From positions 290,479 to 354,478 of the forward strand of contig NZ_JALNMI010000002.1 of the NCBI RefSeq assembly GCF_023156585.1: a DNA stretch of 64,000 bases. The letters are read 5' to 3'. Each line of letters opens with the position of its first letter. Positions within the stretch are counted from its first letter, which is position 1. The stretch comes from Subsaxibacter sp. CAU 1640. GTDB taxonomy: Bacteria; Bacteroidota; Bacteroidia; Flavobacteriales; Flavobacteriaceae. The notes beneath the pieces are model-generated. The model did no database searches. It saw only the letters and a program-made list of their open reading frames with translations, and was not told the DNA's origin. This document shows, piece by piece, positions 1 to 64,000 of the stretch. The translations under genes were made by a program, and so were the position numbers.

Positions 1-168
1 GCACATAGTACGTTAGATAATTTTGACAGCACCCTTGGAAAGATTCCAATTTACAAAGCTGGTCATAATCTGGGTGGTTTTATAAGTGGCTTAATTGACA
101 AAATGGTAGATATGGTACCAAATAATGATAGTCAACACAGTTCTAAAAACAAGAAAGAACATCTTTAG
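1..168 (+). CDS. C-terminal end of an unrecognised protein (5' partial)
   Basis: An open frame runs from base 1 to a TAG stop at 166-168 and encodes the last 55 residues of a protein whose start lies outside the window. The tail is hydrophilic and ends in a Lys/Ser/Asn-rich stretch (ending KKEHL). A short Gly-rich, moderately hydrophobic part (around residues 20-35) precedes it. No motif is recognisable, so no function is proposed. The frame is open from the window edge, but reality of the gene rests only on that openness and on the plausible composition. Confidence 0.5.
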   Translation, partial: AHSTLDNFDSTLGKIPIYKAGHNLGGFISGLIDKMVDMVPNNDSQHSSKNKKEHL

Positions 169-334
169 GAAGCCATTATAGATTTCCGATAAGTTTTAGA
201 GTTGACATATTACCAAAAATCCGTAAGTCTTTATAAGTCTTATGAGAGATGATTTCTAGTTGAACAACTTTAAACGTTAATGTTTTATTAGAATCTACTG
301 GATTTTAGATGAAAATGGTTATTATGTGAAGGCT

Positions 335-955
335 ATGAAACCTATACTAGGAATATTTCTAATTATGACTTTACATTCTGCATTTGCACAAGAGTTTCCT
401 GAAATTATTGAAAACGAAATTATCACGGCTTTGGATTACTATCCAGAGTTGAAAGATACCCATATTGAGTTCCGTTTTAAGAAAAATATCAAGAAGTCAA
501 CCATGCAGGCCAGACCAACATTTGGAAGCTTTTTCAGGTCTAGGAAAAACAGAAAATATGTGATTCTTATCAGCGAAACCTTCAAAATTTCTGAAAAACG
601 ATTTTTAACAACGGAAATCCCTTCACGAATTTTAGTGGGATGGATTGGTCACGAGTTAGGACACATTGTAGACTACCAAGATAGAAGTAAGACGAATCTT
701 ATTTGGTTTGGACTCAAATACCTTTTTTCTGATAATCATATTGTAGAAGCAGAACGAGCTGCCGACACTTATGCAGTGTCTCACGGTATGGAAAGCTATA
801 TTTTGGAAACAAAAAAGTTCATACTGAATCATGCAGATATCACACCAACCTATAAATCGCGTATTCAAAAATATTATTTGTCTCCTGAAGAAATCATGGA
901 TTTAGTAAACGATCGAGATAAAGCAGTAGAAGCCGCAACTAATCTTGTGCATTGA
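335..955 (+). CDS. Secreted HExxH-type metalloprotease-like protein
   Basis: This 206-residue protein begins with a signal peptide ending near AFAQ. The centre carries GHELGH, a match to the zinc-protease HExxH motif, followed about 35 residues later by an E-A-E-R-A-A-D segment. That is the arrangement of gluzincin-like peptidases, where a downstream Glu or Asp is the third zinc ligand. It is probably periplasmic or exported. ATG at 335 is preferred over the in-frame GTG at 326 because it puts the signal peptide at the very N-terminus. The 3' end overlaps the convergent GH3 gene by 17 bases. The substrate is unknown, and proteolytic activity is inferred only from the motif. Confidence 0.75.
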   Translation: MKPILGIFLIMTLHSAFAQEFPEIIENEIITALDYYPELKDTHIEFRFKKNIKKSTMQARPTFGSFFRSRKNRKYVILISETFKISEKRFLTTEIPSRILVGWIGHELGHIVDYQDRSKTNLIWFGLKYLFSDNHIVEAERAADTYAVSHGMESYILETKKFILNHADITPTYKSRIQKYYLSPEEIMDLVNDRDKAVEAATNLVH

Positions 956-2465
956 CAAATGCTTCCCATTCTTTGAATTTTTCTTCGTTCATGACACGTT
1001 CCATTTTTACCTGACCACCTTTCTTTTTATTAGCACCACTCCACTCATAAAATAATTCAGGAGATAGCAACTTTACCTTCACACCTTTTAAGGCCTTGCC
1101 TCGAGCAACGCGGTAATTTTTGTTGGCATTCTTTAGAAAAGCATCCAACTCTTCAGATACTGTACTAGAATCCAAATCATCATCACTACCTAAATACCAA
1201 CAGTGGTAAAACTCATCATCCTCACAACGTTTTGCGCAAATAGTGTATTCCTTGATTTTGGCAGAAAAATGTTCCTCCAGATGCTTCATAGCATCATCCA
1301 TTTTGTTGACGGATAATTGCGAGCCTACTGTGTTTAAAAAGAATTTAGTTCGTCCTGTGATTTTGATTTCAGCTTTTTCAATGTTAGTAAACGCAATAGT
1401 GTCACCAATTTCATAGCGCCATGCTCCACTGACGGTGCTCATGACCAGCACATAGTCTTTATCCAGTTCCACCTCTGCCAATGAAATAGAAGGTGCATCT
1501 TCAACTAGCGAACCATCTTCATTGATGTATTCTGGTTTAAATGGAACAAATTCAAAATAAATGCCTTCATTAGTAACCAGCTTCATCGCATCTGTATCCG
1601 GACGCGATTGGAAGGCCACAAAACCTTCGGATGCCAAATAGGTATCAATCACTGTTATAGGTCGGCCCAACAAGGCATTAAAACTCTTCTCATAAGGACC
1701 GAATGCTACACCTCCTGAAGTATACACATTGAGATTAGGCCAAATTTCATGAATGTGATTGAGATTATGTTGCTCAATTACCTTTTGAAGCATCAGTTCA
1801 ATCCATGAAGGGATGCCACTTAAGGCTCCAATATCCCAATTTCCTGCATTATCTGCTATAGTTTGAACACGTTCATCCCAATCGTCAATCTTTGCAATTT
1901 CTTCCCCAGGCTTGTAATAACTTCGAAACCAAAAAGGAATATTGCTAGCACTGATACCGCTTATTTCACCCTCCAAATGACCTTTGTTTTCTTTTAATTC
2001 AGTAGAGCTTCCAAGCATCATAATTTCTTTCTCAAAAAAATCAGCAGGAAAATCATATTTACTTAATGAGAATACCTGCTGAATGCCTGTATTTTTTATG
2101 GCTTCAATCATATCAGCGGTTACAGGAATGCGCTTGCTCTTTTTTCCGGTGGTACCAGAGCTCAAGGCAAAATATGTAGGATGACCAGGCCAAGTGACAT
2201 TTTCTTCACCTTTCTGAAGTCGATGCCACCATTCGTCATTCATTTTGTTATAATCAAAATAGGGAACCGTTTCGGCGAAATGTTTTTCAAGATTGTCAGA
2301 TTGTAGAATCTTTTCGAATTGATAATGTTTTCCAAAGTCGGTATCTTTTGCTTTTGTCAACAATTTTTTGAGCATTTCCTTTTGCTCTGCAACCGCATTA
2401 ATTTCTGAAGTTAATGTATCCTTAACGTCTATGACACCTTTGATGATGTTACCGAGAATTGCCAT
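939..2465 (-). CDS. GH3 auxin-responsive promoter family protein (acyl-adenylate-forming)
   Basis: The 508-residue product matches the GH3 family, known in plants for adenylating a carboxylic acid and joining it to an amino acid. The ATP-binding loop SSGTTGKK lies near residues 102-109. Other supportive segments are YTSGGVAFGPYE, YLASEG near the middle and YEIGDTIAF, which resemble GH3 motifs 2 and 3. An ATG at 2463-2465 (MAILGN) is a better start than the upstream in-frame codon that adds 14 residues. Bacteroidota carry GH3 homologues whose substrates are mostly unknown, so no auxin role is claimed. It converges on the HELGH protein gene. Confidence 0.85.
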   Translation of the reverse strand: MAILGNIIKGVIDVKDTLTSEINAVAEQKEMLKKLLTKAKDTDFGKHYQFEKILQSDNLEKHFAETVPYFDYNKMNDEWWHRLQKGEENVTWPGHPTYFALSSGTTGKKSKRIPVTADMIEAIKNTGIQQVFSLSKYDFPADFFEKEIMMLGSSTELKENKGHLEGEISGISASNIPFWFRSYYKPGEEIAKIDDWDERVQTIADNAGNWDIGALSGIPSWIELMLQKVIEQHNLNHIHEIWPNLNVYTSGGVAFGPYEKSFNALLGRPITVIDTYLASEGFVAFQSRPDTDAMKLVTNEGIYFEFVPFKPEYINEDGSLVEDAPSISLAEVELDKDYVLVMSTVSGAWRYEIGDTIAFTNIEKAEIKITGRTKFFLNTVGSQLSVNKMDDAMKHLEEHFSAKIKEYTICAKRCEDDEFYHCWYLGSDDDLDSSTVSEELDAFLKNANKNYRVARGKALKGVKVKLLSPELFYEWSGANKKKGGQVKMERVMNEEKFKEWEAFVNAQD

Positions 2466-2724
2466 GAGATTTTGATTTAACCAATAATAATGTCGAATAA
2501 ACCACAAGTTGTAAAAAATCAGACAACTATTTTATCATTTTGAAGATAAGTTTTAACTTATTTGAGTATTTGATAGTCTCGTTCAGTCATTGTCATAAAT
2601 CTTTAATCCATAATGAACCTTTTAAGAAGGAATTTTAACTTTAAAGCAAAAAAAACTATCAATATTAAAAAAGAGTGTTTTTGGAATCCCATATATTTTA
2701 TAACTTAACAGAAATTCAACCAAA

Positions 2725-3804
2725 ATGCGTCTTAAGTCTTTCTTGATAGGATTTGGGGTTATTGCCATCTTACTGACCTTATTACCATTAATTCCATCAG
2801 ACTATTGGTGGATACGTATGTTTGATTTTCCTCATTTGCAACTGACCACACTTACTTTCCTTGCTATTTTGGTCTATTATATCAAATTTGATATTAAGCA
2901 ATATAAAGACTACCTGTTTATGTTTGCTCTGATTTTTTGTTTTCTGTATCAGTTTGGAAAAATAATGCCATACACGCCTGCATACGCCAAAGAAATGTAT
3001 GAAAGCAGTAATAATGATAAAGCGAATGATTTAAAGCTGTTTACAGCAAACGTACTACAAGATAATGAGGAACATCAGAAATTGGCGAAACAAATTGCGG
3101 ATAGAGACGCTGATATTTTGATATTGACCGAAACAGACCAAGTATGGCTCGATGCCATAAAAAAAGAGCTATCATCAGACTATCAATACCAAGTTGAAGT
3201 GCCCTTACCAAATACCTATGGCATGCTACTGTATTCCAAACTTCCTTTAATAAATCCATCGGTGCACTACCTAGTGGATGATAGCATTCCATCGATACAT
3301 ACCAAATTTAAAATGAAGAATGGGAAACTAGCACAATTATATGCCATTCACCCTACGCCACCTATGCCACAAGAAAATCCCAAATCAACCGATAGGGATG
3401 CCGAAATGATGATTATTGCAAAAATGGCAAAGGAGTCTAAACTTCCAGTCATCGTAGCGGGTGACTTTAACGATGTGGCCTGGTCGCCGACTTCTCTATT
3501 GTTTCAACGTGTGAGTGGTCTTCTGGATGTACGTGTAGGTCGTGGATTTTACTGCACCTTCAATGCCAAAAAAATGTTACTTCGCTGGCCTTTAGATCAA
3601 GTCTATGTGTCTCCCGAATTCAGATTACGCACCATGGAGAGTTGCGAGAGCATCGATTCCGATCATTTTCCCTTTTATGTAGAATTGAGCCACGAACCAG
3701 AAAAAGCAAAGGAGCAGCTATTAGATCCAACAACCAAAGATGAATGGGAACAAGCTAATAAACAAATTCAAAAGTTAAAACGTACCCAACGGTCAGACTC
3801 TTAA
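2725..3804 (+). CDS. Membrane-anchored endonuclease/exonuclease/phosphatase (EEP) family protein
   Basis: The 359-residue protein has three hydrophobic helices in the first 85 residues, then an EEP (DNase I-like) domain from about residue 103. Visible catalytic-type residues are Glu136 in LTETD, His209, Asp247 and Asn249 in GDFND, Asp291 in LDQVY, and the terminal Ser-Asp-His near 311-314. The fold cleaves phosphodiesters or phosphomonoesters in a metal-dependent way, and here the domain probably faces the periplasm. The substrate (nucleic acid, lipid or sugar phosphate) cannot be read from sequence. A charged tail of about 35 residues follows the domain. Confidence 0.85.
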   Translation: MRLKSFLIGFGVIAILLTLLPLIPSDYWWIRMFDFPHLQLTTLTFLAILVYYIKFDIKQYKDYLFMFALIFCFLYQFGKIMPYTPAYAKEMYESSNNDKANDLKLFTANVLQDNEEHQKLAKQIADRDADILILTETDQVWLDAIKKELSSDYQYQVEVPLPNTYGMLLYSKLPLINPSVHYLVDDSIPSIHTKFKMKNGKLAQLYAIHPTPPMPQENPKSTDRDAEMMIIAKMAKESKLPVIVAGDFNDVAWSPTSLLFQRVSGLLDVRVGRGFYCTFNAKKMLLRWPLDQVYVSPEFRLRTMESCESIDSDHFPFYVELSHEPEKAKEQLLDPTTKDEWEQANKQIQKLKRTQRSDS

Positions 3805-3911
3805 AAAATTGCCCATCCCATAATTATATTAAATCTTTTGAAAATGATGTAACACCGTTGGTGATTATCTGGGGTATCTTTATATCAATAATTTTAATAA
3901 CAATTAACGAT

Positions 3912-4214
3912 ATGAAAACACAACAAAAAAAAGGGCTTTTAGCCTTATTGGGACTTGGAGCGGGAGTTTTCGCTTGGTATAAATACAGAAACCTTTCTCC
4001 AGAAAAGAAAAACGAATTGAAAAACAGAGTTAACGAAGTTGGAACACAGCTTAAAGATTCTGTAAACAGTGTAGGCAATCAATTAAGGGATTCAGCCGGT
4101 TCTTTGACAAATGGCGCATCCAAATCTGCCAACAAAATATCCGACACTGCAAAACAAGAATTCAACGATGTTGCAAGCACAACAAAACGTGAGTACAACA
4201 AAGTTGTTAGTTAA
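3912..4214 (+). CDS. YtxH-like small membrane-anchored protein
   Basis: This 100-residue protein has a short basic N-terminus, a Gly/Leu/Ala-rich helix (residues 8-25) and then an amphipathic, charged helical region rich in Asn, Ser, Thr and Lys with repeating V-G-x-Q-L-[KR]-D-S units. The layout fits the YtxH/general-stress and late-embryogenesis-like families. An upstream in-frame ATG at 3858 would add 18 hydrophobic residues, but ATG at 3912 gives the canonical layout. A strong intrinsic terminator follows about 20 bases after the stop. Its role is unknown, and a stress or envelope function is only an inference. Confidence 0.7.
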   Translation: MKTQQKKGLLALLGLGAGVFAWYKYRNLSPEKKNELKNRVNEVGTQLKDSVNSVGNQLRDSAGSLTNGASKSANKISDTAKQEFNDVASTTKREYNKVVS

Positions 4215-4236
4215 TTTGTTATGAATTCCATTTGCT

Positions 4237-4263
4237 AAATCCTGCCTTGAGCAGGATTTTTTT
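4237..4263 (+). terminator. Intrinsic terminator after the YtxH-like gene
   Basis: A perfect 9-bp stem (aaatcctgc / gcaggattt) with a 5-base loop is followed by a run of T. It sits just after the stop at 4214 and ends that transcript before the acylase gene. Confidence 0.8.
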
Positions 4264-4348
4264 ATTTATATAATCAGCGCTCCCATAAGAAGTCAAACAA
4301 ATTAGAAAAAATTACCTAAATTTAAAGCTAACATCATCTCACAACCTT

Positions 4349-6436
4349 ATGAAACTCCGCTTACTCACTGTGCTCCTTTCCATCGGTTTCCTACAAACAG
4401 TCTTTTCGCAAAATAAAATTCCCGAAACACAAATTACTTGGGATACTTGGGGCGTGCCACATATCACTGCTGGTATTGATGAAGAACTATTCTTTGCACA
4501 AGGGTGGGCACAAATGCATAACCATGCGAACCTGATTTTGCAACTCTATGGCAGCTCTCGAGGTAAAGGTGCCGAATATTGGGGCAAAGATAAACTGGAG
4601 AATGACCTCATTATCCATACGCTTGGATTCGATAAACTTGCGGATGAATGGGCCACACAACAAGACCCTCAAACCAAAAAAATGCTGAACTCTTTTATCG
4701 ATGGATTGAACGCCTACGCAACGGCACATCCGGAAGCTATTGAAGAATCAAATAAAATAGTACTGCCACTGACCACCAAAGACCTCAACATGCATAGTAT
4801 GTATGTGGTGTTTACACGTTTTATAGGTGGTGAAGATTTGGGTCGTATCCAGCAATGGCCAGATATGGGCTCGAACACCTATGCCATTGCACCAAAGCGT
4901 TCGGCCTCTGGGAAGGCGATGTTGGTGCAGAATCCGCATTTACCTTGGTGGCAAGAGTTTTTGTTTTTTGAATCGCACCTCAATCTCAACGGTAAGAACA
5001 TGTATGGCGCCAACTTGGTAGGTTTTCCTGGGATTGCCATTGGTTTTAATGATGTTTTGGGATGGAGCCATACTGACAATAGCATTGACAATGCCGATAC
5101 TTATGAATTGGAGTTGAAAGATGGTGGTTATCTATTGGATGGCGTGCGTAAGGAATTCGAAAGCAGTAGCACGACCATTAAAATAAAGCAAGACGATGGT
5201 ACTTTTGTGGAACAGGAATTGCCGCTCCTCAAAACAGTTCATGGCCCTGTGGTCAGTCAAAAAGAGGGCAAAGTCTTGGCATTGCGCATGGTAGGTCTCG
5301 ACCGCCCAAATATGTTTATGCAATGGTGGCGCATGATCAATAGTCAGTCTTTTGATGAGTTTGAATCTGCCCTGAAGATGGCGCAAATCCCTTTTTGGAA
5401 TGTGATGTACGCCGATAAGGACGGCACCATTTTTTATCTGTTTAACGGCTTGGTGCCTAAACGCACCGAAGATACTTGGGAGTACTGGGACCGTATCATT
5501 ACTGGGGGGAAATCGGCTGATGTATGGACACAGGTACACGCCTATGACGATTTGCCGAAATTGAAAAACCCTGCCAATGGTTGGTTGCAAAACTCAAACG
5601 ATCCGCCATGGACCAGCACCATCCCTATGACTTTGAAACGACAAGACTACCCTGGTTATATGGCACCCTTTTATATGAGCTTTCGTTCACAACGCTCGGC
5701 GCGCATGCTGATGGAAGATGAGAGCATCACCTTTGATGAGTTGGTGGATTATAAACTTTCCACCCGATTGGAGTTTGCGGACCGTATTCTAGATGATTTG
5801 TTTGCTGCCGTAGATGCATCAGACAATCAAAAAGCCAAAGAAGCAAAGACAGTTCTAGAGCAATGGGACAAAGCATCGGACGCTGATAGTAAAGGCATGT
5901 TGCTGTTTTATAATTGGGCACGAAAATTCAACGTTTGGAAGTCTTCAAATTATTCCAAAGCTTGGGACAAATCTAGTCCCGAAAATACACCAGATGGTAT
6001 TGCCGACCCATCAAGAGCTGTCGAATTGCTAGCAGAAGCTGCCACAGATATTGAAACAAAATTTGGTAACCTTGCCACGCCTTGGGGTGACTACTATCGC
6101 ATTCAATACAACAACATTAACCTGCCAGGAAATGGTATCGATGGCAGTATGGGTGTCTTTCGAGTGGCGTGGCCCGGAGGTGCGGACGATACACATATGT
6201 ACATTGGTGGTGGTGACTCGTGGGTGGGTGTGATTGAGTTTGGCGACTCACCAAAAGCCAAAGTGCTCTTAAGCTATGGCAACGCTACCCAGAAAAACTC
6301 AAAACATAATGGTGACCAATTACAGCTCTTTTCAGATAAAACTTTGAGGGATGCCTGGCTCACTCAAGAGGCGATCAAGTCGCATACTGAAGCTATAGAA
6401 ACCAGAACCAAAAATGGTTTTATATTAAAACAATAG
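4349..6436 (+). CDS. Penicillin acylase family Ntn hydrolase
   Basis: The 695-residue protein has a signal peptide (cleaved near VFSQ) and the penicillin/cephalosporin acylase and AHL-acylase fold. Such enzymes mature by autocleavage that exposes an N-terminal Ser. Here the likely nucleophile is Ser175 in the GSN motif, preceded by an alpha-subunit of about 150 residues. A His-Thr-Asp-Asn segment (around residues 240-243) and an Asn-Ser-Asn-Asp-Pro segment (around 415) match conserved active-site parts of the family. It probably acts in the periplasm on an amide-linked acyl group. Beta-lactams, N-acyl-homoserine lactones or acylated peptides are all possible. The sulfurtransferase gene follows after 8 bases, so the two may be co-transcribed. 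Confidence 0.88.
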   Translation: MKLRLLTVLLSIGFLQTVFSQNKIPETQITWDTWGVPHITAGIDEELFFAQGWAQMHNHANLILQLYGSSRGKGAEYWGKDKLENDLIIHTLGFDKLADEWATQQDPQTKKMLNSFIDGLNAYATAHPEAIEESNKIVLPLTTKDLNMHSMYVVFTRFIGGEDLGRIQQWPDMGSNTYAIAPKRSASGKAMLVQNPHLPWWQEFLFFESHLNLNGKNMYGANLVGFPGIAIGFNDVLGWSHTDNSIDNADTYELELKDGGYLLDGVRKEFESSSTTIKIKQDDGTFVEQELPLLKTVHGPVVSQKEGKVLALRMVGLDRPNMFMQWWRMINSQSFDEFESALKMAQIPFWNVMYADKDGTIFYLFNGLVPKRTEDTWEYWDRIITGGKSADVWTQVHAYDDLPKLKNPANGWLQNSNDPPWTSTIPMTLKRQDYPGYMAPFYMSFRSQRSARMLMEDESITFDELVDYKLSTRLEFADRILDDLFAAVDASDNQKAKEAKTVLEQWDKASDADSKGMLLFYNWARKFNVWKSSNYSKAWDKSSPENTPDGIADPSRAVELLAEAATDIETKFGNLATPWGDYYRIQYNNINLPGNGIDGSMGVFRVAWPGGADDTHMYIGGGDSWVGVIEFGDSPKAKVLLSYGNATQKNSKHNGDQLQLFSDKTLRDAWLTQEAIKSHTEAIETRTKNGFILKQ

Positions 6437-6444
6437 AAATTCAT

Positions 6445-7254
6445 ATGGAACCTATTGCCACTACCAAATGGCTGAAAGAACACCTACATGATCCTAATCT
6501 CATCATTCTCGATGCTAGCACGGAGGGCAGTGCCGATGGCAGTAAAAAGTCGGATAGAACAGAAATGATTCCATGCGCTCGATGGTTTGATCTTAAAGGT
6601 GTGTTTTCTGATGCCACCAGTGTATTTCCCAACACTCTACCTACTGTAGCACAGTTTGAAGAAGGATGTCAAAATCTGGGAATCAGCAATCATCATAAAA
6701 TTGTTATTTATGACCATTTTGGAGTGTATTCGAGTCCGCGAGTGTGGTGGCTTTTTAAGGTGATGGGACATAAGTCTGTTGCCGTACTGGATGGTGGCCT
6801 ACCAGAATGGAAGGCACAAGGTTATAAGACTGTACCGACTATGGGAGCCAACTATTACAAGGGAAACTTTAAAGCCAACTTTCAACCTGAACTCATAATT
6901 AAGTTGGATGATGTCAAAGACAACATAAAGCATCCAGATTTTTTGATTGTGGATGCACGTAGTTCTGGTCGTTTTAATGGCACTGAATCAGAACCGAGGG
7001 CTCATTTAAAAAGTGGACACATTCCGAATTCAGTGAACATACCTTATCAAGAGGTTTTGGATGGCACCCATTTTAAAGACAAAAGCACTTTAAAAGATCT
7101 ATTCAACCAAAGGTGTTATGGTAAAAAGAATTTGGTCTTCAGTTGTGGCTCTGGCCTCACAGCTTGCATCGTAATGTTGGCAAGCAACCTCTCCTACTCT
7201 GACAGCCAAAGAATATATGATGGCTCCTGGACAGAATGGGCCCAATCTAGTTAA
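6445..7254 (+). CDS. Thiosulfate/3-mercaptopyruvate sulfurtransferase (tandem rhodanese)
   Basis: The 269-residue product has two rhodanese domains, an inactive N-terminal one and a catalytic C-terminal one. The active-site loop is CGSGLTA with Cys234, which is the mercaptopyruvate sulfurtransferase form (CGSGVTA) and not the thiosulfate form. Two signature segments are visible: a DxASTEG segment near residue 23 and a GHIPNSVNIP segment at about 191-200. It transfers sulfane sulfur to cyanide or thiols in the cytoplasm. It starts 8 bases after the acylase stop. Its stop codon lies inside a short 7-nt repeat array. Confidence 0.88.
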   Translation: MEPIATTKWLKEHLHDPNLIILDASTEGSADGSKKSDRTEMIPCARWFDLKGVFSDATSVFPNTLPTVAQFEEGCQNLGISNHHKIVIYDHFGVYSSPRVWWLFKVMGHKSVAVLDGGLPEWKAQGYKTVPTMGANYYKGNFKANFQPELIIKLDDVKDNIKHPDFLIVDARSSGRFNGTESEPRAHLKSGHIPNSVNIPYQEVLDGTHFKDKSTLKDLFNQRCYGKKNLVFSCGSGLTACIVMLASNLSYSDSQRIYDGSWTEWAQSS

Positions 7255-7271
7255 CAGTGGTCAGTGGTCAG
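7251..7271. repeat. Short heptamer array between convergent genes
   Basis: Three 7-base units (TTAACAG, TGGTCAG, TGGTCAG) run in register and overlap the sulfurtransferase stop codon (7252-7254). The partial unit TGAATTA then runs into the stop of the convergent outer-membrane gene. The unit fits TNNTCAG, the same as the arrays near der and era. Confidence 0.55.
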
Positions 7272-7275
7272 TGAA

Positions 7276-10053
7276 TTAGTCAAAATAGAACACACCTCCA
7301 TCACCTGTTTCGCCCTTTTTGCCCAAGCTATTGAATTTCCAACTGAAGCTTAACATAAAGTACTGTTCCAACACGGTACTTTGCTGGTCTTGAATGAAGT
7401 TTTGGGTTGCCGTACGCTGGGCATTGGTATTTTGATTGAGCAAGTCATAGACCTTAAATGTAATCGCTCCCTTATCCTGTAAAATGGAATATGCCAGGGT
7501 GGAATTCCAAAACCATGAACTCTTTTGAAAACCATCGGCCACATTAGGATTGTAGGTATAATTGATATCATTACGCCATTCCAAACGCTTTGGAAAGAAC
7601 GTGGCAGTCCTGATACCTAAATTATGGCGTAGAAATTTTCTGTCCTCCAAATTGTCCAAGTCATAGGTGGTAGTATTAAAGGATAGTCTATAGTTTGGAC
7701 GTATCTCGAACAGTTTTTTCCAAGTGTAGGTCAAACTCATAGTGGGTGTAAACAGTAATGATTTGCTGGCATACCGCACCCCATTGTTAAAGTTGATAGA
7801 CCTATTAATATTCGAATTAAAGCCAACACGTGCTTTGACCGTTTGTAAGCTATCGACCTTGAAATCCTTGGAATAGCTTGCGCCGATGTAACCATAATAC
7901 GCCCCATCGACATTTTCATAAGTGGTGTTTCGCACAAAATTCTCATTAATTGTGGTTTTGGATACTACCTGGTCATTGGTAAGTCCACCGTTCGCATACA
8001 AGTAAAAACCCGTACCTTTTTGAAAGTCGAATTTGTTGAAGCCGAGATAAGCACGATGCTCTTGTATTGGTCTCAAATCTGGATTACCAGTAATAGTGTT
8101 CAACGGGTCAGAGACATTCTGGAATGGCTGTAGCTGTGAAATCTCTGGGGTTCGGTTGCTATAATTATAATCAAAATACAAAGACATTTTAGGATTGAAA
8201 CGGTAGTTAAAGCCTGTACTGAACTCCGGTAATTCAAAATCACGCTTCAGGTTAAGACCTGGTCGTAACGCATCTCTATTTTGAATGGTACGAAAGGCAT
8301 AGCCCGCACGCACATTGAAATTCATTTTTTCGGTAGTATACACTAATTTCATTCCAGGTGTACTGATGTCGCTTTTGCTCGTAAAGTCGGTACTCAAATC
8401 AAAATTAAATTGGTCATATGCTTGCGTAGTCTCATTGAAATCAAAAGTACTTTCTCTATTTTCCTGTTTTCTTAAATCGTAATTGTACCATAAATCTACG
8501 AACCATTTCTTGTCAACAATGGGTATACGATAGGTGATGTTAGAGGATTGGTGATTGTTGCTGCGCTCGCTATCCGCAAATTGGTCCCGTATCAGTTGCG
8601 AGGGATTATCTCCAAAGACATCGGTTTCTGAATAAAGGAAATCGTCAGATTCGGTGGAATTAATGTCAAGATTCATTTGGAGACGTAAGAATGATCCTTT
8701 GCTTCCGAACTTTTTCGTCACTTGTAATTCGTTGCTGAAATTCTTCCCAATATTCTCTACATAGGAATCTGTAAAGGATTGATTGGTCAAATCAAAATTC
8801 TCATCCAAGGATTCCTCTTGCCTTTGAAATGTAGTGGATGCCCTAGAGTAGCGAAAATTCGGATCAAAATTCATCAACAGGGTTGAGTCGACCTCAACAT
8901 CAAACCCGAGATTTACCGTATGTGCATCAGTATCAGCTTGAGATGATGAATTTGAGTTGGTAAAGTATCTTGAATCTGGCAAAAAGTTTTCACGTTGTGT
9001 CGAGGTGGCATTATCGGAATGACTTCCTGAATAAAAATAATCTGTGGAAATATCCACACCCTTTTTTAGTTCATCGGCATAATTGACACCAGCGGTATTG
9101 GACCTTGTAATCCCTTGTCCTCCACCGAAGGAACGACCATCAATGGTAAAGGAGCCATTGCCACCGTCAAAAGAAATGGAATTGGCGCCTCCAAACATTT
9201 TTCTAATTTCACCGAAACTAAAACCTGCCGAATTAATGTTGTTACCACCTGCCAAGACACTGATGCGCTGTTCATTGTCAAAAATATTGACCATACCTGC
9301 ATACTCATAACGCTCGTCAGTGCCTGCGCCAGCTGCCAAACGCCCAAACACACCTTTGTTGTTCTCTTCCTTGATGGTCAGGTTGATGGTTTTATTTTCA
9401 GAATCGCCTTGTTCACCCGTAAAACCTTCAGATTTTGACTTGGTATCTGTAATCTGTACTTTCTCGATGATTTCTTTGGTAAGATTTCGAGTGGTGATGG
9501 TCGGATCGTCACCAAAGAACGGTTTGCCATTGACCAATATCTTATTCACCTCTTTTCCATTTACTAAAATCTTACCTTCATCATCTACCTCAACGCCTGG
9601 CAATTCTTTCAATAAATCTTCAACATTCGCATCTTTTTTCGTTTTGAAAGAAGCAACATTAAATTCAAGGGTATCTTTTTTTACGGTAATTGGCGCTCGG
9701 GATTTGATGATGACCTCATCGAGCATATTGGCTTCAAGCATAAAAATCTTCCCCAAATTGATGTTTTCTTTATTCAGACTGATTTCTTGATTATACGTTT
9801 CAAAACCAACCAGAGAAATGATCAATCGTAACTTATCGACATACACCCTGTCCTCCAATGTGAATTTTCCTTCTCTGTCAGTGATGGTGTAAGTAACAAG
9901 TGTGCTATCCTTTGGCGTCTCCAGATAGACTGTGGCTGATTCCAGAGGAATGCTGTCTTGCTCTGCAACAAGGGTGCCTTGAATTTTGAATTTAGTTTGG
10001 GAAAATGACAAACTGGCCCAACATAGGGCAATAACGATAAGAATGTATTTCAT
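7276..10053 (-). CDS. Large outer-membrane beta-barrel protein (TonB-receptor-like)
   Basis: The 925-residue protein has a signal peptide (cleaved near SFSQ) and a carboxypeptidase-regulatory-like beta-sandwich at about residues 23-110. A plug-like region follows (about 115-230, with LLKELPGVEV and KPFFGDDP), then a long beta-barrel rich in aromatic-ended strands. This matches the outer membrane protein beta-barrel family common in Bacteroidota, related to but distinct from classical TonB-dependent receptors. The last residue is aromatic-acidic (YFD), as is usual for barrels. It is monocistronic. A TGAT tetramer run sits just upstream of the start. The cargo is unknown. Confidence 0.85.
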   Translation of the reverse strand: MKYILIVIALCWASLSFSQTKFKIQGTLVAEQDSIPLESATVYLETPKDSTLVTYTITDREGKFTLEDRVYVDKLRLIISLVGFETYNQEISLNKENINLGKIFMLEANMLDEVIIKSRAPITVKKDTLEFNVASFKTKKDANVEDLLKELPGVEVDDEGKILVNGKEVNKILVNGKPFFGDDPTITTRNLTKEIIEKVQITDTKSKSEGFTGEQGDSENKTINLTIKEENNKGVFGRLAAGAGTDERYEYAGMVNIFDNEQRISVLAGGNNINSAGFSFGEIRKMFGGANSISFDGGNGSFTIDGRSFGGGQGITRSNTAGVNYADELKKGVDISTDYFYSGSHSDNATSTQRENFLPDSRYFTNSNSSSQADTDAHTVNLGFDVEVDSTLLMNFDPNFRYSRASTTFQRQEESLDENFDLTNQSFTDSYVENIGKNFSNELQVTKKFGSKGSFLRLQMNLDINSTESDDFLYSETDVFGDNPSQLIRDQFADSERSNNHQSSNITYRIPIVDKKWFVDLWYNYDLRKQENRESTFDFNETTQAYDQFNFDLSTDFTSKSDISTPGMKLVYTTEKMNFNVRAGYAFRTIQNRDALRPGLNLKRDFELPEFSTGFNYRFNPKMSLYFDYNYSNRTPEISQLQPFQNVSDPLNTITGNPDLRPIQEHRAYLGFNKFDFQKGTGFYLYANGGLTNDQVVSKTTINENFVRNTTYENVDGAYYGYIGASYSKDFKVDSLQTVKARVGFNSNINRSINFNNGVRYASKSLLFTPTMSLTYTWKKLFEIRPNYRLSFNTTTYDLDNLEDRKFLRHNLGIRTATFFPKRLEWRNDINYTYNPNVADGFQKSSWFWNSTLAYSILQDKGAITFKVYDLLNQNTNAQRTATQNFIQDQQSTVLEQYFMLSFSWKFNSLGKKGETGDGGVFYFD

Positions 10054-10152
10054 TTGATTGATTGATGATTAGTAGCTTTTTCAAAAAAACGAATATAAAC
10101 CTCTTTTCGTATGACTTTTCTTAAAAAAATTATAAAGTTGGGAAATTAAACT

Positions 10153-11457
10153 TTATTTCTTCCTCATATACACACTAATAGGAACGCCATTAAAATCGAA
10201 ATTTTCTCTTAATTTATTCTCCAAAAAGCGTTTGTATGGTTCCTTGACGTATTGAGGCAAGTTGCAGAAGAAAGCAAATTGCGGTTGAGGGGTCGGCAAC
10301 TGCATGATGTATTTTATTTTTACAAACTTACCTTTTAATGCTGGAGGTGGATTGTTTTCAATGATTGGCAACAAAACCTCATTCAGTTTACTAGTCTTTA
10401 TTTTTTTGGAACGATTGTTAAATACTTCCACAGCTGTTTCGATGGCTTTGAAAATACGCTGTTTGTTTAACACAGACATAAAAACAATAGGCACATCTGT
10501 AAAAGGCTCTATCTCTTTGCGAATTCGTTTTTCAAAATCGCGCGCAGAATTTGTTTCCTTTTCAATCAAATCCCACTTATTGACCAAAATGACAATACCT
10601 TTTCTGTTACGCTCTGCCAACCAAAAGATATTCTGAACCTGTCCGTCAAAGCCACGATTAGCATCAGCAACAATCAAACACACATCGCAATGCTCAATGG
10701 CACGAATACTACGCATTACCGAATAAAACTCTAAATCTTCCTTGACTTTTGATTTTTTACGAATTCCAGCAGTATCTACCAAATTGAATTCAAATCCGAA
10801 CTGGTTGTATTTGGTATCAATGGCATCACGTGTAGTCCCAGCAATGTCTGTAACGATATATCTGTCCTCGCCTATCAAGGCATTGATGAAAGAAGATTTC
10901 CCAGCATTTGGGCGACCTACCACAGCAAAGCGTGGCAATTCTGATTCTACTTCCGGCTCATAAGGTGGCAACGCCTCTACCACAGCGTCGAGCAAATCGC
11001 CCGTTCCGCTACCGTTGGTACTAGCAATGTTGAAATACTCACCAAGACCGAGTGCATAGAATTCTACAGAGTCTTCAGCTCTTTTGTTATTATCGACCTT
11101 ATTGACAGCCAAGAACACTGGTTTATTGACCTTGCGAAGTAAATTTGCGACATCTTCGTCCATACCTGTGACACCTGTTTCCACATCGACCATAAAGATG
11201 ATCACATCTGCCTCATCGATGGCGAGTTCCACCTGCTTGTCAATTTCGGCTTCAAAAATATCGTCGCTTCCCACCACGTAACCACCCGTATCGATGACGG
11301 TAAACTCACGGCCGTTCCACTCGGTTTTTCCGTAGTGTCTATCTCGAGTGACACCACTCACGGCATCTACGATGGCTTCTCTACGCTTAATTAAACGGTT
11401 AAAAAATGTAGATTTCCCAACATTCGGACGACCTACTATGGCTACTATGTTACTCAT
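10153..11457 (-). CDS. der: Ribosome-associated GTPase Der (EngA)
   Basis: The 434-residue product has two tandem GTPase domains. Each has a P-loop (GRPNVGKST near residue 8 and GRPNAGKSS in the second), a DTxG switch II and an NKxD motif (NKVD, NKWD). A C-terminal KH-like domain follows. Der acts in 50S subunit assembly. ATG at 11455-11457 places the first P-loop correctly, and the longer frame adds 15 non-conserved residues. Upstream are a TATCTTTG -7 box and a heptamer array. era lies directly upstream on the same strand but appears to have its own promoter. Confidence 0.97.
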
Positions 11458-11499
11458 TGCTTTTGATTTAATCTGCGTTACATCTCCTGTAAGCGGGTG

Positions 11500-11507
11500 C
11501 AAAGATA
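11500..11507 (-). promoter_or_regulatory. Putative der promoter -7 box
   Basis: On the minus strand the octamer reads TATCTTTG, a full match to the Bacteroidota TAnnTTTG -7 element, 43 bases upstream of the der start. The place where a -33 TTTG would lie is occupied by the heptamer array at 11509-11543, and no clear TTTG is seen there. Confidence 0.5.
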
Positions 11508-11508
11508 G

Positions 11509-11543
11509 GATTTAGTGTTCAGTATTCAGTGTTCGGTGTTCAG
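11509..11543. repeat. Five-unit heptamer array upstream of der
   Basis: Five consecutive 7-base units read on the plus strand as GATTTAG, TGTTCAG, TATTCAG, TGTTCGG and TGTTCAG, followed by seven T. The consensus is TNNTCAG. The array abuts the der -7 box. Its flank (GCAAAGATA) and downstream T-run are shared with the array at 12531-12565, so the two are copies of one element. Confidence 0.7.
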
Positions 11544-11595
11544 TTTTTTTGGGTAACAAGTTGAATAAGAAAAATTAGCAGTCTAAAAACCGAGA

Positions 11596-11623
11596 CTGAC
11601 AACTGCAAACTGATTACTGATTA
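11596..11623. repeat. Four-unit heptamer array overlapping the era stop
   Basis: On the plus strand the units are CTGACAA, CTGCAAA, CTGATTA and CTGATTA, which is TNNTCAG on the minus strand. It is therefore inverted relative to the array at 11509-11543. It covers the last codons (Asn-Gln) and stop of era. The two arrays could pair imperfectly in the era-der transcript, about 13 of 18 positions by eye. Confidence 0.6.
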
Positions 11624-12492
11624 TAACCAAATCGCTTTAATTGTCTTTGGTCGCTTCGCCAGTTTTTATTCACTTTGACATACAATTCCAAATGCACCTG
11701 CTTTCCGAAGAATTTTTCCAAATCCTTACGAGCTTCTACTCCTACTCGTTTCAATGCCGAGCCTTTATGACCAATAATAATTCCTTTTTGGGTATCACGC
11801 TCCACCATAATCACTGAACGCATACGTATGATGTCTTCCTCCTCAAAAAACTCTTCAGTTTCAACTTCAACCGCATATGGAATTTCTTTTTTATAGTGAA
11901 GCAGTATTTTCTCACGGATTGTTTCGTTTACAAAGAAGCGTTCTGGTTTGTCAGTCAATTGGTCTTTAGGATAGAATGGCGGTGACTCTGGCAATAAGTC
12001 AATGATGCGATCAAATATCTCCACAACATTGAAGCCTTGCAATGCCGAAATAGGATAAATCTCTGCATTTGGCACTTTAGATTTCCACAGTTCCATTTGC
12101 GCTTCCAGTTCCTCTTGATTGGATGTGTCGATTTTATTCAGAAGCAACAAGACTGGAATTTTTGAATTGGTAATTTTGTTGAAGAAGGCCTCATCTTTTA
12201 ATTCCTGCTCGCCAATTTCCACCATATACACCAAAACATCGGCATCTTCAAAAGCCGATTTTACAAAATCCATCATTGATTCTTGCAACTCATACGCAGG
12301 TTTGATGATTCCGGGAGTATCTGATAAAATCACCTGAAAATCATCTCCATTGACGATACCCAGAATACGATGTCTTGTAGTTTGAGCTTTTGATGTGATA
12401 ATGGATAATTTTTCACCTACAAAGGCATTCATTAAGGTAGATTTACCAACGTTCGGGTTCCCGATAATATTTACAAAACCTGCTTTGTGCAT
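11614..12492 (-). CDS. era: GTPase Era
   Basis: The 292-residue protein matches Era in length and order. The N-terminal GTPase domain has P-loop GNPNVGKST (residues 8-16), the DTPGI switch and NKID, followed by a C-terminal KH domain with IIGHKGSALKRVG. Era binds the 3' end of 16S rRNA and supports 30S maturation. The stop and last two codons form part of a heptamer repeat array. A TATCTTTG -7 box sits 22 bases upstream of the start, giving a very short leader. Confidence 0.97.
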   Translation of the reverse strand: MHKAGFVNIIGNPNVGKSTLMNAFVGEKLSIITSKAQTTRHRILGIVNGDDFQVILSDTPGIIKPAYELQESMMDFVKSAFEDADVLVYMVEIGEQELKDEAFFNKITNSKIPVLLLLNKIDTSNQEELEAQMELWKSKVPNAEIYPISALQGFNVVEIFDRIIDLLPESPPFYPKDQLTDKPERFFVNETIREKILLHYKKEIPYAVEVETEEFFEEEDIIRMRSVIMVERDTQKGIIIGHKGSALKRVGVEARKDLEKFFGKQVHLELYVKVNKNWRSDQRQLKRFGYNQ

Positions 12493-12513
12493 CTGTTATA
12501 TTCTAATTTTCAG

Positions 12514-12521
12514 CAAAGATA
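12514..12521 (-). promoter_or_regulatory. Putative era promoter -7 box
   Basis: The minus strand reads TATCTTTG, a perfect TAnnTTTG, 22 bases before the era ATG. As with der, the -33 region falls in a heptamer array and contains ACTGA units instead of a clear TTTG. Confidence 0.5.
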
Positions 12522-12530
12522 CGGTTTAAG

Positions 12531-12565
12531 TAGTCAGTATGCGGTGTTCAATATTTAGTTTTTTG
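12531..12565. repeat. Five-unit degenerate heptamer array upstream of era
   Basis: The plus-strand units are TAGTCAG, TATGCGG, TGTTCAA, TATTTAG and TTTTTTG. Register, orientation and flanks (GCAAAGATA before, T-run after) match the der-proximal array. It lies between the YihY stop and the era promoter. Confidence 0.55.
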
Positions 12566-12605
12566 CCCTAAACAAAGATGAAACAGTTTTCATCGTAAAC
12601 GGTTT

Positions 12606-13541
12606 TTAAGAATTTTCAGCTTTAGTTTCCTTTTCCATTTTGTCTAAAAGCTTATTCAATTCTGTGTGAGAATCGTGACCATAAAACTTGGAATACACGC
12701 GTGTGAATTCAGCGCCAAAAAAGAAAATTAAGCACGAATAAGATACCCATAACAATACTAAAACAATGCTTCCGGCAGCACCATAAGTAGACCCTGGATT
12801 TGATTGTCCGAAATATAAACTCAACAAGAATTCACCAAAAACAAACAATATAGCTGTGATGATGGCGCCAATCCATACCGTTTTCCATCGGATTTTGGTA
12901 TCTGGCATATATTGAAACATCAAGGCGAAAAGTGTCGAGATAATTCCTACCGACAAGACGAAATTCAGGATATAAATTAAATATAGCACCACATCAGGGA
13001 ATACCCTTTGGATGTAATCTGTCAATGCCGAAATTAGCGTAGTCACCACAAAACTGATCAATAACAAAAATCCTATAACCAATATAAACGCAAAACTTTT
13101 CGCACGATCTGTCAGTATCTTGATAAGGCTGAAACTCGAAATTTCTCGAACCTTCCAGATTTTGTTCAGCGAGATTTGTAATTGATAAAAAACACCAGTT
13201 GCACCAAACAAAATACTGGCAATTCCAATAATGGTTGAGATGGTATTGTCTTTTGTGTTTTGCGTATCAGAAATCATTGCCAAAATGGACTTCGCAGCTT
13301 CTGGTCCAAGCGCTGATGATATTTGAGAGTTCAATTGGCCTGTGACTATTTCTTCACCCCAAATACTTCCAACCATATTAATAAGAATGACCAACAATCC
13401 TGGCAAGGACAGCACTGCGTAATACGCCACAACCGCACTCAAACGCCAAGGATCATCCTTATCCCAAGCTTTGTAGGTTTCAACGACCAATTTTGGGAGG
13501 TCTTTTAATTTAAATTTTCCTTCTTTTGAGTGATTCTCCAT
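12606..13541 (-). CDS. YihY/virulence factor BrkB family membrane protein
   Basis: This 311-residue polytopic protein has six likely membrane helices and the family pattern. The first half carries AWDKDDPWRLSAVVAYY near the N-terminus and a GATGVFYQLQISLNKIW segment in the middle. The second half has a GAIITAILFVFGEFLLSLYF helix and a Gly-Ala-rich YGAAGSIVL segment. The function of this family is not settled, and the old label RNase BN is incorrect. An acidic-basic tail (KETKAENS) ends the protein. It follows the TonB receptor gene on the same strand after 45 bases. Confidence 0.9.
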   Translation of the reverse strand: MENHSKEGKFKLKDLPKLVVETYKAWDKDDPWRLSAVVAYYAVLSLPGLLVILINMVGSIWGEEIVTGQLNSQISSALGPEAAKSILAMISDTQNTKDNTISTIIGIASILFGATGVFYQLQISLNKIWKVREISSFSLIKILTDRAKSFAFILVIGFLLLISFVVTTLISALTDYIQRVFPDVVLYLIYILNFVLSVGIISTLFALMFQYMPDTKIRWKTVWIGAIITAILFVFGEFLLSLYFGQSNPGSTYGAAGSIVLVLLWVSYSCLIFFFGAEFTRVYSKFYGHDSHTELNKLLDKMEKETKAENS

Positions 13542-13586
13542 TACCTAAAATTACAACTTAAATAATTTGACTTTTTAAAAAAAATG

Positions 13587-16112
13587 TCAAAAAAACAGTC
13601 GTGCGACAAAATTAGGTGTCAAGCCCAAAGAATTTTGATCAATCCTTTGACTGTTGCCATCATTAACGCGATAGGTAGTATTGATAACATTTTTGTCATT
13701 GAGTACATTCCAAACAGAGACACCAAAGGTTCCCTTCATCTTTTTGGAAACATTGCAATCGTATAAGGCAGAGACATTGAGACGAAGATAGTCATCCAAA
13801 CGACTGCTATTGGCCGGCTGGTAATTGATTTCACCATCCACAACTGTATTGTTTTCGAATGGGTGTGTGGCAGGCTTTCCAGTGTGCCAATTGACACCAG
13901 ATGCAATTTTAAAATGATTCGTGCTATACGTCAATCCCAGAGTGATGTAATGTTGAATATCATAATTACTTGCAAAATCAGTTTCAGGAAGCGCGTTAAA
14001 GTGATATGTATTGTCCATAAAAGCATAGCTCAACCAAGCATTAAAATTGCCTAAACGCTTTCTGACCAAAAAATCCACTCCTTTTACATCATAGCTTCCA
14101 GCAGTTTTTACAAATTCATATTGATTTTGAAAACCTTGGCTTTGCGTGGTGATACCGTCAACGGTTTTATAATATCCTTCGGCACTCAACAACCATCCAT
14201 AATGATTGTAGCTAATGCCAGTGGAAATCTGCTTGCTCTCAATAATAGGAATATCTTGATCATTTGATAATTGCCAACGGCGTTTTTCAATCCCCAAAAA
14301 GTCACTTTGAAAATTGATTATTTGAGACGTCAGCTGATGTTTGAATTCTCCCAATACTTCAAATGTGAAATAATTCAAAAATTTCTGGTTAAAACTAAAA
14401 CGGGGTTCGATAATTGTCTTTTTGAATTTGTCAATATAGTTGATACGTCCACCAAATGAAAAATTGGTTTGTCTATTGACTGCAGCAAAATTGACCTGTG
14501 AATATGCCGCATACGTTCTTACAACTTCTGATATCAACAACCGATAACGAGGTCTATCCACATCATCCAAGTTAGATACTTTGGTTTCAACAAATTGATG
14601 ACCTCCCAACAGCTGAAACCTTTTATTAATCCTGAAATATGTGTTGAGTTTTACGCTTGTTTCAGATACACTATTTTCCTGCAAAAAACGCTGTGAATCC
14701 AAAACATTTGCATTGAAAGCTTGTAATTTATAATCCGTTTCGTGCACATCAAAAATTGTTTGCCATCTATCATCCCAAGTCCGTTTGTACTGAAACCCTG
14801 CCGCAATACTGTTTTGAGAAATTTTACTTCGTCTCGATTCTTCACTCGAATTTACAATGGCATTTTCATCAAATACCAACTCATCGGCTACGTTTATAAA
14901 GTTCAAACGAATCTCATCTTTCTCGCTTATTTTATAGAGCCATCGCAAGGAAGTATCGTAAAAATCAAATGTCTTGTCTGAATTTACAATATTTGATTGG
15001 TTAGTCTCAACTTCAGTATTTTGGGAGATACGCTCAAAAAATTCCTTGTAGGTAGGAGTTTCCCAAAAATCGCTAATCGCTTTTCTGGCAGCTATCTGAA
15101 TGGATGATTTTTTACCTATAGGAATATCCACGAAGGCATTGGCGTCAATAAAATTGACCCCGACACTCCCTTTGAATGTTTGATTGACATCATCATCTGT
15201 TTTCATAGCAATAGTACCAGAAATCCCGTCTGTATATGTAACGTCTGTACCATTTTTCAACAACGATACTTTTTGTGTGATTTGCGGATTGAACATCGAA
15301 ATCAATCCAAAAAAATGACCAGACTGATACATTTTAATGTCATCCCAAAGGATTAAATTTTGGTCGTGGGTTCCACCTCTAATATTGATGTTTGAGACAG
15401 TCTCATTTTCACTTTGAATGCCAGGAAACGCTTGAACGGACTGCAAAACATCAGTTTCTATAAGTCCTGGTAGAATGTCAAAATTTGAAAAATCTATCTC
15501 ATAGGTTCCATTGTTCACCTTATTGATACCACTGACGATGTAATCGGAAATCACAACTTCTGCCAAAGACTGCAATTCGGCTTCCATCAATAGGTCCTCA
15601 CATTTCGTCTTATCAAAACTTTTTGCCGATTTAAGAAGCGTTCTATAGCCCAAATGTCGAATAGAGACAGTTTCATTTTGATTCAATAGCATCAATTCAA
15701 AAAAGCCATTTTCATCAGTAATTGTTGAATTTTTGCCCGAACTCACTGTAGCAGCTGTCAAAGCCGTTTGATTGTCTTTTGACTTTAGATAACCACAGAC
15801 CATTAAATCATTTGGCCTTTGGACCGACACAAAATTATCATTGAGAACTTTAAAAATAAGTCCCGTTTTTGACCTTAAGTAATTAAGAGTTTCTGAAAAA
15901 GAGAGCTCTTGCGGTGGAGGGATTAGATAAATACCCTTTATGGTGTCTTCCGTATAATTGAATTGATAGTCATAGCGCATTTGAACTACTTCCAATACCA
16001 AAACAAGAGGACGCAAGTTGTTATTATCTTGTGATATCACAGCATTTGACATCACAAGACTGAAGAAAACCAATAAAAAATAGCACCTATTTTTTATGAC
16101 CATATATGACAA
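13587..16112 (-). CDS. TonB-dependent receptor with N-terminal signalling-type domain (FecA-like)
   Basis: The 841-residue protein has a signal peptide and an STN-like short domain (about residues 35-110, ending VSVQRP), which in FecA-type transducers contacts the anti-sigma factor. A carboxypeptidase-regulatory-like domain (about 110-190), a plug (SVQAFPGIQS, NIRGG) and a 22-strand-type barrel ending in Phe follow. It overlaps the 3' end of the FecR gene by up to 26 bases, so the three genes sigma, FecR and receptor are one cassette. An alternative ATG lies at 16103. The ligand is unknown, and no SusD partner is present. Confidence 0.88.
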   Translation of the reverse strand: MSYMVIKNRCYFLLVFFSLVMSNAVISQDNNNLRPLVLVLEVVQMRYDYQFNYTEDTIKGIYLIPPPQELSFSETLNYLRSKTGLIFKVLNDNFVSVQRPNDLMVCGYLKSKDNQTALTAATVSSGKNSTITDENGFFELMLLNQNETVSIRHLGYRTLLKSAKSFDKTKCEDLLMEAELQSLAEVVISDYIVSGINKVNNGTYEIDFSNFDILPGLIETDVLQSVQAFPGIQSENETVSNINIRGGTHDQNLILWDDIKMYQSGHFFGLISMFNPQITQKVSLLKNGTDVTYTDGISGTIAMKTDDDVNQTFKGSVGVNFIDANAFVDIPIGKKSSIQIAARKAISDFWETPTYKEFFERISQNTEVETNQSNIVNSDKTFDFYDTSLRWLYKISEKDEIRLNFINVADELVFDENAIVNSSEESRRSKISQNSIAAGFQYKRTWDDRWQTIFDVHETDYKLQAFNANVLDSQRFLQENSVSETSVKLNTYFRINKRFQLLGGHQFVETKVSNLDDVDRPRYRLLISEVVRTYAAYSQVNFAAVNRQTNFSFGGRINYIDKFKKTIIEPRFSFNQKFLNYFTFEVLGEFKHQLTSQIINFQSDFLGIEKRRWQLSNDQDIPIIESKQISTGISYNHYGWLLSAEGYYKTVDGITTQSQGFQNQYEFVKTAGSYDVKGVDFLVRKRLGNFNAWLSYAFMDNTYHFNALPETDFASNYDIQHYITLGLTYSTNHFKIASGVNWHTGKPATHPFENNTVVDGEINYQPANSSRLDDYLRLNVSALYDCNVSKKMKGTFGVSVWNVLNDKNVINTTYRVNDGNSQRIDQNSLGLTPNFVARLFF

Positions 16113-17007
16113 CTTCCTTTTGCGATATGATAGTGTAGCTTAAATTTAAAGGTTGAGTGACAGAAATCAATGCATTGTCCAAATTATTATGCACAAACCC
16201 TCCTGTGAACAACGGGTTTTTATCAAAATTTTCAATTGTAACTTTGATTCCATATTGACGTTCCAGTTCGGCCACAACTATCTTAAAAGGTAATTTTTCA
16301 AAATGACTTGTATTTTGAAGCCATTGAGGCTCGCTTGAGGTTGTTTCATTTTGGTAAACTTCCCCATTGAGTATACGGAAGGTTTTGCCAGCAGTAAGCG
16401 TCTCAACTTGGTTTAATTTGGTTACGACCTTGACGACGCCTTCAAAACACTTTACTTCGAATAATTGATCACGTTGATTAACACTGAATTGAGTGCCGAC
16501 CACTGAAACTACACCTTCGGACGTTACGACATCGAATTTGCTCCCTTTTTCTACTTGGAAAAAAGCCTCTCCGTGCAAGTTGATTTCACGGTTGCTGTTC
16601 CAATGTCTTTTTCCATATTCTATATGAGACATTGCGTTTAAAGTTACCATTGAAGCATCAGGTAGTTCAACCGTAGTTTGTTGATGCGCCAATGTATCGA
16701 CTTCTGTTATGGGATTATAAAAAACCGAAAAATAAACACCAAGGGCAATCACAATGACGCTTGCGATCCTTAAAAATGGATTAGTCCATAACGGTTTGAC
16801 TTTAGAGGATTTATTTTCTTGGAGTTTTTGTTTTAATTTTTCGAAGCTCTCAACTTTATGAGCCTCGGAAGCCTTGAAATTTTTGGCTGTTTCTACAATA
16901 TCAAGATACGATTGATAATCCTTCAAAGCTTTGAAAGACTCCAATTCTTCAGGCGTCAATTCATCATTGAGCCACTTTTTAATCAAGTATTCGTGTTCCA
17001 TATTCAT
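16087..17007 (-). CDS. FecR family anti-sigma/transducer protein
   Basis: The 306-residue protein has a cytoplasmic N-terminus of about 75 residues, one membrane helix (about 78-97), a periplasmic FecR domain (about 105-200) and a C-terminal DUF4974-type domain. In this family it holds the ECF sigma factor until the outer-membrane receptor signals. The start could be ATG 17007 or 17001. It lies between the sigma and receptor genes with a 32-base gap upstream and a 26-base overlap downstream. Confidence 0.92.
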   Translation of the reverse strand: MNMEHEYLIKKWLNDELTPEELESFKALKDYQSYLDIVETAKNFKASEAHKVESFEKLKQKLQENKSSKVKPLWTNPFLRIASVIVIALGVYFSVFYNPITEVDTLAHQQTTVELPDASMVTLNAMSHIEYGKRHWNSNREINLHGEAFFQVEKGSKFDVVTSEGVVSVVGTQFSVNQRDQLFEVKCFEGVVKVVTKLNQVETLTAGKTFRILNGEVYQNETTSSEPQWLQNTSHFEKLPFKIVVAELERQYGIKVTIENFDKNPLFTGGFVHNNLDNALISVTQPLNLSYTIISQKEVVIYGHKK

Positions 17008-17039
17008 CCATATAACAATTTAAGGCTTCAATGTCCTGA

Positions 17040-17564
17040 TTATTTAATTGAAAAAATATCCAATTCTTCCTTAAGGCTTTTAAACGCTGAATAAATTCTA
17101 TATTCCACAACTTTCTTGGTCACTCCCAATTGATCAGCAATTTCCTGATGTTTTTTACCTTCCACTTTGTTGAGCAAGAATGCCACTCGCTGCTCTTCGG
17201 TAAGATTGCCCAATGCTTTTTGATATGCAATTAAATACTGTTCTTTTTCCAACAAAAATTCTGGAGTTTCATTGGTATGTTCAGTGGGTTTATTTTTTTG
17301 ATACTTCAACACCACTTTTTTGTGCTTGATGTCATTCAGTACCATATTATTAGCAACAGTAAAAAGAAATGATTTTGCTTTTTCAAATGGCACCGATTTA
17401 CAATTTTCCCAAAGCTTTATAAATGCTTCCTGCACTTTATCATTAGGATTGAACTGTTCGCCATATTTATAATAAATGAAGTCGTGCAAATCTTGAGCAA
17501 ACTTTTTATAAATGTTTGCAAATACACTATCGTTACAGACTGACTCTTTAACTTCTTTGGACAA
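17040..17564 (-). CDS. ECF (FecI-like) RNA polymerase sigma factor
   Basis: The 174-residue protein has sigma region 2 (about residues 15-80, with VQEAFIKLWEN) and region 4 (about 115-165), where LTEEQRVAFLL precedes a helix-turn-helix (HQEIADQLGVTKKVVEYR). Size and order are typical of Bacteroidota sigma-70 family ECF factors. The cassette order sigma-FecR-TonB receptor implies surface-signal control of the receptor. The divergent lipoprotein gene starts 100 bases away and is a candidate target. Confidence 0.93.
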   Translation of the reverse strand: MSKEVKESVCNDSVFANIYKKFAQDLHDFIYYKYGEQFNPNDKVQEAFIKLWENCKSVPFEKAKSFLFTVANNMVLNDIKHKKVVLKYQKNKPTEHTNETPEFLLEKEQYLIAYQKALGNLTEEQRVAFLLNKVEGKKHQEIADQLGVTKKVVEYRIYSAFKSLKEELDIFSIK

Positions 17565-17663
17565 GGGGTTGAAATTTGATTTTTAAAAATAACTAAAATA
17601 AATCAGAAAAATATCAGGAGTTTTTGAAGTTCAGTTGTTTTAAAGTTAAACAGCGATTCAACA

Positions 17664-18743
17664 ATGTCGAAATTCTCAAAATATTTCTTTGCAATTTTTA
17701 CATTAGCTCTACTGATCTCAATCTCATCTTGCAGAAAAGAGGAAATGGAGTTTCAGCAAGAGCAACCAGATGACACTTTGAGCCCAAACAGTGAGGTTGC
17801 AGACCTGATGCAACGCACAGCTATGAACGATGGCTCGGTGGATAACATTCTTTTCAATGCCAACTGTTTTACGATTCAACTACCTGTAGATGTTGTTGCA
17901 AATGGTGTTTCAGTGAGTGTCAATTCCATTTCGGATTTGAATATGGTTGAGAGCATCTTTGACAATGACGACGATGACACAGATACTCTGGAAATCCAAT
18001 TTCCAATCTCAATTGTTCTCAATGATTTCTCTGTTGTCAACATTACTTCACTATCTGAATTGTACAGCTATGCGAATAACTGCAATGGTGAAAATGAATG
18101 GGATGATGACATTGAGTGTTTAGACTTTCAATATCCTATTTCCGCATCGATCTATAATATAGATAATGAAATTATTTCCACAATAACGGTAAACAGTGAT
18201 GAACAGATGTACAACTTCATCGACGACATTGACGAGAGCGATATCATCACCATAGATTTTCCTATTTCAATAACTATTTCAACAGGTGAATCTTTAACCA
18301 TAAATTCTTTAAGTGAGCTTCAAAACACCATTCAAACATATGCAGATGACTGCGATGAGGATGATGACTATGATTATAATGACGATGACTGCAACAACTG
18401 TACGCCGTTGCAATTAGTAGATATTTTGACCAATTGTCCAGATTGGATGGTGGATAAACTGGAGCGTAATGACAATGATTATGATGATATCTATGATGGT
18501 TACCGCTTTAATTTCTTTACTGATGGCAGTGTGTCAGTATCTTGGAATGCTACAACGGTTTATGGCACTTGGTCTGCCAATGGAACAGGTAATAACATTA
18601 CAGTAGACATCAATATTCCTAGCCTTCCTTATTGTAACCTTGATTGGAATTTGCACGAAATAGAACAAAATTCAGGTGAAACCAAAGTTGATTTACGTCA
18701 AGGTGATGATGATAGGATGCGCTATGAAAGCAATTGCAACTAA
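17664..18743 (+). CDS. Asp-rich lipoprotein with four internal repeats
   Basis: The 359-residue product has a lipoprotein signal (lipobox ending at Cys23). Four copies of a roughly 35-residue unit lie at about 69-98, 109-138, 153-188 and 195-227. Each opens with a strand of the type [FLI]x[IF]x[FYL]P[IV] and ends with an S-x-S-[ED]-L-like helix start. Asp/Glu clusters separate them (DNDDDDTD, DEDDDYDYNDDD), followed by a CNNC and a C-terminal beta-rich domain with a TDGSVSVSW segment. No named family is certain. The acidic linkers could bind calcium, which is inference. It is divergent from the ECF sigma gene. Confidence 0.8.
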   Translation: MSKFSKYFFAIFTLALLISISSCRKEEMEFQQEQPDDTLSPNSEVADLMQRTAMNDGSVDNILFNANCFTIQLPVDVVANGVSVSVNSISDLNMVESIFDNDDDDTDTLEIQFPISIVLNDFSVVNITSLSELYSYANNCNGENEWDDDIECLDFQYPISASIYNIDNEIISTITVNSDEQMYNFIDDIDESDIITIDFPISITISTGESLTINSLSELQNTIQTYADDCDEDDDYDYNDDDCNNCTPLQLVDILTNCPDWMVDKLERNDNDYDDIYDGYRFNFFTDGSVSVSWNATTVYGTWSANGTGNNITVDINIPSLPYCNLDWNLHEIEQNSGETKVDLRQGDDDRMRYESNCN

Positions 18744-18806
18744 CTGAAAATATATTGAAAAAGAAAAATTGATTACTTATTCTCCCCAAATCTGAATGTT
18801 ATAAAG

Positions 18807-18834
18807 ACTGCTTCAGGCCTAACTCTGAAGCAGT
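18807..18834 (+). terminator. Hairpin after the repeat lipoprotein gene
   Basis: A perfect 9-bp stem (actgcttca / tgaagcagt) with a 10-base loop lies 63 bases after the lipoprotein stop and 16 bases before the next ATG. There is no strong T-run, so termination or a leader structure are both possible. Confidence 0.4.
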
Positions 18835-18849
18835 ATTAGAACAAAGACA

Positions 18850-19233
18850 ATGAAAAAATGGTTAGTCATAATAATCTTGATTTTGATACTAGGGGTTGTA
18901 GGTTACAACTATGTTTATCAAGACCATAGAAACATCAGTGAGGAAACTGCTGAATTCACTTTAAGCGCAGATGAGATTAAAAATGAATTTTTATCCGATA
19001 ACAGTTCAAGTGAAGCAAAATATTTAAACAAAACTGTAATCGTCAATGGAAAAGTTTCTGAAATTGATATGAACTCCATCACTTTAAACTCGAGTGTTTT
19101 TTGTCAGCTGAACAACAGTGATTATAAACAATTAAAAATAGGATCAAACACAAAAATAAAAGGAAGAATTATTGGCTATGATGATTTGTTAGAGCAAATC
19201 AAAATGGATCAATGCACAATTAGTGAATATTAA
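18850..19233 (+). CDS. Small OB-fold (tRNA_anti-like) membrane-anchored protein
   Basis: The 127-residue protein has one N-terminal hydrophobic helix (residues 4-23) and then an OB-fold-like beta-domain. Cues are the KYLNKTVIVNGKVSEID segment and a KIKGRIIGYD strand pair, the pattern of the tRNA_anti-like family in Bacteroidota. It is probably exported or membrane-tethered with the domain outside the cytoplasm. Two Cys residues (FCQL and QCT near the C-terminus) may form a disulfide. It is the first gene of a five-gene run with gaps of 1-17 bases. The function is unknown. Confidence 0.65.
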   Translation: MKKWLVIIILILILGVVGYNYVYQDHRNISEETAEFTLSADEIKNEFLSDNSSSEAKYLNKTVIVNGKVSEIDMNSITLNSSVFCQLNNSDYKQLKIGSNTKIKGRIIGYDDLLEQIKMDQCTISEY

Positions 19234-19249
19234 CTTAAAACCATTTCAA

Positions 19250-20005
19250 ATGAAAAACAATTACACACACAAACTATTTTTAACGCTTTTGCTTTCAGCT
19301 TTTAGCTTTATGGCAATGCAATCTCAAGTGAGACTTCAACAAGTTGACCCGGCAACGGGAGCTGTTACCTTGCATAATTATGGTGCCAGTACTGTAAATG
19401 TCGGAACCTACTGGTTATGTAATTTTCCGAGTTACGATCAATTGAGTTCATTAACTGTGACATCAGGTTCCTTAAATTTAGCTGCAGGTGCGGAAGTAAC
19501 TGTAACCTCGTCGATAGGGCTACAGGTTGCCGATTCAGAACTTGGACTGTACAATTCAAGTTCATTTGGTTCATCTACTGCTATGCAAGATTATTTACAA
19601 TGGGGTTCTGCAGGACATCAACGTGAGGTTGTTGCCGTTAACAAAGGAATATGGACCGCCGGAACTTTTGTAAGTGCCACTCCGCCTTTAGCATACACAG
19701 GAAATGGAAGTCAAAACGGAGCGCAATTTTGGGATGCTGCTTTAAGTGTTGGTGAGTTTGAAAATTCAGGCAACTTTAAAATAGTCCAAAATCCAACGCA
19801 AGATGTTCTACAATTAGAATTTTCTCAAACCTTAAATCAAGCAGACTTGACTGTTTATAATATTCTTGGTCACATTGTTATGACTGAACAATTGAACTCA
19901 ACTAATTCTGCAGCCATTTCTGTTTCTGGATATTCAAAAGGAATATATTTCGTGACAGTTGCTTCCAATAGCCAATCGCAAACCAAAAAATTCATAAAAA
20001 ATTAA
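19250..20005 (+). CDS. Secreted protein with T9SS type A sorting domain
   Basis: This 251-residue protein starts at ATG 19250; the GTG at 19223 would add nine residues overlapping the gene before. It has a signal peptide (cleaved near MQSQ) and a beta-rich domain of about 150 residues. That domain resembles a lamin-tail-like fold (VTLHNYGASTVNVGTYWLCN). The C-terminal 75 residues match the T9SS type A signal: NFKIVQNPTQD, LTVYNILGHIV, YSKGIYFVTV and a final KKFIKN. It is therefore probably moved across the outer membrane by the GldKLMN machine encoded further along. Confidence 0.82.
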   Translation: MKNNYTHKLFLTLLLSAFSFMAMQSQVRLQQVDPATGAVTLHNYGASTVNVGTYWLCNFPSYDQLSSLTVTSGSLNLAAGAEVTVTSSIGLQVADSELGLYNSSSFGSSTAMQDYLQWGSAGHQREVVAVNKGIWTAGTFVSATPPLAYTGNGSQNGAQFWDAALSVGEFENSGNFKIVQNPTQDVLQLEFSQTLNQADLTVYNILGHIVMTEQLNSTNSAAISVSGYSKGIYFVTVASNSQSQTKKFIKN

Positions 20006-20006
20006 T

Positions 20007-20855
20007 ATGAGAACTTTAGTCTGTATCATTTTCTGTATACCATATTTTCTGTTTTCGCAAGAAGATTTGCTTGCAGAAATTGATACAGACTCTTCACAAA
20101 ATGATGTTGCCAATGCCGTTTTCAAGGGTTTAAAAATTGTCAATTTTGAATCGACCAAATTGGTAGCAAAAAAGGAATTAACCTTTGTAGTCGCACATCG
20201 ATTTGGAAGCATCGAAAATGGCTTCGATAGTTTTTTTGGATTGGACGATGCCGTCACAAGATTGAATTTCATTTACGGCATTTCAGATGGATTCAACGTT
20301 AGTGTCTCTAGAAGTTCTTTTCAAAAAATCTACGAGTCGGCCATTAAGTATCGAATTGCGCAACAAACTGAAAATGGTTTTCCATTTACGATAGTTGGCT
20401 ATCATTCGTTGCTTATAAATACGGCATTAGAGAAAGACAATCTTCCAAAATTAGAGTTTAAGCATCGTTTGGGCTATACAACTCAAGTTTTAATATCAAG
20501 GAAATTAAACAGTAAATTATCGGTTGAATTAGCACCCACTTATTTTCACGATAATTACGTCGTTATTGACGAGCAAGACAACTCACAATTTGCTTTAGGA
20601 CTTGGTGGTAGATACAAACTAGGTAAACGTTGGTCGCTAAATGCGGATTACGGTTGGCATTTGAATAGAGCAAGTAATTCGCCTTTTAAAAATCCATTGT
20701 CTTTTGGAGTAGATTTAGAAACGGGAGGTCACGTTTTCCAAATGCATTTTACAAATGCTCAAGCTATGAACACCAATGGTTTTTTAGGCCAAGCCACTGG
20801 CGATTGGGGTGATGGTAACATTTATTTTGGATTTAACTTAAGTCGTGTTTTTTGA
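20007..20855 (+). CDS. DUF5777-type outer-membrane beta-barrel protein
   Basis: The 282-residue protein has a signal peptide ending near FLFSQ. A barrel-like domain follows, with the segments LTFVVAHRFG, DAVTRLNFIYGISD and a C-terminal GFNLSRVF ending in Phe, as expected for a barrel. The layout matches the DUF5777 family of Bacteroidota, a name taken from memory of the family. It begins one base after the T9SS cargo stop and is followed after 10 bases by a one-heme lipoprotein, so it is translationally linked. It may form a small outer-membrane pore, which is inferred. Confidence 0.72.
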   Translation: MRTLVCIIFCIPYFLFSQEDLLAEIDTDSSQNDVANAVFKGLKIVNFESTKLVAKKELTFVVAHRFGSIENGFDSFFGLDDAVTRLNFIYGISDGFNVSVSRSSFQKIYESAIKYRIAQQTENGFPFTIVGYHSLLINTALEKDNLPKLEFKHRLGYTTQVLISRKLNSKLSVELAPTYFHDNYVVIDEQDNSQFALGLGGRYKLGKRWSLNADYGWHLNRASNSPFKNPLSFGVDLETGGHVFQMHFTNAQAMNTNGFLGQATGDWGDGNIYFGFNLSRVF

Positions 20856-20865
20856 GAAAATTGCT

Positions 20866-21231
20866 ATGAAAAAGAGAAACACCTATTTTATGTATACCAT
20901 ATTGGTAATTCTGTTTGGTTGCACCAACGCAAGTGAAGATGACCTTATAGACCAAACAGAATTACCTGAAGTGGTCACTTTTGTAGAAGATGTGCAACCA
21001 ATCATCAACAATAATTGCGTGATGTGTCATACCAATCCACCGGAAAATGGAGCGCCCATGCCCTTGTTAAGTTATGACAATGTCAAAGACGCCGTTTTAA
21101 ACAGAGGGTTAATCAGCCGTATTTCATCTGAAGATTTAGGGTTTTTGATGCCGTTTGGAGGTCCAAGATTGCCACAGAACCTAATCGATACCATCATTCA
21201 ATGGGAAGAAGATGGTTTACTCGAAGAATAA
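20866..21231 (+). CDS. Mono-heme c-type cytochrome-like lipoprotein
   Basis: The 121-residue protein (ATG 20866) has a lipobox (ILFGC, Cys19) and a heme-c attachment motif CVMCH at residues 51-55. After it comes NPPENGAPMPLLSYD and a C-terminal FLMPFGG, whose Met could be the sixth heme ligand, then an IIQWEEDGL segment typical of such domains. The motif context resembles the planctomycete-type cytochrome C domain. It is probably tethered to a membrane facing the periplasm. It sits between a DUF5777 barrel and YceI in one operon. Confidence 0.78.
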   Translation: MKKRNTYFMYTILVILFGCTNASEDDLIDQTELPEVVTFVEDVQPIINNNCVMCHTNPPENGAPMPLLSYDNVKDAVLNRGLISRISSEDLGFLMPFGGPRLPQNLIDTIIQWEEDGLLEE

Positions 21232-21244
21232 AATTAATTATAAT

Positions 21245-21787
21245 ATGAAATATTTATTCATTGTATTTCTTTTGATAAGTTTTTCTGGTTTATCGCAAGA
21301 AAAATACTTGACCAAGACCGGAACTGTTAATTTCGGGGCCTCTGTTCCCTCTTTTGAGGAGGTCGCCGCACAGAATAATTCCGTCACAGCGATCATCAAC
21401 GTTAAAACTGGTGAATTTGCAGCATTGGCTCTTGTTAAGGCTTTTCGATTTAAAAATGCCCTGATGGAAGAACATTTTAATGAGAATTATGCGGAATCAG
21501 AAAAGTTTCCAAAAGCAACTTTCAGAGGCACCATTGAAAAATTTTCGTTGGAAAATCTTACCTCATCAAAAACTGCTTTCAAACTAAATGGAGAATTAAC
21601 ATTTCACGGAGTTACGAAAAAACTTGATGATTGCACTGTTTCAATCTCAAAAACTGATAAAGGATTAGTAATGGAAGGTAGTTTTGAGGCATTGGCATCA
21701 GACTATGGAATTGAAATCCCAAAAATCGTCAGCAATAAAATAGCTCAAGACATAGTGGTCAGTTTTAGATTTGAACTGACGAATTAA
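21245..21787 (+). CDS. YceI family periplasmic lipocalin-like protein
   Basis: The 180-residue protein (ATG 21245) has a signal peptide (cleaved near LSQE). A YceI-type beta-barrel follows, with FGASVPSFEEVAAQNNSVTA, a KNALMEEHFNENYAESEKFP segment and an LTFHGVTKKL strand. Known members bind isoprenoid lipids such as polyisoprenoid quinones. Position directly after a heme lipoprotein hints at a link to quinone or electron transfer, but the sequence does not show this. A bidirectional terminator follows. Confidence 0.88.
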   Translation: MKYLFIVFLLISFSGLSQEKYLTKTGTVNFGASVPSFEEVAAQNNSVTAIINVKTGEFAALALVKAFRFKNALMEEHFNENYAESEKFPKATFRGTIEKFSLENLTSSKTAFKLNGELTFHGVTKKLDDCTVSISKTDKGLVMEGSFEALASDYGIEIPKIVSNKIAQDIVVSFRFELTN

Positions 21788-21812
21788 ACTGTCTGACTTT
21801 TTAAGAATAAAA

Positions 21813-21840
21813 AAAGCCTTTCAACTATTTGAAAGGCTTT
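21813..21840. terminator. Bidirectional terminator between YceI and the initiator tRNA
   Basis: A 12-bp perfect stem (aaagcctttcaa / ttgaaaggcttt) with a 4-base loop. The T-run is best on the minus strand, 3' of the tRNA gene, and weaker on the plus strand after YceI. Confidence 0.8.
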
Positions 21841-21847
21841 CTCTTTG

Positions 21848-21920
<73 letters not shown>

Positions 21921-21954
21921 ATATCGGACTGCAAATATAAAAGCTTTTTTTTGA

Positions 21955-21992
21955 TTAAAAAAATAACTCCTTACAAATAAATGAAAGGAGCT
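21955..21992 (-). terminator. Terminator after the LRR gene
   Basis: On the minus strand an 8-bp stem (agctcctt / aaggagtt, one G-U pair) with a 12-base loop is followed by a T-rich run, about 35 bases after the LRR stop. Confidence 0.6.
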
Positions 21993-22027
21993 ATTATAAG
22001 ATATGATTTGACAATTAAGTCAATACA

Positions 22028-22933
22028 TTAATCTTCTGAATCTAAAGTGGCTATAGAAGTTGTTTCTCGAGTATTTACAAAATCAAACTGTGTTAAATTT
22101 GGAAATTGATCCTCCAGCTTTACCAATTCTCCTTGGAACCCGTTGTTTCCAATCATCAAAACTTTTAAGTTAGTAAGATTCGCCATTTCTGTTGGTAAAT
22201 CTCCATAAAAAGCGTTGTTTGCTATTACCAATTCCTTCAGGTTTGTTAGTTCACCAATAGAAGACGGCAATGTTCCAAACAAATTATTATCAAATGCACT
22301 CAAAACCTCTAATTGTTTAAAATTGGAAATTTTTGATGGCAGCTTTCCTGATAATCGGTTACTGCTCAATAATAATTCCTTAAGATTCGTTAATTCAGTG
22401 ATAGACGCTGGAATTTCGCCCACTAATTGATTGTTGTATAGTTCTAATTGTTGCAAATTTTTCAAACTTCCTATATCAGTTGGAATTTCTCCTTCCAATT
22501 TGTTCATGAATAATTGTAATACTCTCAATGAAGAAAGCTGTGTAATTTCCGAAGGAATTTTTCCTTCCAATTGATTGAAGGATATATTCAGTTCTTGCAA
22601 ATTCTTTAAATTACCAATACTCGTAGGAATAGTTCCGGAAATATTATTTCTGAAAAAATCGATTTTTTGTAAATATTGTAGATCTCCAAATTCTGACGGA
22701 AGTTTTCCTTCTAGATTATTAAAAGACAGATTTAACTCTACAACCTTATCTTCAGAAATCACAACCCCATACCAAGTAGAAACTGGTGATTCCAAGTTCC
22801 ACGTGTTGCTCCAAGAAGCTCCATTAGTGGAATTATATAAAGCTAACAAAGCATTTTTTTCTTTGGTGGAAATATTACCGAATGTTACAATCGTAACGAA
22901 GCAGAACAGTAGCGTAACTTTTAAATTGTTCAT
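22028..22933 (-). CDS. Secreted leucine-rich repeat protein (plant-type repeats)
   Basis: The 301-residue protein has a signal peptide and an LRR N-cap (ALLALYNSTNGASW, WNLESPVSTWYGV). About eight 23-24-residue repeats of the plant-like form LxNLxxLxLxxNxLxGxIPxxI follow. The C-terminus is short and acidic and shows no T9SS sorting domain, so it is probably periplasmic or released by another route. A terminator follows its stop. The ligand is unknown. It stands alone, with 148 bases to the CPXCG gene upstream. Confidence 0.88.
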   Translation of the reverse strand: MNNLKVTLLFCFVTIVTFGNISTKEKNALLALYNSTNGASWSNTWNLESPVSTWYGVVISEDKVVELNLSFNNLEGKLPSEFGDLQYLQKIDFFRNNISGTIPTSIGNLKNLQELNISFNQLEGKIPSEITQLSSLRVLQLFMNKLEGEIPTDIGSLKNLQQLELYNNQLVGEIPASITELTNLKELLLSSNRLSGKLPSKISNFKQLEVLSAFDNNLFGTLPSSIGELTNLKELVIANNAFYGDLPTEMANLTNLKVLMIGNNGFQGELVKLEDQFPNLTQFDFVNTRETTSIATLDSED

Positions 22934-23082
22934 AATGGTAGATTTTTGCGAGGGAGCACATTTATAAAACGAATATAAGCTGAAACCGACTAACCACCAA
23001 TTTTTTTCGATGAACTACATATTCAAAATCAATATAAAAATATAAATAATTGATTTTCAATAATTTAAATTTTCAAAAGATT

Positions 23083-23256
23083 TTAGCTTTCTGCCTGAAA
23101 ATCAACGATTTCATTCTCTTGAATTTGAAGTTTAATATGAATAGGATTACAACATATTTCACAATCTTCGATATAAGATTGATTTGTAACAGATTTATCT
23201 ATCAACATGGAAATGGTTTCCCAACAATACGGACACTGGAAAAAATATTCTTCCAT
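23083..23256 (-). CDS. CPXCG-motif cysteine-rich small protein
   Basis: This 57-residue protein carries CPYC at residues 8-11 and a CEICC group at 32-36, the two half-sites of a zinc-ribbon-like fold. It matches the CPXCG cysteine-rich family, where the name motif is CPYC here. The start ATG (23254-23256) is one base after the ABC-F stop, so it is translationally coupled to that gene. It is easily missed because of its size. Function in the family is unknown; a metal-binding role is likely from the Cys residues. Confidence 0.82.
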   Translation of the reverse strand: MEEYFFQCPYCWETISMLIDKSVTNQSYIEDCEICCNPIHIKLQIQENEIVDFQAES

Positions 23257-23257
23257 A

Positions 23258-25165
23258 CTAACTTAAAATTTCGAGTTCCATTTGTATATTTTCCCATTCC
23301 TTCAATAAGCTTGCTAAATCTTTCTTTGCAGCATCATACTTATCAAAAAATTTAGGATCCGAGACTGTCATATCATAATCAGTTGCCAACTCTACATCCA
23401 TTGTTTTGATGTCTTTTTCTAACTGACTGATTTTTGCCTCAATGTTGCTTAACTTATTGTTAAGTGATTTTAACTTTTTTTGATCTTCGTATGATTGCTT
23501 GTTGGTTTCTTTTGGTTGCTCCAAAACAACATCACGCTTTTCAACTTCTCGCAGATTTTCAACATTTCGTTGTTCCAAATAAAAATCAATATCTCCTAGA
23601 TACTGCTTGATTTTCTGGTCCTTAAATTCGTAAATCCTATTGGTCAAACCCTGAAGAAAATCTCTATCATGCGATACTAATATCAATGTACCTTCAAATT
23701 TTTTCAATGCCTCCTTGAGAACATTTTTAGATTTAATATCCAAGTGGTTGGTTGGCTCATCCATCACCAAAACGTTGAATGGCTGCAACAATAATTTAGC
23801 CAAGGCCAAACGATTTCGTTCTCCTCCAGAAAGTACTTTTACATACTTATCTACCTCTTCACCTCTAAACAAAAATGAACCAAGAATATCCCTAACCTTG
23901 CTTCTGTTCTTTTCATTAGCTGCATCAATCATCGTGTCCAATACTGTCTTATTGCCATCGAGATATTCCGCCTGATTTTGGGCAAAATATCCAATTTGCA
24001 CATTGTGACCCAATTTCAGTTTACCTTCATGGTTTAATTCACCAACGATGATTTTTGCCAACGTAGATTTTCCTTGACCATTTTGACCTACAAACGCCGT
24101 TTTACTGTCGCGCTCTATCGTCAGATCGATATTCTTCAACACTTGAAGTTTATCATATGTTTTACTGATACGATGTGCTTCAATCACGACCTTACCAGGA
24201 GTAACGGAGACAGGAAAATTAAGTGTCATAACACTGTTATCATCCTCATCAACCTCTATTCTATCAATTCTATCCAGCTTTTTGATGAGCGACTGCGCCA
24301 TTGATGCTTTTGAAGCCTTTGCACGGAATTTTTCAATCAGTTTTTCAGTCTGTTCTATCTGTTTTTGCTGGTTTTTTTGAGCTGCTACCTGTTGCTCTTT
24401 AATTTCATTACGCAGTATCAAATATTGTGAATAAGGTTTTTTGTAGTCATAGATTCTACCAAGTGAAATTTCGATGGTTCTATTAGTAACATTATCCAAA
24501 AACATTTTATCGTGACTAACGATGACTACAGCACCAATATAGCTTTTAAGAAATCCTTCCAACCAGATGATAGATTCGATATCCAAATGATTCGTAGGCT
24601 CATCGAGCAATAAAATATCATTATTTTGAAGCAATAATTTCGCCAGCTCAATCCTCATGCGCCATCCTCCGGAAAATGTGTCAGTAAGTTTATTGAAATC
24701 TTCTCGTTTGAAACCCAAGCCTTGAAGAATTTTCTCTGTTTCGCCTTGGTAATTATAACCACCTATGATTTCATATTGATGTTGGATTTCATTCAAATCA
24801 ACCATTAATTGATGATATCCTTCACTTTCATAATCATCACGTTCCACTAACTGATGGTTGATATCCTCTATTTTAGCTTCCAATGCCCTGATGTCTTTGA
24901 AAGCTTCATAAGATTCCTCCAAAACCGTCCTTCCAAACTCAAAATCAATATCCTGCTTTAGGAAACCTATGCTCAAATTTTTATCGGCAGCAATCTGACC
25001 CGAATCTGGTTCTAATTCTTTTGACAAAATCTTTAGCATCGTCGATTTCCCTGCGCCATTTTTTCCAATGAGACCAATTCTATCTCCAGCACCAAGTCTG
25101 AACGTGATGTCTTCGAATAAATATTCTCCCTGAAACGATATTGATAAGTTATGAATGTTAAGCAT
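23258..25165 (-). CDS. ABC-F family ATPase
   Basis: The 635-residue soluble protein has two ABC domains without membrane segments. Walker A is GKNGAGKST in the first and GQNGQGKST in the second. Signature motifs are FSGGWRMRIELAKLLL and LSGGERNRLALAKLLL, and Walker B LLLDEPTNHLDI and VMDEPTNHLDI. The two domains are joined by the charged linker of ABC-F proteins (P-site tRNA interaction motif region). A coiled-coil C-terminus (about 540-635) resembles the Uup/YdiF subgroup. ABC-F proteins act on ribosomes, in translation or antibiotic tolerance. The exact subgroup is not fixed here. Confidence 0.93.
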   Translation of the reverse strand: MLNIHNLSISFQGEYLFEDITFRLGAGDRIGLIGKNGAGKSTMLKILSKELEPDSGQIAADKNLSIGFLKQDIDFEFGRTVLEESYEAFKDIRALEAKIEDINHQLVERDDYESEGYHQLMVDLNEIQHQYEIIGGYNYQGETEKILQGLGFKREDFNKLTDTFSGGWRMRIELAKLLLQNNDILLLDEPTNHLDIESIIWLEGFLKSYIGAVVIVSHDKMFLDNVTNRTIEISLGRIYDYKKPYSQYLILRNEIKEQQVAAQKNQQKQIEQTEKLIEKFRAKASKASMAQSLIKKLDRIDRIEVDEDDNSVMTLNFPVSVTPGKVVIEAHRISKTYDKLQVLKNIDLTIERDSKTAFVGQNGQGKSTLAKIIVGELNHEGKLKLGHNVQIGYFAQNQAEYLDGNKTVLDTMIDAANEKNRSKVRDILGSFLFRGEEVDKYVKVLSGGERNRLALAKLLLQPFNVLVMDEPTNHLDIKSKNVLKEALKKFEGTLILVSHDRDFLQGLTNRIYEFKDQKIKQYLGDIDFYLEQRNVENLREVEKRDVVLEQPKETNKQSYEDQKKLKSLNNKLSNIEAKISQLEKDIKTMDVELATDYDMTVSDPKFFDKYDAAKKDLASLLKEWENIQMELEILS

Positions 25166-25205
25166 TTTTGTGACTAATGTTACAAACTTTTGGTATTAAA
25201 AACCG

Positions 25206-25213
25206 TAAATTTG
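25206..25213 (+). promoter_or_regulatory. Putative promoter -7 box for the DUF983 gene
   Basis: TAAATTTG matches TAnnTTTG and lies 34 bases before the ATG at 25248. The region 19-20 bases upstream has no TTTG, so the call rests on the -7 box alone. Confidence 0.35.
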
Positions 25214-25247
25214 TAGGACTTTAAAATTGCAAAAATACATAATCTGT

Positions 25248-25634
25248 ATGATAAACAAGGGAAGTAAACTTTATAGTGTGTTTACAGGTGCATGTCCTAA
25301 ATGCCATGAGGAATCGATGTATATCAATTCAAATCCGTACCAACTTGACGAGACCTTAAAGATGCACGACAAATGTTCTCATTGTGGCACCAAATATCGA
25401 ATTGAGCCTTCATTTTTCTATGGATCCATGTATGTGAGCTATGCTGTAGGAGTAGCTTTTGCCGTGGCAGCGTTCGTAATAAGTTATTTATTCTTGAATT
25501 CCAGCTTAATCACAGCGTTTATAGCCATTGTAGGAACACTGATTGTGTGCGGACCAATAATAATGCGTTTATCAAGAAACATCTGGATTAACTTTTTTAT
25601 GCATTTTGATAAATCTCTTGCCAAGAAATCCTAG
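25248..25634 (+). CDS. DUF983 family zinc-ribbon membrane protein
   Basis: The 128-residue protein has an N-terminal zinc-ribbon (CPKC at about residues 15-18, then CSHCG at about 43-47) and two membrane helices (about 60-80 and 85-107). This is the DUF983 layout, in which a cytoplasmic Cys4 module precedes a two-helix anchor. ATG at 25248 is used; an in-frame TTG at 25227 is unlikely. It is convergent with, and abuts, the FAD oxidoreductase gene. The function is unknown. Confidence 0.8.
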   Translation: MINKGSKLYSVFTGACPKCHEESMYINSNPYQLDETLKMHDKCSHCGTKYRIEPSFFYGSMYVSYAVGVAFAVAAFVISYLFLNSSLITAFIAIVGTLIVCGPIIMRLSRNIWINFFMHFDKSLAKKS

Positions 25635-26678
25635 TTAATCGAATCTATCGATATTCATTTCGCTATCAATAGAAATACCATATTCTAAATATTCGAATAG
25701 CTGTTTTGCAGCATATGGGGCAATCATTACGCCTCTTGTTCCCAGACCGTTTAAAATAGCCATATTTTTATGGATGGGATGTAAACCAACCAAGGGCCTT
25801 CTATCTTTTACGGTAGGGCGTATGCCTGCTCGCTGACCGATTACCTCAAATTCGCAATTTATGACCTGTTTTAAATTTAATAGAAGTTCATCTCGAGCTT
25901 CTACAGTTGTGTCGTGGGTCTTATCTTTCCAATTATAGGTTGCACCTACTGAATACCAATCGTTACCTTCTGGCACAATAAATATTGAAGACTTTAAAAT
26001 AAAATCAATCTTCAGTTCTGGGGCGTATATGGTAAGTACTTCGCCTTTTGCAACATTCAATGGCAAATAATTGAAGTAAGGATTTTTCACCATCCCAAAA
26101 CCTTCCGCAAAGACTATATATTTGGATTTCAAATCATTGTAGACATACTCGTCCTCTTTTAAAATCAAATTACTGTAGTCAAAGCTTTCGAGGCGATATG
26201 TTCCTATGTTTTTTAGAAATTCTTTATAATGCTTTAACAACAAAGCAGTATCAATTCGACCAGAATTATTCACTTTGCCAAATCCAAATGCTGCATCAAT
26301 ATAAGGGTTACTATTCTTGATAAGTTCCGGAGACAGATAATCCTCCAATATTCGTTTATCTGCAGCGATAAACCATTCATTTTGCTCTTCTACAGATGTA
26401 AACCGTCTATAGACTGGCATTTCATAATTCAATTTGATGTTCAATTTTTCCTCCAATCTTTTATAAAATGGAAGAGCAATTGACAACTGTTCTTTGGATC
26501 TCCATACATTGGTAAATCTTTTTAGAACAACAGGATTATATAAACCTGCAGCGACTATAGATGAAAGTTGAGAATGGTCGTCAAAAACCATAAACGATTT
26601 ATTGTGGCCTATCAATTGTTCACAATAGGCCACTCCAGCCAAACCACAACCAACAATGATATAATCAACTTCTTTCAT
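25635..26678 (-). CDS. FAD-dependent oxidoreductase (DAO family)
   Basis: The 347-residue protein has an N-terminal dinucleotide-binding fold (YIIVGCGLAGVAYCE) followed by an FAD family core. Near the C-terminus come GQRAGIRPTVKDRRPLVG and a GLGTRGVMIAPYAA segment, as in the D-amino-acid/glycine-oxidase (DAO) group. The start is ATG at 26676-26678. It lies downstream of the gldKLMN operon on the same strand but beyond a strong terminator, so it is probably a separate transcript. The substrate is unknown. Confidence 0.85.
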   Translation of the reverse strand: MKEVDYIIVGCGLAGVAYCEQLIGHNKSFMVFDDHSQLSSIVAAGLYNPVVLKRFTNVWRSKEQLSIALPFYKRLEEKLNIKLNYEMPVYRRFTSVEEQNEWFIAADKRILEDYLSPELIKNSNPYIDAAFGFGKVNNSGRIDTALLLKHYKEFLKNIGTYRLESFDYSNLILKEDEYVYNDLKSKYIVFAEGFGMVKNPYFNYLPLNVAKGEVLTIYAPELKIDFILKSSIFIVPEGNDWYSVGATYNWKDKTHDTTVEARDELLLNLKQVINCEFEVIGQRAGIRPTVKDRRPLVGLHPIHKNMAILNGLGTRGVMIAPYAAKQLFEYLEYGISIDSEMNIDRFD

Positions 26679-26699
26679 CAAAGCAAAAATATGATAATA

Positions 26700-26732
26700 A
26701 AAAAACGCTCACCTAAAAAGTGAGCGTTTTTT
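26700..26732 (-). terminator. Terminator after gldN
   Basis: A stem of aaaaacgctcac / gtgagcgttttt with a 7-base loop and a T-run on the minus strand lies about 22 bases after the gldN stop and closes the T9SS operon. Confidence 0.85.
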
Positions 26733-26753
26733 ATATTTATCGTTAGGCAATCT

Positions 26754-27653
26754 TTAATAGGCCCACATATCTTGTTCAAAATCTCGAATTTTGTCCTTAA
26801 TTCTATCAGATTCCAATAATTGCATCAACGCATTATCTGCCACATAATCCTTAACTTCTCTATCACCATAAACGTTTTCTTCTTTATACATGTATCCATT
26901 AAAACGTCTAGAATTTAATAAATGGTCAAAAGATAACGGCATAGAACTGTTTTTGTTGTTGAATGCTTTTGCTTCATGAAGAACTTGTCTCACTTCTGGA
27001 TAAAAAACCCAGAACAATGCAATTGGTTCTTTATTAGCTTCATCTTCAGAATCAATGAAGTTAACATCTGGAGCTGCAGGTGCAAGACCAAGAATACGAT
27101 ATTTCAACTCACCTTGACGCTTGTCAAAATACCAAAGTCCTTTAATCAAATAAGCACTGATATCATAAGATTGGATATCTCTCTTTGTGATATATTCAGG
27201 ATCTACCTTACCTTCTGCATTATATTGCTGGTAACCAATATCCAATGTATCTACCTTATGTAAGGCTGATTCAATATCCTTTAAAGTACGTTTCGCCGTA
27301 AAATACGAATCATCATAGAGATTTTCTATAGTTCCGTCTTCAATGTTTTTTAACAAAACATCATAAAGAGAACGTCTATTTTTACCTATGTTGTTTGTAT
27401 CAACAGGAAAGTAAAGAGGAAAATTGACTCGCTCATCCAACACGACTTTTTCCCAAGTCATTTTTGAGAACAGGATATCCCTATCATCAACATAGCCATA
27501 CTCTAAAGGCTTATCGTTATCCATAGCCAATTGGGCTTCAGATTTCTTGCCAATCTCTTCAGGAGTTTTTGCATTTAGCAAATTCGTTTGAGCAAACGAA
27601 CCTGAAGCTACAATAACTCCTACAACGGTTAATAAAAAACTTCTTAAATTCAT
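26754..27653 (-). CDS. gldN: T9SS ring component GldN
   Basis: The 299-residue protein has a signal peptide (cleaved near SFAQ). The mature part carries the GldN features LLNAKTPEEIG near the N-terminus and a DRDILFSKMTWEKVVLDER segment. ATG at 27653 (MNLRSF) is the better start; the longer frame adds eight residues. In Flavobacterium and Porphyromonas (PorN), GldN joins GldK in the periplasmic ring of the type IX secretion and gliding machine. It is the last gene of gldKLMN and is followed by a strong terminator. Confidence 0.93.
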   Translation of the reverse strand: MNLRSFLLTVVGVIVASGSFAQTNLLNAKTPEEIGKKSEAQLAMDNDKPLEYGYVDDRDILFSKMTWEKVVLDERVNFPLYFPVDTNNIGKNRRSLYDVLLKNIEDGTIENLYDDSYFTAKRTLKDIESALHKVDTLDIGYQQYNAEGKVDPEYITKRDIQSYDISAYLIKGLWYFDKRQGELKYRILGLAPAAPDVNFIDSEDEANKEPIALFWVFYPEVRQVLHEAKAFNNKNSSMPLSFDHLLNSRRFNGYMYKEENVYGDREVKDYVADNALMQLLESDRIKDKIRDFEQDMWAY

Positions 27654-27725
27654 ATTTCTAGTTATTATTTGGGACACTTACTTTAACCTCATACTGGGCA
27701 AAAGCTTTACCTAAATTATAATTTA

Positions 27726-29273
27726 TTAGTTAGATATTTCAACAAATACTGGAGACACATTCGGTAATTTAACCGGATTGCCCACGATAGAAGCTTTAAT
27801 ATCGAAAATCTGAACACCATCACCTCTGGATGCTTTACGCAATGCATTTTTAGCTTGGTCATTCATCTTATTACCATTAACACTTACAGATGGTTGTCCA
27901 GGAACTTTTACTTTAAATGATGTTACAGTTAGATTTAAATCAAAATCAAAATCATTTAAAACAGCGCCTACAGTACCAATTTCTAAATTTTGTCTTGGTA
28001 AACTCACATTATCTTGTTGACCTGCAATAGTACCAGATGGTTTAGGAATATCCTTTATTCGAAATGTAGCCCTATCACTCACTTTAGATCCATCAGGAAG
28101 TGTTCCAGTCACATTGATCACTACTTCTCTACCTGTACCAGGTCTCATTTCATATTTACCAACACCACCAGCTTTAGACAAACCAGGAGCACTTGCAGAT
28201 ACATTATTATCAGACACACCGGCAAATGAAATAGTCATTGGGTTTACAACACCACGATATACCACATTCATCTTATCTGCAGAAATAGTTGCAGAGTTTG
28301 GTTTAGGAACTACAGCATAACTGCTTTTAACCGGTATACTAATAATTGAATCACCTTCTTTGAATTGGAATTCCCCAACAATTTCTCTTTCGCCTACAGC
28401 ACCTGCAGGGAATTTCAAGATTGTTTGACCTTGCTGCATTGCATCAGCTGGTAATTCCTTTCCATTAATTATAACTTTATTTGCTCTTAAGGTTTTGTCA
28501 TTTTTCCCAAGGATGATTCTTCCTGTAAATTCTTCTCCAGAAAAGAAAGCTGTCTTATCTGGTACGACAATTGCGTCAAAGTTTGTTAAAGAGGCCTCAA
28601 CTTTTAATTTTCCAGCCAGCATTGAAGACAGCACTTCTGATTCAGTAGTTTTCACATCGGCTTGCAATTGTGTCATTTTAGTAAGAGACGCAACCAATGG
28701 GAAACCCTTATAATGATAATCTAACCATTGTATTGTATTACCATCTCTATTCTTGACCGGCTCGGTACTAAATTTAGCTTGCACATCTTTCGCAATACTT
28801 GCCATATCTGGGTTAGTATTCAAAACAGCCACTACACCATCTCTAAATTTTGCTATCTGATCCATAAACTCTTGACCTTCTGGCTTAAGTTTATCACCAA
28901 TGAAGAAATGGTTATCAAGAAAGTCGCCTTTATCCATTACCTCATAATCTTTAGGATCTTCTAATTTGGCCGTCATTTGACTTTTCAAATTAGCAAGATA
29001 ACTATTGAAATCATTAGCTAAAACCGAAATTTGATCAGCTTGAGCCTTTAAGGGTTGGTATTTCGCAGGTTGCTCTTCAACTTTTTCGGCCAAACCAGCC
29101 ATAAAAGCTTCATTTCTAGCTGTTGCTGCTTCGTTCGATTCAGTCAACTTTTCGTTCATTAATCCAAATGCTGAAAGCACTTCTTTTGACATATTCAATG
29201 CTAGCATCGCAATGAAGATCAAATACATCAAGTTAATCATTTTCTGCCTTGCAGATAGTTTTCCACTTGCCAT
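27726..29273 (-). CDS. gldM: T9SS motor component GldM
   Basis: The 515-residue protein has one N-terminal membrane helix (about residues 15-33, MINLMYLIFIAMLALNMSKE) and a long periplasmic part. The periplasmic part is built of a helical bundle and then several immunoglobulin-like beta-domains, the GldM/PorM layout. GldM forms with GldL the proton-driven inner-membrane motor that powers secretion and gliding. It sits 72 bases upstream of gldN and 50 bases downstream of gldL. Confidence 0.96.
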   Translation of the reverse strand: MASGKLSARQKMINLMYLIFIAMLALNMSKEVLSAFGLMNEKLTESNEAATARNEAFMAGLAEKVEEQPAKYQPLKAQADQISVLANDFNSYLANLKSQMTAKLEDPKDYEVMDKGDFLDNHFFIGDKLKPEGQEFMDQIAKFRDGVVAVLNTNPDMASIAKDVQAKFSTEPVKNRDGNTIQWLDYHYKGFPLVASLTKMTQLQADVKTTESEVLSSMLAGKLKVEASLTNFDAIVVPDKTAFFSGEEFTGRIILGKNDKTLRANKVIINGKELPADAMQQGQTILKFPAGAVGEREIVGEFQFKEGDSIISIPVKSSYAVVPKPNSATISADKMNVVYRGVVNPMTISFAGVSDNNVSASAPGLSKAGGVGKYEMRPGTGREVVINVTGTLPDGSKVSDRATFRIKDIPKPSGTIAGQQDNVSLPRQNLEIGTVGAVLNDFDFDLNLTVTSFKVKVPGQPSVSVNGNKMNDQAKNALRKASRGDGVQIFDIKASIVGNPVKLPNVSPVFVEISN

Positions 29274-29323
29274 TTATAATCAGTTTAAGTTTTGTTAATC
29301 AATAAATTGTTAAATTACTAATA

Positions 29324-29971
29324 CTAATTATTTCTGTTCATTGCAGAAAGCATTCCACCGTAAACACCATTCAGTGATGACAGGTTAGAAGCTAATGATT
29401 GCATTTGTTCTTTTAATTTTTGAGCGTTTTCTACTGCTTCTTCGTTGATCGATGCTTGACGACTTGCAGCTTCCATCTGCACTTTGTAAAGACTGTTCAG
29501 AGATTCCATTTGAGCAGCAGCCAATGACATTTCTTCTCCATATTTCTTTGTAGCAGCTATTGAATCTACAGTTGGGCTGATACCTTTAGCAGCTCCTTCG
29601 AAATTCTTGATGCTGTTTCCTAAACTTGCCATCAATTCTCCATCTATTTTGGCCTCTTTCAACAATTCGTCCAATTTTTTAGATAAAAGACCTTCAGCAT
29701 CTTTAGGTTGCTCTTTCTTTTTGTCAGCGCTCTTGCCTCCAGCCAATTCAGGGTAAACCAATGACCAGTCTAAATCATCATCTACTGGTTCGAATGCAGA
29801 AATTGCAAAGATAATTGCTTCTGTGATTAGACCTATTGCCAACATTACGTTACCTGTCAAAGGTCCTATTTCGAAGTGAATGATTTTAAAAAGTGCACCT
29901 ATAATTACTACTGATGCTCCTAGTCCGTAAGCCATGTTCATAAACCTCTTACTTGCTCTTGATTGTGCCAT
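29324..29971 (-). CDS. gldL: T9SS motor component GldL
   Basis: The 215-residue protein has two N-terminal membrane helices (about 11-33 and 37-59) with a Glu in the second (LITEAIIFAISAFEP), then a cytoplasmic helical tail with heptad-like repeats. Family knowledge assigns this Glu to proton use in GldL. The rest of the tail is acidic and coiled-coil-like. The gene lies between gldK and gldM. Confidence 0.95.
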   Translation of the reverse strand: MAQSRASKRFMNMAYGLGASVVIIGALFKIIHFEIGPLTGNVMLAIGLITEAIIFAISAFEPVDDDLDWSLVYPELAGGKSADKKKEQPKDAEGLLSKKLDELLKEAKIDGELMASLGNSIKNFEGAAKGISPTVDSIAATKKYGEEMSLAAAQMESLNSLYKVQMEAASRQASINEEAVENAQKLKEQMQSLASNLSSLNGVYGGMLSAMNRNN

Positions 29972-30062
29972 GATTTTTGTTGTTTTTAGTTAAGTTAAAT
30001 ACTTAAGTAGATTAATATTAATTTTAGTTTGTTGTTGTTTATTGATTTTTGTAATGTACAAA

Positions 30063-31433
30063 TTAGTTTGTCCCGTTACCTGCATTTGCAGTTACATCTG
30101 TTCCCATGTAGTCTTGAACCGTTCTGAAACCAATGTAACTTCTTGCAGAATCAGCATATTCATAATCTCTTGAACTCACTTGCAAGAAATAAGCAACATC
30201 TTTCCAAGAACCTCCACGAACAACTTTGCGCTGGTTATCCGCATCATTCACATTAGGATTGATTGTTGACATATACTCATATGATCCTGGATCGTAAGAA
30301 CCATTTACCCATTCTGATACATTACCCGCCATGTTATAAAGATTAAAATCGTTTGGATCGTAAGATTTTGCTTCTACAGTATATAAAGCCTGGTCAGCAG
30401 CATAGTCACCACGCAATGGTTTAAAGTTTGCCATGAAACAACCTCTATCATTTTTAGCATATGGTCCACCCCAAGGATAAGTAGCACCTTGAAGACCACC
30501 TCTAGCTGCATACTCCCATTCCGCTTCAGATGGTAATCTAAATCTGTTTACAGGTTGTGCTCCTTTTTTCTTTTGATAAGCATTTTTCTTCAACGTTCTC
30601 CATTGACAGAATGCATTCGCTTGTTTCCAAGACACACCGACTACAGGATATTCTCCGTAAGCTGCATGCCAGAAATAATCATTGTGCATAGGCTCATTAT
30701 AAGAATAAGCAAAGTCCCTAATCCAAGCTGTGGTATCGGGATATACTTCCACTTCTTCTTGAACAATAAATTCAGAACGTTTTCTGTTTTTGTTTTTTGC
30801 AGCTTTGGCGATGTCCATATACGTATATTGGAATTTGAATTTTCTAACATCCCAAGTACGTTGGCCGTTATAAGATTCTTCCAATGGTAAATACATAGTA
30901 TCCATAACTTCCGCATAATATTCGTCTGGATAGTCTGAAGTGTCAAAAATCAAATCAACGTCATGATTTAACTTTCTCCCTTCATATCCAGTCGGTCCTA
31001 AACCACTATAATTATCATACATGTATTTTTCATAAACAGTCATGTTTTCAGGATCTGCATCTTTAAATGCAAATTCACCAATACCACCAGAACCAGGAGT
31101 TTGTCCTACTTCGTCTGCCAAAATAGCCAATTTAGTTCTTAATATTGAATCACGAACCCAATACACAAATTCTCGATACTCATTATTGGTAATTTCAGTC
31201 TCGTCCATGTAAAAGGCACTTACAGTAGCAGTTTTGGTTGGTGCATCTTGAACACCAGCGATGTCATCATCCGACTTACCCATGATAAAGGCCCCACCAG
31301 GAACCAATGTCATACCATAAGGTTTTTCCGGATGCCATTTCTTTCCTTTAACTCCAACTAGTTCTCCTCTGTCTCCAGATCCACAACTAGCCAATAGAGC
31401 TAAAACAGCGGTTAATAAAGCAAACTTCTTCAT
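30063..31433 (-). CDS. gldK: T9SS ring lipoprotein GldK
   Basis: The 456-residue protein has a lipobox (LLASCGSGDR) and a formylglycine-generating-enzyme-like sulfatase-modifying domain (VPGGAFIMGKSDDD, RLPSEAEWEYAARGG, YNMAGNVSEWVNG, KVVRGGSWKD). This is the known GldK/PorK composition. It is anchored to the outer membrane and builds the periplasmic ring with GldN. ATG 31433 is given, but 31439 (two residues longer) is equally possible. A putative promoter lies 60-90 bases upstream. Confidence 0.96.
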   Translation of the reverse strand: MKKFALLTAVLALLASCGSGDRGELVGVKGKKWHPEKPYGMTLVPGGAFIMGKSDDDIAGVQDAPTKTATVSAFYMDETEITNNEYREFVYWVRDSILRTKLAILADEVGQTPGSGGIGEFAFKDADPENMTVYEKYMYDNYSGLGPTGYEGRKLNHDVDLIFDTSDYPDEYYAEVMDTMYLPLEESYNGQRTWDVRKFKFQYTYMDIAKAAKNKNRKRSEFIVQEEVEVYPDTTAWIRDFAYSYNEPMHNDYFWHAAYGEYPVVGVSWKQANAFCQWRTLKKNAYQKKKGAQPVNRFRLPSEAEWEYAARGGLQGATYPWGGPYAKNDRGCFMANFKPLRGDYAADQALYTVEAKSYDPNDFNLYNMAGNVSEWVNGSYDPGSYEYMSTINPNVNDADNQRKVVRGGSWKDVAYFLQVSSRDYEYADSARSYIGFRTVQDYMGTDVTANAGNGTN

Positions 31434-31495
31434 ATTCATATAAACTCGAGGTTAAAATATTAGTTTTAAATTTGGTCTTAAAAAATTTGAGGTGG

Positions 31496-31526
31496 TAAAC
31501 ATATCTATATATTTTCAAATAAACAA
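31496..31526 (-). promoter_or_regulatory. Putative promoter of the gldKLMN operon
   Basis: On the minus strand TTG (31524-31526) and TATGTTTA (31496-31503) are separated by 20 bases, a near match to TTTG-N19-20-TAnnTTTG. The last base of the -7 box is A instead of G. It is 63 bases upstream of gldK. Confidence 0.35.
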
Positions 31527-31612
31527 TTTTTTTTTAATTTTTTTTACACTTTATCCTAAAAATATGCATTTCATCGACTAAAGAAATGTTAAACTATTTA
31601 TTACAAATGTAA

Positions 31613-32779
31613 TTAAAAACTGTTCTTTTTATATGCTTTATACCATCTTTCTGGTATTTTACCGTGACTTGCTTCAACGTAATCCTCATACATGCATGGT
31701 AATAACGTATGTTTTTTTAATTTATTATTAACATTTGGTAAAAAAGGAATCTCAATCCACCAGCGGCCTGTTTTAACACTTTTATAGAAAATCAGCTCTT
31801 CATCTTCCACCAACACATTATATTTCTGATAGTTTGAATCAACTTTGAAATCATCATCCTTTATTCTACAATTTACGCCTTCGATGAAATACCAAACTAT
31901 TTGGGCAACGAGCATTGCCGTTACACTATCATCTTTAGATGCCCGATACTCGTAAACGCCAAATGACGATACTTTATTGCTAATACCAGCATACCTAGCA
32001 ATGGCACAAATTTCTTTTCCATCAAATCCATTAGGCGAATGCTTCTGTTTTGATGACACTTCAGAAGCTCTTACACATTTCAAATCCATACTCACTATAT
32101 GTGCATCTCGCATAACTGGTTCTACTAAATGTATGGATTTTGAGATTTCGCCTAAACGATATGCTTCAAAATAAAGCTTCTCCATCAAATCAATTTCTTC
32201 TTGCGAATTGAAATACGTTTGATAACCGATTGTAGAATAATTGAAAAGATTATATGGTTTCTCTAAAATGATCTTACCAAGGTAGCTGTTGTTCTTTATT
32301 TCTTGATTTGAATCTCCTAAATCAAAATTAGAATCGACATTCACAATGTTGACCATAGGAGCAAACGTATCATACGCTCTATAATTGGGATAAGTCAAAT
32401 CCTGGCTTCCACCTAATATTATAGGAATAATTTTCTTTTCCAGCAAAACGGACAAAGTAGTCCTTAATGCAAAATAGGTATCCTCGACCGTTTCGCCTTT
32501 GAGAATGTCACCCAAATCAGCAATCTGTGTATCCCAATTGCCTGGAAACAATCCATATAAGGAAACCCTTAATGTGTCAAAGCTAAAATCCTCTCCTATA
32601 TAATTGACGTCATTCCTGTTTTCTAAAACACCAAGAATTGCAATCTTTACACCATCTAAATCTGGAACACCCAATTGTTTGGAATGAATTCTTACTTTCC
32701 TTCCTAGTGCTTGTTCCGATAAGAGTTCGTTATGAGCCAAGACGGCATCAGAAACAGGCGAAAGAAAATTAAAGTTCAT
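31613..32779 (-). CDS. Arginase/formimidoylglutamase-fold protein lacking metal ligands
   Basis: The 388-residue protein has the arginase/agmatinase/formimidoylglutamase fold, but its metal-site motifs are altered. The motif GG[DG]H has become GGSQD (Gln126). The motif DAHxD has become DSNFD (Asp149, Asn151, Asp153). SxDxD has become SMDLK (Asp232, Lys234). Three of the six usual manganese ligands are therefore replaced, and hydrolase activity is doubtful. It lies 173 bases upstream of gldK and 70 bases downstream of topA, all on one strand. I recall the same order in other Flavobacteriaceae, which I could not check. Confidence 0.85.
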   Translation of the reverse strand: MNFNFLSPVSDAVLAHNELLSEQALGRKVRIHSKQLGVPDLDGVKIAILGVLENRNDVNYIGEDFSFDTLRVSLYGLFPGNWDTQIADLGDILKGETVEDTYFALRTTLSVLLEKKIIPIILGGSQDLTYPNYRAYDTFAPMVNIVNVDSNFDLGDSNQEIKNNSYLGKIILEKPYNLFNYSTIGYQTYFNSQEEIDLMEKLYFEAYRLGEISKSIHLVEPVMRDAHIVSMDLKCVRASEVSSKQKHSPNGFDGKEICAIARYAGISNKVSSFGVYEYRASKDDSVTAMLVAQIVWYFIEGVNCRIKDDDFKVDSNYQKYNVLVEDEELIFYKSVKTGRWWIEIPFLPNVNNKLKKHTLLPCMYEDYVEASHGKIPERWYKAYKKNSF

Positions 32780-32834
32780 ATTTAAATGTTGCGTCGTTTA
32801 GCCTAGAAAGGTTTTATGTGGTTTTTAATTTTCC

Positions 32835-32842
32835 CAAATGTA
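32835..32842 (-). promoter_or_regulatory. Putative promoter -7 box of the arginase-fold gene
   Basis: The minus strand reads TACATTTG, a perfect TAnnTTTG, 56 bases upstream of the start at 32779 and 8 bases after the topA stop. No clear -33 TTTG is seen at the usual distance. Confidence 0.4.
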
Positions 32843-32849
32843 ATCAAAA

Positions 32850-35348
32850 CTATTTTTTTGAAGTTTTTTTCTTAGTAACTTTTCTAGTTGTTGATTTCTT
32901 TTTTGGTGTTTTGCTTGCGATGAGTTCCGCAGCATCTTTTAAAGTCATTTTTGAAACGTCGACAGATTTGTCCAATTCTATCTTCACCTTTCCTTTGGTA
33001 ACTGTGTGTCTTCCCCATCTTGCCTTTTCTACTTTGATACCTTCTTCTTCCCAATGATGAATCAACTTGTCTTTCTCCTTTTGGATTTTATCTTCAATCA
33101 ATTCTTCTATATCCTTATCAGATAAATTATCCCAGTCATATTTTTTGCTGACATTAATGAAAGTATTGTTCCATTTGATGAATGGACCAAAACGACCTTT
33201 ACCTTTTACAACTGGAAGATTTTTATACATATATATAGGAGCATCGGCTTTTTGCTTTTGTTTGATAAGCTCGATCGCTTCATCTAGGTCAACACTCATA
33301 GGGTCTGTGCCATTGGGCAATGATACAAATGAATCTCCGAACTTCACATAAGGTCCAAAACGACCGTTATTGACTTCGACTGATTGACCCTCATACTTTC
33401 CTAAATCTTTCGGTAGTTTGAACAAGTCTAAAGCTTCTTCGTAAGTAATGGAGTTCAACTGCTGTTCAGGCAACAAGCTTGCAAATTGAGGTTTTTCTTC
33501 TTCATCTGGAGTTCCAATTTGAACCATAGGACCAAATTTACCCAAACGCACCAAGACCGTCCTGCCTGTTTTTGGGTCGGTTCCTAAAATACGCTCTCCA
33601 GATTCACGCTCTGCATTTTCCTGTACATCTTCAACTTGAGGATGAAAATCCTTATAAAAGTTTTTCATCATCTTGGTCCAATCTTCTTTTCCTTCAGCAA
33701 TATTATCAAAATCCTCTTCCATTTTAGCCGTAAAATTATAATCTAAAATGGTCTCAAAATGATTCACCAAGAAATCGGTCACTATCATCCCAACATCTGT
33801 GGGAACAAGTTTCCCTTTATCAGAACCAACTTTTTCAGTTAATTCTTTTTCCTTTATAGTATTCGCCTTAAAAGTAAGTTTGGAATAATTACGCTCTGTG
33901 CCTTCAACATTACCCTTTTCAACATAATTACGATTTTGGATAGTTGAAATAGTTGGTGCATATGTGGATGGACGACCAATACCTAACTCTTCCAATTGCT
34001 TTACCAATGATGCTTCGGTATATCGATAAGGAGGACGCGTATAACGTTCCGTTGCAGCAATATAATTATTAAGGAGTGTTTCACTGGTTTTCATAGCAGG
34101 CAACATTCCTTCTTGTTCTGTATCTTCATCATCTGTGCCTTCCAAATACACTTTCAAGAATCCATCGAACGTAATCACTTCTCCATTAGCTGTAAATTGT
34201 TCTTTATGTGTCGAAGCACTAATCTTCACATTGGTTCGTTCCAATTCAGCCTCGCTCATTTGCGATGCAATGGCACGCTTCCAAATTAAATCATACAAAC
34301 GCGCTTGATCTCTATCGATGGTAACAGAATGTACTGAAAAATCTGTTGGTCGAATTGCCTCGTGAGCTTCCTGTGCTCCTTTTGATTTACCTTTATAATT
34401 ACGAGGTTTGCTATACTTTGAACCATAAGCTGCTTCAATTTCAGCTTTTGCTCCATTTCTGGCTTCATCCGATAAATTAACACTGTCTGTTCTCATATAA
34501 GTGATGAGACCAGCCTCATAGAGGCGTTGTGCCATCGTCATTGTTTTACTTACCGAGAAATATAATTTACGCGAAGCCTCTTGCTGCAACGTTGATGTTG
34601 TAAAAGGTGCAGCTGGTGATTTTTTCGCTGGCTTTTTTTCAAGTTCTGCAACTTTAAAGTTTGCATTTATATTAGATTCCAGAAACTTATAAGCATCCTC
34701 TTTTGAAGCGAATGACTTTCCTAATTTGGCCTTAAATGTCTGACCTGCTTCATTTGAAAATTCTGCATCAATTCTATAGGATGCTTCAGGTGTAAAATCC
34801 TGGATTTCGCGCTCTCTTTCCACAATCAATCTTACCGAAACTGATTGAACACGTCCTGCCGAGAGGCCTCCTTTGACCTTTTTCCATAAAACTGGTGACA
34901 ATTCGTAACCAACAATTCGGTCCAAAACCCGTCTGGCTTGCTGTGCATCTACCAAATGATAATCAATCGAGCGAGGGTTTGCTATCGCTTTTTGAATGGC
35001 GCTTTTGGTAATTTCGTGAAAAACGATACGTTTAGTTTTCGCTTTATCGAGCTTCAAGGTTTCTGCCAAGTGCCAAGCGATTGCCTCTCCTTCACGGTCC
35101 TCATCGCTCGCCAACCAAACAGTCTCTGCTTTGCTTGCCAAGTCTTTCAATTTCTTGACAACATCTTTTTTATCTTTGGAAACTTGATACTTGGGTTGAA
35201 AATCGCCTTCTACATCAACACCCAACTCCTTTGAAGGTAAGTCGGCAATATGCCCAAAACTGGACTCAACCTTAAACTCTTTACCAAGAAATTTCTCAAT
35301 GGTTTTTGCTTTTGCAGGTGACTCAACAATTACTAAATTCTTCGCCAT
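32850..35348 (-). CDS. topA: DNA topoisomerase I
   Basis: The 832-residue protein starts with the TOPRIM domain (LVIVESPAKAKTIEKFLG) and has the catalytic region with the active Tyr in LITYMRTDSVN. Toprim C-terminal repeats follow (FGRFGPFIKWN, FGPYVKFGD, FGPMVQIG). The tail is a Lys/Thr/Ser-rich basic stretch and not a zinc-finger set, which is common in Bacteroidota. It relaxes negative supercoils. The start is ATG 35346-35348; a TTG two codons upstream is unlikely. Confidence 0.97.
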   Translation of the reverse strand: MAKNLVIVESPAKAKTIEKFLGKEFKVESSFGHIADLPSKELGVDVEGDFQPKYQVSKDKKDVVKKLKDLASKAETVWLASDEDREGEAIAWHLAETLKLDKAKTKRIVFHEITKSAIQKAIANPRSIDYHLVDAQQARRVLDRIVGYELSPVLWKKVKGGLSAGRVQSVSVRLIVEREREIQDFTPEASYRIDAEFSNEAGQTFKAKLGKSFASKEDAYKFLESNINANFKVAELEKKPAKKSPAAPFTTSTLQQEASRKLYFSVSKTMTMAQRLYEAGLITYMRTDSVNLSDEARNGAKAEIEAAYGSKYSKPRNYKGKSKGAQEAHEAIRPTDFSVHSVTIDRDQARLYDLIWKRAIASQMSEAELERTNVKISASTHKEQFTANGEVITFDGFLKVYLEGTDDEDTEQEGMLPAMKTSETLLNNYIAATERYTRPPYRYTEASLVKQLEELGIGRPSTYAPTISTIQNRNYVEKGNVEGTERNYSKLTFKANTIKEKELTEKVGSDKGKLVPTDVGMIVTDFLVNHFETILDYNFTAKMEEDFDNIAEGKEDWTKMMKNFYKDFHPQVEDVQENAERESGERILGTDPKTGRTVLVRLGKFGPMVQIGTPDEEEKPQFASLLPEQQLNSITYEEALDLFKLPKDLGKYEGQSVEVNNGRFGPYVKFGDSFVSLPNGTDPMSVDLDEAIELIKQKQKADAPIYMYKNLPVVKGKGRFGPFIKWNNTFINVSKKYDWDNLSDKDIEELIEDKIQKEKDKLIHHWEEEGIKVEKARWGRHTVTKGKVKIELDKSVDVSKMTLKDAAELIASKTPKKKSTTRKVTKKKTSKK

Positions 35349-35367
35349 ATTCAATTTTTTATGCCTA

Positions 35368-35395
35368 CAAATGTATATGAAAAAAAAGTATTCAA
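35368..35395 (-). promoter_or_regulatory. Putative topA promoter
   Basis: On the minus strand TTG (35393-35395) and TACATTTG (35368-35375) are separated by 17 bases, a good match to the Bacteroidota promoter. The -7 box lies 20 bases before the topA ATG, giving a very short leader. Confidence 0.5.
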
Positions 35396-35452
35396 CCTAA
35401 TTTTAAATTTTTTCACTTCATACAAACGGTCATTTTAATCGATAAAAATCAT

Positions 35453-35478
35453 AAAAAAAGCCTGAAAAATTCAGGCTT
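35453..35478 (-). terminator. Terminator after the LVIVD lipoprotein gene
   Basis: A 9-bp stem (aagcctgaa / ttcaggctt, 3-base loop) with a strong T-run on the minus strand, 23 bases after the stop of the gene at 35501-36727. Confidence 0.85.
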
Positions 35479-35500
35479 ACATTTATATATTTAATTGCTT

Positions 35501-36727
35501 CTATAATTGAAAGGTACTTAATAAAGTTATCGAGTTACTAGTATATTGATATTGATACAGCACATTATTTCCAATCATCAATAGCGAATTAGACAAAGGT
35601 ATAACATCCGTAGCGTGCACATTGCTAAAAGTTTCGACCCATTGTAAGTTTAAAGGATTCGATTTATCAAACACTTTCAAACCAGCTTGTCCATCACAGA
35701 CAAACAAAACATCCTCTTTAAATCCTAATCCATATGGATTTTCCAAGAGGTGGGTTGCCATCAATGTTGGATAACGCTTGTCACTTATATCAATCACTTC
35801 CAGAACACTTTCTTGCTGACCACAATTGTTGCCACCTCTCAAAGTCAAGTATGCATAATCGCCATCTACAACTACAGGGTCGCAACCTGTCCAATGCACA
35901 AATTCTGACACATAACTTGGAGCTTCGGCGTTATCCAAACTATAAATATACATTCCATCTGTGCTACCTAAATATAGGTAACCATCCGCCTGAAACATCG
36001 TTTCAATATTGTTACCCGAATAAAAGGTATTTGTAAATGTGGGTTCAGACAAGTTTGATATATTGAAAATTGACATATCGTGTGTACCAACTGTATAGAG
36101 GTAATTATCCACTATCTGAAAACGCGCCAAAGATCCGCCCGTTCCCACAGAATTTAATCCTCCTGAATCATTAGAACCAGTATTTATTGTTTCAAAACCA
36201 TAGTCATCAACAATCTCGATACTTCTCTCCTCAATAGTCCAACCAATAATTATATCTGTTTCATAATTGTAGTTACTGTAATCAACCGAATAAATGTTTT
36301 CAGGAAATCTAAAATCGTAAGATTCAAAAACATCTTCCAATTGACCAACTAATTCAATATTAACAATATCCGAAATGTCAAAAACAACCAAATCAATAGC
36401 GCTATCCGCATATAAAAAATTGTTTTTTACAGAAATATCTTCATTACCAGGAATCTTAATGTAAGCGACAGCTGCTGGAGCTGACGGATCTGTATTGTCT
36501 ATGACGTGTACACCTTCATATTTATCATTCACGAAGATATAATTCTCATAAGCATAAATTTTCCCCGATTGACTGATAGGTTTCGGAGATTGAATTTCTA
36601 TCAAATCCCTAAATTCAGATTTACTTACAACTTGTGGAATACCAACATTGACCGTTTGATATTCTGGATCATCATTATTACAGGACATTGCGACTGCAAT
36701 GAGCAAAAAAAGGACATAATTTTTCAT
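35501..36727 (-). CDS. LVIVD-repeat (beta-propeller) lipoprotein
   Basis: The 408-residue protein has a lipobox (AVAMSC, Cys16). Repeated beta-propeller segments of the LVIVD type follow: YVIDNTDPSAP-like, VVFDISDIVNIELV, MSIFNISNLSEPTF, IYSLDNAEAPSYV, VIDISDKRYPTLMA and VFDKSNPLNLQWV. Each has the pattern of a strand ending in [FV]D[IK]S. Such repeats form a propeller on the cell surface or in the periplasm. The binding partner is unknown. Confidence 0.82.
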   Translation of the reverse strand: MKNYVLFLLIAVAMSCNNDDPEYQTVNVGIPQVVSKSEFRDLIEIQSPKPISQSGKIYAYENYIFVNDKYEGVHVIDNTDPSAPAAVAYIKIPGNEDISVKNNFLYADSAIDLVVFDISDIVNIELVGQLEDVFESYDFRFPENIYSVDYSNYNYETDIIIGWTIEERSIEIVDDYGFETINTGSNDSGGLNSVGTGGSLARFQIVDNYLYTVGTHDMSIFNISNLSEPTFTNTFYSGNNIETMFQADGYLYLGSTDGMYIYSLDNAEAPSYVSEFVHWTGCDPVVVDGDYAYLTLRGGNNCGQQESVLEVIDISDKRYPTLMATHLLENPYGLGFKEDVLFVCDGQAGLKVFDKSNPLNLQWVETFSNVHATDVIPLSNSLLMIGNNVLYQYQYTSNSITLLSTFQL

Positions 36728-36752
36728 AAGAAGCTGGTTTTTACGGTAGATG

Positions 36753-36760
36753 CAAATGTA
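36753..36760 (-). promoter_or_regulatory. Putative promoter -7 box of the LVIVD gene
   Basis: The minus strand reads TACATTTG, a perfect TAnnTTTG, 25 bases before the ATG at 36727. A TTTTG lies 15 bases further upstream, closer than the usual 19 bases. Confidence 0.45.
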
Positions 36761-36774
36761 TCAAAAAGGTTGCG

Positions 36775-37548
36775 TCAAAATTCTTCAATTTTTCCTATTT
36801 GATCTATTTCGCTTATTTCCTCAAAACCAACAACTTCTCGATAGATTACATATGTTGGAAAATAAACAATTGAAATGGTAAATAGAACCCCAATAAAACA
36901 AGCAAATAGCCCTAACATTCCCAGTAAACCACAGACAAATATGCTACCGAAAGTAACTAACCACTTTTTATTGCCTATCATAAAACTGGTTTTAAGGATT
37001 TCTTCCACAGACATTTCAGGATTGTATGCAAAGATGACCGAAAAATACATTAATGGAACAATCGCGTATATATAAGGTATGAAACAAAGTAGCATAGCGA
37101 CATAACTGATTGCTGAATGCACAAGGGATAACATCAAAATTTTTCCTAGATATTCCTTCTTGAAGTAGAAAAAATACTCTTCCGTAGATCTATTATCAAC
37201 ATCCTTCATTTTCACAATTCTATAAAAACCAGCAAATACTCCTAGTTGAAGTGTGGTTGAAATTACTGTGAAGGGAAAATTATATAATGTACTGACTCCA
37301 AAACTTCTTGAAAAACTTTCGATACTAAAATCGTCTATATAAAAGGTATTTGGAACAACCAACCCAAGCATTTCTAAAATGAATTGTGACAAGAGCGAAA
37401 GTGGTATGCCTATGACAGCCAAAATGATAATGGTTAGAAAACCTTGAACCCATAATTTTTTGAACAATTCAATTGATTCTGAAATGACTGCCCCAAAATC
37501 GACCTCTCGAGCATTGTTGATTTTTGAATGGATGTCTGTAAGTCTCAT
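36775..37548 (-). CDS. Polytopic membrane protein of unknown function
   Basis: The 257-residue protein has five or six predicted membrane helices, with clusters at about residues 35-60, 90-115, 145-175, 180-195 and 205-230. The N-terminus carries VISESIELFKKLWVQGF, an amphipathic lead-in seen in glycerophosphoryl-diester-phosphodiesterase-associated and DUF975-like membrane proteins. No catalytic motif is seen. Flavobacterial annotation often gives unsupported names here, so I leave it as unknown. It is upstream of the LVIVD gene on the same strand, with a promoter between them. Confidence 0.7.
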   Translation of the reverse strand: MRLTDIHSKINNAREVDFGAVISESIELFKKLWVQGFLTIIILAVIGIPLSLLSQFILEMLGLVVPNTFYIDDFSIESFSRSFGVSTLYNFPFTVISTTLQLGVFAGFYRIVKMKDVDNRSTEEYFFYFKKEYLGKILMLSLVHSAISYVAMLLCFIPYIYAIVPLMYFSVIFAYNPEMSVEEILKTSFMIGNKKWLVTFGSIFVCGLLGMLGLFACFIGVLFTISIVYFPTYVIYREVVGFEEISEIDQIGKIEEF

Positions 37549-37625
37549 ATTTAAAAGTTAGGTTGATGTTTCTTCAAATAAACGAATACTATTTGAAATG
37601 TTCAAACAAAATTAACAACTGTCAC

Positions 37626-37657
37626 TTTGTCACAATTCTTAAATAATTATATCTTTG
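37626..37657 (+). promoter_or_regulatory. Putative miaB promoter
   Basis: TTTG (37626-37629) and TATCTTTG (37650-37657) are separated by 20 bases, a full match to the Bacteroidota -33/-7 promoter. The ATG of miaB is 36 bases after the -7 box. Confidence 0.65.
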
Positions 37658-37693
37658 CGCACTTAATTGATTTGAAAGTAATTTCATTCTATA

Positions 37694-39139
37694 ATGGAAA
37701 AAGTCATCGACGAAACCAAGCAAGGAGAAAGTCTTGTGCTCCAACAAAAGGAAGGCAACACTCGAAAACTATATATCGAGAGTTACGGCTGCGCAATGAA
37801 CTTTAGCGACAGCGAAATTGTTGCTTCAATTTTGGCCAATGAAGGTTTTAATACCACCAACAGTCTTGAAGATGCCGATTTGGTATTGGTGAATACCTGC
37901 TCTATTCGCGATAAGGCTGAACAGACCGTTAGAAAGCGTTTGGAAAAATACAATGCAGTTAAAAAAGTAAACCCAAAGATGAAAGTTGGCGTTCTTGGCT
38001 GTATGGCTGAACGGTTAAAGAGCAAATTTCTCGAAGAAGAAAAAATCGTAGACTTGGTGGTTGGACCAGATGCCTATAAAGATTTACCAAACCTTATCGA
38101 AGAAGTTGAAGATGGTAGAGACGCCATTAACGTCATTCTTTCCAAAGATGAAACTTATGGCGACATATCTCCAGTTAGATTGAACACCAATGGCGTTACA
38201 GCATTTGTATCCATTACGAGAGGATGTGACAATATGTGTACTTTTTGCGTTGTCCCATTTACTCGTGGAAGAGAGCGCAGTCGCGACCCACAAAGTATTA
38301 TTGAGGAAGTTAATGATTTATGGAACAAAGGTTATAAAGAAATCACTTTGCTTGGCCAGAATGTAGATAGCTATTTATGGTATGGTGGTGGATTGAAAAA
38401 AGATTTCGACAAAGCTTCTGATTTACAAAAAGCCACTGCAGTCAATTTCTCCCAACTATTGGAAATGTGCGCACTTGCCCAACCAAAAATGCGTATTCGT
38501 TTTTCGACATCCAATCCGCAGGATATGACCCTTGATGTGGTGAGAACTATGGCGAAATTCGAAAATATTTGCAATTACATTCATTTGCCTGTTCAAAGTG
38601 GAAGTAATCGTATTTTGAAAGCGATGAACCGTCAACATACAAGAGAAGAATATTTTAAGTTGATTGACGATATTCGCGAAATTCTTCCAGATTGTGCCAT
38701 CAGCCAAGATATGATAACCGGTTTTCCAACAGAAACAGATGAAGACCATCAAGATACATTGACATTGATGGAATATGTAAAGTATGATTTCGGGTATATG
38801 TTCGCCTATTCTGAACGACCTGGAACATTGGCAGAACGAAAATTAGAGGATGACGTGCCTGAAGAAGTCAAAAAACAGCGTCTAGTGGAAATTGTTGATT
38901 TGCAGCAAAAGCATAGTCACTATCGAACACAACAGTTTGTTGGAAAAACCGTGGAAGTTCTCATCGAAAAACCATCTAAAAAATCAGATGCACATTGGTC
39001 AGGACGCACACCGCAAAGCACAGTTGTGGTATTTCCAAAGGAACATTATAAAGTTGGCGATTTCGTCAATGTAAAAATAAACGAATGTACTACTGCAACC
39101 CTAATTGGTGAAGCCGAAGGATATTCAAAGAACAATTAA
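37694..39139 (+). CDS. miaB: tRNA-2-methylthio-N6-dimethylallyladenosine synthase MiaB
   Basis: The 481-residue protein has an N-terminal UPF0004 domain with three cluster cysteines (YGCAMNFSDSE, NTCSIRDKA, LGCMAERL). A radical-SAM domain with RGCDNMCTFCVVP (CxxxCxxC) and a C-terminal TRAM domain follow. It adds a methylthio group to i6A37 of tRNAs that read U-starting codons. It has a good promoter and opens a plus-strand run that ends at the groEL terminator. Confidence 0.97.
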   Translation: MEKVIDETKQGESLVLQQKEGNTRKLYIESYGCAMNFSDSEIVASILANEGFNTTNSLEDADLVLVNTCSIRDKAEQTVRKRLEKYNAVKKVNPKMKVGVLGCMAERLKSKFLEEEKIVDLVVGPDAYKDLPNLIEEVEDGRDAINVILSKDETYGDISPVRLNTNGVTAFVSITRGCDNMCTFCVVPFTRGRERSRDPQSIIEEVNDLWNKGYKEITLLGQNVDSYLWYGGGLKKDFDKASDLQKATAVNFSQLLEMCALAQPKMRIRFSTSNPQDMTLDVVRTMAKFENICNYIHLPVQSGSNRILKAMNRQHTREEYFKLIDDIREILPDCAISQDMITGFPTETDEDHQDTLTLMEYVKYDFGYMFAYSERPGTLAERKLEDDVPEEVKKQRLVEIVDLQQKHSHYRTQQFVGKTVEVLIEKPSKKSDAHWSGRTPQSTVVVFPKEHYKVGDFVNVKINECTTATLIGEAEGYSKNN

Positions 39140-39149
39140 ATATAACTAA

Positions 39150-40076
39150 ATGAAAAAACTCTTTTTAATTCTATTAGCTCTTGGATTTTTTACTGCTTGC
39201 GATGTTGAGCCAATTGATAGAGCTGTTCTAAATGACACTGGCAACAATGGCAATGGCAACGGAAACAATACAAGTGATGAGCCGCTAGCGCTGAATGCCT
39301 ACAGCTGGGATCTTAATTCAACTGTTCCTTTTTTTGGTAACATCATTATCAATACTGACTTTTCATTCAACAATAGCAATAAGGTCAGTTCCTCTATTGT
39401 AGCTTCAACATTTCTGGGCCAACCCTTTACTGAAAATGTTGTGTATACCAGAGATAGCTCAAACAGAATCACTGGTTACACAAGCACCTCTTCAGGTATG
39501 ACCACCAATACAGCAGTGGTAACCTATGAAGGAAACAACATATCTCAAATTGTTTACGATTATGTTGAAGATGACGAGGATGATTACACTTATAACTTTG
39601 CTTATTCAGGAAACACCATCACAAGAACTGAAGTAGGCTCGTCTATTTCAACAGTATTCACTTTGAATGGAAACAATAAATTGATAAAGAAAGAATCGTT
39701 TGATGGGACAACGTCTATCAAAACTGAAGTTTTGGATTACGACGGACTTGGCAACTGTATTGCTTCTATCATTACAGGAGAAGATGCCACAACAACTTCA
39801 TTTGCTTTTGACACCAATGATAGCCCTTTGAAAGATGCATTCAGCGATCAATATATGTTGTCATTTTTGAATGATGATTATTCGGATGACCTTGGAAGTT
39901 CGATGGCACAATTTGACAGCCCTAACAATTGGATAGGAGTTACAACTCCAGAAGGTTCTGTAAGTTTTACTGTTGAATACGATGCTGATGATAGAATCAC
40001 TAGTAGAAATGGAAGTTATGATTTAGGTGATGGTGTGTTGATTCAGCTTTCGGAAACCTTTCAATTTGTGAATTAA
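39150..40076 (+). CDS. Lipoprotein with YD/RHS-like beta repeats
   Basis: The 308-residue protein has a lipobox (LGFFTAC, Cys16) and an Asn/Gly-rich linker (TGNNGNGNGNNTSD). A mainly beta-structured domain follows, with repeated YxxNxxxx-type units such as YTRDSSNRITGYTS and YEGNNISQIVYDY, as in lipoproteins related to the YD-repeat family. It begins 10 bases after the miaB stop. The role is unknown; surface exposure is inferred from the lipoprotein signal and linker. Confidence 0.72.
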   Translation: MKKLFLILLALGFFTACDVEPIDRAVLNDTGNNGNGNGNNTSDEPLALNAYSWDLNSTVPFFGNIIINTDFSFNNSNKVSSSIVASTFLGQPFTENVVYTRDSSNRITGYTSTSSGMTTNTAVVTYEGNNISQIVYDYVEDDEDDYTYNFAYSGNTITRTEVGSSISTVFTLNGNNKLIKKESFDGTTSIKTEVLDYDGLGNCIASIITGEDATTTSFAFDTNDSPLKDAFSDQYMLSFLNDDYSDDLGSSMAQFDSPNNWIGVTTPEGSVSFTVEYDADDRITSRNGSYDLGDGVLIQLSETFQFVN

Positions 40077-40086
40077 ATCCTTTACA

Positions 40087-40122
40087 AAGTCTAGGCTCTT
40101 AAAGTCTTAACTCTTGACTCTT
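40087..40122. repeat. Heptamer array upstream of the sigma-54 activator gene
   Basis: The units are AAGTCTA, GGCTCTT, AAAGTCTT (one extra base), AACTCTT and GACTCTT. The consensus is NACTCTT with a 7-base period. It ends 4 bases before the ATG at 40127. The sequence differs from the TNNTCAG arrays but shows the same period. Confidence 0.5.
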
Positions 40123-40126
40123 AGAA

Positions 40127-41407
40127 ATGGAATCAGTACAAGCAATAAAACAACGATTTGGAATCATCGGCAACGACCCAAAACTCAATCGTGCCATTGA
40201 AAAAGCCATTCAAGTGGCTCCTACCGATATTTCTGTGTTGGTAACTGGTGAAAGTGGTGTTGGTAAAGAGAGTATTCCAAAAATCATTCATCAATTATCA
40301 CATAGAAAACACGGAAAATATATTGCCGTTAACTGTGGTGCCATTCCAGAAGGAACGATAGACAGTGAATTGTTTGGTCACGAAAAAGGCGCATTTACAG
40401 GTGCCACGCAAACTCGCGAAGGTTACTTTGAAGTGGCTGATGGCGGTACCATTTTTTTGGATGAAGTTGGAGAATTGCCTTTAACCACTCAAGTAAGATT
40501 GCTTCGTGTTCTCGAAAATGGCGAATTCATCAAAGTTGGTTCCAGTAAAGTTCAAAAAACGAATGTTCGCATTGTCGCAGCAACAAATGTTGAAATGTTT
40601 GAAGCCATCAAAAAAGAAAAGTTTCGGGAAGATTTATATTATCGTTTGAGTACGGTCGAGATTAATATTCCTCCTTTGCGCGAGCGAAAAGATGATATTC
40701 ATTTATTGTTTAGAAAATTCGCAAGTGATTTTGCCATCAAATACAAAATGCCTACCATCAAATTGAATGATGATGCTGTTGACGTCCTTTTGAAGAACCG
40801 ATGGAACGGAAATATCAGACAGTTGAGAAATATTGCTGAACAAATCTCGGTTTTGGAACAGAATAGAACCATCAACGCTCGAACATTACAAAGCTATTTG
40901 CCTAACTATGGTAGCAATTTGCCTGCTGTCGTTCAAACTTCAAAGTCAGAAAGCGATTTTAGTAGCGAACGTGAAATTCTCTACAAGGTGCTTTTTGATA
41001 TGAAAAGTGATTTGAACGATCTTAAGAAATTGACTTTGGAATTGATGAAAAATGGCAATGCCAGTGATGTTCAAAAGAAAAATGAAGGATTGATTCAAAA
41101 AATTTATGGCGAAGGAGATGAAACTGATTTTGAGGAAGCCACTGAAGAAGCAGAAATTCTGTCACTTTCAGATCGACCAAACCATCAAAATCAAATAATT
41201 GATGAGGATTCTTCAGAAAATATAAAAGACAAGTATCATTTCGCCGAAGAAATTGAAGAGGAAGAAACGCTATCTTTACACGATAAGGAATTGGAATTGA
41301 TAAAAAAATCTTTGGAGCGCCATAACGGCAAACGTAAATTGGCAGCCGCCGAACTAGGTATTAGCGAGCGTACACTCTATCGAAAAATCAAACAATTTGA
41401 TTTATAA
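40127..41407 (+). CDS. Sigma-54-type AAA+ transcription activator without sensor domain
   Basis: The 426-residue protein has a sigma-54 interaction AAA+ domain with Walker A GESGVGKE (residues 41-48), the GAFTGA loop (88-93) and Walker B GGTIFLDE (106-113). An Arg finger region (FREDLYYRL) is visible. A Fis-type helix-turn-helix ends the protein (LAAAELGISERTLYRK). No receiver, GAF or PAS domain precedes the AAA+ core, and the N-terminal part is only about 20 residues. An acidic linker of about 110 residues joins the AAA+ and DNA-binding parts. It sits upstream of lptE. The target promoters are unknown. Confidence 0.92.
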   Translation: MESVQAIKQRFGIIGNDPKLNRAIEKAIQVAPTDISVLVTGESGVGKESIPKIIHQLSHRKHGKYIAVNCGAIPEGTIDSELFGHEKGAFTGATQTREGYFEVADGGTIFLDEVGELPLTTQVRLLRVLENGEFIKVGSSKVQKTNVRIVAATNVEMFEAIKKEKFREDLYYRLSTVEINIPPLRERKDDIHLLFRKFASDFAIKYKMPTIKLNDDAVDVLLKNRWNGNIRQLRNIAEQISVLEQNRTINARTLQSYLPNYGSNLPAVVQTSKSESDFSSEREILYKVLFDMKSDLNDLKKLTLELMKNGNASDVQKKNEGLIQKIYGEGDETDFEEATEEAEILSLSDRPNHQNQIIDEDSSENIKDKYHFAEEIEEEETLSLHDKELELIKKSLERHNGKRKLAAAELGISERTLYRKIKQFDL

Positions 41408-41434
41408 TCAAACGTTATTCAGTAAAAAGCACAC

Positions 41435-41941
41435 GTGAAAAATTTAAGGTTTTTAATAGCAACTGCAATTTCCCTAACACTTTTTGGGTGTTGGAAATAT
41501 TCTTTTACTGGAGCCTCAATCCCAGAAGGAACAACAAGTTTTCAAGTGAATTATTTTCAAAACAATGCGCCATTGATTGAACCTGGTCTTGAGCGCGATT
41601 TTACTTTGGCGCTTCAAGATTTGATTTTGAATCAAACAAGTCTAGACCTTGTAAAGTCCGGTGGTGATTTAACGTATGAAGGTGAAATTACCGAATACCG
41701 TATTTCTCCTACCACTGCAACAGCTGATAATCGAGCGGCACAAAACAGATTGACTATTTCAGTGAATGTCCGTTTTTATGATAAGAATGATTCTGATGCT
41801 GAAATGGAACAACGTTTTTCCTTTTTCTATGATTATCCAGGACAGGCGCAATTGGTAGGCAGCCAAAAGGACACAGCGCATCAAGAAATTTTTGAGCGTA
41901 TTACACAAGATATCTTTAATGCAACTTTGGCAAAATGGTAA
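41435..41941 (+). CDS. lptE: LptE-like lipopolysaccharide assembly lipoprotein
   Basis: The 168-residue protein starts at GTG 41435; no ATG is available. It has a lipobox (LFGC, Cys19). The domain carries FTGASIPEGTTSFQVNYF and a VKSGGDLTYEGEITEYRI segment, the pattern of the Bacteroidota LptE-family protein, which works with LptD to insert lipopolysaccharide in the outer membrane. It lies between the sigma-54 activator and a tetratricopeptide-like gene, a neighbourhood conserved in my memory of flavobacteria. Confidence 0.8.
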   Translation: MKNLRFLIATAISLTLFGCWKYSFTGASIPEGTTSFQVNYFQNNAPLIEPGLERDFTLALQDLILNQTSLDLVKSGGDLTYEGEITEYRISPTTATADNRAAQNRLTISVNVRFYDKNDSDAEMEQRFSFFYDYPGQAQLVGSQKDTAHQEIFERITQDIFNATLAKW

Positions 41942-41948
41942 TTAAATT

Positions 41949-42875
41949 TTGAACAAAGATCAATTTACATATCTATTACAGCATCCGCAGCAAATAACTG
42001 TGACACAAACCAATGATATCAATTCCATCATTGAAAAATACCCATATTTTCAGCCTGCCAGAGCGTTGTATTTAAAAGGTTTGAAAAACAAGGATAGCTT
42101 TAAATACAATCAAGAATTAAAAATAACTGCGGCTTATACTACCGACAGAAGTATTCTGTTTGATTACATAACTTCTGACACTTTCAATCAAAATGAGATT
42201 TCGCAACAGATCAAGCAAAATTCCGATCATCTAAAGGATATTTACGTCAATGAATTTGATGATATTTCAATCAATAGAAGCGTTGAAATTGATGATGCTT
42301 TAAAGGAGCAAATTAAATCTACACAAGGAGCACTTGATCCTGATTTGTTCATCGAACGAATGACCATTGGCACGATTGCCAATTTCAATATTGAAAGTGA
42401 AGAAAAAACGGATGAACTTGAAAAGAAAAATGAAGACATCAAGCCAGAAGAAGTTTTAAATATTGGCAAGCCTTTGGAATTTGATAGGTCTGAAACCCAT
42501 TCGTTTGCAGAATGGTTGAAAATCACAAGTTTTAAACCAATCATTCGAGAGCCAGAAGAAAAAAAGGAACCAGAAAAAGTAGAAAACGAATCATCTATTG
42601 AACGAAAATTTGAGTTGATTGATAAGTTTCTGGAATCAAATCCGAAGATTATTCCATCAAAAGAAAGCAATACCCAAAACCTGGCAAAAGCACAGCCAGC
42701 GCAGAATGACGGCTTAATGACCGAGACTTTGGCACGTATTTATTTGGAACAAAAAAACTACGAAAAGGCAATTCAATCTTATAAAATTTTAAGTTTGAAA
42801 TATCCAGAAAAAAGTGGTTTCTTTGCAGACCAAATTAAAGCAGTCAAACAATTACAAGAAAAAAATAATATATAA
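41949..42875 (+). CDS. Tetratricopeptide-like protein (function unknown)
   Basis: The 308-residue protein begins at TTG 41949; the next Met in frame is over 100 codons downstream, so TTG is probable. The N-terminal half is helical with a pattern typical of a conserved flavobacterial family of this position (YLLQHPQQI, YPYFQPARALYLKGL). The middle is low-complexity and acidic-basic. The C-terminus has one TPR-like pair (ETLARIYLEQKNYEKAIQSYKIL, LKYPEKS). It has 7 bases to lptE and 5 bases to secG, so an operon is likely. Confidence 0.72.
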   Translation: MNKDQFTYLLQHPQQITVTQTNDINSIIEKYPYFQPARALYLKGLKNKDSFKYNQELKITAAYTTDRSILFDYITSDTFNQNEISQQIKQNSDHLKDIYVNEFDDISINRSVEIDDALKEQIKSTQGALDPDLFIERMTIGTIANFNIESEEKTDELEKKNEDIKPEEVLNIGKPLEFDRSETHSFAEWLKITSFKPIIREPEEKKEPEKVENESSIERKFELIDKFLESNPKIIPSKESNTQNLAKAQPAQNDGLMTETLARIYLEQKNYEKAIQSYKILSLKYPEKSGFFADQIKAVKQLQEKNNI

Positions 42876-42880
42876 TACAG

Positions 42881-43228
42881 ATGAGTACGTTTTCAATCTT
42901 TTTAGCCCTTATCATCATTGTAGCCTTTTTATTGGTAGTAGTGATTATGGTTCAAAATCCTAAAGGTGGTGGATTATCATCTTCTTTTGGAGGTGGCGGA
43001 ACACAACAATTGGGTGGTGTTAAAAAAACAACTGACTTTTTGGATAAAAGTACTTGGGCTTTGGCAACCGTTTTGTTGGCATTGATTTTATTATCAAACG
43101 TAGCTATTGATCACAAAGGTAATTCAGAATCAAAAGCTTTGGATCCAGATGCTACTTCAGTACCTGCTCCTGCTTCTACTCCATCAAGTAATGACACAGC
43201 AACACCTGCTGATTCTACACAAGAGTAA
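42881..43228 (+). CDS. secG: Preprotein translocase subunit SecG
   Basis: The 115-residue protein has the SecG layout, with two membrane helices (about 3-24 and 55-77) and a Gly-rich loop with NPKGGGLSSSFGGGG between them. A Pro/Ala/Ser/Thr tail of about 30 residues follows. It is the accessory subunit of the SecYEG channel. A terminator lies 22 bases after the stop, separating it from groES. Confidence 0.9.
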   Translation: MSTFSIFLALIIIVAFLLVVVIMVQNPKGGGLSSSFGGGGTQQLGGVKKTTDFLDKSTWALATVLLALILLSNVAIDHKGNSESKALDPDATSVPAPASTPSSNDTATPADSTQE

Positions 43229-43249
43229 TTTTGACAAAAAAAACATAAG

Positions 43250-43280
43250 AAAATGCCAACTTTTACAGTTGGCATTTTTT
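43250..43280 (+). terminator. Terminator after secG
   Basis: An 11-bp stem (aaaatgccaac / gttggcatttt) with a 7-base loop is followed by a T-run. It ends the transcript from miaB, lptE or secG. Confidence 0.85.
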
Positions 43281-43291
43281 GTTACTGAAAC

Positions 43292-43323
43292 TTTGTCAGA
43301 CCGTTTTGCTTGGCATAATTTTC
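43292..43323 (+). promoter_or_regulatory. Putative groES-groEL promoter
   Basis: TTTG (43292-43295) and TAATTTTC (43316-43323) lie 20 bases apart, close to the Bacteroidota promoter. A CTGA...TCAG half-palindrome surrounds the -33 box. A TTGGCAT (43310-43316) in the spacer recalls the sigma-54 -24 element, but no clear -12 GC follows, so I do not call a sigma-54 site. No CIRCE element is present. Confidence 0.4.
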
Positions 43324-43375
43324 GAATAAACCAATAGCGTTAATAACCATTAAACAATTAATAAACTATAAAAAT

Positions 43376-43651
43376 ATGGGCTTAAACATTAAACCATTAG
43401 CAGATAGGGTTCTTATTGAACCTGTAGAAGCTGAAACCAAAACAGCTTCAGGCATTATCATTCCTGACAATGCTAAAGAAAAACCACAAAAAGGAAAAGT
43501 CGTTGCAGTAGGTAATGGCACCAAAAAAAATCCAATTACTGTAAAAGTTGGCGAAACCGTTCTTTACGGTAAATACGCTGGTACAGAATTAAAACTTGAA
43601 GGCAAAGATTATTTGATAATGCGTGAGAGTGATATTCTTGCGATTATCTAA
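43376..43651 (+). CDS. groES: Co-chaperonin GroES
   Basis: The 91-residue protein matches Gro[32 protein letters not shown]-like start with the mobile loop, then [24 protein letters not shown] and a C-terminal [12 protein letters not shown]. It forms the heptameric lid of GroEL. groEL follows after 93 bases, which hold a long heptamer array. Confidence 0.97.
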
Positions 43652-43672
43652 AAGCAAAACGACTTTAGCATA

Positions 43673-45373
<1,701 letters not shown>

Positions 45374-45395
45374 TCGAAAGTCTCCTATCGTTATT

Positions 45396-45427
45396 AAAAA
45401 AAGCCTCAATTTGATTGAGGCTTTTTT
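45396..45427. terminator. Bidirectional terminator between groEL and the HMA protein gene
   Basis: A 14-bp stem of A-rich and GC-containing sequence (aaaaaagcctcaat / attgaggctttttt) with a 3-base loop. T-runs occur on both strands, matching the convergent genes. Confidence 0.88.
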
Positions 45428-45437
45428 CGTTTAAAAT

Positions 45438-45791
45438 TTACTCTTTATGGTCTTTCTTGATCGAATCATCTCTATACATACAGCAAGGATGTACACTATT
45501 ATAGGCTTCATCTGTCGCCTTTATTTCTTTGGTATCATGACCAACATTTGCAATGTTTTGCTGGATGGTTTTCAAATCTATTTTGCCTTCATCATAAATC
45601 AATTTCAACTCATGGGTTTTGACATCCCAAATTGCCGACTTCACACCTTTAGACCTGATAGCTGCTTTTTCAATGCGCTCTTTGCACATCATACAAACGC
45701 CATCAACTTCTATCGTTGCTTTGGCATTTCTATTTTGGGCAAATGCTATGCTACCAATCATCAATGTCAATACTACTACTAAATTTTTCAT
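45438..45791 (-). CDS. Periplasmic heavy-metal-associated (HMA) domain protein
   Basis: The 117-residue protein has a signal peptide (cleaved near AFAQ) and an HMA domain with CMMC at residues 33-36, a variant of the usual MxCxxC. The C-terminus adds HPCCMYRDD, another Cys pair that could bind metal. It is the last gene of a minus-strand run with a TonB receptor and an HMA-MauE fusion, so a role in copper, mercury or similar metal handling is inferred. Confidence 0.85.
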   Translation of the reverse strand: MKNLVVVLTLMIGSIAFAQNRNAKATIEVDGVCMMCKERIEKAAIRSKGVKSAIWDVKTHELKLIYDEGKIDLKTIQQNIANVGHDTKEIKATDEAYNSVHPCCMYRDDSIKKDHKE

Positions 45792-45801
45792 TTTTTTATG
45801 T

Positions 45802-48036
45802 TTATTGAATTTTGAATCTTAATCCTGCGTAATACATACTTCCAAAAATTGGACCATAAACAAATGTCGTATCAAAATTTAGCCCAAATGGATCATCTGC
45901 TCCCAATATTGGATTTGATTGTCTCACATTCGTAATGTTTTCTCCGCCTAAATATACCTCAAATTTTGGAGAAAACACTTTGGTAACTTGAACATTGAGT
46001 GTCCCTAATGTTGGAGTATATCCAGGAAGTTGATATTCTAAAGGATTTGCTTCAGTTGAAGAGAAACGCTGTTCTCCCAACCAATTATATGTGGCATCAA
46101 ACTTCCATTGACTTCCGTTGTCTTTTAAATGTGTTTCATAAGACGCATTTGCAAACAATCGATGTTTTGGAGTCAAAGGTCTTTCAAGTTTACCTGTTTG
46201 ATATTGTGTTTTCACATCATAAAGCTTATACGCAGTTCTCAAATCGAAATGTTCAAATAGATTATAATTAAACTCCAATTGAAAACTATTGGCATAACTG
46301 TCTCCATCCAAATTATAAAAACTGATTTGTTGCGGATTTTCATAATCAACCACCACTTGGTTTTGAAAATCAGTTCTGTAATAGTCAAAGGTTATATCTG
46401 CCTTCCGGCCAAAAAGATTGAAGCCTTGAAGATATGATACACCATAATTCCAAGCGATTTCAGGATCCAAACCGTAAATTTCTCCTCCAGAATTTATCAA
46501 ATTGATAGTTCTAGATGTTGAAAAAATGGATTGATTCTCTGCAAATATGTTGGCACTTCGCTTTCCTCTTCCAAAAGAAAAACGCAATGCCGACTTTTCC
46601 CAAGGTGTATATCGAGCGTGAAACCTAGGCGTTATAAATGTTCCTAAAAGATTGTGCCTATCGATACGCACTCCAGCCGTCATATTCCATTTTTCAAGAT
46701 TGTCAAAATTGTATTCAAAAAAAGCTCCAATTGAGTTTTCTGTTCGTTCGAAATCATCAATACCCACAAATTCATCATAATGGTCGTAAGTATAACTGAT
46801 ACCTGTTTTTATTTTGTGCCTCGAATCGCTGATAATGGAGTTATAAATTGCATTTGCATACAAACTATTATGAAGAATATCATATTGAGTCAATCCAAAA
46901 TAAGATTCTTGTTTATGACTACTAAAAGCTGTTTGCACACCAATACTTTGCCATGGAATTTCAGGATTGACATATCCAAATTTGACTGATGCATCCAAAC
47001 GTTCGGTATCGATCTCGCTTCCCCAAGCATTGGTCGTTAATTTGTCCGTTTCAGGATTGAAATTGAGTTGACCCGTCTGCTTGGAATCATTCAAATAACG
47101 AAGATTGATAAAACTCACTAACCCTTTTTCTGGATTGGTGTATTGCCATCTGTTCATAAAGTTAAACTGCTTTTGTAAAGGCATATCGACAAATCCATCA
47201 TCATTCATATCAAATTTTTTATCACGAAGATTTCCGTGAACATAAAGACCAGTACTCCATTTATCACTAACTTTCGTGTTCAAATGAGTATTCAATTCAA
47301 ACCTTGCTCCAGTAGATCCGTAGGCATTTACAAATAATTTTGAATCGGTTAAGGGTTTAACCAATTCTGTATTGATTTGTCCGGCAATACTCTCAAAACC
47401 ATTGACAACACTTCCCGCACCTTTCGTAATCTGAATACTCTCAACCCACGTACCTGGTGTAAAACTCAAACCATATGCTTGAGACGCACCACGAATGGTA
47501 GGAATATTTTCAGAAGTAATCAAAATATAAGGACTTGTCAGGCCTAACATTTTAATCTGACGCGTCCCTGTCACTGCATCGGCAAAATTAACATCAATGG
47601 AAGGATTGGTTTCGAAACTTTCAGACAAATTGCAACAGGCTGCTTTCAAAAGCTCATCACTACTGACAGTCATTACATTGGCAGACTGTAAGTAAGATTT
47701 TGAAGTCGCTTGTTTCCGAGAAGTCAGCGTGACCTCATCCAATTCACCGGTGGCTTTGAGCATATGTTTAATAGTTCTCACCGAACTAATGGTCAGCGTA
47801 TCTGTTTTAAAACCTACGTAACTGATGACCAATTGTTGATATTCTGGTTTATAAGGCACAGAAAATTTTCCATCAATATCGGTTGTGGTTCCAACTGTCG
47901 TATCTAACCAATAAACATTTGCACCCAGAAGTGGTAATTCTTTGCCTGTACTGTTCTCGGTCACAACACCATTGATAACCTCTTGAGACAACAGTGTCAA
48001 TGGCAATAACATCAATATACAAATAACCTTTCTCAT
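45802..48036 (-). CDS. TonB-dependent receptor of the metal cluster
   Basis: The 744-residue protein has a signal peptide (cleaved near LLSQ), a carboxypeptidase-regulatory-like domain (about 22-105), a plug (EVTLTSRKQATSKSYL, LKAACCNLSESFETNPSIDV) and a beta-barrel ending near RFKIQ. The plug contains an unusual CC pair in LLKAACCNLSE, found in a group of receptors linked with metal uptake. It overlaps the stop of the HMA-MauE gene by 4 bases. The ligand is inferred to be a metal or metal complex. Confidence 0.88.
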   Translation of the reverse strand: MRKVICILMLLPLTLLSQEVINGVVTENSTGKELPLLGANVYWLDTTVGTTTDIDGKFSVPYKPEYQQLVISYVGFKTDTLTISSVRTIKHMLKATGELDEVTLTSRKQATSKSYLQSANVMTVSSDELLKAACCNLSESFETNPSIDVNFADAVTGTRQIKMLGLTSPYILITSENIPTIRGASQAYGLSFTPGTWVESIQITKGAGSVVNGFESIAGQINTELVKPLTDSKLFVNAYGSTGARFELNTHLNTKVSDKWSTGLYVHGNLRDKKFDMNDDGFVDMPLQKQFNFMNRWQYTNPEKGLVSFINLRYLNDSKQTGQLNFNPETDKLTTNAWGSEIDTERLDASVKFGYVNPEIPWQSIGVQTAFSSHKQESYFGLTQYDILHNSLYANAIYNSIISDSRHKIKTGISYTYDHYDEFVGIDDFERTENSIGAFFEYNFDNLEKWNMTAGVRIDRHNLLGTFITPRFHARYTPWEKSALRFSFGRGKRSANIFAENQSIFSTSRTINLINSGGEIYGLDPEIAWNYGVSYLQGFNLFGRKADITFDYYRTDFQNQVVVDYENPQQISFYNLDGDSYANSFQLEFNYNLFEHFDLRTAYKLYDVKTQYQTGKLERPLTPKHRLFANASYETHLKDNGSQWKFDATYNWLGEQRFSSTEANPLEYQLPGYTPTLGTLNVQVTKVFSPKFEVYLGGENITNVRQSNPILGADDPFGLNFDTTFVYGPIFGSMYYAGLRFKIQ

Positions 48037-48764
48037 AAGTAAATTTGTATTAACATTACGATTGCCATAATAATCATAATGGAATTTTCAATAAAAGTCG
48101 CTTTGGTCATAGGCAGCTTTAAGGCTGTTCCCAAACAAGCACATTGAATTGATTTTTTGTCCAGAAGCACTTTGGTTACGCCAATGGTTGTAATTCCAAG
48201 TATGATTAGCGTAACGACGAGTGCCAAAGGAATCTGGATTCTCATCAAAAACAAAAGCCCTAGAGAAAGTTCCAAAAAAGGATAAATCCAACCATACGCA
48301 GGTATTGCCTTTGCCAAAGGGTCATACATTCTGAAAGAATCTGGAAAACCTTTTAAATCCAACAACTTGAAAAAGCTGAAGACGATGTAAAACAATCCCA
48401 TAAAATCGAGCATAAAAGCACCAGAATTCCAAGGGTTTATATTTAATAAGATGGATGCCACAGTTATGTAGCCAAAGATCAAGAACAAGGGAAATAATTG
48501 TTGTAAATCAGATTTTTCATCTTCCAAAGACCTATTTGTAGACTGAAAAACGTTCTTTTCTTTTTTTTCAGAAATTGAATATTTGCTAGATAAAGCATTT
48601 TGCAATGTGTCCGTAGAAATGTGCTTCGACATAGTAATGCTGGCTTCAGCATTTTCCAAATCAACAGATACTGATTGCACATTTTCAACAGCACTCAACG
48701 ACTTCTGAACGGATGCCTTGCAACCATTGCAGGTCATTCCTGTAATATTATAAGTATGTGTCAT
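48033..48764 (-). CDS. HMA domain fused to a MauE/DoxX-like membrane domain
   Basis: The 243-residue protein has an N-terminal HMA domain with the motif GMTCNGC (Cys12, Cys15) and ends the domain near residue 65. Four or five membrane helices of the MauE type follow, with a QCACLG segment (Cys208, Cys210) before the last helix, matching the CGCFG-like position of MauE-type proteins. The fusion suggests the metal-binding head feeds or receives metal or thiol electrons at the membrane. The direction is unknown. It overlaps the receptor gene. Confidence 0.82.
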   Translation of the reverse strand: MTHTYNITGMTCNGCKASVQKSLSAVENVQSVSVDLENAEASITMSKHISTDTLQNALSSKYSISEKKEKNVFQSTNRSLEDEKSDLQQLFPLFLIFGYITVASILLNINPWNSGAFMLDFMGLFYIVFSFFKLLDLKGFPDSFRMYDPLAKAIPAYGWIYPFLELSLGLLFLMRIQIPLALVVTLIILGITTIGVTKVLLDKKSIQCACLGTALKLPMTKATFIENSIMIIMAIVMLIQIYL

Positions 48765-48854
48765 TTTTATTTAATTTATTAGATAAAACAGTGTAGTCAA
48801 ACCAAAATAGATGGTAAGACTAATTAATTCCCTTTTGGGAAAACATCTAATAAA

Positions 48855-49268
48855 TCAAATGATGAAAACTTGGTCTAAAACCTGAATATCTGCGACCAAA
48901 TTAGGAGGAGAATAATCTTTATGAGGAATTATTTGTTCAGGTAAACCTTCAAAAAGATTGATATAAGTATAAACAAAAGTTGATAGAAAAACAGACTGAT
49001 CGAAATGTAAGTCTTCATAGCTCTGCGACTTCAAAACGTCTTGACCTTTCAAAAGTTCCAAATCATCTTTGCAACAATTCATTTTAGTGATGGCAGCTTG
49101 TTCCATCTCAAAGGCTTCCATAACACATTTCTGTGCTTCTGTGAAAACTGCCACATCTATCAAAACATCTCCACAAAAATGTTTCTCGATGGTAAAAGAT
49201 ACCGTCGAAAACAGCACTAAAATTGCCATCACTACTGAAAAACCTTTATGGATGATTTTTTTGAACAT
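48855..49268 (-). CDS. HYC_CC_PP family small protein
   Basis: The 137-residue protein has a hydrophobic N-terminal helix/signal and then EKHFCGDVLIDVAVF (the HYC-like box) and NCCKDDLELLKG (the CC box). The C-terminal part has PPNLVADI (PP box). These three boxes define the HYC_CC_PP family of Bacteroidota. The conserved Cys residues and the neighbours suggest a metal role. The gene is the first of the metal cluster, 90 bases upstream of the HMA-MauE gene. Confidence 0.85.
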   Translation of the reverse strand: MFKKIIHKGFSVVMAILVLFSTVSFTIEKHFCGDVLIDVAVFTEAQKCVMEAFEMEQAAITKMNCCKDDLELLKGQDVLKSQSYEDLHFDQSVFLSTFVYTYINLFEGLPEQIIPHKDYSPPNLVADIQVLDQVFII

Positions 49269-49318
49269 TACTGCAAAACTACAAAAAAAATAGTTCGAGG
49301 TTAAATTTTAGAAAAGTC

Positions 49319-49756
49319 TTAACTTTTTTTGTGCATAAGTTTAAAATAATAAAAAGCTGGCAATAAGAGCAGTAGAATCAATGGCTGAATTAAAAATCGT
49401 CTGATATTAAAAAAGATATAATAGTCTTCCTGTTTCGGATTTATGACGAAATATAGAAAACATAAAATCAAAATCACATAAGCAATTCCGTAGATAAGGC
49501 TTGAAAATTTTACAATATTCTTGTCCTTAAAAAAAAGGTAAATAATACCCAGTGAAATTCCAGAATTCAAGATGTAACGCAGGGTTGTAAACATTGTCAA
49601 CTTAAAGATTTCCCTTCTCGGATTGTCGATGTAGAGATAATCATTTTTAAAGAATGATAAATATGGATCATAAAAAAGTTCATTTTCAAAAACTCTTATC
49701 AAAATCAAAAATCCGAAGAGAATCAAAAGCCATATCATTTTTACAACATTTTTCAT
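49319..49756 (-). CDS. Exosortase F system-associated membrane protein
   Basis: The 145-residue protein has four likely membrane helices and the family pattern of a small XrtF partner: ENELFYDPYLSFFK near the N-terminus, then LRYILNSGISLGIIYLFF. Its start overlaps the stop of the exosortase gene by 4 bases. The sequence shows no catalytic residues; its role with XrtF is unknown. Confidence 0.85.
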   Translation of the reverse strand: MKNVVKMIWLLILFGFLILIRVFENELFYDPYLSFFKNDYLYIDNPRREIFKLTMFTTLRYILNSGISLGIIYLFFKDKNIVKFSSLIYGIAYVILILCFLYFVINPKQEDYYIFFNIRRFLIQPLILLLLLPAFYYFKLMHKKS

Positions 49757-50301
49757 ACTTCAGCCTTTGCTTTTGAAAACCGATTGACCCAAACCATCCA
49801 AAGAAGAAAGACCATTCCGTAAATAATTAGCGGAAAAATGACTGTGTGCAGCTCTTCCCTTCTCCAAGGATAATGGTATAAACCTATTGAAAGAATTGCT
49901 ATTCGCACTAAATTCACAACGTATATCAAAGCACTACCAGCCAAAACATATAAGAATGTAGCCTTGAACTTATCGGCAAATGCAATCATAAAAGAAATGA
50001 ACAGAATGATAATACTCACCGAATTGCAACCTTCCACTACCCTGGCAACATACTTTCCGTTAACCAATAACTTCATAGACGGCTCTTTGGGATGCGGTTG
50101 GATGGAAGCATTATGCCCAAATGATTCAATCAGCAACTCACTTTGCCTTGCCACCAGATTTGTTAAGTAATCTGGATAATATTCTGAACCACCCGAATAA
50201 TCCAAATACAATTTATAAGAAAAAGACAATGCCGCATAGACAGCCAAAAATGTGAGTATAAACTTTAAAACCGATTTGTATTTTACAATTAAATCCTTCA
50301 A
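49753..50301 (-). CDS. xrtF: Exosortase family protein XrtF
   Basis: The 182-residue membrane protein carries the exosortase active residues: Cys92 in VEGCNS, Arg133 in NLVRIAIL and His152 in ELHTVIFP. Family members are proposed transpeptidases that process proteins with a C-terminal sorting helix. The small companion membrane gene follows with a 4-base overlap. No obvious substrate with an exosortase-type C-terminal signal is seen in this window. It faces divergently from the GAF-domain gene. Confidence 0.9.
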   Translation of the reverse strand: MKDLIVKYKSVLKFILTFLAVYAALSFSYKLYLDYSGGSEYYPDYLTNLVARQSELLIESFGHNASIQPHPKEPSMKLLVNGKYVARVVEGCNSVSIIILFISFMIAFADKFKATFLYVLAGSALIYVVNLVRIAILSIGLYHYPWRREELHTVIFPLIIYGMVFLLWMVWVNRFSKAKAEV

Positions 50302-50389
50302 AAAATGCAGTTTAATGGGTGTGTTAAATTTATATAAAATAATCTGCCTGAAAGTACATTTATGATACTTTTACCAAAAAAATTGAACA

Positions 50390-50845
50390 ATGAATTTGGA
50401 GCAACTCAAACCGCAAATAGAGCAAATTATTTCTGACAGCAATAAGTCTGTGGAAGACAGATTGTATAAAATTTGCGAAGTGTTGGAATTGAATGTTTCG
50501 TACTATAATTGGGTTGGTTTTTATTTCAAAAATGGTGATAAAAACGAATTGAAATTAGGACCTTATGTTGGTGCCCCAACCGATCATACCATCATTCCAT
50601 TTGGAAAAGGTATTTGCGGACAAGTAGCGGTAAGCAATCAAAATTTTGTTGTTCCGGATGTGTCAGCACAAGACAATTACATCGCGTGTAGCATAACCGT
50701 AAAGGCCGAAATTGTAGTACCAATTTTTGTAAACGGAGAAAATATCGGGCAAATAGATATCGATTCTAATACACTCGACCCTTTTACTGAAGCAGATGAA
50801 TGCTTTTTGGAGTTTGTGTGTGGCAAAGTTTCAACCTTATTATAA
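50390..50845 (+). CDS. GAF-domain protein, free methionine-(R)-sulfoxide reductase-like
   Basis: The 151-residue single-GAF protein matches the fRMsr family, with YYNWVGFYF, GKGICGQVA, IACSITVKAEIVVPI and IDSNTLDPFTE. The spacing of Cys76 (GIC) and Cys100 (IAC) is 24, as for Cys94 and Cys118 of the Escherichia coli enzyme. The third Cys (E. coli Cys84) is His66 here. The enzyme would reduce free Met-R-sulfoxide in the cytosol, if two cysteines suffice. Confidence 0.85.
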   Translation: MNLEQLKPQIEQIISDSNKSVEDRLYKICEVLELNVSYYNWVGFYFKNGDKNELKLGPYVGAPTDHTIIPFGKGICGQVAVSNQNFVVPDVSAQDNYIACSITVKAEIVVPIFVNGENIGQIDIDSNTLDPFTEADECFLEFVCGKVSTLL

Positions 50846-50883
50846 ATTCCATATTGAAAGTTATCGTTTAATGTTTTCTTGAA

Positions 50884-52134
50884 TTACATTCCAGTACGAA
50901 TAGCCTCCACAGGATCTAATCTTGAAGCGGAAATCGCTGGAATCACTCCCGAAATAAGTCCTATCAGCGTCGAAAGTCCAAAGCCTAACATCATATTGCC
51001 TGTTGATAGAACAAACTCAAAGTCTCCCGTGAAACTTGAGGCAATCATTGAGACAAGCCAAACAAATACCAATCCAATAATACCTCCAATCACAGCTAAA
51101 ACTACCGCTTCAAACAAGAATTGAAACAAAATAAATCGGTTTTTAGCTCCTAAAGATTTTTGGATACCAATCAAATTAGTACGCTCTTTCACACTTACAA
51201 ACATTATGTTTGCAATTCCGAAGCCACCTACCAGCAATGAAAATCCGCTGATAATCCAACCCATAAAGTTCATGGTACCGATTATACTGTCAATTGCGTC
51301 GGTCATTCCCGACATTTTATTTACAAAAAAATCATCTGGGTCTCCAGCCTTTAAACCTCTGTAAACTCTGAATTTCTGTTTCAATACACTCTCAAAAGCA
51401 CCTATATCAACATTTTTTTCAGGTTTTATGATAACTGCCCCAGGAATACCATCTGCCCCACCATTTCTAAAACGACGCACAAAATTCACAGGAACATAAG
51501 CCTTTTCATCTGGTGAATCGAAAATAGTGGCGCCAAATTTTTTCAAAACTCCAATTACAGTAAGCTTTCGCCCAAACACACGTATTTCCTTTCCCAATGG
51601 ATTACTGTTTTTAAATAAATTTTCGGCTAAAGTATAGCCAAGTACAATTACAGGTGAACCCGAAACTGATTCAGCTTCAGTGTAAAATCTACCTTCACCA
51701 ATTTTCATATCCTCGATATCGTATATTTCGTGGGAAACAGGTGTAACTCTTACTCCAGCTATAGTTTCAGCATCGTACTTAACAGTTTCACCTGATTCAA
51801 ACATCACATAGGCGACCGCCTCGATATCTGGCACATTTCTTTTGATAAATTCATAATCATCATATTCCGTTTGTGGAAAATTATCACGTTGCCAGCGCGG
51901 AACATCCGTTGGCCCAAAAGAATATTTGGTAAGATACATGGTATTTTTATCCAAACCCGAAAGATTTTCTTGAATATTTCTATCCAAAGAATCAACGGCT
52001 GCAAGTACGGCTATGATTGAAAAAATTCCGATAGTTACACCTAACAAAGACAAAAAAGTTCGAAGCTTATTATTGGTCAATGCACTGATGGCGAATGCAA
52101 AGCTTTCTTTGAAAAGGCGTAAGTAAAGTAACAT
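50884..52134 (-). CDS. MacB-like ABC transporter permease
   Basis: The 416-residue protein has the MacB/FtsX layout: one N-terminal membrane helix (about 25-45), a periplasmic core of about 220 residues and three C-terminal helices (about 290-315, 335-365 and 380-400). The last segment ISGVIPAISASRLDPVEAIRTG is the family signature. No ATPase or membrane-fusion gene lies next to it in this window, so its partners are elsewhere. The likely cargo is a lipoprotein, peptide or lipid. Confidence 0.9.
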   Translation of the reverse strand: MLLYLRLFKESFAFAISALTNNKLRTFLSLLGVTIGIFSIIAVLAAVDSLDRNIQENLSGLDKNTMYLTKYSFGPTDVPRWQRDNFPQTEYDDYEFIKRNVPDIEAVAYVMFESGETVKYDAETIAGVRVTPVSHEIYDIEDMKIGEGRFYTEAESVSGSPVIVLGYTLAENLFKNSNPLGKEIRVFGRKLTVIGVLKKFGATIFDSPDEKAYVPVNFVRRFRNGGADGIPGAVIIKPEKNVDIGAFESVLKQKFRVYRGLKAGDPDDFFVNKMSGMTDAIDSIIGTMNFMGWIISGFSLLVGGFGIANIMFVSVKERTNLIGIQKSLGAKNRFILFQFLFEAVVLAVIGGIIGLVFVWLVSMIASSFTGDFEFVLSTGNMMLGFGLSTLIGLISGVIPAISASRLDPVEAIRTGM

Positions 52135-52247
52135 CTATGAAGGTTGTTTTTTAAACAAGTTTAAAGATAGGTCGTTTTCAACAATTTTTTGTTACAAAAA
52201 CACTAAATAAACTGCTTAACATTACAGATAACTTCTTTAAGAATACT

Positions 52248-52255
52248 TACTTTTG
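52248..52255 (+). promoter_or_regulatory. Putative purH promoter -7 box
   Basis: TACTTTTG matches TAnnTTTG and ends 26 bases before the purH ATG. No clear TTTG lies about 19 bases upstream. Confidence 0.4.
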
Positions 52256-52281
52256 CACTTTAAAAATCACACAACTACATA

Positions 52282-53814
52282 ATGAGCACTAACAAATCGA
52301 TTAAGTCGGCTTTAATTTCCGTTTTCAGCAAAGACGGATTGGAACCGATTGTCAGGGAATTGAACTCTCTTGGAGTAAAGATTTACTCCACTGGAGGCAC
52401 GGAAACTTTTATCAAAAATTTGGGAATAGATGTCATTCCTGTTGAAGATGTTACTTCTTACCCATCAATTTTGGGTGGAAGAGTAAAAACGCTTCATCCT
52501 AAAGTTTTTGGTGGTATTTTGAATAGACAAAATAACGAAAGTGACGTTGCCGAACTTGAAGAATATCAGATTCCTCAAATAGATTTGGTTATCGTCGATT
52601 TATATCCATTTGAAAAAACAGTTGCTTCTGGTGCGAGCAATGCTGATATCATTGAAAAAATTGATATTGGAGGAATTTCATTAATAAGAGCTGCTGCGAA
52701 AAATTATGCAGACGTTCTTTGTGTGTCTTCGATGGATGATTATTCTGAAGTGTTGGAATTGTTGAAATCCAAAAATGGGGAGACATCAGAAGAAGACCGA
52801 AAACGATTTGCTGCAAAAGCCTTCAACGTGTCTTCGCATTACGATTCAGCTATTTTCAACTATTTCAACAAAAATCACGAACAGGCCGTTTTAAAAATAA
52901 GTGAAACGAAAGGACAGGTTTTGCGCTATGGAGAAAATCCACACCAAAAAGGATTTTTCTTTGGTGATTTTGATGCTATGTTCACAAAACTTCACGGTAA
53001 AGAATTGAGTTATAACAATCTTTTGGATGTTGATGCTGCTGTTAATTTAATGAACGAATTCAAAAATGACGCACCAACATTCGCCATTTTAAAACACAAC
53101 AACGCTTGTGGTATTGCACAACGTAGCACTATACACAAAGCTTATGTTGATGCTTTGGCTGGTGACCCTGTTTCAGCTTTTGGAGGAATTTTGATAAGCA
53201 ATACGGAAATTGACAAACCAACCGCTGAAGAAATTCACGATTTGTTTTGCGAAGTGGTCATTGCGCCATCTTTTTCTTCGGATGCTTTAGATATTTTAAA
53301 GGGCAAGAAAAATAGAATTCTATTGGTTTTAAACGATATTGAATTGCCAAAATCGTCCGTGAGAAGTTGTTTGAACGGTATTTTGGTTCAAGATAAAGAT
53401 AATGTGACAGACGCTATTGAACATTTGTCCTATGCTACAGACAATAAACCTAGTGAAAACGAGTTAGAAGATTTGATATTTGCTTCCAAAATTTGCAAAC
53501 ACACCAAATCGAACACTATTGTTTTGGCAAAAAACAAGCAGTTGTTTGCCAGCGGAACAGGCCAGACAAGTAGGGTTGATGCGTTAAACCAAGCCATCCA
53601 CAAAGCGCAATCCTTCAATTTTGAGTTACAAGGAGCGGTAATGGCGAGTGATGCCTTTTTCCCTTTTCCTGATTGCGTAGAGATTGCTGACAAAGCAGGA
53701 ATAACGGCTGTGATTCAGCCTGGAGGTTCCATTAAAGATGAATTGAGTATTGATTATTGCAATAAAAATGGTGTTTCAATGGTTTTTACGGGAACTCGCC
53801 ATTTCAAGCATTAA
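52282..53814 (+). CDS. purH: Bifunctional AICAR transformylase/IMP cyclohydrolase PurH
   Basis: The 510-residue protein has an N-terminal MGS-like IMP cyclohydrolase domain (ALISVFSKDGLEPIVREL, YSTGGTETF, GGRVKTLHPKVFGG). The C-terminal AICAR transformylase domain carries KHNNACGIA and a final SIDYCNKNGVSMVFTGTRHF. It catalyses the last two steps of de novo purine synthesis. A -7 promoter box precedes it. The mre operon follows after 140 bases. Confidence 0.97.
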   Translation: MSTNKSIKSALISVFSKDGLEPIVRELNSLGVKIYSTGGTETFIKNLGIDVIPVEDVTSYPSILGGRVKTLHPKVFGGILNRQNNESDVAELEEYQIPQIDLVIVDLYPFEKTVASGASNADIIEKIDIGGISLIRAAAKNYADVLCVSSMDDYSEVLELLKSKNGETSEEDRKRFAAKAFNVSSHYDSAIFNYFNKNHEQAVLKISETKGQVLRYGENPHQKGFFFGDFDAMFTKLHGKELSYNNLLDVDAAVNLMNEFKNDAPTFAILKHNNACGIAQRSTIHKAYVDALAGDPVSAFGGILISNTEIDKPTAEEIHDLFCEVVIAPSFSSDALDILKGKKNRILLVLNDIELPKSSVRSCLNGILVQDKDNVTDAIEHLSYATDNKPSENELEDLIFASKICKHTKSNTIVLAKNKQLFASGTGQTSRVDALNQAIHKAQSFNFELQGAVMASDAFFPFPDCVEIADKAGITAVIQPGGSIKDELSIDYCNKNGVSMVFTGTRHFKH

Positions 53815-53954
53815 ACCCGAAAATAAATTTTATTTTTTGTGAACAATTTTCTTGATAACTACGTATATTATGAAATCTTTAATACTTATTAAGTTTATTA
53901 AATTTACAATAACAACCAAAAACTAATATCAACCTTTACAATTAACAGACGCAA

Positions 53955-54983
53955 ATGGGATTTTTTGATTTCTTGACCGAAGAAATAGCTATAGATTTAG
54001 GAACCGCAAATACATTAATAATTCATAATGACAAGGTAGTTGTCGATAGTCCCTCCATCGTTGCCAGAGACCGAGTTACTGGAAAAATCATTGCTGTTGG
54101 TAAAGAAGCCAGCATGATGCAAGGTAAAACGCACGAAAATATCAAAACCATTCGCCCATTAAAAGATGGTGTGATTGCCGATTTTGATGCTTCAGAGCAA
54201 ATGATAAACCTGTTCATCAAGAATATTCCTGCGCTAAAGAAAAAGTTGTTCAATCCTGCATTGCGTATGGTGGTGTGTATACCTTCAGGTATCACGGAGG
54301 TTGAAATGCGTGCTGTAAAGGAAAGTTGTGAGCGCGTGAACGGTAAAGAAGTTTATTTGATACACGAACCTATGGCTGCGGCAATTGGTATTGGTATAGA
54401 TATTATGCAACCGAAAGGAAACATGATTGTAGATATAGGTGGTGGAACAACTGAAATCGCTGTAATTGCGCTGGGTGGAATTGTTTGTGACAAATCTGTA
54501 AAAGTTGCGGGAGATGTTTTTACAAATGACATCATTTATTATATGCGCACCCAACACAATCTATATGTTGGAGAACGTACTGCAGAAAAAATAAAAATCC
54601 AAATTGGGGCAGCGACTGAAGATTTAGATTTACCACCAGAAGAAATGAGTGTGCAAGGTCGTGACCTTTTAACAGGAAAACCAAAACAAGTTCAAATTTC
54701 GTTTAGAGAAATTGCGAAAGCTCTCGATAAATCGATTTTGAGGATTGAAGATTCTGTTATGGAAACACTATCCCAAACGCCTCCAGAATTGGCTGCTGAC
54801 ATTTATAATACTGGTATTTATCTTGCTGGTGGAGGCTCAATGCTTCGAGGTTTAGACAAACGTTTATCCCAAAAAACCGATTTGCCTGTTTACATTGCAG
54901 AAGACCCATTAAGAGCGGTAGTAAGAGGTACAGGAATTGCGCTTAAAAATCTTTCTAAATTTAAGAGCATACTGATAAAATAA
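53955..54983 (+). CDS. mreB: Rod-shape-determining actin homologue MreB
   Basis: The 342-residue protein matches MreB throughout: IDLGTANTLI phosphate loop, DGVIADFDASEQMI, VVCIPSGITEVE, MIVDIGGGTTEIAVIALGG and LAGGGSML. It polymerises on the inner membrane and guides wall synthesis. mreC follows after 9 bases, so mreB opens the five-gene shape operon. Confidence 0.98.
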   Translation: MGFFDFLTEEIAIDLGTANTLIIHNDKVVVDSPSIVARDRVTGKIIAVGKEASMMQGKTHENIKTIRPLKDGVIADFDASEQMINLFIKNIPALKKKLFNPALRMVVCIPSGITEVEMRAVKESCERVNGKEVYLIHEPMAAAIGIGIDIMQPKGNMIVDIGGGTTEIAVIALGGIVCDKSVKVAGDVFTNDIIYYMRTQHNLYVGERTAEKIKIQIGAATEDLDLPPEEMSVQGRDLLTGKPKQVQISFREIAKALDKSILRIEDSVMETLSQTPPELAADIYNTGIYLAGGGSMLRGLDKRLSQKTDLPVYIAEDPLRAVVRGTGIALKNLSKFKSILIK

Positions 54984-54992
54984 TAGACTGGA

Positions 54993-55817
54993 ATGCAACA
55001 AATCATCAATTTTGTTTTAAGAAACAAGACATTTCTTTTGTTTTTGTTGCTATTTGGATTGTCCTTGTTTTTCACCATACAATCACATTCTTACCACAAA
55101 AGTAAGTTTGTCAATTCTGCCAATTTTTTCACGGGAGGAATTTACAAAACCACCAATAGTTTTAGTCAGTATTTCAACCTGAAGGAGCAAAATGATGCCC
55201 TTATTGAAGAAAACAAAAAACTGCGAACCATCATTTTCAATTTGGAACTTGATACGCTTCGTGTCTCTTCAATAGACAGCACTCTTCTCGGCGACCATTA
55301 CCGTTTTACGGATGCAGACGTTCTAAAAAACAGTTATAGTCTTTCAAATAACTATTTGACTATCAATAAAGGAAAAAAAGACAACATAAAGCAAGATTTT
55401 GGAGTCATCACCTCAAAAGGCATTGTTGGTATTGTTGACAATACTTCAAACAATTATGCGACCGTATTGTCTGTTTTGAGTAAAAAAAACCGCATCAATG
55501 CACAGTTAAAAAAAACAAGTCATATTGGTTCGTTGGTTTGGGACGGTAAAACGGAAGAATTGGTTCAGCTGGTGGACATTTCAAAGTTTGCTCCTGTAGC
55601 TGTTGGAGATACCATTATGACCGGTGGACAATCAGCCATTTTCCCAAAAGGAATACTTATAGGAAAAGTTGAGAGCTTTTCTTTGGATATTGGTGGCGAC
55701 ACTTACACCATCAACGTTCGATTATTCAATGACATGACCAATATTGGACATGTGTACATCATTGAAAATATGAATGCAAAGGAAATCAAATCATTACAAA
55801 GTCAAAGCGATGAATAG
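54993..55817 (+). CDS. mreC: Rod-shape-determining protein MreC
   Basis: The 274-residue protein has an N-terminal membrane helix (about residues 10-30), a coiled-coil (about 60-90) and the MreC beta-domains with SNNYLTINKGKKDNIKQDFGVIT and GIVGIVDNTSNNYATV and VGDTIMTGGQSAIFPKGI. It links MreB to the periplasmic wall machinery. The stop overlaps the mreD start (55810) by 8 bases. Confidence 0.95.
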   Translation: MQQIINFVLRNKTFLLFLLLFGLSLFFTIQSHSYHKSKFVNSANFFTGGIYKTTNSFSQYFNLKEQNDALIEENKKLRTIIFNLELDTLRVSSIDSTLLGDHYRFTDADVLKNSYSLSNNYLTINKGKKDNIKQDFGVITSKGIVGIVDNTSNNYATVLSVLSKKNRINAQLKKTSHIGSLVWDGKTEELVQLVDISKFAPVAVGDTIMTGGQSAIFPKGILIGKVESFSLDIGGDTYTINVRLFNDMTNIGHVYIIENMNAKEIKSLQSQSDE

Positions 55818-56316
55818 TGTTACCATAAATAGCTTACTTCGTTTTGTTTCTTTGGTTCTTTTGCAAGGTTTGGTATTGAATCATGTGAACTTTTTGAGCT
55901 ACATTAATCCATATCCTTATATTTTATTTGTTGCGTTGTTTCCTATTAACAATAATAGAACGCTATTTATATTTTTGGCTTTTCTGCTTGGTTTGAGTGT
56001 TGATTTTTTTACGGATTCTGGAGGGATACATGCAGCTGCTTGCGTCACCATCGCTTACATACGCCCACCAATTTTAAAATTCTCGTTTGGAACAATTTAT
56101 GATAATCAAACCATAAAATTTAGTCAGATTGATGTGGGTAGCAGGATGGTCTATTTTTCTATACTGACCCTTTTTCATCATTTGATTCTTTTTTCGTTAG
56201 AGGTTTTTAACATTTCAGACATCATATTAATTCTTAAAAAAACGTTATTCTCAAGTATTTTTACTATAATACTGTGTACCTTATTTAGTATTTTATTTAG
56301 CCCTAAACGGAAATGA
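55810..56316 (+). CDS. mreD: Rod-shape-determining protein MreD
   Basis: The 168-residue protein is a polytopic membrane protein of MreD length with five helices; a conserved-type LSVDFFTDSGGIHAAACV segment lies in the middle. The true start is ATG 55810 (MNSVTINS), inside the end of mreC. Its stop overlaps mrdA by 4 bases. Confidence 0.9.
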   Translation: MNSVTINSLLRFVSLVLLQGLVLNHVNFLSYINPYPYILFVALFPINNNRTLFIFLAFLLGLSVDFFTDSGGIHAAACVTIAYIRPPILKFSFGTIYDNQTIKFSQIDVGSRMVYFSILTLFHHLILFSLEVFNISDIILILKKTLFSSIFTIILCTLFSILFSPKRK

Positions 56317-58274
56317 GAAAGCTGTTACTTTTTTCTATCATAACCTCTGTTGGAATTATTTTTATTGCACGTTTATTTTATCTCCAAATCTATAAACCGC
56401 AAGCCTACAATTTATATGAGGATAACGCCATACGTAAGGTTTACGATTACCCAAAGCGTGGCTATATTTATGACAGACACGGTGCACTTTTGGTTGCCAA
56501 TCAACCATCTTATGATGTTATGGTCATTCCACGAGAGGTGGAGCCATTAGATACTTTGGAATTGTGCTCACTCCTGAAGATTACAAAAGAAGACTTTATA
56601 GATATCTATAATAAAGCTTACACATACTCACCTCGTCTACCTTCAGTTTTTATTCCACAATTGTCTAGGAATGACTTTGCAATGCTACAGGAAAAAATTC
56701 GAAAGTTTGAAGGATTTTACATTCAAAAACGTTCCTTAAGAGATTACCAGCGTTCCATAGGCGCCAATGTTTTAGGTGATATAGGTGAAGCCAATGAATA
56801 CATCATCCAGAAAAATCCATATTACAAAATGGGTGATTTATTGGGAAAGCAAGGAGTTGAGAAAACCTATGAAGAAGTTTTACGAGGTGTAAAAGGCATA
56901 AAATTCATTCAAAAAGACCGATTCAATAGAGATATAGGTCCTTACAAAAATGGCATATACGATACATTGCCTCAAGCTGGTAGAGATATAACAATTACAA
57001 TTGATGCCACACTTCAAGAATATGGTGAATTGTTGATGGAACACAAGCGTGGCGGTATTGTGGCGATTGAACCTGCAACAGGCGAAATTTTAGCAATGAT
57101 TTCCGCACCAACATATAACCCAAATTTGTTGGTAGGAAGACAGCGTTCGGCCAATTTCACCAAACTTTATAATGACACCATAGCAAAGCCTCTTTATGAC
57201 AGAGGTCTGCAAGCGATGTATCCTCCTGGATCGCCATTTAAAATCTTAAATGCATTAATTGGACTTCAAGAGGGAGTTGTAACTACAGAGGAACGTTTCG
57301 GCTGTAACCATGGATATAGTTATGGAGGACGAAAAATGGGTTGTCATGGACATCCAAGTCCTGTAGCAATGAATGGTGGAATTTATAACTCTTGCAATGC
57401 CTATTTTGCAAACGTATATCGAAGAATCATTGATAAATATAAAAAGCCTTCTGAAGGTATGGATATCTGGAGTAAGCATGTTAAGAGCTTTGGACTAGGA
57501 AATTACCTCAACAATGATTTGTCTGTCGGTCAGCCCGGAAAAATCCCTGATAGTAAAACTTACAACAGAATTTATGGTGAAAATCGTTGGGGAAGCACTT
57601 ACAACTTATCAAACGCCATTGGACAGGGAGAAATCCTAACTACACCTATCCAATTAGCCAACATGGCAGCAGCCATTGGGAACAGAGGTTATTATTACAC
57701 TCCTCACATTATTAAAAAAATTCAAGGTGGAGAAATTGATTCGACGTTTACAAAACCTATACATACCACGATAGACAAAAAACACTTTGAACCCATTGTG
57801 CAAGGAATGTTTGATGTGTATAATCATGGAACAGCTTCAACTGTGCAAATTCCAGGTATAGAAATCTGTGGTAAAACAGGAACGGCAGAAAATTTCATTA
57901 AAATTGATGGTGTTAAAACGCAATTGACTGACCACTCAATTTTTGTGGCATTCGCTCCAAAAGACAATCCAACAATTGCCATAGCAGTTTTTGTGGAGAA
58001 TGGTTATTGGGGAAGTCGATTTGCTGGACGAATTGCTGGATTGATGATCGAAAAATATATCAATGGTGAAATAACCAGAAAAGATATGGAAACCTGGATT
58101 TTAACTCATGGACTTGAAAGTGAATATCAAAAACCATATTCTGGTCAACCTTTTACCATTAATAAAGGTGCCACCATTGACATCATTCCGTTGGAAAAAG
58201 ATGAAAAACAGAATAACGAATTAAAATCCAACAATAATCTAGGTATCAGACCAAAATCTTCCGAAGACCAATGA
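56313..58274 (+). CDS. mrdA: Penicillin-binding protein 2 (MrdA)
   Basis: The 653-residue protein has one N-terminal membrane helix, a PBP dimerisation domain (YDYPKRGYIYDRHG) and a transpeptidase domain. The motifs are SxxK in PPGSPFKIL, SxN in YNSCNAYF and KTG in CGKTGTAEN. It is the transpeptidase of the elongation complex and pairs with RodA. The gene overlaps mreD and rodA by 4 bases each, which supports translational coupling. Confidence 0.96.
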   Translation: MRKLLLFSIITSVGIIFIARLFYLQIYKPQAYNLYEDNAIRKVYDYPKRGYIYDRHGALLVANQPSYDVMVIPREVEPLDTLELCSLLKITKEDFIDIYNKAYTYSPRLPSVFIPQLSRNDFAMLQEKIRKFEGFYIQKRSLRDYQRSIGANVLGDIGEANEYIIQKNPYYKMGDLLGKQGVEKTYEEVLRGVKGIKFIQKDRFNRDIGPYKNGIYDTLPQAGRDITITIDATLQEYGELLMEHKRGGIVAIEPATGEILAMISAPTYNPNLLVGRQRSANFTKLYNDTIAKPLYDRGLQAMYPPGSPFKILNALIGLQEGVVTTEERFGCNHGYSYGGRKMGCHGHPSPVAMNGGIYNSCNAYFANVYRRIIDKYKKPSEGMDIWSKHVKSFGLGNYLNNDLSVGQPGKIPDSKTYNRIYGENRWGSTYNLSNAIGQGEILTTPIQLANMAAAIGNRGYYYTPHIIKKIQGGEIDSTFTKPIHTTIDKKHFEPIVQGMFDVYNHGTASTVQIPGIEICGKTGTAENFIKIDGVKTQLTDHSIFVAFAPKDNPTIAIAVFVENGYWGSRFAGRIAGLMIEKYINGEITRKDMETWILTHGLESEYQKPYSGQPFTINKGATIDIIPLEKDEKQNNELKSNNNLGIRPKSSEDQ

Positions 58275-59557
58275 TAACAGCACAAAGAGAATCACGCGGA
58301 CTTCGATTAGACTGGATTACAATAGTACTATTTCTGCTTTTGGTAGGATTTGGATGGGTCAATATCCTTTCGGCATCGCATCAAGGTGAAGTCACCAATT
58401 ATTTTGATATGGAACAGCCGTTTGGAAAACAAGCGCTGTTCATCATATTGACTTTGGCGCTTATCATTCTCACTTTGGCCATTGAAGCAAAATTCTATGA
58501 ACGCTTTGCCAGTATCATCTATTTTGCATCGCTACTGTCTTTGCTTGGATTATTCATATTTGGAAAGAATGTTAATGGTGCCACGTCCTGGTATGCTTTT
58601 GGAGGTATGACTTTGCAACCCAGTGAGTTCGCCAAATTTGCAACTTCTTTGGCGGTTGCAAAATATATAAGCGACTTGCAAACCAATATCCGAACACTAA
58701 AGGATCAATTGCGGTGCATAGCAATCATAGTTATTCCTGCGATATTGATTTTATTGCAAAATGATGCTGGAAGTACTGTTGTCTATGGCGCTTTCTTCTT
58801 TGTTTTTTACAGAGAAGGACTGCAAAGAATCTACCTTATTATAGGTGTTGTCCTTATCCTATTATCTGTATTTGCTTTAAAATTCGGTATTATTTTTACA
58901 GTGATTCTAACGGCAGTAGTAGTTTTTGGCATTCATTTTTTCGGAAAGAGAAAGCGTCCAATGCTCATTGAAACGATAAGCGTTCTTCTGTTATGTATCG
59001 GTTTTGCTTTTGGTGTGAAATATTTTTATGATGATATCTTAAAAGAGCATCAAAAAGACAGAATCAGTCTATGGCTACGCCTTGAAAGTGACCCAGAAAA
59101 ACTGGAAGAAATGAAGCAAACGATTCTTTATAATCTTAACGAATCTGAAAAGGCCATTAGCTCAGGAGGTCTTGCTGGCAAAGGATTTTTACAAGGCACA
59201 AGGACCACTGGAAAGTTCGTTCCAGAACAGCATACAGATTACATTTTTAGTACAGTAGGCGAAGAATGGGGTTTTCTTGGCAGTGCTCTTGTCGTAATCC
59301 TTTTTGTGGCCTTGTTGACACGTATTTTATACTTGGCAGAATTACAAAAGTCACAATTCAGTAGGGTTTATGGCTATTGCGTGGCATCCATTCTATTTCT
59401 TCATTTTATGATTAATATCGGAATGGTGATGGGCTTGATTCCAACCATCGGCATCCCTTTGCCATTCTTTAGCTATGGTGGTTCTGGACTATGGGGTTTT
59501 ACAATTTTACTTTTCATATTTGTAAAATTGGATTCCAATCGATTGTATGATTGGTAA
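58271..59557 (+). CDS. rodA: Peptidoglycan glycosyltransferase RodA
   Basis: The 428-residue SEDS-family protein has about ten membrane helices and conserved segments: NGATSWYAFGGMTLQPSEFAK, the QNDAGSTVVY core and the C-terminal MGLIPTIGIPLPFFSYGGSGL. It polymerises glycan strands with MrdA. A roughly 30-residue charged insertion (about 260-290) in the loop before the second half is typical of Bacteroidota. A bidirectional terminator follows. Confidence 0.96.
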   Translation: MITAQRESRGLRLDWITIVLFLLLVGFGWVNILSASHQGEVTNYFDMEQPFGKQALFIILTLALIILTLAIEAKFYERFASIIYFASLLSLLGLFIFGKNVNGATSWYAFGGMTLQPSEFAKFATSLAVAKYISDLQTNIRTLKDQLRCIAIIVIPAILILLQNDAGSTVVYGAFFFVFYREGLQRIYLIIGVVLILLSVFALKFGIIFTVILTAVVVFGIHFFGKRKRPMLIETISVLLLCIGFAFGVKYFYDDILKEHQKDRISLWLRLESDPEKLEEMKQTILYNLNESEKAISSGGLAGKGFLQGTRTTGKFVPEQHTDYIFSTVGEEWGFLGSALVVILFVALLTRILYLAELQKSQFSRVYGYCVASILFLHFMINIGMVMGLIPTIGIPLPFFSYGGSGLWGFTILLFIFVKLDSNRLYDW

Positions 59558-59558
59558 C

Positions 59559-59586
59559 AAAAAAAGGAGCTAAAATTTAGCTCCTT
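59559..59586. terminator. Bidirectional terminator between rodA and valS
   Basis: An 11-bp stem (aaggagctaaa / tttagctcctt) with one-base spacer at its centre. On the minus strand, after valS, it is followed by a T-run (seven A on the plus strand). On the plus strand the T-run is weaker. Confidence 0.75.
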
Positions 59587-59611
59587 AAGATTATCATTTA
59601 TATGATATTGA

Positions 59612-62242
59612 TTACTTCAGATTAGCCAAACTTGCTTTCAATGTTTCAATTTTAGCCAAGGCATCCGCTTCTTTGTTTCGTTCATTTTGCAATACTTGCG
59701 CTGGCGCGTTATTCACAAACCGTTCGTTGGCCAACTTACTTTGAACCGATTTCAAAAATCCTTCGGTATATTTTAATTCATCATTGAGTTTTTTCAACTC
59801 TTCTTCAATATTGATGGCTCCAGAAATTGGAATAAAATATTCATTCGATTGAACCCTAAAACTCAAAGCACCATCCACTGACTCTTGAACGGCTTCCATT
59901 TTTGAAATGTTGCCCAATTTTTTTATGACTGAATCAAATTGTTCAGATAAATTTTCATTATTCAAAACCGATAATTCAATGGTATCTCTAAATGAAATGT
60001 TTTTATCCTTTCTAATCGCTCTTATTCCAGAAACAACTTCTTTCACCATTTCAAAATCAGAAATCAATTGATTGTCAAATGACTTCAACTTCGGATATGC
60101 TGCAATAATCAAGGCTTCTTTGGATGAACGCTCATCAATATACTGCCAAATTTCTTCAGTCAAGAATGGCATAAATGGATGGAGGATTTTCAAATTGTCT
60201 TCAAAAAGTGTGATAACGTCCTTGAAAGTTTTTGAATCGATGGGCTGTTGATAATCAGGCTTAATCATTTCCAATAACCAAGAACAGAAATCATCCCAAA
60301 CCAACTTATATATTGCCATCAAAGCATCAGACAGTCTGTATTTGCCATAATGATCTTCTATTTCTGCGAGTGCCTGCCGAAATTTGGACTGATACCATTC
60401 TATGGCAACTTTAGAAGCTTCTGGTTGTGTGATATCAGCAATTTCCCAACCTTTAATCAATCTAAAAGCATTCCAAATTTTATTGGCAAAGCCTTTACCT
60501 TGGTTGCACAATTCTTCATCAAACATCAAATCGTTACCAGCCGCTGAACTCAACAATAACCCTACACGAACACCATCGGCGCCATACGTTTCGATCAACT
60601 TTAAAGCATCTGGAGAATTGCCCAATTGTTTTGACATTTTGCGGCGCTGTTTGTCGCGCACCAAACCTGTCAAATAGACATTTTCAAAAGGTTTCTCACC
60701 TTTATATTCATAGCCAGCTACAATCATGCGAGCTACCCAGAAAAACAAGATATCTGGACCTGTCACCAAATCATTGGTCGGATAATAGTAATCTATTTCT
60801 GGATTGTTAGGGTTTCGAATGCCGTCAAAAACGCTTATTGGCCACAGCCAAGAGGAAAACCACGTATCGAGGGCATCTTTGTCTTGGGTTAAATCTTGAA
60901 TTTTAAGGTTTGGATTATTGGTTTTTTGTTGTGCCAGCTCTAACGCACTTTCAATGGTTTCGGCAACCACAAAATCCTCCTTGCCATCGCCATAGTAATA
61001 CGCTGGAATTTGTTGTCCCCAAAGCAATTGACGCGAAATGTTCCAATCGCGAATATTCTCCATCCAATGGCGATAGGTATTGTTGAATCGTTTTGGATAT
61101 AATTTTACTTCTTCATCTTCAAGGACCGCCTTAATGGCAGGTTTTACCAATTCTTCCATTTTAAGAAACCATTGGTCAGAAAGGCGAGGTTCAATAACAG
61201 CCTTTGTTCTTTCACTTGTACCAACTTTATGAGTGTAATCTTCGGTTTTGACAAGTATTCCAAGTGCATCCAATTCTTTCGCAACATCCATTCGAGCAGC
61301 CACTCTATCTTTCCCTTCGTGATGAAGTCCAAAACTATTCAAAGTTCCATCTTCATTCAATACATCAATAATTTCAAGATTGTGCCTATCTCCAATTTCC
61401 TTATCATTGACATCGTGTGCTGGAGTAATTTTCAAACAACCTGTACCAAACCCCATATCTACGTAATCATCAGCAATAATCGGTACCGCACGATTACAAA
61501 TTGGAACAATGACATTCTTCCCAACTAGATGTTTAAAACGTTCATCTTCAGGATTGACACAAACAGCAGTATCGCCTAAAATGGTTTCCGGACGAGTTGT
61601 GGCTATGGTCACAAAACCGTCTTCACCTTCTATTTTGTAGTTAACATAGTATAATTTGTCCGTTCTTTCAATATGAAATACCTCTTCATCAGACAACGTC
61701 GTTTTGGCTTCAGGATCCCAATTGACCATTCTGTAACCTCTATAAATCAAACCTTTATTGTACAAATCGACAAAAACCTTGATGACAGATTCACTCATCT
61801 CATCATCCATAGTGAATTTTGTACGATCCCAATCGCAAGAACAACCCAATTTTTTTAATTGTTCCAAAATAACACCTCCGTACTTATGAGTCCATTCCCA
61901 AGCGTGCTCCAAAAATTCCTCACGAGACAAATCATTTTTATCAATGCCTTGCTCTCTTAATTTTGCAACCACTTTAGCCTCCGTTGCAATCGATGCGTGG
62001 TCCGTTCCTGGCACCCAGCACGCATTTTTTCCTTGTAAGCGAGCACGACGAATCAACACATCCTGTATGGTGTTGTTCAACATATGTCCCATATGCAAAA
62101 CACCTGTCACATTTGGTGGAGGAATAACAATGGTATACGGCTCTCTATCATCTGGTGTTGAATGGAAGTAGTTGTGCTCCATCCAGTAATCATACCATTT
62201 GCTTTCTACTTCTGAAGTTGAATATTTTGTTGGGATTGGCAT
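59612..62242 (-). CDS. valS: Valyl-tRNA synthetase
   Basis: The 876-residue protein has the class I signatures: PPPNVTGVLHMGHMLNN (HIGH-type) and KMSKQLGNSPD (KMSKS-type, with Gln for the last Ser). It also has an editing (CP1) domain with TTRPETILGDTAV, an anticodon domain and a C-terminal coiled-coil of about 60 residues. ATG at 62242 (MPIPTKYS) is preferred over a TTG 33 bases upstream. It charges tRNA-Val. Confidence 0.97.
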   Translation of the reverse strand: MPIPTKYSTSEVESKWYDYWMEHNYFHSTPDDREPYTIVIPPPNVTGVLHMGHMLNNTIQDVLIRRARLQGKNACWVPGTDHASIATEAKVVAKLREQGIDKNDLSREEFLEHAWEWTHKYGGVILEQLKKLGCSCDWDRTKFTMDDEMSESVIKVFVDLYNKGLIYRGYRMVNWDPEAKTTLSDEEVFHIERTDKLYYVNYKIEGEDGFVTIATTRPETILGDTAVCVNPEDERFKHLVGKNVIVPICNRAVPIIADDYVDMGFGTGCLKITPAHDVNDKEIGDRHNLEIIDVLNEDGTLNSFGLHHEGKDRVAARMDVAKELDALGILVKTEDYTHKVGTSERTKAVIEPRLSDQWFLKMEELVKPAIKAVLEDEEVKLYPKRFNNTYRHWMENIRDWNISRQLLWGQQIPAYYYGDGKEDFVVAETIESALELAQQKTNNPNLKIQDLTQDKDALDTWFSSWLWPISVFDGIRNPNNPEIDYYYPTNDLVTGPDILFFWVARMIVAGYEYKGEKPFENVYLTGLVRDKQRRKMSKQLGNSPDALKLIETYGADGVRVGLLLSSAAGNDLMFDEELCNQGKGFANKIWNAFRLIKGWEIADITQPEASKVAIEWYQSKFRQALAEIEDHYGKYRLSDALMAIYKLVWDDFCSWLLEMIKPDYQQPIDSKTFKDVITLFEDNLKILHPFMPFLTEEIWQYIDERSSKEALIIAAYPKLKSFDNQLISDFEMVKEVVSGIRAIRKDKNISFRDTIELSVLNNENLSEQFDSVIKKLGNISKMEAVQESVDGALSFRVQSNEYFIPISGAINIEEELKKLNDELKYTEGFLKSVQSKLANERFVNNAPAQVLQNERNKEADALAKIETLKASLANLK

Positions 62243-62374
62243 ATTTTGGTATCGTTTTTGTAATACAGGATGCAAAAGTACTTATATTTCCTTTTTTAGT
62301 GAAATGATGGAAGAATTTAATGTGTAGGCACCAACTTACATAATGTTATAAATATTGTAATACATCCAATTTAT

Positions 62375-62405
62375 TTTGCTGAATGGTAAAAAGTGAGTAG
62401 TTTTG
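62375..62405 (+). promoter_or_regulatory. Putative promoter of the DUF1573 gene
   Basis: TTTG (62375-62378) and TAGTTTTG (62398-62405) are separated by 19 bases, a full match to the Bacteroidota consensus. The ATG is 74 bases downstream of the -7 box. Confidence 0.6.
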
Positions 62406-62479
62406 ACTTGTTAGTTTTTTAAAATTAGAATCACATTTGTCAAATTAAATGTGTCTAAAAATAATAACGTAAATTAAAA

Positions 62480-62908
62480 ATGATGAAAAATTTAGTTGCA
62501 ATTTTATTTGTTGGCTTAATGAGCTTCGGAGCTTTTGCTCAAGAAAAAATAGCAAAAATCGAATTTAAAACCGATACAATAGATTACGGAACTATTGAAA
62601 AAGGAGCTGACGGTGTTCGAGTATTTGAATTTACAAATACAGGAAATGCACCATTAATTATCAGTGATGTGAAATCTACTTGCGGATGTACCGTGCCTAA
62701 AAAGCCTGAAGGTCCAATTATGCCTGGCGAAAAAGGTGAGATTTCTGTAAAGTATGATACAAACAGAGTGAATCCAATAAGAAAAACGATTACTGTAACT
62801 TCTAATGCAGATACACCAACTGTTGCTTTAAAAATCAAAGGTGAAGTAATTGATCCTTCTAAAACAAGTGTATTGGAAAAGAAAGACAAAAGTGTCATAG
62901 AACAATAA
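62480..62908 (+). CDS. DUF1573 family periplasmic protein
   Basis: The 142-residue protein has a signal peptide (cleaved near AFAQ) and a DUF1573 immunoglobulin-like beta-sandwich with FEFTNTGNAPLIISDV, STCGCTVP and a PGEKGEISVKYDT segment. The CGC group is a family hallmark. Function is unknown; it is likely periplasmic and abundant, judging from its strong promoter. It is monocistronic and followed by a terminator. Confidence 0.9.
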   Translation: MMKNLVAILFVGLMSFGAFAQEKIAKIEFKTDTIDYGTIEKGADGVRVFEFTNTGNAPLIISDVKSTCGCTVPKKPEGPIMPGEKGEISVKYDTNRVNPIRKTITVTSNADTPTVALKIKGEVIDPSKTSVLEKKDKSVIEQ

Positions 62909-62929
62909 AAATCTTTAATGATATTTACA

Positions 62930-62961
62930 AATCCCTTTGCTCAATTAGTGAAGGGATTTTT
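62930..62961 (+). terminator. Terminator after the DUF1573 gene
   Basis: A 9-bp stem (aaatccctt / aagggattt) with a 13-base loop and a T-run, 21 bases after the stop. It lies between two convergent genes. Confidence 0.7.
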
Positions 62962-62964
62962 GTT

Positions 62965-64000
62965 TTAAAATGGACTTTCCAATTTGAATTCAAAGTTTAA
63001 TTCAAATCCATTTCTGTCTACTCTAATCCTGATCATTTTTCCATCCTCATCAGAAAATATATTTATGATTTCATGCATTTTCAAGGAAGCCGTATTCTTA
63101 TTGTTTACTGATAAAATAACATCATCAATCATCAAACCAGCCTTTTCGGCCGGAGAACCTTTTCTTAACTCTACTACCGTAAAGGCAGGTTTTAACGAGT
63201 ATCTAAATGAAGCTTGAAATATAGCTTTAGTTAAATCATTATTTTCTGCTGGGTTTTTAAAAATTGAATTATCGTTGGATTCCCTAACTATCCTAATACC
63301 ATGTTGTTCTAGAACAATTCCGCTTTTATTATAGTGAAAAGGTTCATTAAAATGGTGGTTTTTTCTGAAGGTGACCTTCTCGTGGCCATAGTCAAAAATA
63401 ATGTTGAACCTTTTCAGTAATTCTCCAGAAATACTTCCACTTCTATCCTTGAATTTTCTTGCTATTGTAATGGATGATGAATCGGGAAAAGCAACATTAA
63501 CATTTTTGAATTTAAAATCCTGAAGAGAAAAAGAAGCGATTTTAGATCTTTTGCCATAGACACTTCCACTTAATCCCTTTCCCAAATAATCCTCAAAAAA
63601 TTGGCTATCAATTGGTTTTATATCCTTTTCTTCATCTTCAAAAAGCCATAAAGCGTCACTGCCACCTGAATCTATCAAAAGTTTGACAGGCTTTTCTATG
63701 GAGTCTATTTCAATGACCGCATCTATGTAAGGCTTATTTTGACTTAACGTTAGGTCAAATGTCCTACATTTTTTACAATTTCTATACTTGTACTTTGCCG
63801 GATCGTACAATTTTAAAGTTTTTGAAGAATAGTTTAATTCTACAATCAAATCTTTGAAAATATCATAGCCAATAATTCCGTGAATTGGTACACCAAGTCT
63901 TGGAGCAAAGTTTATCGATTCATCAAAAACTACATATACTTCCTGATTAACGTTGATAGCCTTCCCTATTTTCAAAATATTTTTTTTAGATCTCAAAGCT
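62965..64000 (-). CDS. PDZ-domain aspartyl-protease-like protein (5' partial)
   Basis: The minus-strand frame is open to the window edge, so the N-terminus is missing. The visible part (at least 343 residues) has two retropepsin-like lobes. The second carries a DSGG motif (Asp109 in the visible part) in place of the usual D[ST]G[AST]; the first appears as the HGIIGYDIF segment. A C-terminal PDZ domain (about 255-340, RKGSPAEKAGLMIDDVI) follows. This composition is common in Bacteroidota secreted proteins. Activity depends on the missing first Asp lobe. Confidence 0.82.
   Translation of the reverse strand, partial: ALRSKKNILKIGKAINVNQEVYVVFDESINFAPRLGVPIHGIIGYDIFKDLIVELNYSSKTLKLYDPAKYKYRNCKKCRTFDLTLSQNKPYIDAVIEIDSIEKPVKLLIDSGGSDALWLFEDEEKDIKPIDSQFFEDYLGKGLSGSVYGKRSKIASFSLQDFKFKNVNVAFPDSSSITIARKFKDRSGSISGELLKRFNIIFDYGHEKVTFRKNHHFNEPFHYNKSGIVLEQHGIRIVRESNDNSIFKNPAENNDLTKAIFQASFRYSLKPAFTVVELRKGSPAEKAGLMIDDVILSVNNKNTASLKMHEIINIFSDEDGKMIRIRVDRNGFELNFEFKLESPF

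Follow-up and report, generated by a model that had tools for sequence, protein, structure and literature searches.

A gene for a probable pseudo-ureohydrolase between topA and gldKLMN

The stretch of DNA that we analyzed, here called the window, comprises 64,000 nucleotides of Subsaxibacter sp. CAU 1640 (Bacteroidota; Bacteroidia; Flavobacteriales). At positions 31613 to 32779 on the minus strand, exactly as in the original prediction, it has an open reading frame for a protein of 388 amino acids, which we call ArgL as a working name and which we classify as a pseudo-ureohydrolase from the reading frame, the fold model, and the fold matches. All neighbors named here are also on the minus strand. 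Upstream lies a gene that we take from its sequence to be topA, encoding DNA topoisomerase I (32850 to 35354), which is matched across the loci compared. Downstream, the T9SS motor cluster starts with gldK (30063 to 31439), followed by gldL (29324 to 29971; TIGR03513, 233 bits, over the cutoff), gldM (27726 to 29273), and gldN (26754 to 27677), so that the predicted position between topA and gldKLMN is correct. In Bacteroidota, protein secretion and gliding are powered by the motor that gldKLMN encodes, whose cytoplasmic control is poorly understood. Copies of TANNTTTG, presumably the −7 promoter motif of Bacteroidota, occur upstream of the ArgL gene, and with 75 matches in the window versus 87 expected they carry no conclusion.

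The Pfam Arginase family matches ArgL residues 48 to 298 with 59.2 bits (cutoff of 22) and is the sole Pfam family found up to an E value of 1. Among the NCBIfam models, hutG (TIGR01227) scores highest, with 55.2 bits versus a cutoff of 229.15; this equivalog cutoff is also not reached by seven HutG-like relatives, which score 190 to 211 bits. AlphaFold2 gave a single compact model (pLDDT of 89.6, pTM of 0.91). Its residues 20 to 306 (31862 to 32722) align to formimidoylglutamase 2a0m with a Z score of 33.7 over 278 residues (2.3 Å, 17% identity), and rows 1 to 7 of the structural alignment span model residues 19/21 to 306/307. Because this part of the model aligns to formimidoylglutamases, the arginase fold of ArgL is predicted to be complete. 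The earlier description of the protein as otherwise full length holds for the fold and understates the protein, in which about 80 residues (307 to 388; 31616 to 31861) extend past the portion matching solved ureohydrolases. This C-terminal extension is absent from the seven HutG-like relatives.

The metal motifs read GGSQD (residues 123 to 127), VDSNFD (148 to 153), and SMDLK (230 to 234). Alignment bore out the predicted replacement of three of the six ligands in these motifs: Gln126 (codon at 32402 to 32404), Asn151 (32327 to 32329), and Lys234 (32078 to 32080) stand where His, His, and Asp are expected, while D149, D153, and D232 are retained. By arginase numbering, positions 151 and 234 are Mn(B) ligands and position 126 is an Mn(A) ligand. 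ArgL has the fold of the superfamily and lacks the six-ligand binuclear site of ureohydrolases.

Ligand loss across the ArgL family

We aligned the window ArgL with 109 relatives (the nearer set, 110 rows) and with 33 deeper members, giving a full set of 143 rows. Residue 126 in the nearer set is Gln in 106 rows, His in 2, and Asn in 2; His never occurs at residue 151 and Asp never at residue 234. D149 and D232 are kept in all 110 of these rows and D153 in 109. Not one of the 143 rows has all six ligands, and a homologue with intact ligands in the same place, which the original prediction had named as the case that would speak against it, is not among them. No row has a complete Mn(B) set, and 15 have a complete Mn(A) set. 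His151 occurs in a single row (L158) and Asp234 in seven, with other ligands missing there. Position 277, which we take to correspond to the arginase substrate Glu, is Glu in 108 of the 143 rows.

Outside the family we compared nine relatives, including two encoded by the window genome; all nine have a complete Mn(B) set, and seven have all six ligands. In a tree of 59 rows, calculated with the ligand columns blanked and the C-terminal tail removed, these nine are separated from the family by a single branch supported at 96/93, and Mn(B) completeness requires one change; the tree has several long branches, and its inner placings are unsure. Ligand loss is a trait of the ArgL family, and the loss of Mn(B) has a single origin on this tree.

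Degenerate rows occur in families f5, f19, and f13. The f5 rows read N, S, I, S, N, and D at the six ligand places and lack D149, D153, and D232; the f19 and f13 rows lack most of these aspartates, and in the six degenerate rows outside f5, between one and three of the six ligand places still have the expected letter. The alignment strongly supports a loss of ureohydrolase chemistry in the ArgL family. Binuclear ureohydrolase activity would not be expected in any aligned member, in agreement with the original view that formimidoylglutamase or arginase activity is improbable.

Conserved residues and the C-terminal domain

The residues conserved in 90% or more of 42 representatives of the main clade were compared with those of the seven HutG-like relatives and of 11 degenerate rows, made up of five rows each from f5 and f19 together with L181 (f13). 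The family-specific residues persist even in rows without most ligands. Trp296 (codon at 31892 to 31894) and W340 are found in 143 of 143 rows; E220, P221, and R224, which form an EPxxR motif (32108 to 32122), and F331 are each found in 142; C362 is found in 141 and W341 in 137. Position 367 is Tyr in 139 rows and Phe in 4. Q187, which is common to the HutG-like relatives, is kept in all 11 degenerate rows. Because the family-specific residues persist where most of the aspartate ligands have been lost, the simplest reading is that the constraint has moved away from the old active site, which would no longer be the working site of ArgL. The gene is not decaying and is under purifying selection, since pairwise comparison of five close genomes gives it a dN/dS of 0.02 to 0.06, like that of topA and gldK (dS is saturated).

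At least 65 of the 82 tail positions are filled in every one of the 143 rows, and 0 or 1 in the seven HutG-like relatives. A profile of residues 303 to 388 matches 93 of 99 genomes of the class, at a single place in each (E value of 0.001 or better). The matches lie mostly in open frames of ArgL size; three are in short frames, of 108 amino acids in G393, 252 in G405, and 61 in G425, the last at a contig end. At contig C1 near position 921217, the tail of G393 lies in the 108-amino-acid frame; this genome has three ArgL matches, and its ArgL may be broken there or misread. Among the six class genomes without a tail match, G005 carries a divergent ArgL of the f5 type, and G280, G288, G358, G364, and G388 have neither a tail match nor an ArgL match. 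Modeled by itself, the C-terminal domain reached a pLDDT of 80.5. Foldseek against the PDB gave nothing convincing for it (best E value of 1.2), a second structural comparison gave a best Z score of 3.4 and no row with a Z score of 5 or more, and the tail profile matched PDB sequences with a best E value of 0.11. The C-terminal domain is left without a recognizable relative in the PDB, which does not imply a new fold.

Gene neighborhood

In loci L003 to L033 and L034 to L113, topA precedes and gldK follows the ArgL gene, except that L103 ends short of gldK. Deeper members (L160, L177 to L180, and L182) have an extra gene between ArgL and gldK, which encodes a PorP/SprF protein in the scanned loci L160 and L180; the order in L160 is topA-ArgL-PorP-gldK-L-M-N, with an overlap of four bases between topA and ArgL. 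Among the 109 genomes of the class that were listed for ArgL as well as for GldL, the starts of the two genes are within 8 kb in 75 genomes (22 of 30 families), farther apart in 7, and on different contigs in 27, where contig breaks may account for some cases. MiaB, Uup, and an FAD oxidoreductase are likewise retained as neighbors of ArgL in most of L034 to L113, and we know of no T9SS role for these three.

ArgL is encoded inside the T9SS cluster of the window and of many relatives, and outside it in the f5, f17, f18, f22, and f23 loci. All five f5 loci retain topA near ArgL and have no gldK nearby; the fetched f17, f18, f22, and f23 loci have neither topA nor gldK within 6 kb. Three of the five f19 loci have ArgL away from topA and near gldJ. 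L156 has the order porU-PorP-GldJ-MurF-ArgL, and GldJ is also near ArgL in L157 and L168; porU and porP were scanned in one of the three. A BLAST match to GldK beside ArgL in these loci turned out to be GldJ, as identified by curated models (L156 and L168) and, for L156 and L157, by a GldJ search of their genomes (G117 and G209). In the remaining two f19 loci (L155 and L158), no T9SS gene was found near ArgL with the queries used.

Some further features of these loci were recorded. On the side of ArgL opposite murF and gldJ, f19 loci encode an OmpA-domain protein of about 615 amino acids (L156, 7019 to 8866; L168, 3658 to 5499), whose similarity to PorE is far under the model cutoff; L157 has a similar open reading frame, judged by position. 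The f5 locus L144 encodes a 1,048-amino-acid protein with a T9SS sorting tail between topA and ArgL (2684 to 5827). In Mangrovimonas sp. TPBH4 (NZ_LBIO01000037.1; L040 and L041), the whole 17-kb region occurs twice, near both contig ends and with equal identities, suggesting an assembly artifact or a recent duplication. Across L034 to L113, GldM identity to the window splits into two groups, about 47 to 53% in Psychroserpens, Winogradskyella, and some others and about 60 to 90% elsewhere, while TopA and MiaB are 77 to 94% identical; a replacement of gldM, together with gldL, may have taken place in one lineage.

Co-occurrence with GldL

The co-occurrence with gldKLMN that the original prediction proposed to check was followed through GldL. 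Among 247 genomes of the class, ArgL matches were found in 232 and GldL in 235 (233 over the cutoff); 227 genomes have both, 8 have GldL only, 5 have ArgL only, and 7 have neither, so that 13 are discordant (Fisher's P = 4 × 10⁻⁷, not corrected for kinship). Four of the genomes with ArgL only are 70 to 86% complete, and in the fifth (G394) ArgL lies 474 bases from a contig end. The weak ArgL matches of G396 and G427 (E values of about 10⁻¹² to 10⁻¹³), both of which also match the tail weakly, may be other ureohydrolases. In a sample of 296 genomes of the phylum, GldL is over the cutoff in 71, and 69 of these have an ArgL match that reaches at least position 376 of the 385 of the profile. In this sample, 78 genomes outside the class have a match; among those listed with a place it ends at or before position 323, and the weakest of them lack listed positions. 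Of the 225 phylum genomes without GldL over the cutoff only two belong to the class, which confounds this comparison by descent.

The order sample of 60 genomes has an ArgL-type match in 46 and GldL in 50. The match in G013 is an active-like relative only (L183), and G020 (86% complete) and G025 (83% complete) have ArgL without GldL. No ArgL was found in six GldL-positive genomes of this sample, G009, G010, G012, G023, G035, and G046 (79% complete). In G010, topA is followed directly by gldK, and in G012, topA and gldK are separated by one open reading frame, PorP-like by eye; the absences of ArgL from its own slot in these two genomes are real. ArgL is not present wherever the T9SS motor is, given the 8 of 235 GldL-positive class genomes without an ArgL match. 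It also does not simply follow GldJ, as gliding instead of secretion might have required, since among 50 chosen genomes GldJ is over the cutoff in five that lack ArgL (G009, G010, G012, G023, and G035).

Rates of evolution over 73 rows gave partial correlations of ArgL with GldK of 0.58, GldL of 0.43, GldM of 0.47, and GldN of 0.63 (Mantel P = 0.001 throughout). The FAD oxidoreductase, a neighbor outside T9SS, equals these values (0.51, also with P = 0.001), which makes the signal unspecific and discounts coevolution with a particular Gld protein; the correlation between GldL and GldM is 0.82. None of the NCBIfam T9SS models and none of the PADLOC defense models matched ArgL. The proposed tie to secretion or gliding is supported by the gene neighborhood and the GldL co-occurrence and weakened by the T9SS-positive lineages without ArgL, the distance from gldK in f5, and the unspecific rate covariation.

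Possible role of ArgL

The best single reading, to which we give about an even chance, is that ArgL is a pseudo-ureohydrolase acting as a noncatalytic adaptor of T9SS or gliding. An ancestral HutG-like enzyme in Bacteroidia would have lost its second metal site once and gained the C-terminal domain, and the gene would have become fixed in the topA-porP-gldKLMN cluster. The protein would no longer hydrolyze guanidino or formimino groups. ArgL is probably cytosolic, with no signal peptide seen by eye, and its conserved residues may form one surface, consisting of the C-terminal domain, the helix at residues 216 to 224 with EPxxR, and the W296 helix, that would bind a protein partner. The neighborhood and the co-occurrence with GldL suggest a T9SS role, in which the likeliest partner would be a cytoplasm-facing part of the secretion and gliding machinery, the cytoplasmic part of GldL being the obvious candidate. 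By binding there, ArgL would have a regulatory or assembly role and would assemble or tune the machinery and not power it. A stronger version, in which ArgL is an unrecognized class-wide part of T9SS and gliding that docks at GldLM from the cytoplasmic side and controls assembly or activity, is possible at a distinctly lower probability.

A residual chemistry has to be weighed against the adaptor. On the Mn(A) side, H/Q126, D149, D153, and D232 might hold one ion and support another guanidino or amide reaction, as the near-invariance of the three aspartates in the nearer rows, the 15 complete Mn(A) sets, and the frequency of E277 would allow. A solved formiminoglutamase with Mn also has Asn, and its variant N114H has His, according to the entry names (4mxr and 4myn), at what we take to be the first ligand place. 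We nevertheless consider such a metal enzyme unlikely, given that Mn(B) is complete nowhere, that the window protein has Lys at 234, and that the tail and EPxxR stay in nearly all of the f5, f19, and f13 rows that have lost all or most of the three aspartates. The loss of pocket residues in f5, and mostly in f19, speaks against a dead site that senses a metabolite, binding an arginine- or polyamine-like ligand and signaling through the C-terminal domain to T9SS or another partner. The acidic cluster retained in the main clade would suit such a ligand, and Lys or Arg at 151 or 234 is found in 25 of the 42 representatives keeping D149 and D232. As a metal-replacing cation this residue looked good by eye and failed the shuffle test: the pattern of exactly one cation is not above shuffles (4,116 of 5,000 were as high), and the link between Q126 and the cation, with P = 0.001 uncorrected, gave a median P of 0.63 in independent pairs, which are too few to reach 0.05. 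We rate a sensor as improbable, to the same degree as the metal enzyme.

Equally doubtful is an explanation by chromosome order, in which ArgL would be a topA partner or a housekeeping protein that merely happens to stand beside the gld genes. It accounts for the five of five f5 loci that keep topA and lack a nearby gldK, and for the conservation of MiaB, Uup, and the FAD oxidoreductase in the same neighborhood. It is weakened by the three f19 loci near gldJ and away from topA, and by the 12 class genomes without GldL, seven of which also lack ArgL while the other five are incomplete or have ArgL at a contig end. By far the least probable reading is that ArgL is an ordinary formimidoylglutamase or arginase whose ligands are unusual: hutG is the best curated family, and against this stand the score of 55 bits versus a cutoff of 229, the absence of a complete Mn(B) set from all 143 rows, and the presence in the same genome of two further ureohydrolases that retain all six ligands and of which one is over the agmatinase cutoff.

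Comparison with known systems

No paper describing the ArgL family was found in the literature searched for gld or T9SS together with arginase-type proteins. ArgL is a conserved extra gene in the gldKLMN cluster that receives no more than a weak hutG score from curated models, and it should not be scored as a lone formimidoylglutamase. One report (PMC11278836) describes no detected histidine degradation apart from formiminoglutamase, and this lone formiminoglutamase would fit the pattern of ArgL misannotation.

The window genome itself has two further PF00491 proteins (L001 and L002), each with all six ligands; one is over the agmatinase cutoff, and the other (L002) is nearest to hutG, under the cutoff. 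Since hutH and hutU are over their cutoffs, the genome likely has a histidine pathway, and L002, as the hutG-like paralog, would be a better candidate than ArgL for the last step of that pathway. HutG (TIGR01227; PDB 3m1r, 2a0m, and 4mxr) is the best curated family by score and shares the fold of ArgL residues 20 to 306 with Z scores of 31.7 to 33.7. In contrast to HutG, ArgL is far under the family cutoff, has lost Mn(B) ligands, and has an extra C-terminal domain and T9SS neighbors. Compared with the T9SS cluster porP-gldK-L-M-N, ArgL lies inside a conserved cluster, between topA and porP or gldK, but unlike the genes of that cluster it matches no NCBIfam T9SS model and is missing from some T9SS-positive lineages.

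The top Foldseek matches of ArgL are to the metformin hydrolase MfmAB (PDB 8snf, 8ryi, and 8x3g). MfmAB is reported to consist of two ureohydrolase-family proteins that need coexpression and form an uneven heteromer, which is an active Ni-dependent enzyme (PMC11647477) and in this would differ from ArgL. In the window genome, L001 and L002 are possible ureohydrolase partners with which ArgL might form a heteromer in the manner of MfmB.
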